From a virus, in IMG/VR virus record IMGVR_UViG_3300005935_000140, positions 1 through 24,023 of that record: a stretch of 24,023 nt of DNA; one strand, written 5' to 3'. The notes beneath the pieces were generated by a model. That model was given only the letters and a program-made list of their open reading frames with translations. It did no database searches and was not told where the DNA came from. Below, piece by piece: positions 1-24,023 of the stretch. The position numbers and the translations under genes were made by a program. How positions within the stretch are numbered: the stretch's first letter is position 1; every line of letters begins with the position of its first letter.

Positions 1-268
1 TATGCTCTTCTAAAATTTTCAAAGCTTTCAAAACTGACTTTTTCCGTAACCTATTCCGTAACCTATCAAATTCTTCTTTTAGCTCCGGTTTATTTTCTAT
101 CCACTTATAATTATTTTCTATCCACTTATAATATGTTGATACACTAATCTTAGCATAATAACACGCCTCTTTGATAGTTCCGTCCATTGCAAGTATTTGC
201 ATTAGCTTTCGTATCTTGTCATCAGTCATTGTTGGTCGGCCATGTGGGCGCTTTTTTATTTCTACCAT
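1..268 (-). CDS. Terminase small subunit-like HTH protein (partial, 3' end beyond the window)
   Basis: This gene is not an intact ORF in the window because its 3' end lies left of base 1. It starts at ATG 268-266, seven bases behind a strong Shine-Dalgarno (GGAGAGG), and overlaps the end of the ParB-methyltransferase gene by 7 bp. The visible 89 codons begin MVEIKKRPHGRPTMTDDKIR and continue with a helix-turn-helix of the type 'KEACYYAKISVSTYYKWIE'. That pattern, followed by a basic helical stretch, is typical of phage small terminases and related homeodomain-like proteins, which recognise packaging sites for the large subunit. Two in-frame tandem duplications (7 aa and 4 aa) lie just behind the HTH; removing both restores a canonical-looking sequence. 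A different phage HTH protein is possible. The large terminase would be expected next, outside the window. Confidence 0.55.
   Translation of the reverse strand, partial: MVEIKKRPHGRPTMTDDKIRKLMQILAMDGTIKEACYYAKISVSTYYKWIENNYKWIENKPELKEEFDRLRNRLRKKSVLKALKILEEH
42..65. repeat. 12-bp perfect tandem duplication (2 copies)
   Basis: Bases 42-53 and 54-65 are identical (ttccgtaaccta), also in the small-terminase-like gene and also in frame; the unit encodes four residues (RLRN/RLRK). Confidence 0.95.
90..131. repeat. 21-bp perfect tandem duplication (2 copies)
   Basis: Bases 90-110 and 111-131 are identical 21-mers, side by side, inside the small-terminase-like gene. The unit is a multiple of three and duplicates the peptide YKWIENN, so the reading frame is kept. 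Confidence 0.95.
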
Positions 269-1581
269 ATGATTTCCTCTCCATTTTTAATTACTGTTGT
301 GTTCCCGGTGTATTCTAAATATCTTGTAACTATAACGTCAACGTATTTCGGGTCCAGTTCCATCATGAAGCATTTTCTTTGGGTCTTTTCGGCCGCTATT
401 AATGTGCTCCCTGATCCACCGAATAAATCTAATACTGTCTGCCCATGCTCGGATGAGTTTATTATTGCCTCGGTGCATAATGCCACTGGCTTCATTGTCG
501 GATGTTTTTGGCTCTTGGTTGGTTTGTCATGTCGCCAAATATCTGTCCTCTGGCGCTTTCGTATTACGCTACCCTCTTTTATTTCTCCCTTTAGTCTAAC
601 CTTGAAGCCTTGGAATTCTATCAATGTGTATCCGTCCTTGTACGATGTTTTAACTTTCCGCAAATCTTCCCACACATTTGCTTTGCCTCTGTCATCTGTA
701 AAAAAGTGATTGGTTATTTCTTTTGACCATCCGTACAGTATTGGCTCGTAGGTATGCTGGTAGTCCGCCCGGCTCAGTGTAAAATTATTTTTTACCCATA
801 TGATATATGATTGCCAGTGTCCGCCTTTATGTTTGAATGCTTTTGTTAGGTTTCCCAGTTCACTCGAGCTCATGCATATGTAAACTCCGCCCTTGGTAAA
901 TTCTATTATATTCGCACAGACATCACTAAGGAATTTAAAGAATTGCTCATCGCTCATTTTGTCGTTTAAAATTACCTCTCGCTTTTTTTCTTTATTCCAA
1001 TCGCCTGATGCACCTCCGGTGTAATCAACATTGTACGGCGGGTCTGTAAAACACATTTGCGCTTTGTGCCCATCCATCAACTTCTCCACGTTGCTTCGTT
1101 CCGTGCTTGATCCACACATTAGCCTATGCTCTCCTATCTTATAAATATCCCCAAGCTTTGACTGTGCTATTTCTGGAACGTCCGGGACATCATCGTCCTT
1201 TGGCTCGTTGTCTATAATCAAGTCGCTATCAAACCCGGTAAGCTTTAAATTTTCAAATGACATATTCTTTAGCTCCTCAATAACTAATTCCATTTCCCAG
1301 TCGCTCTCGTTCAGCTTATTGTCAGCTAATCGATAGGAGCGCGCTTTCTCCTCATCCAATTCAATGGTTAATACCGGGATTTCTGTCATGCCTAATTTTT
1401 GAGCGGCGAAGTATCTCCCATGGCCAACTATTATCACTCTGTTATTATCTGTTACCACAGGTTGGTTAAAACCAAAGGCTTTTATCGACTCTGCTATTTG
1501 TCGTAGCTGTTTCGGCGGGTGTTTCTTCGCATTCTTATCGTATGGCCGGATGTCCTGGATTGGTGTCTGGACTATATTCAT
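262..1581 (-). CDS. ParB-domain / DNA N4- or N6-methyltransferase fusion
   Basis: The 439-aa product has two parts. Residues 1-95 form a ParB/Srx-like N-terminal domain (IRPYDKNAKKHP near the start, GHGR at 53-56, ADNKLNE near 86-92). Residues about 140-425 form an S-adenosylmethionine-dependent DNA methyltransferase. The catalytic motif DPPY is at 180-183, before the SAM-binding FGGSGS motif at 387-392, which is the beta-class motif order. HPTMKP at 360-365 is another conserved methylase signature. This fusion is common in phages and prophages; it probably modifies phage DNA, for protection from host restriction or for marking packaging or replication sites. It starts directly after the stop of the secreted-protein gene and ends inside the start of the small-terminase-like gene. 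Target specificity cannot be read from sequence. The stop is TAG. Confidence 0.93.
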   Translation of the reverse strand: MNIVQTPIQDIRPYDKNAKKHPPKQLRQIAESIKAFGFNQPVVTDNNRVIIVGHGRYFAAQKLGMTEIPVLTIELDEEKARSYRLADNKLNESDWEMELVIEELKNMSFENLKLTGFDSDLIIDNEPKDDDVPDVPEIAQSKLGDIYKIGEHRLMCGSSTERSNVEKLMDGHKAQMCFTDPPYNVDYTGGASGDWNKEKKREVILNDKMSDEQFFKFLSDVCANIIEFTKGGVYICMSSSELGNLTKAFKHKGGHWQSYIIWVKNNFTLSRADYQHTYEPILYGWSKEITNHFFTDDRGKANVWEDLRKVKTSYKDGYTLIEFQGFKVRLKGEIKEGSVIRKRQRTDIWRHDKPTKSQKHPTMKPVALCTEAIINSSEHGQTVLDLFGGSGSTLIAAEKTQRKCFMMELDPKYVDVIVTRYLEYTGNTTVIKNGEEIIW

Positions 1582-2376
1582 TTATTCAACTTCAATTGTT
1601 ATATTATCCTCAATCCCTTGGCATTTAAAATTAATGACATGAGTTCCTACTGTTTTGAATTCGTACTTGTACGGATAGTATGATACGACTTTTCCGTCTA
1701 CCTTGGTTACAGCTCCAATTCCCTGAGTATCTTTTCCTGTTCCCTTAATCATTTTATTCTGATTTTTGTCTGTCGCCGTAACGTGGACGTTATGCCTCAG
1801 TGTAGCGTTCCCCTCGTCATTCCGGCATACCGCTCCTAAAACAATACTGTTCTGGTCTGTTGGCTCTACACTGCCCTCCTTGAGTGTCCCGTCTGGGTTA
1901 ACTTGATAATCGTTAGCTTTATAAACTTTGCTAGTTTTTAATTTTATAATCTGTATACTCTTCATAGATATTTCCTCGTTAGTATTTAATGGTGGCTGAA
2001 TAATTGGCTCTGTAATAATCGGTTCTTTTATTGTTGGGATGCTTACTGTCGGCTCTAGAATTATAACCGGTGCAATTACTGGCTCGGTTATTTCTGGCAC
2101 ACTACCAGCATATAATTTTTCTTCTAGAATTTCAAGTAAATCCTCGTTAGTTATTCCGAGTGAGTATTTGCGTAAAATTTCCCATGCATCCTGTGGCGTT
2201 GCCATGTGTATGCGAGTACCTTGCGGAGTTATTAGCCATGCCTCTCCTCGGCTTTCTACTTGTAGTAAAATTCGGTATTCTAATCGATCAGCGAGTGAGG
2301 CTGATGAACGCACGTTTATCGGTATTAGTAAGATTGCTATTAATGCTAAAATTGTTAATAACTGTTTTTTAAACAT
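1582..2376 (-). CDS. Secreted protein with CPR-type surface domain and Ig-like C-terminus
   Basis: The 264-aa product opens with a signal peptide or anchor (MFKK, then a hydrophobic core to about residue 20, then SSASLA). Residues about 31-85 carry a domain that I recognise as abundant in Parcubacteria/CPR surface proteins; its key stretches are RILLQVESRGEAW (35-47), the DAWEILRK region and SLGITNEDL. A Pro/Ile/Glu-rich linker (about 93-133) with repeated EP-I units follows, then a beta-rich C-terminal region (about 140-264) that ends like an Ig-fold (HVINFKCQGIEDNITIEVE) and contains two cysteines. It probably sits on or outside the infected cell surface. Superinfection exclusion, envelope modification or a host-derived moron gene are all possible. 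It has no obvious Shine-Dalgarno. The domain recognition is from memory and its function is unknown. Confidence 0.7.
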   Translation of the reverse strand: MFKKQLLTILALIAILLIPINVRSSASLADRLEYRILLQVESRGEAWLITPQGTRIHMATPQDAWEILRKYSLGITNEDLLEILEEKLYAGSVPEITEPVIAPVIILEPTVSIPTIKEPIITEPIIQPPLNTNEEISMKSIQIIKLKTSKVYKANDYQVNPDGTLKEGSVEPTDQNSIVLGAVCRNDEGNATLRHNVHVTATDKNQNKMIKGTGKDTQGIGAVTKVDGKVVSYYPYKYEFKTVGTHVINFKCQGIEDNITIEVE

Positions 2377-2404
2377 AATTTTTTATTAATAATAAATCAC
2401 TTAT

Positions 2405-2427
2405 CAATGCCCGCAGTACGAGCATTG
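2405..2427 (-). other. Intergenic RNA hairpin downstream of the Acb2-like gene
   Basis: In the minus-strand transcript this segment folds into a 9-bp stem with a 5-nt loop, CAATGCUCG-UACUG-CGGGCAUUG. One pair is G-U, which works only in the minus-strand RNA because the plus strand has a C-A mismatch at that place. It lies just after the TAG at 2438-2436 and before the secreted-protein gene. No U-run follows, so a processing or stability element is as likely as a terminator. Confidence 0.5.
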
Positions 2428-2435
2428 GAAATAAT

Positions 2436-3017
2436 CTATGCTAAGTGTTTACCCTCTACGCCACGTTTTTCTCTGTTCTTTGTTCTTTCGTTAAGCCACA
2501 TCAATGCTTCCTCCATTTTAATAATTGCATTTTTATTTTCTCTACAAGTAAAACGAGAGTTTAAATTTTTCAGCCTTTCGATAGATATCTTTAACATTTC
2601 TTCGAGAGTTGTACCGTTATCATAAGAACCGTCATCGTTTAATTTATAGAAAGTTACTTTTTGAAATTTCTGAGTTCCCTCTTTATCTTCGGGACTAGAA
2701 AAATCTCGCTTGAATTGCATTAAAGCATATTCATTTACTTCTTCTGTTTTTTTTGGCTCTACCATTTGTTTATGATTATTAAATAAACTAATAAATTTGT
2801 CTGCTTCCATACGATCGTTCTCTTTTTCTTCTTCATCTAATTCTGTGTAAGGAGTGTTCATTTGTCTTTTTAAAGCTAAATAATAGTTTAAATTAATTAT
2901 TTTTCCTCCTCCATCTTTATCTCTACATTGACTAAACAAATATTTCATCCACCCAGACCATTGCTCATGGCAAAGTGAAGCCAATCTCTCTCTATAAATT
3001 TTTTCAACTTCTGTCAT
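2436..3017 (-). CDS. HEQWSGWM-domain protein with Acb2/Tad1-like C-terminal hairpin (candidate cyclic-nucleotide sponge)
   Basis: I place the start at ATG 3017, four bases after the GroEL stop and behind UAGGGA. The frame also opens upstream at a TTG inside GroEL. The 193-aa product has two recognisable ends. Residues 1-80 (HEQWSGWMKYLF at 17-28, MNTPYTELDEEEKENDR around 53-69) match an uncharacterised domain widespread in phages. Residues about 137-190 (EEMLKISIERLKNL, CRENKNAIIKMEEALMWLNER, RGVEGKH) match the helical-hairpin pattern I associate with Acb2/Tad1-type proteins. Acb2 binds CBASS cyclic nucleotides, and some relatives bind the Thoeris signal gcADPR, blocking abortive infection. 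The middle (85-135) is polar and probably a linker. The Acb2 link is from memory and needs a profile or structure search; without it the protein is a conserved phage hypothetical. Confidence 0.6.
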   Translation of the reverse strand: MTEVEKIYRERLASLCHEQWSGWMKYLFSQCRDKDGGGKIINLNYYLALKRQMNTPYTELDEEEKENDRMEADKFISLFNNHKQMVEPKKTEEVNEYALMQFKRDFSSPEDKEGTQKFQKVTFYKLNDDGSYDNGTTLEEMLKISIERLKNLNSRFTCRENKNAIIKMEEALMWLNERTKNREKRGVEGKHLA

Positions 3018-3021
3018 ATAT

Positions 3022-4545
3022 TTATTCCCTAACAATTGGCGGTTTCTTCTCTGCCTCTACTAACATGCCACAGCTAGTTACTAATACTGAGGCGATTGAT
3101 ACTGCGCTCTCAACTCCTGCTAAAAGCGTTTCTGATGGGTCTATAACGCCAACCTCCATGTATCCTCCTATTTTTCCTGTAACAACGTTCTCAGCTGAGT
3201 TGGGCTCTAATTCTATCTCATCTAATCCCATGTTATCCCTTAATTGTCTTGCTGGATATTGTAATGCCTCATTTAAAAGCTGGCTACTTGTATTAATTCT
3301 AGCTAAAGCAAGTCCTGCTCCACAAACTACTCCGCTGTTGTAAGCCGCCTTTACTGAATTAACCACATCCTCAACTTTATATTTCAACGCTTTCAGTTCA
3401 TTTTCAGTAGGTGCGCCTACTTTAATTACAGCGACCTTATTCGTAAACATTGATAATCGTTTTTCTAATTCCTTTTTGATTCTCTCGCTCTCTTCTTCCT
3501 GGATATTTTTTCTCAATGCAAATATTGCAGTATCAATTGACTCTTTATCTCCTTTAGGGTCTACAACTATTGACTCGTCCCGGCGACAGATAAATTTTGC
3601 TGCCCGGCCTAAATCAGATATTTCTACATTCTCTAGCTTATCGCCTTTTGCCTCGCTAAACATTTTAGCGCCAGTTAGCATTGCTAAATCCTCTAGCCAT
3701 ATTTTATTATTCTCTCCCTTTGGCGCGTTCACTGCTACTATCAAAAATTTTCCTTGCATCTTATTAATAATAATAGTTGATAGAGCTGACTGTTCTACTC
3801 CCTCGGCAATAATAACCAATTCTTTTTTATTGTCCTTTGACATTTTCTCCATTAACTTTATAACATCATTGACCTCTGTCATCCGGTAATCAGTTATTAA
3901 AATATAAGGCTTTTCTAAAACAGTTTCCATTCGCTCCGGATTGATTATCATGTACGGACTGATGTATCCGTTTTCTACTTTGATACCGTCAGTCATCTCT
4001 GTTGTCGTTTGCATTGTTGGTGACCTGTCAATGGTTATCACCCCGTCTTTTCCTATTTTGCTGTAGAGCTCGGCAATCATCTCGGCAATTTTTTCGTTAT
4101 CAAATGACACCATGGCCACTTTTTTTAAATCTTCCTTACTTTCAATCGGAGTAGTCATTTCTTTAATCTGTTTTTTGACATCTTCTAATCCAGCCACTAA
4201 TTCTTTTTCTACTTTTCTGCCATCTCGTTTTCTATGAGATACCTGGTCAATAATTGCCTGTAGCATAATTAGTGAGCTGGTAGTTCCATCACCAACTCTG
4301 TCATTCGTTCTAACCGCTACCTCTCTTATAACTTGAACGATTGCATTCTCGGCTGGGTCTGGTAGTTCAAAGTCACGCGCTATTTGTACGCCGTCATCAA
4401 CTATCATTCTGTATGGAATTTTAGAAATAACTACTTTGTTATTTGCTGGACCATAAGTCGGTTTAATAAAATCAACCATCTGATCAACTGCTGACTTTAT
4501 AGTTTCAAATGTTTTGTCCTTAACGATTTTTACTTCTGTACTCAT
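3022..4545 (-). CDS. groEL: Phage-encoded GroEL-type chaperonin (Hsp60)
   Basis: The 507-aa product is a group I chaperonin subunit, expected to form ring oligomers that fold proteins in the cytoplasm with ATP and the GroES lid. Hallmarks seen are KPTYGPANNKVVIS (28-41, the TLGP phosphate-loop region), DDGV with Asp51 (equivalent of E. coli Asp52), GDGTTS at 85-90 (Asp86, equivalent of Asp87), and VEDVVNSVKAA with Asp393 (equivalent of Asp398). All acidic residues needed for ATP hydrolysis are therefore present. It is about 40 residues shorter than bacterial GroEL and lacks the GGM-repeat tail, ending EKKPPIVRE. It lies four bases upstream of the Acb2-like gene and 11 bases downstream of the zinc-protein gene. 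No Shine-Dalgarno is evident. Phage GroELs in other systems fold capsid or other phage proteins; the substrate here is unknown. Confidence 0.96.
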   Translation of the reverse strand: MSTEVKIVKDKTFETIKSAVDQMVDFIKPTYGPANNKVVISKIPYRMIVDDGVQIARDFELPDPAENAIVQVIREVAVRTNDRVGDGTTSSLIMLQAIIDQVSHRKRDGRKVEKELVAGLEDVKKQIKEMTTPIESKEDLKKVAMVSFDNEKIAEMIAELYSKIGKDGVITIDRSPTMQTTTEMTDGIKVENGYISPYMIINPERMETVLEKPYILITDYRMTEVNDVIKLMEKMSKDNKKELVIIAEGVEQSALSTIIINKMQGKFLIVAVNAPKGENNKIWLEDLAMLTGAKMFSEAKGDKLENVEISDLGRAAKFICRRDESIVVDPKGDKESIDTAIFALRKNIQEEESERIKKELEKRLSMFTNKVAVIKVGAPTENELKALKYKVEDVVNSVKAAYNSGVVCGAGLALARINTSSQLLNEALQYPARQLRDNMGLDEIELEPNSAENVVTGKIGGYMEVGVIDPSETLLAGVESAVSIASVLVTSCGMLVEAEKKPPIVRE

Positions 4546-4556
4546 AATGAATTTTG

Positions 4557-4817
4557 TTAAATATTAATTATACATTTTTCCGGGTGGTAAACTTTATTAT
4601 AAATCCTTTTTGTCGCTCCACCACGCTGACAAAAATTGCGGACGTGGGCTTTTAGATATTCAACATTATCTACTCGCCCTTTGTATCCTTTGTTAAATCT
4701 AAATTTTTTATTGCAAATATTGCACCGCTCCCACTTGTATTTCTTGTTCTGATTTATTATGTGTAAATCGTGAGGGATGCCTCGGTATTTGCAACCTAGT
4801 TCGTCTGTATATCTCAT
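4557..4817 (-). CDS. Small putative zinc-binding protein between groES and groEL
   Basis: The start is ATG 4817, one base after the GroES stop and behind GAGG with 6-nt spacing; the upstream TTG at 4829 would destroy this arrangement. The 86-aa product is basic and has a CxxC knuckle (ERCNICNKKFRF), a later conserved-looking block KGRVDNVEYLKAHVRNFCQ, and YHPEKC near the end, so one zinc site built from Cys/His pairs is plausible. I have seen similar sequences in phage genomes without assigned function. Its position between the lid and barrel genes of the chaperonin, in the same operon, suggests co-expression but does not prove a chaperonin role. Confidence 0.75.
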   Translation of the reverse strand: MRYTDELGCKYRGIPHDLHIINQNKKYKWERCNICNKKFRFNKGYKGRVDNVEYLKAHVRNFCQRGGATKRIYNKVYHPEKCIINI

Positions 4818-4818
4818 A

Positions 4819-5103
4819 TTATTCCTCAATTAACGCTAATACGTCATCATCAAATAATAAAACATAATCCACTTCCTCATCGCTCTCTTTAAGACTGATT
4901 TGCTCCCCGGCAAATGCTCCGTAAATAACACGGTCATCTTTTTTAATATCGTCAATTCCCTCGCCGACTTCAATGACTGTACCCATAGCTTTTGACTCTT
5001 GCTCTACATCGTCCGGCGTGATAATCCCACTGTCGCTTACACGAGATTTTTCATCGTCCGGCTTTACTAAAACTTGTTTTTTTCTTGGTTTGATTTTAAT
5101 CAT
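4819..5103 (-). CDS. groES: Phage-encoded GroES-type co-chaperonin (Hsp10)
   Basis: The 94-aa product has the GroES fold signature: an N-terminal strand IKPRKKQVLVKPDD, a mobile-loop region with SDSGIITPDDVEQES (hydrophobic IIT at the GroEL-binding position), a GTVIEVGEG turn followed by a KKDDRVIYGAFAG strand, and the terminal DDDVLALIEE, which matches the ESDILAIVE-type ending of GroES. Length is normal for the family. It would cap the GroEL encoded two genes downstream. It has an A/T-rich leader without a Shine-Dalgarno. Having both subunits in one phage operon implies a self-sufficient chaperonin rather than dependence on the host lid. Confidence 0.95.
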   Translation of the reverse strand: MIKIKPRKKQVLVKPDDEKSRVSDSGIITPDDVEQESKAMGTVIEVGEGIDDIKKDDRVIYGAFAGEQISLKESDEEVDYVLLFDDDVLALIEE

Positions 5104-5105
5104 AT

Positions 5106-5351
5106 TTATTGTAAGTCAGATAATTTAGTATCCTTGCCCTCGCTTTTATTGCGCGAGATTATTTTCGCTCTAGTTTCGTCCTCGTCCGATGGGGGAATGT
5201 ATATAAATCCCTTAGGACGAGGACTCTTATTGTCTACGGCAGTTTGCACCGACTCAATTCGCTTTTCGATTACTCGGCGAAAATAAGTTAGCGTGGTGAT
5301 TATTATTAACGCTATGAGTAATCCTGTAATTGTTCCTAGTGCAAACATCAT
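5106..5351 (-). CDS. Small single-pass membrane protein
   Basis: I place the start at ATG 5351 because CGGAGG sits about 7 bases upstream and the preceding gene ends at 5353; the frame is open further upstream but that part overlaps the 87-aa gene. The 81-aa product starts MMFALGTITGLLIALIIITTL, a clear transmembrane helix at residues 2-23, followed by a basic stretch (YFRRVIEKRIE) and a polar, lysine/aspartate-rich tail. By the positive-inside rule the tail is probably cytoplasmic. It is co-transcribed with groES and groEL. Function is unknown. Confidence 0.7.
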   Translation of the reverse strand: MMFALGTITGLLIALIIITTLTYFRRVIEKRIESVQTAVDNKSPRPKGFIYIPPSDEDETRAKIISRNKSEGKDTKLSDLQ

Positions 5352-5352
5352 A

Positions 5353-5616
5353 TTAAGCCTCCGATAATGCTTCGTCTTTTTTAACTTCTTCTGCTCCCGG
5401 TTTAGCTCCCTCAGCTTGCTTTTTAATTTCCTCAGCGTCAAATAATTGAGGCATCGCTACTGTTCGTCCGTCTGGAGTAAAAGCTGGCTTTGCTCCTAGC
5501 ACGAGGTTATATTTTCCTAGTAACGTTTTCAATTCTTCGTTGAATTGATTTACCCTTAGATTTAACTTGTCTTGTTTAATTTGCTCTGGTGTTTTTTCCT
5601 CTTTTGGCTCTGCCAT
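5353..5616 (-). CDS. Small conserved phage hypothetical protein, first gene of the chaperonin operon
   Basis: The 87-aa product is charged and mostly helical (KEEKTPEQIKQDKLNLRVNQFNEELKTLL). A central segment, NLVLGAKPAFTPDGRTVAMPQLFD, resembles a short beta-hairpin motif seen in small phage proteins of unknown role; an acidic Ala/Lys-rich tail follows. It is the first gene after the promoter at 5643-5670, and its ATG at 5616 has an A/T-rich leader without a Shine-Dalgarno. Confidence 0.7.
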   Translation of the reverse strand: MAEPKEEKTPEQIKQDKLNLRVNQFNEELKTLLGKYNLVLGAKPAFTPDGRTVAMPQLFDAEEIKKQAEGAKPGAEEVKKDEALSEA

Positions 5617-5642
5617 AAAAATTGTTATTAATTTATAATTAT

Positions 5643-5670
5643 ATTATATCACTTATCAAATGTTATGCAA
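5643..5670 (-). promoter_or_regulatory. Sigma70-type promoter of the chaperonin operon
   Basis: On the minus strand: -35 TTGCAT (5670-5665), 16-nt spacer, -10 TATAAT (5648-5643), preceded by TGA as an extended -10. The ATG of the first gene is about 27 nt after the -10. The same architecture recurs at 13394-13421 and 14634-14661, including the GTGATATAAT core. Confidence 0.82.
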
Positions 5671-5684
5671 GTTTTTAAAATTAG

Positions 5685-5717
5685 TGAGGAGATATTAACG
5701 TTTGTAACACCTCCTCA
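5685..5717 (-). terminator. Candidate terminator hairpin upstream of the chaperonin promoter
   Basis: TGAGGAG (5685-5691) and CTCCTCA (5711-5717) form a 7-bp stem, extendable by one G-U pair, with a 19-nt loop. In minus-strand RNA it is followed by CUAAUUUUAAAAAC. It falls after the last gene of the preceding block and before the next promoter, a sensible place to stop transcription, but the U-run is short. Confidence 0.4.
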
Positions 5718-5771
5718 TGTACATCAAATGAACATATCAAGATAACGTGTTTAAATTATACGTTTTCTTGA

Positions 5772-5811
5772 ATAGGTACGTTATAGGTATACAATAGGGC
5801 TAGGTATACCT
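5772..5811. repeat. Cluster of TAGGTAt/c repeats
   Basis: ATAGGTACGT (5772), ATAGGTATAC (5783-5792) and CTAGGTATAC (5800-5809) lie in tandem, and the last copy is part of the palindrome AGGTATACCT. The exact 10-mer ATAGGTATAC recurs at 14723-14732 upstream of another promoter. An operator or other protein-binding cluster is possible. Confidence 0.4.
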
Positions 5812-6001
5812 ATTGAACAATCGTCAACGAGTGTTGAACAATCGTCAAGAACAATCTACTCCAAACCGCACGCTCCGCAATTCTTACTTGTTTTCTCCAA
5901 ACTCGCTTTCTGTTTACGTAAGTCTGCTTCTTATCTCTGCATTTTCTACACAGAGTTTTATTATCAGGAATTACACGGTGGCATTTCCGACAATTAGACA
6001 T
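5810..6001 (-). CDS. Small zinc-ribbon protein
   Basis: The 63-aa product has two CxxC knuckles close together (CRKC at 4-7, CRKC at 18-21), enough for one treble-clef or zinc-ribbon site, followed by a very basic helix (KKQTYVNRKRVWRKQVRIAERAVW) that could bind nucleic acid. AGGAGA precedes the ATG by 6 bases. It follows the broken YopX gene in the same transcript and ends in TAG at 5812-5810. The specific function is unknown. Confidence 0.72.
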   Translation of the reverse strand: MSNCRKCHRVIPDNKTLCRKCRDKKQTYVNRKRVWRKQVRIAERAVWSRLFLTIVQHSLTIVQ

Positions 6002-6018
6002 TAGCTATCTCCTTTCTT

Positions 6019-6384
6019 TTAGTGTATGTTGCCGATAACTTTACAATACTTTATAAAATAAATACTATCTTCATCTTCATCTGGCATCCCTATAAATCCA
6101 GTGCCATGCCATACTACTTTGCTCATTACTTCTTCTTCCCATTTATCAGCTCCGTCTTTTCCATCATTACTTGTAGCTAAAATATCATCTTCAAAAATAT
6201 CTGTACCATTCTTATCAGGAAGTCCAGTAAACTACCCTACTGTTTTAGGGTCTACTTCGTGCATATTTGGCACGCCATTAGTAGTGCCCCATAAGATATA
6301 AGATTTCTCCCAATGTTCAAATAAATAACCTTGAACCCAATCTCCTGTATTTTTAGTTTTTCCACGAAATTTAATTTCTCTCAT
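6019..6384 (-). pseudogene. YopX family gene interrupted by an in-frame amber codon
   Basis: The frame from ATG 6384 to TAA 6021-6019 is exactly 122 codons and encodes a typical YopX phage protein: MREIKFRGKTKNTGDWVQGY, then HEVDPKTVG, then FTGLPDKNGTDIFEDDILA, then a strand-rich end. The family consensus at the junction is TVGQFTGL-DKNG. Here the glutamine codon is TAG (6234-6232, codon 51). There is no frameshift and the rest is intact, so the lesion is one CAG-to-TAG change: a nonsense mutation, a suppressed codon or a sequencing error. Translation would stop at 50 residues. YopX proteins are common in phages and their function is not settled. The first codons and the leader are shared with the neighbouring methyltransferase gene through a 43-bp repeat. 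Confidence 0.85.
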
Positions 6385-6418
6385 ATTATTTATACAGTTA
6401 ATTAATTAGTTTTTCTTT
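6376..6418. repeat. 43-bp direct repeat, copy 1 (YopX leader and start)
   Basis: Identical over 43 bases to 7006-7048. This copy spans the first codons of YopX (MRE) and its leader. The outer part of the sequence is the coding 3' end of the 120-aa gene in copy 2, but here it is non-coding, after the methyltransferase stop. Confidence 0.95.
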
Positions 6419-6423
6419 TAGGA

Positions 6424-7014
6424 TTAAATCCATACTATTGTTGGTTTGCCTGTATATTCTATTTCCCAAACATACCAAGCAAAAGCCATTGTACTACTCA
6501 TCTTTTTTCCATTATCATCAAGTTCTTTTCCATTCCTCATTAGTTGCTGTCGCTTTTTAAAAACATAAACTGTCCGTAGGGGTGTAGTTTCTAAATATGT
6601 TGCCCGCTTAATTCCCTCTAGTGCTTGTAGCTTGCCAAAAAAGATTACTTTCTTATTAGCCATCTGCAATGATTTTTCTAAAAACTCTTGAAATAAATTA
6701 AAAGGTGGGTTTGTTATTATTGTATTAATAGCTGTTATATCAGTTAAATTTGTTATCATATTTTTCAATGTTTCATCACTTAAAAAATCAACTCCACCGA
6801 TTCCAAAATTTCTATATATTAAATCAGTTGATAAAATAGTACCAACAACTTCTTTAGATATATGCCCTTCTCCGCAAGCACATTCCCAAGCTGGATATAT
6901 AATTGTTTCAACTTTAAGTAATGCTTTTACGCTATCTGGATGAGTAGCATAAAAATCATTCTCAACTCTACCTCGTGCTGGATTACCTCCAGCTAGTTTA
7001 CCACCTTCTCTCAT
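6424..7014 (-). CDS. Phage DNA adenine-methyltransferase-like protein
   Basis: The 196-aa product shows a class I methyltransferase pattern. AWECACGEGHISKEV (42-56) is the SAM-binding motif I, STDLIYRNFG is the motif II/III region, and IITNPPFNLFQEFL (99-112) holds the catalytic NPPF of amino-methyltransferases. The VENDFYATHP opening and the C-terminal STMAFAWYVWEIEY block are typical of small phage DNA N6-adenine methylases. It probably protects phage DNA from restriction or re-patterns methylation. Its first three residues, MRE, belong to the 43-bp repeat shared with YopX and are probably not native. The whole gene lies between the two repeat copies, so it looks like an inserted cassette. 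Confidence 0.8.
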   Translation of the reverse strand: MREGGKLAGGNPARGRVENDFYATHPDSVKALLKVETIIYPAWECACGEGHISKEVVGTILSTDLIYRNFGIGGVDFLSDETLKNMITNLTDITAINTIITNPPFNLFQEFLEKSLQMANKKVIFFGKLQALEGIKRATYLETTPLRTVYVFKKRQQLMRNGKELDDNGKKMSSTMAFAWYVWEIEYTGKPTIVWI

Positions 7015-7048
7015 ATTATTTATACAGTTAATTAATTAGTTTTTCTTT
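7006..7048. repeat. 43-bp direct repeat, copy 2 (120-aa gene end / methyltransferase start)
   Basis: Identical to 6376-6418, with the copies 630 bp apart. This copy contains the last codons (KEKLIN) and stop of the 120-aa gene, the spacer, and the ATG plus first codons of the methyltransferase. Confidence 0.95.
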
Positions 7049-7390
7049 CTTTAAATAAATCAAGCACTTAGCACGAGCGTCTGCTTCTATTTCATCAGAA
7101 AAAAACTTTCCATCTAATATTTCCAATCCAAATTTAAGTGTATCAATATGATAAATAATATCGGCGTTAGCACTTTTTAACATCTCCATTATCTCACTAG
7201 CTGTCGGGGCTGGGATATATTTAGCATTCTTATAAAGTCCTTTAGTCGTTGTAACTTTCCACTTTCTATCATAAACAGTTTCAGGCATTAAAACTATATC
7301 TTCATCAGTCCAATAAAAGACAGTCTTGAATTTAATATTTAACTTTTCAAATTGTTCGCAGTACGAAAGGTCTGCTACTAGGTTTTTCAT
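7028..7390 (-). CDS. Phage hypothetical protein, ADARAK-LIYL family (paralogue 1)
   Basis: The 120-aa product belongs to a phage family recognisable by its C-terminal signature EADARAKCLIYLKKEKLI and by the central APTASEIMEML block. A second member with the same ending lies at 8859-9299. The N-terminal half has a strand-rich 'FKTVFYWTDED' segment. In other phages these proteins often sit among replication genes and their function is not known to me. It starts one base pattern after the VRR-NUC stop (TAG, five-base gap) and ends inside the 43-bp repeat. Confidence 0.7.
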   Translation of the reverse strand: MKNLVADLSYCEQFEKLNIKFKTVFYWTDEDIVLMPETVYDRKWKVTTTKGLYKNAKYIPAPTASEIMEMLKSANADIIYHIDTLKFGLEILDGKFFSDEIEADARAKCLIYLKKEKLIN

Positions 7391-7395
7391 ATTTT

Positions 7396-7665
7396 CTACT
7401 TTAAAATTTCCATGACTTCATCTATCCCACCTAAAATATACATCCCTCCGTTAGCCTCCCAGTCCTCTTGAAACTCTTTCTGTCTTTTGCTCTGCTTGCC
7501 GTCCTTGGCTTTCACCTCTATTTGTATAACTTGTCCGTCTTTTATCACTGTGAGGTCAGCTAAGCCGGCAAAACAGCCTAGTCCAGCAAGGTTGTGGTAG
7601 TAAAAAACTCCCTTAAATTTTAGATATTCTTTTATTGATTTTTTTTCGCATGCTTCTGGAGTCAT
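7396..7665 (-). CDS. VRR-NUC domain nuclease
   Basis: The 89-aa product is a minimal VRR-NUC (PD-(D/E)XK-like) nuclease. It has an N-terminal helix (EACEKKSIKEYLKFKG), the GLADLTV strand with Asp37, the catalytic IEVK with Glu50 and Lys52, and the conserved KQSKRQKEFQ helix. The usual length of stand-alone phage members is 90-110 aa. Relatives cut structured DNA, such as Holliday junction or flap substrates, in replication and recombination. It overlaps the 3' end of the preceding basic protein gene by 53 bp. Confidence 0.88.
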   Translation of the reverse strand: MTPEACEKKSIKEYLKFKGVFYYHNLAGLGCFAGLADLTVIKDGQVIQIEVKAKDGKQSKRQKEFQEDWEANGGMYILGGIDEVMEILK

Positions 7666-7858
7666 GTAGATTTTTAATGTTAGTTATATTATTTTTTATT
7701 CCGTTTAATTTTATTCGTTCTTTTTTCGCTTGGAATTCATATGTGCCTTTAATTTGACTTTTGCCACCTGGGTTATTTCTCCCCTGCTTGCTCCTGTGAT
7801 CACGGTGCTGTCTGTGGCCGAGTTCCTTGTAAAAGGTCTTTACACTACGCGCTGGCAT
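7613..7858 (-). CDS. Small basic phage protein (possible)
   Basis: Starting at ATG 7858, inside the last 14 bases of the small membrane-protein gene, the frame encodes 81 residues rich in His, Arg and Lys (KTFYKELGHRQHRDHRSKQ, then RNNPGGKSQIKGTYEFQAKK). The composition suggests nucleic-acid binding. The final 17 codons overlap the VRR-NUC gene in another frame. There is no good Shine-Dalgarno, only GGA about 11 bases upstream. I regard it as probably real because the region would otherwise be an unexplained gap and the central GGKSQIKGTYEF block looks like a conserved motif. Confidence 0.55.
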   Translation of the reverse strand: MPARSVKTFYKELGHRQHRDHRSKQGRNNPGGKSQIKGTYEFQAKKERIKLNGIKNNITNIKNLHDSRSMRKKINKRISKI

Positions 7859-8006
7859 ATAGTAAGTATCCAAACCTTGCCATGAGATAAATACCAAATG
7901 CTATTACTAGAAAAGCATCGAATCTATTTTTTACTATATTCTCATGAGTATTTATGTAAATAACTGATGATAATAATGCGATTGCAATAATTGTTGCTTC
8001 AAACAT
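7845..8006 (-). CDS. Small two-helix membrane protein (53 aa)
   Basis: The frame from ATG 8006 to TAG 7847-7845 encodes MFEATIIAIALLSSVIYI, a short charged loop (NTHENIVKNRFD), and AFLVIAFGIYLMARFGYLLY, giving two transmembrane helices at about 3-18 and 31-50. It begins four bases after the initiator gene stop and overlaps the next small gene. Two-helix phage proteins of this size include accessory lysis, exclusion and membrane-tethering factors, and nothing here tells which. Confidence 0.6.
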   Translation of the reverse strand: MFEATIIAIALLSSVIYINTHENIVKNRFDAFLVIAFGIYLMARFGYLLYASA

Positions 8007-8010
8007 ATTT

Positions 8011-8733
8011 TTAAACCTTAGTTAATTCTGGGTAGAATTGTAAATTAATTTTAACGTTTTTGTCCCGGGCATCGACCCATTCCCCACAGTGCATTTTTGC
8101 CTTTGTGCCATCGTGTAAATCTCTTACTGAATTTTCTTTCTTAGCTCTAATTATTATTTCGTCCTCCCATGCTCTGTTGTTGAAAAATGTTTCGGGGTTT
8201 TTTCGGTACTGCTTTTCTGGGCAGGCTTTTAAATATTCCGGGATGTAATTAATAATTGCTTGCCTCTCTTCGTCTTTTAGTTTAACCCACTTCTTTTCTG
8301 CCTTTGGCTTGCCGACCTTTTTGTCATATAAATTCCAGAAGAACTCGAAGTCTATATTTATATTTTTCTTTATTACTTTAACTTCTTTATTACTTATGCC
8401 TTGGGTTTCCCCTGTCGGGTATATTGCCCGACAGGGATTTTCCCTGTTAGGCTTTTTCCCGATTTGGCATTTTAAATAATAACTAACTTTGCCTGTCTTT
8501 AATCTCTTGCGTTCAAGGTATCCAGTTTTTTCTAGCTCTCTTAAACCCGATAAAACGCCATCAACTCCGTCCTTTGAGTCGTTTGCTATTCTGTCTGAAG
8601 AAAAATCCCAGCCGTCTGGCTTAGAATATAAATAACTATAAATTCCTTTGGCTTTGAACGATAAACCGCTGTCATATAAAAGTATATTTGCGACCTGCGT
8701 AAAACCTATTGATTGTTTTATTAATTTATTCAT
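8011..8733 (-). CDS. Winged-helix replication initiator-like protein
   Basis: The 240-aa product has an N-terminal winged-helix domain (residues 1-90). FTQVANILLYDSGLSFKAKGIYSYLYSKPDGW and the helix-turn-helix ending in LRELEKTGYLERKR match the HTH_36/phage replication-organiser type. The middle (100-125) is linker-like. The C-terminal segment FEFFWNLYDKKVGKPKAEKKW to KNPETFFNNRAWEDE matches the tail found in many phage replication initiators and DnaD/DnaB-loader-like proteins. It probably binds the phage origin and recruits host replication proteins. The intergenic leader before it has interleaved inverted repeats that could be its binding site or a control element. Confidence 0.78.
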   Translation of the reverse strand: MNKLIKQSIGFTQVANILLYDSGLSFKAKGIYSYLYSKPDGWDFSSDRIANDSKDGVDGVLSGLRELEKTGYLERKRLKTGKVSYYLKCQIGKKPNRENPCRAIYPTGETQGISNKEVKVIKKNINIDFEFFWNLYDKKVGKPKAEKKWVKLKDEERQAIINYIPEYLKACPEKQYRKNPETFFNNRAWEDEIIIRAKKENSVRDLHDGTKAKMHCGEWVDARDKNVKINLQFYPELTKV

Positions 8734-8858
8734 GCGACAAGCATTATTAAGTTATAGCATAAAAGCCGTGTATCGTTCTAGCAATCCGCAAAGATTTTTG
8801 TGCTATTACAATAAACGGCTTTTACGCCTTTGCGGACTGTTTATATTATACTATATTT
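8734..8858 (-). promoter_or_regulatory. Structured leader with two interleaved inverted repeats before the initiator gene
   Basis: This 125-bp non-coding gap holds arm A TAAAAGCCGT (8760-8769) pairing with A' (8815-8824, 10 bp), and arm B TCCGCAAAG (8785-8793) pairing with B' (8828-8836, 9 bp). The order A-B-A'-B' allows an H-type pseudoknot or two mutually exclusive stems. TGCTAT (8801-8806) and ATAGCA (8754-8759) add a further complementary pair. A TATAAT (8850-8845) on the minus strand could be a -10 starting RNA at about 8838, right at the B' arm, but no good -35 is visible. It could also be an origin or initiator-binding site. Confidence 0.55.
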
Positions 8859-9299
8859 TTATGGTTTTGTGGTGTGGATAAGATTATTTTCAATTAAATA
8901 AATTAGCATTTTAGCACGAGCGTCTGCTTCGGTTTTTGCAGTACCTCTTGAACCATTTATTGCCAAGTCCAAATTTCCACCGTAGCCACAATACCAATAA
9001 TCGCCACTATCATTGCGCCAAATTTTTAAATGATTTTCCTTATTATTTTTTAATACTATCGTTGGTAAAAGTTTTCCTAATTCTGCTACTGTGAAAGCGG
9101 AAACTATATTTTTTTCAGGGACCCACGCTGTAATTTTTGTTGTTTGTTTCATCAAAGTATAAGTAACTTCAATTTGCCAATCTTTATTTTTTTTATCTTC
9201 TTTCGGATTAAACCAACAAAACAAACTCTCTTGTTTCACACCTAATTCTTTTAATTTTTTAGCAAGCTCTAGGCTTACTACTTGGTCTTTTAATTTCAT
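8859..9299 (-). CDS. Phage hypothetical protein, ADARAK-LIYL family (paralogue 2)
   Basis: The 146-aa product shares its C-terminal signature EADARAKMLIYLIENNLI with the 120-aa protein at 7028-7390. The remainder shows the usual pattern of the family: an N-terminal helix EL AKKLKELGVKQ, a strand segment ESLFCWFN, and AFTVAELGKLLP before a Trp/Tyr-rich core. Function is unknown. It is followed by the structured leader of the initiator gene. The A/T-rich leader of this gene has no Shine-Dalgarno. Confidence 0.7.
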   Translation of the reverse strand: MKLKDQVVSLELAKKLKELGVKQESLFCWFNPKEDKKNKDWQIEVTYTLMKQTTKITAWVPEKNIVSAFTVAELGKLLPTIVLKNNKENHLKIWRNDSGDYWYCGYGGNLDLAINGSRGTAKTEADARAKMLIYLIENNLIHTTKP

Positions 9300-9311
9300 A
9301 ATATATATTAA

Positions 9312-9755
9312 TTAATTACTCTCATCGTCCCATCCTATATTATCAGGCAACGGAATTTGCACTTTTAAATAATCCGCCGCCCACACTCTAATTTGTGTCA
9401 TCCAGTCTTCCCACTCAACCGTGTTTAATTTCGCACTGCCCTTAAAAATAGGTAGTTGGTCATCTCCAGCTACTCTCAAAAACTTAGCTTTCATTGATTC
9501 GTGCATCTCGTCTTGGCTGTACCCAGTGCTTTCACAAATCAATGGCAAAACTACAGCCCAGTAGTATCCGTTCTGATTTCCTTTCTCATTGTCTTGTCCT
9601 GTTGTTCGGCACTTTCTAAATTGAGCGACTGAAATATTAACTTCGCTGTCTTCTTTGAAGTTTATTTTTAGCCAACGGTTGTAACTGTATGAGTCGTTCA
9701 AAACAACTTTTCCGTCTTTAATTTTCCCCTTGAATTTTGGTCGTGGTTTTGACAT
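9312..9755 (-). CDS. NinB-like recombination protein candidate
   Basis: The 147-aa product has the layout of phage NinB/recombination accessory proteins: an N-terminal strand-rich part, then NQNGYYWAVVLPLICESTGYSQDEMHESMKAKFL (about 60-93, residues typical of the family around YYW and HE), and a C-terminal WEDWMTQIRVWAADYLKVQIPLPD segment. NinB (Orf) of lambda helps load annealing or recombination proteins on SSB-coated DNA, which would fit the ERF and nuclease genes upstream in the same operon. Its first 38 bases overlap the end of the zinc-ribbon gene. The NinB assignment is tentative. Confidence 0.5.
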   Translation of the reverse strand: MSKPRPKFKGKIKDGKVVLNDSYSYNRWLKINFKEDSEVNISVAQFRKCRTTGQDNEKGNQNGYYWAVVLPLICESTGYSQDEMHESMKAKFLRVAGDDQLPIFKGSAKLNTVEWEDWMTQIRVWAADYLKVQIPLPDNIGWDDESN

Positions 9756-9879
9756 TTATTTTTCTTAAATTTTTACCACAAAATGAGCAAATAGCCAACA
9801 GGCTTTGTGTTCTGCATTTTGGGCATATAATAAATTTACTTTTTTTCTTCTCCTTTTCCCATGGTTTTTTGTCTGTCAT
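9718..9879 (-). CDS. Small zinc-ribbon protein (53 aa)
   Basis: From ATG 9879 to TAA 9720-9718 the frame encodes a lysine-rich start (MTDKKPWEKEKKKSKF), a zinc ribbon IICPKCRTQSLLAICSFCGKN with CxxC at 19-22 and 31-34, and a basic tail. The 38-bp overlap with the NinB-like gene is in another frame. The paired knuckles 8 residues apart are a complete small zinc site. Confidence 0.7.
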   Translation of the reverse strand: MTDKKPWEKEKKKSKFIICPKCRTQSLLAICSFCGKNLRKINVKTTTKIQGEN

Positions 9880-9883
9880 AATT

Positions 9884-10366
9884 TTATTTTTTATCTTGTT
9901 TAAAATTAAACCAACTAGGATAAAATTTAAAAGATACGCCAGAATATTCTACTTTAAAATATTCTATTGTTTTCAAATTAAATTTTTCTCTTACTTTCGC
10001 TTCAAAATCTTTTTCTACATCACGCATTTCTTTTTGCAATAGCTCTATTTTTTTCTCTCGTTCTTTCCATATTACCTCCATATCTTCTTGATGAATTTCG
10101 GCATAATAATTTTCTATATTACCAATATCATCTTTTTTACTTCTTAGAGAAGACGCTACTTTTTGCTCCTTAACTTCTTTAATTTCATTTTCAAAAACTT
10201 CTACTACTTTTAACTCTTCAACACAAGTTGAAAATCCAGTATACTTTTTATAATATGCAGATTTTAACTCATTTAAACTATTTTCTGAATTAACAAATAA
10301 TTCGTGTAACTTTATAACTTTTTGTTTAGCTGTTACTTGGCTAATTGTAATTTTAAATGTTTTCAT
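9884..10366 (-). CDS. Hypothetical coiled-coil protein
   Basis: I do not recognise a family for this 160-aa product. It is strongly charged (Lys/Glu). Residues about 92-125 (IHQEDMEVIWKEREKKIELLQKEMRDVEKDFEAKVREKF) look like a coiled coil, and the start MKTFKITISQVTAKQKVI is strand-like. It overlaps the HNH-type gene by 14 bases. Its position among recombination genes is the only hint of role. Confidence 0.6.
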   Translation of the reverse strand: MKTFKITISQVTAKQKVIKLHELFVNSENSLNELKSAYYKKYTGFSTCVEELKVVEVFENEIKEVKEQKVASSLRSKKDDIGNIENYYAEIHQEDMEVIWKEREKKIELLQKEMRDVEKDFEAKVREKFNLKTIEYFKVEYSGVSFKFYPSWFNFKQDKK

Positions 10367-10715
10367 ATAAAAATTGTTTAGGTATTCTCGGTGAATAAAT
10401 TGTGCTTAATTGATTTAATTCTAAACGCCAGTCAATCATTCCCATAGTATCCTGCAATTCGTCTATGTTAGCTCGTAAGAGCGCGACATACCGATTATAG
10501 TTTTTATCCATCGCCTCTCCGCTGTTGTGTGCCTCACAGCAGGGGACAGTTGCCCATGGGTCTATGATTTGCCTGCCTTGGTAAGTCCAAGCATGCTCCC
10601 ATGTTATCCTGCCCCTGCAGTCGTGGTTTGGCGCTCCTGGGTATTGGTAAATACACAAAGCCATGAATGGGTCGCGCGCAATTTCCTCTCTAATTTTTTT
10701 CGGTATTAACCTCAT
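10353..10715 (-). CDS. HNH-type nuclease-like phage protein
   Basis: The 120-aa product contains a compact HNH-like core: CIYQYPGAPNHDCRGRITWEHAWTYQGRQIIDPWATVPCCEAHN (about 21-64). The key residues are two cysteines around the first strand, the WEHA histidine that resembles the catalytic His of HNH enzymes, and CCEAHN as the second zinc or metal half. Phage proteins with GRITWEHA and P-C--H motifs are common next to recombination genes and probably act as nucleases, perhaps on recombination intermediates. It begins inside the preceding gene, overlapping 26 bases. Confidence 0.7.
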   Translation of the reverse strand: MRLIPKKIREEIARDPFMALCIYQYPGAPNHDCRGRITWEHAWTYQGRQIIDPWATVPCCEAHNSGEAMDKNYNRYVALLRANIDELQDTMGMIDWRLELNQLSTIYSPRIPKQFLYENI

Positions 10716-10992
10716 CTAATAATTCGTTAGCTATTTTAACGCAGAGCCTCTCAAGTTCCTGCTCCAATTTCTGCGGTACGCTGTCATCTGTCGGGTGGTT
10801 AGCTTTCCATACCGCTCGTTTCCGTATCGCTAGTCTGTTGTTGGATATTCTGTCTTTGTGAAAAAGTCCTATAGTAAATCCGGTTATGATGTGAGGCTCT
10901 ATCGTTACCTCGTACTCTCCCACAAATAAGCGCAGGTAGTGCTCATTTTTTCTGAGTCGTACTGACTCAAATTCGTCTATTGAATTAATCAT
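10690..10992 (-). CDS. Hypothetical protein of the recombination block
   Basis: The 100-aa product is unrecognised. The N-terminal half is beta-rich (HYLRLFVGEYEVTIEPHIITGFTIGLF), the centre basic (NRLAIRKRAVWKANHP) and the C-terminal helix acidic (QKLEQELERLCVKIANELLDE). The ATG overlaps the upstream TGA as ATGA, with a GGAGGAG Shine-Dalgarno inside the nuclease gene, so translation is coupled. Its TAG stop lies 26 bases inside the next gene. Confidence 0.62.
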   Translation of the reverse strand: MINSIDEFESVRLRKNEHYLRLFVGEYEVTIEPHIITGFTIGLFHKDRISNNRLAIRKRAVWKANHPTDDSVPQKLEQELERLCVKIANELLDEVNTEKN

Positions 10993-11612
10993 GATAGCTC
11001 CTCCATGTGTTTTCGGTATTCACGAGTTATCTCGCACGAAACACGTTTTATTAAATTACCCATCTGCATTAAATTCCCGAGTGTTTTTTCTGTATGGAAA
11101 CTTTCCATGTTTCCTGTTAGCTCAATTCCTCCGTCATCGGAATTCATTGTTTCAAACCAGTCAAGATGAATTTTCGGGGATAAAACTTTAAACTTTAAAT
11201 AAATAAGTAGCGCGTAAAAATCAACCTGCCCGAGCTTGTCCGCTCTGTTCTGCGTCCATTTAGTCTTGCCTGTTTTGTATTCTCTGAATGCGTGTGTTTT
11301 TGAGGCGTAAGTATCTAGGAAACCAAGTAATGGAATTATTCCGAATTCAGTTTTAAATCCAACCTCTATTTTCTTTTCCATAACGTCATATCTCTCGGCT
11401 AGTTGAATTATTCCAATCATGCTCTGATCCTCGACTTCTTTCCCGTCCATTGCCTCTGCGAATGTTTTTCCGAACCTCATCTCCTTACTTACGAATGTGT
11501 CCTCGCCGTAAAAATACTTTTTAATGTATTCCTTACGGCGAGTTTCCCACAAATTTAACTGCGACCAACTCAAGTATCCTTTAGGCAATAATATTTGTTT
11601 TTTCTTTGCCAT
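10989..11612 (-). CDS. PD-(D/E)XK superfamily nuclease
   Basis: The 207-aa product resembles RecB/Cas4-type phage nucleases. It begins with YLSWSQLNLWETRRKEYIKKYFYG, the usual 'S-SQL--W--CP--Y' opening, followed by a helical FGKTFAEAMDG region. The catalytic core is GFLDTY (Asp of motif II, near residue 99) and FREYKTGK (E-x-K, near residue 112-116), followed by the QVDFYALLIYLK helix typical of motif QhXXY. Nucleases of this type process DNA ends for recombination. It lies directly after the ERF annealing protein, a common phage exonuclease/annealase pair. Confidence 0.8.
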   Translation of the reverse strand: MAKKKQILLPKGYLSWSQLNLWETRRKEYIKKYFYGEDTFVSKEMRFGKTFAEAMDGKEVEDQSMIGIIQLAERYDVMEKKIEVGFKTEFGIIPLLGFLDTYASKTHAFREYKTGKTKWTQNRADKLGQVDFYALLIYLKFKVLSPKIHLDWFETMNSDDGGIELTGNMESFHTEKTLGNLMQMGNLIKRVSCEITREYRKHMEELS

Positions 11613-11613
11613 A

Positions 11614-12480
11614 TTATTTACTGTTAATTACGTCTACTCTAGCGTTGCATAAATCTTTCAAATCTTTCTTCTGCTTTGCGATAAAAATATTAAATGATTT
11701 ATTACTGTCAATCATCTCTGTGTAAGCTATCAATCCGTCTGCATTATTACAACTACTTATCATTTTTGTAGCCTTATAATATTGCTGTGCTGGCGTTTCT
11801 ACTGGCGGTGCTGGCTTGGCTGGCGGTGCTGTCGTTGGTAGTCCAGTGTTCCGTGCATCATCATCATCATCTCCTGTCATAATACCAAATGCGTTACAAA
11901 ATGCGTACCTCTTAGCAAACGTTGTCGCTGAAGCCGTAACCTGTGAGGCTGACATAACTCCTGTGCTAGTTCCTAGCGGTACTGTCATTGCACTCTCTTC
12001 GGAGTGTCCTAATTTATGCTTAACTACGCACGTAGCCTTTATGCTCTTGTCGGCTAGAATATCAGTTTTTATTAGGTAGCTAAAATTATTATTTTTAATA
12101 ATTTCTTTTACCTGCTCGACTATGCTTTCTAGCGGTGCATATTTATAAGCGACTACTCCTGCTTTAGTTTTTGCCCCATCCTTTTTCTTTTTAATGGTCG
12201 GGCACTCTCCTTGAAAATTAGCCATCGCCTCGTCAAACTTTTCTTTTGCGAATTCAGCTTTTAATTCACGCCTCATGGCCATTAATTTCTCCATTGTTTC
12301 AACTGGCGTTTCTTTAGCTATCGCCTGCGATATTAAAGCCTCGGCTGAATTAACGCTTGGTGCTAAACTCTGCTGTTTAATAACTGGCTCAATGTCTGTT
12401 GACTCTACCTCTACTATTTCGCCCTCTTTAGCTTTCGGCTTTTTAGTAGTCTTTGTTGACTGGTTTTTTTTGACTGTCAT
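11614..12480 (-). CDS. erf: ERF family single-strand annealing protein
   Basis: The 288-aa product carries the ERF domain at about residues 65-200. It has the helix METMEKLMAMRRELKAEFAKEKFDEAMANFQGECP, the YKYAPLESIVEQVKEIIKNNNF strand/helix, and the signature GVMSASQVTASATTFAKRYAFCNAFGIMTGDDDDD, where the KRYA motif and the terminal acidic run are diagnostic. ERF proteins anneal complementary single strands in phage recombination and genome circularisation. The N-terminus is a Lys/Glu-rich tail; after the domain comes a Pro/Ala linker and a helical C-terminus. The leader is A/T-rich without a Shine-Dalgarno. Confidence 0.93.
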   Translation of the reverse strand: MTVKKNQSTKTTKKPKAKEGEIVEVESTDIEPVIKQQSLAPSVNSAEALISQAIAKETPVETMEKLMAMRRELKAEFAKEKFDEAMANFQGECPTIKKKKDGAKTKAGVVAYKYAPLESIVEQVKEIIKNNNFSYLIKTDILADKSIKATCVVKHKLGHSEESAMTVPLGTSTGVMSASQVTASATTFAKRYAFCNAFGIMTGDDDDDARNTGLPTTAPPAKPAPPVETPAQQYYKATKMISSCNNADGLIAYTEMIDSNKSFNIFIAKQKKDLKDLCNARVDVINSK

Positions 12481-12512
12481 AAAATTAAAATAAAAATGTA
12501 AATAAAATTAAT

Positions 12513-13112
12513 TTATAAAACGTTAGCGATTGTTTTCTCGCTCTTTACTTCTACCCCTTTTATTTCAATACCTGCTTTTGCATCCCTGCTAATTAATGCC
12601 ATGTTAAGCATTAAATATTTGCGTGGTATTAAATTTTCGTCTTTGATGTAGACTTTTTTTATAGTTCTAAACTGTGCCGAACCTGCCTCTGTCTTTACAG
12701 CTTTTTGCTCTATGCCTATATCATCCAGTTTCTTCATGCCAGTGTCCATTCTCATTGTTCCTTTATCAACTCGCTTTTCTATTTTCTCCTGTTTGGCTAC
12801 TCGTTCAGCCTCGACCTTTGTGTGGTAAGTAAGCATTTTTTTCTTGATTGTGCCTACTGCCTCGCTTTGTGCAAGCTCTATCGGTTTAAATAATTCTCTT
12901 GCACTTTTTAACGCCTCGTTTAGTGGCTTAGTGATTTTTTCTTTACGCTCCTTTAACGATTTACAAATGCCATTAATTTGGCTCATAATCTCTGTTGCTC
13001 TTGTCATTTGCTCTTCGTTTTCGATTGTTAATGCGTTTGCGAGTTCAACCGCTACGGTTGCCTCTTTTTTAACTGCCTCTACCTCTTCGGTAGTAATTGA
13101 CTGGTTTTTCAT
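12513..13112 (-). CDS. Coiled-coil phage recombination-block protein
   Basis: The 199-aa product has a long helical N-terminal part (VEAVKKEATVAVELANALTI, then KSLKERKEKITKPLNEALKSARELFKPIELAQSEAVGTIKKKML) and a C-terminal strand/helix end (IKDENLIPRKYLMLNMALI, AGIEIKGVEV). This pattern is common in phage and CPR genomes beside annealing-protein genes, where I believe it is a Gam-like or accessory recombination protein, though no activity is established. It starts after a poly-A tract that replaces a Shine-Dalgarno. Confidence 0.68.
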   Translation of the reverse strand: MKNQSITTEEVEAVKKEATVAVELANALTIENEEQMTRATEIMSQINGICKSLKERKEKITKPLNEALKSARELFKPIELAQSEAVGTIKKKMLTYHTKVEAERVAKQEKIEKRVDKGTMRMDTGMKKLDDIGIEQKAVKTEAGSAQFRTIKKVYIKDENLIPRKYLMLNMALISRDAKAGIEIKGVEVKSEKTIANVL

Positions 13113-13150
13113 TTTTTTTTCTCAATAAATAAAAAAGGCTAATTAAATAA

Positions 13151-13369
13151 TTAACCTTTGTGTTGCTCTATATAATCTATTAGATTTTTCCCCTTGATTA
13201 AATAAACTTTGCCCCGGCCCTCTCCTATAATCCAAGTCTTTAAAATGTTATCGCCGAGCATGTCCTCCATTACTCGGTTGCGTACTGTTGGATAAGTTCC
13301 TGGGATTACTCCCATGTCAACTACTTGCTGTAGTTTGTAGGTTTTGTTTTCGTCTATTTTCTTTTTCAT
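13151..13369 (-). CDS. Excisionase/HTH-type DNA-binding protein
   Basis: The 72-aa product is built like a small winged-helix or MerR/excisionase-type protein: YKLQQVVDMGVIPG (first helix-turn), TYPTVRNRVMEDML (recognition helix), and a two-strand wing KTWIIGEGRGKVYLIKGKNLIDYI. It is the first gene after the promoter at 13394-13421, and may regulate its own operon. Confidence 0.7.
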   Translation of the reverse strand: MKKKIDENKTYKLQQVVDMGVIPGTYPTVRNRVMEDMLGDNILKTWIIGEGRGKVYLIKGKNLIDYIEQHKG

Positions 13370-13393
13370 AATTTCGTTATGTTAATATCTCTT

Positions 13394-13421
13394 ATTATAT
13401 CACTTGTTAAATATAATGCAA
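13394..13421 (-). promoter_or_regulatory. Sigma70-type promoter of the recombination block
   Basis: On the minus strand: -35 TTGCAT (13421-13416), 16-nt spacer, -10 TATAAT (13399-13394) preceded by TGA. The ATG of the HTH gene lies about 25 nt beyond the -10. The architecture is identical to the promoters at 5643-5670 and 14634-14661. Confidence 0.82.
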
Positions 13422-13445
13422 TGTTAATAACTATTTATCACTTGC

Positions 13446-13480
13446 CGGTGTACTCTAGCCTTGGCCAGAGCACCCGGCGC
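13446..13480 (-). terminator. Candidate terminator hairpin after the 3D-domain gene
   Basis: GCCGG (13446-13450) pairs with CCGGC (13476-13480), and the stem continues through TG/CA and CTCT/AGAG with small bulges, on either strand. It sits between the end of the 3D-domain gene and the next promoter. There is no U-run after it on the minus strand, so the terminator call is weak. Confidence 0.38.
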
Positions 13481-13509
13481 ATGAATTTATTATTTTATTA
13501 AATAATTTT

Positions 13510-14082
13510 TTATTTTATTGTTACTCCTAGCCGTTTCGTTCCCCACTGTAACGCCTCGGTTTTATTAGTCAGTGGCATTGCGATGTCTACTCTATTTTTG
13601 TAGCGACTGTTCATCCTGTCCCGGACTATGCAGTCGTCGTATCCGTCAATGTGTAGCGTAGTTCCTAGCTTTACGAAGTTAGCGGCGCAGACTTTCTGTC
13701 CGGTTGCTAGTGCCTCGCATAAATCTCCCCCGTCAGCCCCGATGCATGGAGTATCGTCAGTTTGCCATACATCGCCTACATTGTAGGCAGTAATCTCTCT
13801 TACAACCCTGTTTATTGTCGCTACGGCTGGCGTGGCTGGCTTTTTTACCGGTATTAAGCGATTTATGTCTATCTCGCCTATTGTACCGCTTAGGATGTCA
13901 TATTCCTTTGATTCGCTTGCTTGTGCCTTTGGGCTAAATTCTTGAGGTGCTCGGTAAAATAGAATTGTGCTTGCTATTGTTACTAGTGTGATGACTGTTA
14001 GTGATATTTCTACCACCTCTCTGATCGCATTACTCTTTTTTGGTTGAAACTTTTTGTACGTGAATTTGTTTTGGTTTTTCAT
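13510..14082 (-). CDS. Membrane-anchored 3D-domain (cell-wall hydrolase-like) protein
   Basis: The 190-aa product has a basic N-terminus, one transmembrane helix at about 25-43, a linker, and a 3D (MltA/RpfB-like) double-psi barrel domain at about 96-170. Key pieces are TAY (98-100), QTDD (107-110), DRMN (155-158) and VDIAM (165-169), with the aspartates that give the family its name. Cysteines at 113, 122, 132 and 151 could form disulphides outside the membrane. Related domains act on peptidoglycan as lytic transglycosylase-like enzymes, and the same type is common in CPR genomes. It is in an operon with its own promoter, not with the holin and endolysin, so cell-wall remodelling or exclusion is as likely as lysis. 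Confidence 0.82.
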   Translation of the reverse strand: MKNQNKFTYKKFQPKKSNAIREVVEISLTVITLVTIASTILFYRAPQEFSPKAQASESKEYDILSGTIGEIDINRLIPVKKPATPAVATINRVVREITAYNVGDVWQTDDTPCIGADGGDLCEALATGQKVCAANFVKLGTTLHIDGYDDCIVRDRMNSRYKNRVDIAMPLTNKTEALQWGTKRLGVTIK

Positions 14083-14088
14083 ATTTTT

Positions 14089-14331
14089 TTAGTTATGCGT
14101 CCAGGCCATTCGCTTTTGAATTGGCGTTAGCACTGGAGGGTTATTAAATTTCGGAGCGTTGTTTATTTTTTGTATTCTCCCTACTTCGCTTTCTAAGCAT
14201 TTAAACTCTGTCCGGTATTTATCCATTTCATCCTCGGTTAGCTGTTTGTTTTTTATTGCGTCATAAAGCATATACATTTTTATCTTTTTTGCATGCGTTG
14301 ACTTTGGATTGTATTTAAGTAATTGATTCAT
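14089..14331 (-). CDS. Small hypothetical protein
   Basis: The 80-aa product is helical and charged (MNQLLKYNPKSTHAKKIKMY, AIKNKQLTEDEMDKYRTEFKCLESEVGRIQKINN) with a proline-containing tail ending KRMAWTHN. No family is recognised. It sits between the zinc-ribbon genes and the 3D-domain gene, overlapping the former by 17 bases. Confidence 0.6.
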   Translation of the reverse strand: MNQLLKYNPKSTHAKKIKMYMLYDAIKNKQLTEDEMDKYRTEFKCLESEVGRIQKINNAPKFNNPPVLTPIQKRMAWTHN

Positions 14332-14458
14332 ATTGTTCTTGGCTCTCGCCGTCTATGTGGTCGCACATGAGGCAGTGGCCGTATTCTTTAATAAATTGTT
14401 TGTCCTCTTCGCTAAATGTTTCTCGTCCGCACCTTTTGCATGTTATCGTTTTTGGCAT
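14315..14458 (-). CDS. Small zinc-ribbon protein (47 aa)
   Basis: From ATG 14458 to TAA 14317-14315 the frame encodes MPKTITCKRCGRETFSEED and then a second knuckle YGHCLMCDHIDGE, with CxxC at 7-10 and 29-32, a complete zinc ribbon. It overlaps its neighbours by 16 and 17 bases, a sign of coupled translation. Confidence 0.7.
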   Translation of the reverse strand: MPKTITCKRCGRETFSEEDKQFIKEYGHCLMCDHIDGESQEQYESIT

Positions 14459-14583
14459 GTTTTTGAGTTATGGTTAAGTGAATAATATACTTTACATTTT
14501 TTGCATTGTTTTAATCTGTCGTCAGTCTTAACAAGTTTGTTGAGTGAGTTTGTTAAAGTGATTTCAAATTCTTTAGTTTTCAT
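14443..14583 (-). CDS. Small zinc-binding protein (46 aa)
   Basis: From ATG 14583 to TAA 14445-14443 the frame encodes MKTKEFEITLTNSLNKLVK and QCKKCKVYYSLNHNSKTCQKR, with a CxxC at 27-30 and a later His and Cys (H38, C43) that could complete a zinc site. It is the first gene after the promoter at 14634-14661. Confidence 0.65.
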   Translation of the reverse strand: MKTKEFEITLTNSLNKLVKTDDRLKQCKKCKVYYSLNHNSKTCQKR

Positions 14584-14633
14584 ATTTTTTTTATTACGGC
14601 AGGTTATTCCCTGCTTTCTTATTTCTATGACTT

Positions 14634-14661
14634 ATTATATCACATATAAAAGATAATGCAA
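14634..14661 (-). promoter_or_regulatory. Sigma70-type promoter of the zinc-ribbon/3D-domain operon
   Basis: On the minus strand: -35 TTGCAT (14661-14656), 16-nt spacer, -10 TATAAT (14639-14634) preceded by TGA. It begins 20 bases after the terminator that closes the late block, so it restarts transcription. Confidence 0.85.
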
Positions 14662-14681
14662 CCCCCTGATTGTGGATAACT

Positions 14682-14707
14682 AAAAAAGCCCCTAGGAAGG
14701 GGCTTTT
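14682..14707 (-). terminator. Rho-independent terminator of the late block
   Basis: AAAAGCCCC (14684-14692) and GGGGCTTTT (14699-14707) make a perfect 9-bp stem with a 6-nt loop. In minus-strand RNA the stem runs into UUUUUU. It lies 45 bases after the endolysin stop. Confidence 0.93.
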
Positions 14708-14721
14708 CAAAGAGTAGTAAA

Positions 14722-14744
14722 CATAGGTATACCAGCAACCTATG
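14722..14744. repeat. Inverted repeat CATAGGT/ACCTATG
   Basis: Seven-base arms at 14722-14728 and 14738-14744 surround a 9-nt loop. The left arm is part of ATAGGTATAC, which recurs exactly at 5783-5792. It is about 60 bases upstream of the promoter at 14634-14661. Confidence 0.45.
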
Positions 14745-14751
14745 CTCGCCA

Positions 14752-15558
14752 CTAAAAATCTTTTTCTTTTTCTATTTCATTAAATAATTCCTCGCTTATC
14801 GTTTGTCCTAGTCCGTGGTTGGCCATGACATAAAGTGCGGCCGCTCCCTCTCTCCCTTTTTTCACTTCGTGAATTTTTCCGTCAATTATAATTCCTTTGC
14901 GTCCTTTACCGTCCCCCTCTATCACAACTTTTTTTTCATTGTCCTGCATAAATTTATCTAACAATTTATTATTTTTGTCTGATTGAATTTCTGCTAAATC
15001 CCAAATAATTTTCGGTAGGAATGGCTCTGGGTCAATGTATCCTAAATAACCATTGCCCATAAATATCTGTTCAAAATCTCCTTTATTAGTTCTGATTAAC
15101 GGTCTTGTACCAAAATGTAAATGATGCCCGGTGCTATACCCGGTACTATCTCCGTATCCTAAAATGTCGCCTGCCTCGTACCACTTATAAGGCTCTGCAA
15201 TAATTCTATCAAAGTGTCCGAATGGAATTTCTAATTTTACGCTATCCCCATTTAAAGTCTTTGTTTCAGTTTCTGTCCATACATGAAATCCGTACCCTCT
15301 GTCAGAGTTTGCTATTCTATTTACCCATAGCTTACACGGAGCTACTATCGGGCATCCTTTCTTAAATGAAAAATCTAATCCGTTGTGGCCAATCATTCCG
15401 AACTGCTCGTACATTTTTTTATTGCCTCCGAATTTCTGTGAGAAGTCCGGTCGCCATTGTTTTAGGTTGCTGTATTCGCGCGGTCGTCCGTCCCACCATT
15501 CTCCGTCCTTTATAGGAAGTTGCATTTTAAATAATTGTACAAGTTGTTGCTCGTTCAT
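14752..15558 (-). CDS. M23 family metallo-endopeptidase (endolysin)
   Basis: The 268-aa product has an M23 (lysostaphin/LytM) domain at about 52-160. The zinc ligands are visible as H58 and D62 in GMIGHNGLDF and H148 in GHHLHFG (144-150), with H115 in FGHF and H146 as further active-site residues. It cleaves peptide cross-links in peptidoglycan. There is no signal peptide, so release depends on the holin gene directly upstream. The C-terminal part (about 195-268) is charged and probably a separate binding or regulatory module (EGDGKGRKGIIIDGKIHEVKK). It is the last gene of the late block; the stop is TAG. Confidence 0.9.
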   Translation of the reverse strand: MNEQQLVQLFKMQLPIKDGEWWDGRPREYSNLKQWRPDFSQKFGGNKKMYEQFGMIGHNGLDFSFKKGCPIVAPCKLWVNRIANSDRGYGFHVWTETETKTLNGDSVKLEIPFGHFDRIIAEPYKWYEAGDILGYGDSTGYSTGHHLHFGTRPLIRTNKGDFEQIFMGNGYLGYIDPEPFLPKIIWDLAEIQSDKNNKLLDKFMQDNEKKVVIEGDGKGRKGIIIDGKIHEVKKGREGAAALYVMANHGLGQTISEELFNEIEKEKDF

Positions 15559-15559
15559 G

Positions 15560-16012
15560 TTATTTATTACTTTTATATTCCTTTAACTTATTTAGCATTT
15601 TCTGTGGAACGTAAAAACCTAAATTACCAGCATTCTCCATGACACTTATTAACTCGGTTACTGCTAGAAATGCAATAATCGTTTCATCTATTAATGGCAC
15701 AAAATGGCTTGTGCCAATTTCTGTCATCCTCCCTGCGCTTATCAATACAAAATATACTACCACTTTTATCGCTGTCCGTAAAGCCGTGGCACTTTTAATT
15801 TCTACTCCTGTTTTTTTTGCGGCTGCAATTCCTATTATAAAATCAAATATTATTAATATCAGAATTGCTACCATTGCATTTTTTAAGGTGCTGTCAAATA
15901 GAAATGCTATCGTTCCTAAGCCGACACTAGCCATCGTCTTAAAAATAAAATCATCGAACATTTTACCCACAAAATATTTTGTACTTGTTGCTATGTTTAT
16001 TACTGGATGCAT
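15560..16012 (-). CDS. Phage holin (toxin secretion/phage lysis holin family)
   Basis: The 150-aa product has about three transmembrane helices: around 30-43 (SVGLGTIAFLF), 47-68 (MVAILILIIFDFIIGIAAA) and 84-96 (IKVVVYFVLISAG), with a further hydrophobic stretch near 110-125. DFIIGIAAAKKTG followed by SATALRTAIKVVVY is typical of the phage_holin_4_1 family. It would form the membrane lesion that lets the M23 enzyme reach the wall. It is one base from both neighbours. Confidence 0.85.
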   Translation of the reverse strand: MHPVINIATSTKYFVGKMFDDFIFKTMASVGLGTIAFLFDSTLKNAMVAILILIIFDFIIGIAAAKKTGVEIKSATALRTAIKVVVYFVLISAGRMTEIGTSHFVPLIDETIIAFLAVTELISVMENAGNLGFYVPQKMLNKLKEYKSNK

Positions 16013-16013
16013 A

Positions 16014-17912
16014 TTATCTTTTAGTTCCTAATGTTGATTTTTTCTTGGTTGTTACTTCTAATAAATCACGCAATGCTTTTAACTGATTTTCTTTAGTTAC
16101 TCCGCGCGCTATGTCTAGTCCAGCTTTTGCTCCTCGGATAGCAGCGCCCGCAACGTTACCTCGTGCTAGTTCTGCTCCTGCACCTGCCACATCCTGCGCT
16201 CTTCCTATACCTTTTTCTACTTGACCTAGAAAACTTGATGGTGCTTCCGATCCAATTATGTTTTCTAGCAAGTCAGCAAAATTAGCCTGGGTCACTATAT
16301 CCTCGTCAATTTCTAGTCCATATTTTCTCGCTACCTTTTGCATATCATCTAGTAGTCGTAATAAATCGCTACGGCTCTGTGTATTGCTTAAAACACGTCT
16401 TAGCGTTGTTCCTGCTTTCATTGTAGAGAATGTATCGCCGACTTTAAAGTTTCTGCCCATAGCTCTTGCTATCTCATCTAGCTGTTGGATTGTTTCAGAA
16501 AACTGAGTATTAACTCTATTATATACTTTGAAATTGCTATCCAGTAATGTATCAGCATCTCGGCGCAATCCCTTTAACATTCTTTGTGCTGTCCCAGATA
16601 ATCCATCCGCAGTTTTTCCATATGACACATTCTCGTCTATAAATGTTTTTAGTCTATGGAGTTCTAGCGCATCTCCACTCCGTGCCACTCTGACTGACCT
16701 CTCCCATATTCTCTGGAATGTTTTTTCAATTGGTCCAAGACCCTCAAAGTCTGAATTTTTAAATTTTAATTTTGTACCTCGTTTTGTAATTGTAATTCCT
16801 CTGCTTCTTAAATTATCAGCAAATTTCTGGACTAGCTTAACGGCATTGACTGGTTTTCCTTTTAGCTTTTGCGCGACTACATTTAAACTTTTAGCCGCCT
16901 GTTTATTTTTAACTGCAATGTGAGTTGCCTGCTTCATAAATGTACCGCCTACCACATCAGTCGCTCTATCGGTTATTCGTTTATTAGTAGCTTGGCTCTC
17001 TCTGATTGTAAGCATCTTAGCCATTTTTGTTTTATCTTTCCTGGTTGAATTTTTAATTAATGCAACGTCAGCCTCCGGGATGTTTTGTTTTACCGCCGCT
17101 CTAGCTTTCGGGTCATTTACAAGTTTTCCTTTTTGTAGCTTTTTTGTGGCCACACGAGCGTCCGGTGTTTTATTCTTCAGTAACGCAGTTTGTTCTGCAC
17201 GTTTTGCTATCGGCTCTGTAACAGTTCTTTTTGCCTTATTAGCTAAACGACTAGCACCTGAGAATGCAACAGGAATAGCCGCACCAAACGGTGCACCTAT
17301 TGCGGCTGCTTTTACTCCCTCGCCAACTGACTCTATAACTCCTTTGTCCTCTTGGAGTGCTTGGCCAGTGCCAAATGCGAACCCACTTTTTGCGCCCTCC
17401 TTAGCTCCAGTCTTTATCGCAGTGCCTAATGTTTTTTTTGCGACTTGTTTTCCTGCCGCTACCGCACCGCCACCACCAACAAAAGTGGAAGCAATTTCTG
17501 CTCCAGTTCCAACGACATCCTTAGCTAAACCGCTAAAGTCTTTTGCCTTGCCCTCATCGTCTATTCCGATTGGAGTCGCCTCGCCAAAAAAACCAAAATC
17601 AACGGGATCTGATATTGTCTGTAATCTCTCCTTGTCCCCGGTTGCTAATGCTCCTACTGCTTGCGCTGAACGAATACCACTTGCCGCCGTTCGTAAAAAT
17701 GGACTAGCAATTCCTTGTGCTAAACTCTTTAAAATACCATTTTTATCGTCTGGCTGTTCTACCGGCTTTTCTATTCCTACTTTAGCGCGCACTTGCTTTA
17801 TGCGTTCTTCAACTGATTGAGCTTGTGGCTCTACTGGTGCACTCGCTGGCTGGTTTGTTTTAACTTTATTTCTTATGCGTTGTATTCTTTGGTCTATTGT
17901 TTCTTCAGGCAT
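16014..17912 (-). CDS. Large virion/ejection-type protein
   Basis: The 632-aa product has a charged N-terminus with two related basic helices (TIDQRIQRIRNKVK and SVEERIKQVRAKVG), a Gly/Ala-rich amphipathic to hydrophobic centre (about 125-225, VGTGAEIASTFVGGGGAVAAGK and similar), and a long helical C-terminal half. This pattern fits internal or ejection proteins of short-tailed phages, which leave the capsid to help DNA cross the envelope, but no conserved domain is recognised. The start at 17912 has CAGGAGGG upstream and overlaps the previous gene by 8 bases. Confidence 0.6.
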   Translation of the reverse strand: MPEETIDQRIQRIRNKVKTNQPASAPVEPQAQSVEERIKQVRAKVGIEKPVEQPDDKNGILKSLAQGIASPFLRTAASGIRSAQAVGALATGDKERLQTISDPVDFGFFGEATPIGIDDEGKAKDFSGLAKDVVGTGAEIASTFVGGGGAVAAGKQVAKKTLGTAIKTGAKEGAKSGFAFGTGQALQEDKGVIESVGEGVKAAAIGAPFGAAIPVAFSGASRLANKAKRTVTEPIAKRAEQTALLKNKTPDARVATKKLQKGKLVNDPKARAAVKQNIPEADVALIKNSTRKDKTKMAKMLTIRESQATNKRITDRATDVVGGTFMKQATHIAVKNKQAAKSLNVVAQKLKGKPVNAVKLVQKFADNLRSRGITITKRGTKLKFKNSDFEGLGPIEKTFQRIWERSVRVARSGDALELHRLKTFIDENVSYGKTADGLSGTAQRMLKGLRRDADTLLDSNFKVYNRVNTQFSETIQQLDEIARAMGRNFKVGDTFSTMKAGTTLRRVLSNTQSRSDLLRLLDDMQKVARKYGLEIDEDIVTQANFADLLENIIGSEAPSSFLGQVEKGIGRAQDVAGAGAELARGNVAGAAIRGAKAGLDIARGVTKENQLKALRDLLEVTTKKKSTLGTKR

Positions 17913-19920
17913 AAAATCCCTCCTGTATGGCTATTGCCTCGATTAAGCTATCGAAGTCAATTTGTGCCGCTTTAGTATTTGGGTCAATTCCAAGAATGCT
18001 GGCCACTGCATTTGCCCATCCCTGGTCCTCTGCATAAACCTTTCCTATTTCTATTATTGTTGGGTCTGCTGGTACGCTCCTCGAACGTCCAGATATTTTT
18101 GCCGCAATATCTTGTTGTAATGCTTTGAAGCCGTCCTCTGGTGTTGCAAATATCAAATGATTTTGGTCATCAGTTCCTATCGCTAATGCATCAGCTAAAC
18201 CACCGGACTTTACATTGCCCGGGTTATTATTACGCTGAGGTCTATTTCCTCCTGATGTTGACTCTTGAGTATTCTTGCCTATAATTTCAGCTAACTCTTC
18301 ATCGGTTGCGTCTGGGAATTTTTCCAAGTATTCTTCTGCACTCATATCCGGACTGTTTATAGCACGCATTCTTTCAAAACTACTTCTTATTCTATTTAAA
18401 GTGCCTTGCAATTCACTCGTGGATTGTCCTATGTCAAGCGAGCCGGCAACACTTTGCAAGAATGACAACTCACGTTCTGACACTTGACCTAGAGCGCCAC
18501 CTGTCGGAGATGCAAGCCTCATTTTTTCTAATGCGTCAAATCCAATTAATGCTTTCACTGTATCAAGCGAAGCGTTTAAATCTCTTGCCTCACTACCAGG
18601 TAAAAATTGACCAATAACACGTCCAAATGGAGTATTGCCACTACTAAGCACGCTTCCTGACGATATAAATTCTAGCACTTTATCGATATTAGTTATGGCA
18701 GTGTCAGATTGTTCTTGAGTTCTTTGTTGCGCCAATGTTGCTTCTGATGGTCTTTGTGCATTAATCCTTGCTACTTGATTTTTTAAATCGTCAGTTGGTA
18801 CATCACTCAATTTAGCTTTTCCTTGGTTTATAAGGTTAGCCCAGTTTTGAGCGTCAGCGCTGATCGTGCCACCTTGACCATCTCCGACACTTCCACCTCT
18901 AGCTATAACATTGCCCTCGGCATCAAATCTTATTTGGTTTTCACTTAAAGTAAAATCTTCAGCGCTTTCTGCTCCTGTTGGTCCAGAAGCTACTGTTTCA
19001 TATTCTCCAGTGTCAGGGTTAAACTGTACAATAACTTGCCCTGTGCCAAGAGTTGTTGGCGAACTTAAATCACTCGCCTTTTTTTCTTCGGCCGCTAGTC
19101 TTTTATCTGCCCTGGTAAGTGCAAATTTTGATGCTTCAATCGATGATGTTCTGGCCGCCTGTAAACGTGACAATTTCTTTTCTAATGGCTCGGCTAATCC
19201 TAAAGCTCTGCGCTCTACGGAAGAAAGTTGGCCGGTTATAAATTCTAGTGCTATCGGTTGGTCTTGTATTCCTCGGAATGCTTTTTGTGTTGATTCAATT
19301 AAATCATCCAAGTCTTTTTGAGTTGATAATTCTTCTGGAGTTATTTTTGCGCTTTCTATAGTAATTTCTTCAGCTGCAGTTACCGCTTTTTGTGCCTCGG
19401 TTGTAACAGGTGCGGCTGGTGCTTCTGGCTGGGTAGGCGCTCCGGTTGGTGTTGCTCCAGGAGCAGTGACAGGAGGAGTTGGTTGGAATCCCCTCGCTGT
19501 AGCATAAGCTAAATTTGCATCATCTTCTTCGTTGGATGTGCCTCCTTGCTGTCTTTGAAAAGCCGCGTTAAGTCCTATTAATTGCTGGTCATCAAATTGT
19601 ATAGGTGACGGAGCGACAGGAGCGCTAGGAGCGCTAGGAGCGGTAATTTGAGAAGCTATCGGCTGTACCGTAGGAGAAACTGGTGGCGTTGCTGTGCTTG
19701 CTATAGGAGTTAATGGGATTGTTCCCTGCGGAGTTAAGCTAGTGTTTAAATTAGGTATAGTCGGCGATTGAATATTTGGCGCAATAAGTCCTCCGGGAGT
19801 TTGTCCAACAGTTAGCTTACTTTGTGCCGAAGTAGTTTTATCCCTACTGCCTATCCCAGCTAGTAATGAAATCGGATTTATCTTTTTATTAATTTGTTTT
19901 ACTCTGTCTAGAAATGCCAT
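17905..19920 (-). CDS. Large virion protein with C-terminal lysozyme-like (RNNNPGN) domain
   Basis: The 671-aa product starts with a basic helix, then a long Pro/Thr/Ala-rich low-complexity stretch (about 40-175, with APSAPSAP units), a helical middle, and from about 559 a domain opening RPQRNNNPGNVKSGG. The domain continues with FATPEDGFKALQQDIAAKI and ends IEAIAIQEGFYA. The RNNNPGN opening is typical of phage-associated lysozyme-like domains, so the protein may open peptidoglycan locally at DNA entry. It precedes another large virion protein and follows the head-tail adaptor candidate. The stop TGA overlaps the next start codon. Confidence 0.7.
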   Translation of the reverse strand: MAFLDRVKQINKKINPISLLAGIGSRDKTTSAQSKLTVGQTPGGLIAPNIQSPTIPNLNTSLTPQGTIPLTPIASTATPPVSPTVQPIASQITAPSAPSAPVAPSPIQFDDQQLIGLNAAFQRQQGGTSNEEDDANLAYATARGFQPTPPVTAPGATPTGAPTQPEAPAAPVTTEAQKAVTAAEEITIESAKITPEELSTQKDLDDLIESTQKAFRGIQDQPIALEFITGQLSSVERRALGLAEPLEKKLSRLQAARTSSIEASKFALTRADKRLAAEEKKASDLSSPTTLGTGQVIVQFNPDTGEYETVASGPTGAESAEDFTLSENQIRFDAEGNVIARGGSVGDGQGGTISADAQNWANLINQGKAKLSDVPTDDLKNQVARINAQRPSEATLAQQRTQEQSDTAITNIDKVLEFISSGSVLSSGNTPFGRVIGQFLPGSEARDLNASLDTVKALIGFDALEKMRLASPTGGALGQVSERELSFLQSVAGSLDIGQSTSELQGTLNRIRSSFERMRAINSPDMSAEEYLEKFPDATDEELAEIIGKNTQESTSGGNRPQRNNNPGNVKSGGLADALAIGTDDQNHLIFATPEDGFKALQQDIAAKISGRSRSVPADPTIIEIGKVYAEDQGWANAVASILGIDPNTKAAQIDFDSLIEAIAIQEGFYA

Positions 19921-19924
19921 ATAT

Positions 19925-20821
19925 TTATAATGTTACTGTTAAGTTTGGATTTATTATAAAATCATCACGCCCATCATCTACCACCATTGATAAATCGCTC
20001 ATACTGTAATCTTTAAATAATCCGGATATACCGTCAGCTACCATTGACTTTAATTCGTCCTTACGAATGTCATTCTCCTTTGACCAGTATTTATAAGCTG
20101 CGTAATTTGAAAGCAGTCCATGATATGCCTCTGGTAACAAAGGCATCTGTCCTATAGTGAAAGCCTGCGCTCCTGCGGTTATTGAAGTTCCTCCGTATCC
20201 TCGCACCAACTCAAGATTTGTAGCATCGGTTATTGAGGATATTTCGTACCACAATCCATCCCCAGCATCAGCTTCATCGTCTAGCGTAATGCTCAACCAA
20301 CGGCCGGTCATTGGGTTTGTGAGAGCCGTGCCATTTAGTACGACTGTTTCATCTCCGTTCACTGTGGTGGTTATTGTCCCGGTTGTATAATCAGCTACAG
20401 CTAAATCAGTAACTCTGATTTTTGTGTTTAATGATATAGTATTTCCAGCGCTTACTGGCACTGGCCATACTCCTATTTGTCCATTGTATATAAACCAATA
20501 TTCCGGGGTGTCAGAATTTACCTGGCTATAATGTAGGTCGTCCCAGAATTTACGACTCGGTACTGGTTTTGGATTATATCGAGTAGCGCCAATTGTTATA
20601 AATACGCTTTCCACTTGATCGACATCATATGGTAAGTTAACAAAAGATGTGGCCGCTTTAGTGTCTACTGTCCTTAGTCTATGTAAAAATGGCCAGTCTG
20701 CCATTGACAATAATTTGCGATGAAAATCGTTCATTATTTGGTCACCGTAAGCTAGGTTAGCAGTTGAAGTATTTTTGGATTCTACTCCGTATAAATTTCT
20801 CAATGTAGTATATGATTTCAT
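19925..20821 (-). CDS. Head-tail adaptor / tail tubular A-like protein
   Basis: The 298-aa product has the N-terminal helix region YTTLRNLYGVESKNTSTANLAYGDQIMNDFHRKLLSMADWPFL, a beta-rich centre (DQVESVFITIGATRYNPKPV, PEYWFIYNGQIGVWPVP) with an inserted strand-rich module at about 130-220, and a C-terminal helical end MPLLPEAYHGLLSNYAAYKYWSKENDIRKDELK. That 'P-LP-AYH-LL--YAAYKYW' ending is typical of gp11/gp4-type connector proteins of short-tailed phages. It would sit between the portal and tail nozzle. The A/T-rich leader lacks a Shine-Dalgarno. Confidence 0.65.
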   Translation of the reverse strand: MKSYTTLRNLYGVESKNTSTANLAYGDQIMNDFHRKLLSMADWPFLHRLRTVDTKAATSFVNLPYDVDQVESVFITIGATRYNPKPVPSRKFWDDLHYSQVNSDTPEYWFIYNGQIGVWPVPVSAGNTISLNTKIRVTDLAVADYTTGTITTTVNGDETVVLNGTALTNPMTGRWLSITLDDEADAGDGLWYEISSITDATNLELVRGYGGTSITAGAQAFTIGQMPLLPEAYHGLLSNYAAYKYWSKENDIRKDELKSMVADGISGLFKDYSMSDLSMVVDDGRDDFIINPNLTVTL

Positions 20822-20839
20822 ATAGTTATTTTAACATTT

Positions 20840-21379
20840 TTATATCGTGAATGTAAGCTCTACGAATATTGTTATATTTACTAAATCAGTTAAAGCACCA
20901 GTATCCTCTAATGCTAATCGGTCGCCAAGTGCTAAATTTCTATTAGCCAATGTCGTAGTTAATGTTCCTTGTTGTACTGTATCTGCAGTCGTTTTCAAAG
21001 ATAGCGCTGTACTCAAAACATCAGCTCCTGCTCCTATCGCCTCCGTCCCAGTTAATTTTTCTAGCATTAAAGTCACCGCGCCTGCGTCTGTGCCGGCTAT
21101 CTGATGAACCTCATAAAAATTAGATACATGACATGCTCCCATTTGATTTATAAAAATTACTCCGTAGTTAGCAGCAGTCGTGACATCATTTCCGTATATC
21201 GTATGTGATAACCAATGCTTTCTATATCCTACACTATTAAATTCAACCTTGCTTACATCTGTTCCTAAATGGAAATGATCTTCTAGTGGCCGGTTTTTTA
21301 AATCATTAAATATTGAATTTAAATTTTCAATTTCTAATCCGATGTCATCAATTTTTTTTTGTGTTTCTTCGTCTATCAT
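20840..21379 (-). CDS. Tail/fibre-associated structural protein
   Basis: The 179-aa product has a coiled-coil start (DEETQKKIDDIGLEIENLNSIFNDLKNR), then DHFHLGTDVSKVEF, a motif I associate with phage tail or fibre proteins, and a beta-rich C-terminal body (GAVTLMLEKLTGTEAIGAG, TLTTTLANRNLALGDRLAL). A trimeric fibre or attachment component is likely. It overlaps the upstream tail gene as ATGA. Confidence 0.62.
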   Translation of the reverse strand: MIDEETQKKIDDIGLEIENLNSIFNDLKNRPLEDHFHLGTDVSKVEFNSVGYRKHWLSHTIYGNDVTTAANYGVIFINQMGACHVSNFYEVHQIAGTDAGAVTLMLEKLTGTEAIGAGADVLSTALSLKTTADTVQQGTLTTTLANRNLALGDRLALEDTGALTDLVNITIFVELTFTI

Positions 21380-23052
21380 GGTAATAATCTTAATTCCTTA
21401 ATTTCCACGTTGCCGTGATACTCTAATTGTAATTGTATATTTTCTAAATCTATTAAACCAATTCCATCATTGTTAAAGACAACCATACTGCTATCAGATA
21501 CAAATGTATCCAACGTGATAAAAGCACTTGATGTATCCTTTCTATAACTGACACGAATATTGCCGGAGTTAGATGGTTTCGCCAATACTAATTCTAATTC
21601 AGAGTAAGTTCCTCTTTCAGTATTAGTAGCTATTTCAAAAAATTCTGATTGGTATACACATTCATAATTGGCATAACGACTAGTATCTACTCTGTCAGCG
21701 CCACTCGCATATCCTAATCGATAAAAATCATTGCTATCGGCTAATATTGATACTGGTCTGGTTGCTCCGGTAGACGGTGTATTGTCCTGTGTTATTCTTC
21801 CATCCGGATAGATAAGATAAACCCCACTAGCTGCCGAATTTGAAGTTGCTCCGATACCAACAACTAAAGCGTCCTGGTTAGAACCAATGCCTCCCCATGT
21901 TATTGGATTACTAGTGATACTGTTAGTATTATTTATTACATATTCAGGTAATTTTTTAAAATGTCTTACAAAACTTCCCTGTGTCATGTAAATATTTCCC
22001 TGTCTGCCAGCTTGGATATAGACAATTTCTCCAATATTTTTCATTCTACTTATTATTCTCTCTGGAACATTTATTGGTAATGAGAAACTATCGCTCACTC
22101 TATCCCAAGGATAAATTTTATTATATGACAGTCCTGATACTAAAAGGTTGACTCCTAATTCCTCTAGCCAAAAAGACACTTCTCCTTGCACCAAATCAAG
22201 CGCCTGATTATTGTATGTGTAAGTCGCCCCTGAAGCAGGGTCAAATACTTGTCCATCTTTTTCTCTTATACTGCCAACAAATCTGCCATCGCAAAAATAT
22301 ATTATATTATCCTGACCCACTATAGCTTTATGGCTATTTCTTGAACCCGCTCCTGAATTTAAAGTCTGCCATCCATTGGTCCATGATGGAGTTTGAACAT
22401 CAGAGTCACCAAATACATCGACAACATCAACCGCTGCATTTCTGAAAGCAAATAAATATGTGGCAGTTCCATCGGACGTTCTAAATAACACTATTCCATT
22501 TCCGTCACTACTAGTTAATGTATTTCCAGTAATAAGCCACGTCGTTCCTCCGCTCTCCTCAACCCAAACTCTACCGTTAGAGTCTTGCATAAAACGATTA
22601 GAATTTCTAGAGTCAAATGCTATATCCTCAATAGTACCTGGATTGACGCTGGTTATCGTATGAGTCCCCGTGCCAGCGTCTGTAATGTCTATCTGCGTAT
22701 CTCCCTCCGCATTAGCTCGGGTTGTTGCTAATTTAGCTGTAGTGCTACTTTCTTTTATAATAAAATAAATTGTACTTGTCGATAATCCGGCCGGCAACGT
22801 ATTTGTAGTTGTCAAAGTAACGGCTGTTCCAGTCAATGGGACTGTGGCAGACATTGTTATAATATCTGTGCCAGCATCCGCCGTGAATTCTTTAGAGATT
22901 GCTGTTTGAAATACTGACTCTGTAATTTTACTTGCTTTCATCGCTCCCGGAAATTCGTCAATATTAACATTCCTCATCAGTGCATGTCCCTTATGAGGAG
23001 AGTCGGCAACTGCCTTATCAAAATCTCTAATTATTAATGGTGGTGTTGACAT
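21376..23052 (-). CDS. Large tail protein, probably beta-propeller (P22 gp10-like)
   Basis: The 558-aa product opens with a short strand region (PPLIIRDFDKAVADSPHKGHALMRNVNIDEFPGAMK) typical of tail proteins that organise around the hub. An immunoglobulin-like module at about 55-130 (DIITMSATVPLTGTAVTLTTT, DITDAGTGTHTI) is a common phage insertion. It is followed by repeated beta-blade sequence (IEDIAFDSRNSNRFMQDSNGRVWV and similar). It would form the tail nozzle or stopper next to the adaptor. The last residues overlap the next start. Confidence 0.68.
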   Translation of the reverse strand: MSTPPLIIRDFDKAVADSPHKGHALMRNVNIDEFPGAMKASKITESVFQTAISKEFTADAGTDIITMSATVPLTGTAVTLTTTNTLPAGLSTSTIYFIIKESSTTAKLATTRANAEGDTQIDITDAGTGTHTITSVNPGTIEDIAFDSRNSNRFMQDSNGRVWVEESGGTTWLITGNTLTSSDGNGIVLFRTSDGTATYLFAFRNAAVDVVDVFGDSDVQTPSWTNGWQTLNSGAGSRNSHKAIVGQDNIIYFCDGRFVGSIREKDGQVFDPASGATYTYNNQALDLVQGEVSFWLEELGVNLLVSGLSYNKIYPWDRVSDSFSLPINVPERIISRMKNIGEIVYIQAGRQGNIYMTQGSFVRHFKKLPEYVINNTNSITSNPITWGGIGSNQDALVVGIGATSNSAASGVYLIYPDGRITQDNTPSTGATRPVSILADSNDFYRLGYASGADRVDTSRYANYECVYQSEFFEIATNTERGTYSELELVLAKPSNSGNIRVSYRKDTSSAFITLDTFVSDSSMVVFNNDGIGLIDLENIQLQLEYHGNVEIKELRLLP

Positions 23053-23062
23053 TTTTCTTTAG

Positions 23063-23674
23063 TTAAAATAGTTGAAAGAAATCTCCAGTAACTACTACTG
23101 GTATAGGAGCTGGTCTAAAATCATCATAATATGCATCACCAACCATGCCACTACCAGTATAAAGTTCTAATTTTTTTATTGTGTCATAACTATTATAAGT
23201 AGATGCATTTCCACTCCATTCGCTCCATTCTGATTCTCCGTATTCTCTAATCCTTGCTTTATATGTTGAACTACCTATGTTAAATTCTATTTCTAACTGA
23301 TACCACGTATCAACTGAAAAAGATGCTAAAACCTCTTGATCGTTTCCTGCTCCTCTTGCTTTTATTATAATATCTCCATCAGGATCAAAAATAACCATCA
23401 TTTGTGTTTTTGATCCACCGAACCAAACTGCGAAATAATTATTAGAAGATGTTGTGCTACTTTTTCTCATGGCGAAAACAATATTTCCAGAAGAAACTCC
23501 ACTAAAATCACCACTAGCTATATATTTATTTCCAGCACTGACTTTAACAGCTTTAGCTCCTTCAGCTGTAACAGAAGTTTGTACACCGAAATCAGAATCA
23601 CCAGACCAACTATCTTGTCCGTTTAAAGCGGCTGTATTTAAAGAATTAAAATTTTCTTCATATTTCCAAGCCAT
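23063..23674 (-). CDS. LamG/concanavalin A-like protein, receptor-binding candidate
   Basis: The 203-aa product is a beta-sandwich lectin-type sequence: MAWKYEENFNSLNTAALNGQDSW opening, alternating hydrophobic strands, FAVWFGGSKTQMMVIFDPDGD in the middle, and the usual end TIKKLELYTGSG-VGDAYYDDFRPAP where the final YYDDF strand is typical. In phages such proteins bind cell-surface glycans, which suits a tail gene. It is followed by the tail hub gene. Confidence 0.68.
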   Translation of the reverse strand: MAWKYEENFNSLNTAALNGQDSWSGDSDFGVQTSVTAEGAKAVKVSAGNKYIASGDFSGVSSGNIVFAMRKSSTTSSNNYFAVWFGGSKTQMMVIFDPDGDIIIKARGAGNDQEVLASFSVDTWYQLEIEFNIGSSTYKARIREYGESEWSEWSGNASTYNSYDTIKKLELYTGSGMVGDAYYDDFRPAPIPVVVTGDFFQLF

Positions 23675-23678
23675 ATAT

Positions 23679-24023
23679 TTAAGTTTCGTTAGCTACTGAA
23701 TTAATTAAATATTCTTCTATTTGCTCTTTTGTAGTGTGTTTCATTCCATATTTCTTATGAAATTCTTTGTGAGCCTTCTCTGATAAAGTAATACCGTTAT
23801 CTATAGCTAACCTTAATTCTGGAAAATCAGCCCAATTATTAATATGATGTACTACCAAATTACCACCAACTATTCCATATTTTTGACAAGTATATCCATC
23901 TCTAGCAAAACAAGCATCTCTCCAAAGCTTGTATTCAATTCTTCCCATTTCAGTGTGTCTTTCTTTTCTGTAAATACCACCTTTCCAATTATGATGATTT
24001 TCTCCTCTTTTATTAAGCATCAT
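23679..24023 (-). CDS. HNH homing-type endonuclease (possibly partial)
   Basis: The 114 visible residues run from the window edge to TAA at 23681-23679, and the 5' end may lie outside. GENHHNWKGG is the usual N-terminal tag of mobile HNH enzymes, followed by the core DGYTCQKYG-VGGNLVVHHINNW with the HH catalytic pair, DNGITL, and AHKEFHKKYG with the second metal histidines. The usual paired cysteines are reduced to a single one (CQKY, SEKAH), a known zinc-less variant of the family. Such free-standing endonucleases spread by cutting intronless or enzyme-free relatives. It sits in the late virion block. Confidence 0.82.
   Translation of the reverse strand: MMLNKRGENHHNWKGGIYRKERHTEMGRIEYKLWRDACFARDGYTCQKYGIVGGNLVVHHINNWADFPELRLAIDNGITLSEKAHKEFHKKYGMKHTTKEQIEEYLINSVANET

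Follow-up and report, generated by a model that had tools for sequence, protein, structure and literature searches.

The locus and its gene

The window considered here is the whole 24,023-nucleotide stretch of IMG/VR virus record IMGVR_UViG_3300005935_000140. It carries, on the minus strand, a pair of chaperonin genes followed by a gene whose product joins two domains. The groEL (Cpn60) gene (3022..4545; PF00118, E=6e-30) lies directly upstream of this fusion gene, and groES (Cpn10; 4819..5103; PF00166, E=3e-15) lies further upstream, also on the minus strand. The fusion gene (2436..3017, minus strand) starts with ATG 4 nt after the groEL stop codon, encodes 193 amino acids, and has an AGGGA-like ribosome site that overlaps the end of groEL. 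An ORF beside the chaperonin had been reported here in the initial annotation, which quoted two stretches of its product, HEQWSGWM and CRENKNAIIKMEEALMWLNER...RGVEGKH; the gene does lie there and both stretches are present. The same annotation had spoken of a CPR phage, a label that is unsupported, as evidence neither for nor against a CPR host was found.

The product consists of an N-terminal RyR Repeat12/RyDEP-like domain with a linker (aa 1-84; 2766..3017, minus strand) and a C-terminal Tad1 domain that begins at an internal methionine, M85 (aa 85-193; 2439..2765, minus strand). At positions 1-340 of the window, a small-terminase-like gene is truncated with a repeated stretch; in another contig (L002:7750-8301) this gene forms an intact ORF of 183 aa. 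Either misassembly of the contig end or a repeat variant is the probable reason.

The N-terminal RyR domain

In phages such as Microcystis phage LMM01, the HEQWSGWM family goes under the label 'hypothetical', and its domain had been called uncharacterised. It is, however, a divergent RyR Repeat12/RyDEP-type domain. The Pfam RyR family PF02026 is matched by 14 of 17 HEQWSGWM relatives (best E-value 2.5e-5) with no competing Pfam family, and a profile made from the relatives picks RyR chains from the PDB, BtRyR and a human chimera of it, at E-values of 3e-7 to 2e-3. The window protein itself stays under the PF02026 cut-off of 27.4 bits, both as a whole (E=0.71, 10.6 bits) and when the domain alone is searched (E=0.0084, 16.8 bits). 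When 84,980 bacterial and archaeal genomes were searched for the HEQWSGW pattern, none yielded a confirmed relative.

Two structure models were made, with one half of the protein aligned in each, because a combined MAFFT alignment of RyR, Tad1, and fusion sequences stacked both families on the C-terminus. In the model built with 37 RyR-type rows, the N-terminal helices have pLDDT values of 94-98. Comparison of aa 1-85 of this model by VIA-align gives Z 6.7 for Bacteroides thetaiotaomicron RyR (29% identity, 69 residues) and again Z 6.7 for human RyR3, and numerous independent RyR entries are found among the high-ranking matches. A Z of 6.7 is nevertheless below 8 and within the range of chance helical matches, so that sequence evidence is needed as well; furthermore, the RyR E-values obtained when the whole model is searched with Foldseek are weak (1.9-7.5). 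The RyR assignment draws jointly on VIA-align, Pfam, and the conserved residues. An hhalign comparison of the family with RyDEP as a single sequence did not reach significance with either a smaller or a larger alignment, but the larger one places H17 and W20 in register with RyDEP H75 and W78, whereas the smaller does not.

RyR domains also occur in other settings among the phage contigs. Two ORFs of about 1,300 aa (L094:950-5014 and L077:3649-7563) hold, in one frame, a D12 DNA methyltransferase, a DHH phosphoesterase-like part, a RyR domain, and an XkdF-type protease; each may be a polyprotein. On each of two phage contigs, a pair of distinct RyR-domain genes lies no more than a few kb apart (L020:110-370 and 4791-5069; L060:5752-6219 and 7453-7902). 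At L029:4191-5438, a WDGH domain (PF25311, E=3e-39) precedes a RyR domain fused to it, and the start of the protein is HAD-type phosphatase-like.

Conservation of the RyDEP ligand residues

RyDEP is a mycobacteriophage RyR-domain protein, described in a 2026 preprint, that cleaves 2'/3'cADPR (PMC13232231). It is a homodimer in which H75 and D117 form the catalytic pair, W78 stacks on the adenine, and H100 lies on the phosphates (PMC13232231). These positions were confirmed in the sequence of DyoEdafos gp78. In the window protein, the counterpart of H75-x-x-W78 is H17-x-x-W20, and that of H100...P105...D117 is R51...P56...D68; inside each block the residues are spaced identically. When conservation was counted over 64 relatives, H17 (codon 2967..2969) and W20 (codon 2958..2960) were each present in 62/62 ungapped relatives and D68 (codon 2814..2816) in 63/64; all of these codons, like that of R51 (2865..2867), are on the minus strand. 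As aligned, then, the letters of the family signature, HEQWSGWM...EKxxDR, include the RyDEP active-site positions. The position of the phosphate-binding H100 is held by arginine in 55/64 relatives and by histidine in 2/64. The window protein departs from its own family at two further residues, R48A and W49L (R in 58/64 and W in 59/64 relatives), and the activity of its RyR half is less certain for that reason.

RyDEP (DyoEdafos gp78) and the phage RyR-domain sponges of PF02026 thus share with the fusion a predicted RyR Repeat12 fold, and the H75/W78/D117 set is matched by H17/W20/D68. Unlike RyDEP, the fusion is too divergent for the Pfam cut-off, carries R51 in place of H100, and is joined to Tad1, whereas RyDEP is free-standing and lies inside a NARP1 operon. 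Presence of the catalytic dyad, as H17/D68, would suit a RyR half that is an active glycosidase, with Tad1 capturing cADPR and RyR destroying it. Against this, among eight other RyDEP homologues, chosen one per major branch, none cleaved the signals, though six bound them (PMC13232231); in addition, the H100 position is changed, and none of the NARP1 partner genes was noted in the window. A general link between RyR and NAD-recycling NARP1 is likewise not found, since NAMPT/NAPRTase occurs in only 1/50 RyR contigs, about 16 kb away. We regard an active glycosidase as unlikely, although it is a reading to be kept in mind. It is similarly doubtful that the Tad1 half concentrates both cADPR and CBASS signals and hands the cADPR to an attached RyR glycosidase for destruction.

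It could be argued instead that the Tad1 half alone acts on immune signals, with the RyR half as a passenger that has degenerated or plays a structural part, serving in dimerisation, in stability, or in binding ATP/ADP like the animal RyR Repeat12. The loss of R48 and W49, which are kept in about 90% of the family, would be in keeping with such a passenger, as would the animal RyR Repeat12 structures solved with adenine nucleotides (as given in PDB entry titles) and the fact that free-standing Tad1 relatives, such as SBSphiJ7 Tad1, function without a RyR domain. However, the ligand and catalytic positions H17, W20, and D68 are all retained, and RyR and tad1 are paired in several separate lineages (see below); a mere passenger is therefore improbable.

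The C-terminal Tad1 domain

The initial annotation had limited the sponge-like region to the C-terminal 55 residues, but the Tad1 region is twice as long: aa 85-193 make up a whole Tad1 domain of about 109 residues, with both its beta strands and its helical hairpin. The similarity to Tad1 greatly exceeds that expected by chance. A phmmer search of the protein against PDB sequences finds CmTad1 (8kbb) at E=3e-9 and CbTad1 at about 3e-7. A profile from ten relatives matches the solved Tad1 structures at E=1e-22, PHROG 2428 matches the protein at 4.4e-21, and the annotated Tad1 of SBSphiJ7 is listed first among the isolate matches. The proposed check against PF24729 gave a match (E=0.006), but its 17.2 bits fall below the Pfam cut-off of 27; PF24729 is a hairpin family that covers only part of the Tad1 domain.

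The predicted fold agrees. In the AlphaFold2 model, aa 94-193 align to residues 28-124 of CbTad1 with Z 8.9 over 92 residues and a Foldseek E-value of 6.7e-5. The helical hairpin (aa 138-185; 2463..2606, minus strand) has a pLDDT of 91-97 over most of its length and, as had been anticipated, superposes on that of Tad1 (7uav), with an rmsd of 1.0 over 50 residues at 40% identity. In the model made with the RyR rows, aa 137-186 also fall on Tad1 (VIA-align Z 6.9, rmsd 1.0). The beta part, with strands at aa 96-99 and 119-122, is modelled at low confidence (pLDDT about 60).

Like the known Tad1 proteins (SBSphiJ7 Tad1; CbTad1, 7UAV/7UAW/8KBF; CmTad1, 8KBB), the fusion has the whole domain, strands and hairpin, and the conserved C-terminal tail RGVEG, with 29-41% identity over the aligned structure; unlike them, it has an additional N-terminal RyR domain. 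Across twenty Tad1 rows, E160, R178, R182, R185, V187, E188, and G189 are invariant. The CbTad1 pocket, which we take to be lined by F82, N92, R109, and R113, has its equivalents here in L152, N161, R178, and R182. The fusion's Tad1 is a member of a short-beta subfamily in which L152 replaces the phenylalanine of SBSphiJ7 Tad1 and CbTad1, and its ligand preference may therefore differ.

The earlier suggestion of an Acb2/Tad1-like sponge was right as to the clan and the fusion, but the domain is specifically Tad1. The hairpin falls in the Pfam family that Acb2 and Tad1 share, as would be expected of an Acb2-type CBASS sponge. However, in Acb2, which binds CBASS nucleotides, a single short helix precedes the hairpin (PMC12043709), and the Tad1 beta part is missing. 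Here, N-terminal beta strands accompany the hairpin, which is why the domain is assigned to Tad1 rather than to Acb2; furthermore, the match covers the greater part of Tad1, and no Acb2 entry in the PDB was matched by sequence. An Acb2-type sponge is thus very improbable.

A Tad1 relative (63% identity) is encoded at L310:2656-2895, on a contig that binning assigned to a Lokiarchaeota MAG. That contig is most likely a phage contig inside the Lokiarchaeota bin.

The junction and the pairing of tad1 with RyR

The nearest Tad1 to aa 85-193 is a free-standing protein (L004, 78% identical), and another free-standing Tad1 (L005) is 62% identical. Both genes differ from the fusion in having their own start codon and no RyR domain, and that start codon aligns with the fusion's internal M85. 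An internal start at M85, which would give free Tad1, was considered, but no ribosome site is seen upstream of it; probably, then, only the fused form is made. Like the fusion gene, the L004 tad1 gene lies behind groEL and groES (L004:873-3355). The GroEL proteins of L004 and the window are only 28% identical, though the Tad1 domains are about 78% identical, as if tad1 had moved between chaperonin loci.

The same 193-aa ORF, 100% identical, is present on three more IMG/VR contigs from different metagenome datasets, which match the window at 99.97-99.98% DNA identity across this region and have the same in-frame junction; a frameshift, chimera, or local error is consequently unlikely. An artefact of assembly or sequencing that joined two neighbouring genes, as the free-standing state of the closest Tad1 relatives and the misassembled look of the first 340 or so bases of the window might suggest, is largely refuted by this agreement among four contigs (at least 99.97% over the region, with the in-frame junction common to all) and by the absence of a stop codon, a gap, or a ribosome site ahead of M85, and we give it scarcely any credence.

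The pairing of the two domains recurs outside the window. In L085 and L086, which represent one phage species, the tad1 stop and the RyR start overlap by 1 nt; in L037, the two genes are about 0.7 kb apart; and in G068, they are on the same contig, about 9 kb apart. The window, L085/L086, L037, and G068 count as four separate cases in both domain trees, which are built from few columns. At the level of contigs, a strong tad1 match occurs in 3/50 RyR contigs (two species) versus 1/50 random viral contigs, and RyR in 2/50 tad1 contigs versus 0/50 random viral contigs. This excess is small and not convincing alone, so the weight is placed on the fusion and the overlapping gene pair rather than on the counts. 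No phage isolate with both halves was found at the sensitivity of tblastn.

A model for the function of the fusion

Taken together, these results have led to the hypothesis that the fusion is a two-module counter-defence protein, a two-site sink for Thoeris signals, a reading to which we assign a probability of roughly 0.7 on the basis of the sequence comparisons and the models. The analysis shows what the two domains are, from sequence and predicted fold, along with the kept RyDEP catalytic and ligand residues, the junction, and the recurrent tad1-RyR pairing, whereas for this protein we infer ligand binding, an oligomeric state, and anti-Thoeris activity. The C-terminal half would form the usual Tad1 oligomer and trap 2'/3'cADPR (gcADPR), the product of Thoeris TIR proteins; it probably binds CBASS cyclic tri- and dinucleotides too. 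The N-terminal RyR/RyDEP-type domains would pair across protomers, and the same cADPR signals would thereby find a second pocket, one of unrelated fold. There, the RyR half would more likely sequester cADPR and less likely hydrolyse it to ADPR; a double sponge is expected because most tested RyR relatives only bind, although cleavage is possible.

Tad1 is reported to assemble from three dimers into a hexamer that offers six pockets for gcADPR or dinucleotides as well as two sites for trinucleotides (PMC12043709). In the fusion, the Tad1 dimers could hold RyR domains together in pairs by way of a linker some 10 residues long, and the resulting particle would have two unrelated kinds of cADPR pocket in addition to the Tad1 trinucleotide sites. 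Placing both modules on one chain would provide more local signal-binding sites and widen the range of signals removed.

Implications for phage counter-defence

The Tad1 and RyR modules are each known already. If the two-site reading holds, the protein would be the earliest case known to us in which two unrelated phage families directed against the same immune signal are fused. In the literature searched, which takes in a minority of subscription papers, no description of a Tad1-RyR fusion was found and no Acb2 fusion of such a kind is described, and the RyDEP preprint (PMC13232231) has no mention of Tad1. Other phages use a Tad1 sponge and a RyR/RyDEP domain as separate proteins against the Thoeris signal (PMC13232231, PMC12043709), and two phage RyDEP homologues tested in vivo both protected phage (PMC13232231).

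That the fusion might give a hint to the function of the HEQWSGWM domain had been proposed, and the hint now points to cADPR binding or cleavage of the RyDEP type. If the two-site reading is true, the action of phage RyR domains on Thoeris signals would gain support from genomes, obtained independently of the biochemical work on RyDEP. The fusion would also give the HEQWSGWM family a testable function and supply a ready construct for asking whether a sponge and an enzyme cooperate. Should the Tad1 half instead capture the signal for destruction by the RyR half, the HEQWSGWM proteins of many phages would be an unrecognised anti-Thoeris branch of the RyR family.

Follow-up and report, generated by a model that had tools for sequence, protein, structure and literature searches.

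Several kinds of chaperonin genes have been described in phages. Gp31 of T4 and CocO of RB49 are lid proteins that use the GroEL of the host; gp31 has no roof beta-hairpin, so this element is not strictly defining for GroES, and without the roof the cage has more room for the T4 capsid protein. The giant phages EL, OBP and AR9 encode GroEL homologues whose rings are single or contact each other in an altered way; these chaperonins reportedly need no co-chaperonin, and altered or separated rings have been described for EL and OBP (PMC7185714, PMC5934643). Viral group I GroEL/GroES are also found in the virioplankton, in viruses with genomes above 70 kb according to PMC9611531, which cites Marine et al. 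2017, and Southern Ocean viruses are reported to encode GroEL/GroES analogues commonly (PMC8407431). Moreover, groES and groEL are adjacent in Flavobacterium phage immuto and Bacteroides phage SJC03, and groES also occurs in Vibrio phages Va1 and 144E46.1. For phages of CPR bacteria, a keyword search of two studies (PMC12911398, PMC10746230) found no mention of a chaperonin.

An earlier, sequence-only reading of the locus described here had regarded phage GroEL as rare, and phage GroEL together with its own GroES as rarer. Both statements have to be given up, as GroEL matches occur in 251 phage records (some of them bacterial contamination), the Southern Ocean viruses are reported to carry analogues of both commonly (PMC8407431), and the pair is already annotated in several phages. 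Top phage-database matches such as Enterococcus phage Efs 1-1-1 and MT835992 were set aside as apparent bacterial contamination with canonical bacterial GroEL; glutamate-synthase-like genes lie beside groEL in MT835992. Acinetobacter phage MD-2021a, with metabolic genes around groEL, was set aside as apparent contamination as well.

Our analysis concerns the window, by which we mean the whole stretch of DNA studied, a 24,023-base IMG/VR virus contig (IMGVR_UViG_3300005935_000140) with all main genes on the minus strand. The reading that we favour, with a probability of roughly 0.7, is that its groES and groEL form an old group I chaperonin pair of small CPR phages, dedicated to morphogenesis and working as a GroES-capped cage with altered ring stacking, perhaps as single rings, with a small Cys/His protein as accessory. 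New compared with the described systems are the small genome, the link to CPR, the third gene at its fixed place and the structural losses shared across the clade.

The chaperonin locus and its phage genome

The groES-groEL locus covers positions 3022-5103 of the window on the minus strand (Table 1), and neither of the two reading frames has an internal stop. It had been described as a complete, promoter-led GroES/GroEL operon. Both genes are indeed intact, but the locus is not barrel and lid alone, because a gene for a Cys/His protein lies between them. The frame listed for this third gene (4557-4829) begins with TTG, and the ATG start of Table 1 is likelier. A GAGG precedes this ATG, which overlaps the groES stop; no clear Shine-Dalgarno sequence is seen upstream of the groES (5103) or groEL (4545) starts. 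The promoter is the weak part of the description: on the coding strand, the site that most resembles a sigma-70 promoter (5666-5638, 10/12) is separated from groES by two genes, and no conserved promoter was found upstream of the unit in the relatives, where the mean best match is 7.4/12 vs 7.6 in random stretches.

Table 1. Features of the chaperonin locus and its flanks in the window
Feature	Coordinates	Strand	Remarks
264-aa protein	1582..2376	-	downstream of groEL in relatives too
phage protein, phrog_2428	2436..3035	-	overlaps 3' end of groEL
groEL	3022..4545	-	507 aa, divergent subunit of a group I chaperonin; Pfam, PHROG, AlphaFold2, structure match
Cys/His (zinc-ribbon-like) protein	4557..4817	-	86 aa, orphan family; between groES and groEL
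groES	4819..5103	-	co-chaperonin, 94 aa; Cpn10, phrog_3188, alignment
small one-TM-like protein	5106..5441	-	adjoins groES upstream; true start probably further in (~81 aa)
87-aa protein	5353..5616	-	first gene of probable transcription unit; in 24/28 related loci
possible sigma-70-like promoter	5638..5666	-	ATAACA-17-TATAAT; five-gene unit
terminator-like hairpin	5685..5717	-	just upstream of possible promoter

The window GroEL is 100% identical in three other contigs, and overlaps with one contig (L022) close a ring (L022 1-697 = window 23327-24023; L022 15393-15684 = window 1-292), which gives a phage genome of about 38.7 kb. The part outside the window encodes the small terminase subunit, a large terminase of the GpA type, a candidate portal/head-tail protein and the major head protein, while the window itself also encodes tail-adaptor-like, M23 peptidase, holin, Erf recombinase and replication-initiator genes and a protein related to proteins released on infection. 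The proposed phage origin is supported, and the source is probably a small dsDNA tailed phage of CPR/Patescibacteria. The chaperonin takes about 5% of this genome (~38 kb).

A clade of related phages

Scanning with GroES gave relatives at 47-67%, and a scan with the GroEL of the first relatives gave 51 viral loci, most of them at 53-66%. Among the 51 loci examined below, those from CPR MAGs were included, and the sister group (40-42%) and further copies of the window's phage were excluded; a few of the 51 are near-duplicates. They make up a clade of about 50 contigs, whose GroELs stand far from those of bacteria, CPR and other phages. The set groES, ~85-aa Cys/His protein and groEL is complete in 43 of the 51 loci, always in this order and on one strand. 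Five of the eight remaining loci begin right at the edge of their contig (L134, L142, L147, L149, L155); in L120 groES is fragmentary and the middle gene absent, L122 contains a gap, and in L136 the middle gene is present but its 430 upstream bases hold no groES. The one-TM-like protein, its membrane character read from the sequence, stands upstream of groES in all 28 related loci tested, and the large terminase lies downstream on the same strand, 0.8-6.7 kb from the set, in every one of the 37 loci that hold it. A sister group (L167-L170, L172) has GroELs of 458-465 aa, 40-42% identical to that of the window (50% for the fragment L172), and an 81-aa GroES, without the Cys/His gene.

The nine longest contigs of the clade measure 37.1-41.1 kb, so that the genomes (~37-41 kb) are smaller than those of the virioplankton GroEL viruses as given in PMC9611531, and than those of immuto and SJC03 (160-167 kb). 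The GroELs of the latter two phages are 30-32% identical to the window GroEL, have canonical length and fall among other GroELs in the tree, and no Cys/His gene separates their groES and groEL. T4 gp31 and RB49 CocO are likewise phage lid proteins, and gp31 is also roofless, but the clade phages bring their own barrel.

The Cys/His protein has five residues that are invariant in the clade comparison (C13, H20, C36, C39 and H62). It matched none of 50,697 phage records and had no convincing sequence match in Pfam or the PDB, and its model (pLDDT 80.7) gave no convincing fold match (best Foldseek E 0.67). A scan from the ~85-aa protein retrieved 32 contigs, all of them in the GroEL set or with a phage-type GroEL. 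We take it to be a probable accessory of the chaperonin machine.

Probable hosts and likely clients

CPR/Patescibacteria are ultra-small and among the most reduced bacteria known. In a set with one genome per species (84,980 species), the clade GroEL has five matches in four MAGs, all of CPR/Patescibacteria (two Parcubacteria, one WWE3 and one unassigned), which supports the earlier assignment to a CPR phage on the basis of co-binning. Four of the five MAG contigs carry neighbouring phage genes of the same group, whereas in the fifth, from WWE3, an 87-N gap is all that connects the phage part with bacterial DNA. The reading of this contig (L122) as an integrated prophage is not supported, since the join spans the gap and the upstream ORF is not groES. 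The G+C contents of phage and host contigs agree roughly, an agreement that binning itself favours. Two different phage contigs of the clade (L119, L121) come from a single Parcubacteria MAG, CG1_02_58_44.

All four clade-bearing MAGs have a canonical groES and a separate canonical groEL, and Cpn60 is present in 171 of 192 Patescibacteria genomes. The phage is therefore not filling the absence of a chaperonin, and the suggestion that it serves folding needs unmet by the host fails in the sense of a missing host machine. An unmet need, should one exist, would concern a cage of another kind rather than a cage as such.

Alternatively, the phage chaperonin might mainly refold or protect host proteins during infection, under stress or cold, rather than virion proteins, and cold adaptation has been proposed for the Southern Ocean viral GroEL/ES (PMC8407431). 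We consider this unlikely, because the set adjoins packaging genes and not an early or metabolic module, and because the hosts already own GroEL/ES. Moreover, the names of the clade-bearing MAGs suggest what we take to be groundwater sites, not cold seas. Service to virion proteins remains the reading that we prefer, and from gene position the likeliest clients would be head, portal or ejection proteins.

Structural features of the phage GroEL and GroES

The window GroEL is a group I chaperonin with the equatorial, intermediate and apical fold, encoded alongside its co-chaperonin GroES. It matches Pfam Cpn60_TCP1 with 104.8 bits (cut-off 34.3) and PHROG_5725, 'chaperonin groEL', with E 3.9e-106. 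Its AlphaFold2 model, with the window and fetched sequences (50) as input, has pLDDT 89.4 and pTM 0.79, and of the known structures it matches GroEL-ADP best (Z 41.5 over 496 residues). In the alignment it keeps E. coli T30, G32, P33, D52, D87, G88, T89, T90, D398, G414 and D495; the ATPase aspartates earlier read as intact at 51, 86 and 393 align with D52, D87 and D398, which bears out that reading. The GroES-contact positions 234, 237 and 264 remain hydrophobic, and the residues for binding substrate and GroES are preserved. The apical protrusion of a built-in lid of group II type was not found in the GroEL alignment. In one clade member (L156, GroEL at 7986-9542) an Asn occupies the position of the catalytic Asp398 (VKYKVDNAINAV).

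The GroES has a Cpn10 domain (Pfam, 3.3e-15) and matches phrog_3188 (1.5e-13). It retains a mobile loop, SDSGIITPDD, with the hydrophobic tripeptide in SGIITP, corresponding to GLILP in other members and GGIVLT in E. coli; the third hydrophobic residue is Thr in the window and near relatives, which is atypical. According to the alignment, the roof loop (~9 aa, the roof hairpin of E. coli GroES) is absent across the clade; T4 gp31 likewise lacks these residues, and they are full in four of five host GroES sampled. By analogy with gp31, a lid without roof loop would probably make the cage roomier than that of the host.

The phage pair thus resembles the bacterial and CPR GroES-GroEL in its three-domain fold, ATPase residues, apical hydrophobic groove, mobile loop and neighbouring genes. 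However, it differs in the roofless GroES, in the extra Cys/His gene and in the loss of GroEL residues 107-109, 423-436 and 468-473 and of the GGM tail, which is absent from the window GroEL. A gap at E. coli E434 occurs in all 24 clade GroELs sampled vs none of 15 CPR host GroELs; where gaps were listed, the missing residues are 423-436, two or three around 106-109, and 468-473 (468-471 in one). E434, A109 and 461-464 are ring-ring interface positions of GroEL, several of them represented by named GroEL mutants. The staggered double ring of the E. coli type is not universal, since mHsp60 can be single-ring. With the E434 segment, the 107-109 loop and the 468-473 segment lost, the rings are probably not stacked like those of E. 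coli GroEL, and on such sequence grounds they may act singly. Some ring-ring contact may nevertheless remain, because R452 is kept in 13 of 24 clade GroELs and an acidic residue at 461 in 23 of 24.

These interface losses recall EL, OBP and AR9, with their altered or separated rings (PMC7185714, PMC5934643), and AR9 is among the structural matches of the window GroEL. An open-ring, aggregation-preventing chaperonin independent of GroES, with groES being incidental, seems to us slightly less probable still than a role for host proteins. GroES accompanies GroEL in 43 of 51 loci, most of the others being cut at a contig end, and the GroES-contact positions are still hydrophobic. Moreover, the sequence is much closer to classical GroEL, and EL, OBP and AR9 are not among the PDB sequence matches listed. 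The chaperonins of the three giant phages are reported to do without a co-chaperonin, whereas the clade phages of ~38 kb have a dedicated GroES.

Origin of the phage GroEL

In a GroEL tree of 75 rows that sampled bacterial, CPR host and other viral GroELs, the clade and its sister group come out as monophyletic (SH-aLRT 100). Their branch is about 1.3 substitutions per site long, and they lie apart from every bacterial, CPR and other viral GroEL sampled. They do not branch inside one recent bacterial clade, and the view that this GroEL is not a recent bacterial pick-up is upheld. The window GroEL shares 32-37% identity with CPR host GroELs and 31% with that of E. coli. We regard the clade as an old phage lineage; its exact placement is unsafe owing to the long branch, and an ancient CPR origin is conceivable because a grouping of phage and CPR host GroELs on one side of the branch is not rejected (p-AU 0.565). 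A single lineage for all viral GroELs, in a set that includes some bacterial-looking records, was rejected (p-AU 9.4e-5).

Recent capture of a host groES-groEL operon, working like the host double-ring machine, is largely refuted by tree and identity and very improbable: the homology to bacterial GroEL with all ATPase residues and the unrejected CPR grouping are compatible with it, but against it stand the low identity to CPR host GroELs, the monophyletic clade on its long branch, clade-wide deletions found in no sampled CPR host, and the lack of a nearer cellular relative among the 84,980 species, searched with signature patterns.

A proposed phage folding cage

The interface losses of GroEL and the roofless GroES, taken as sequence features, lead us to propose an ATP-driven, GroES-capped cage with altered or single rings for virion assembly. 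In the proposed mechanism, the GroEL rings would bind unfolded phage proteins, and on ATP binding the phage GroES would cap the ring via its hydrophobic mobile loop. The client protein would then fold inside the capped cage, roomier than the host's owing to the roofless lid, with altered or single rings, and the small Cys/His protein would act as an accessory of the machine. A more far-reaching version, which we offer tentatively and think rather unlikely, is a three-component CPR-phage chaperonin with an obligately single or differently stacked GroEL, a roofless, cage-enlarging GroES, and the third protein as a zinc-binding subunit or adaptor, for a client beyond the host GroEL/ES.

Dozens of related contigs, from phages with genomes of about 38 kb, keep a complete chaperonin although their hosts own GroES/GroEL, so that the idea of a folding cage specialised for phages can be put to the test in this clade. 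Because ring-ring contacts and the lid roof are consistently lost, specific structural features can be predicted, and with its fixed third gene the set may include a chaperonin component that has yet to be described. The three-gene set also offers a handle to recognise this CPR phage group in metagenomes.

Other observations on the phage genome

In the window, a perfect 43-bp direct repeat (6376-6418 and 7006-7048) lies on either side of a 196-aa DNA methyltransferase-like ORF (6424-7014), which matches the C-terminal part of its PHROG only. Short repeats are found around 56-334, near a gene for a ParB-N/N6-N4 DNA methyltransferase (262-1581). Contig G002 carries this gene like the window; contigs G001 and G003 are without it (absent part ~293-1590) and are otherwise more than 99.9% identical to the window.
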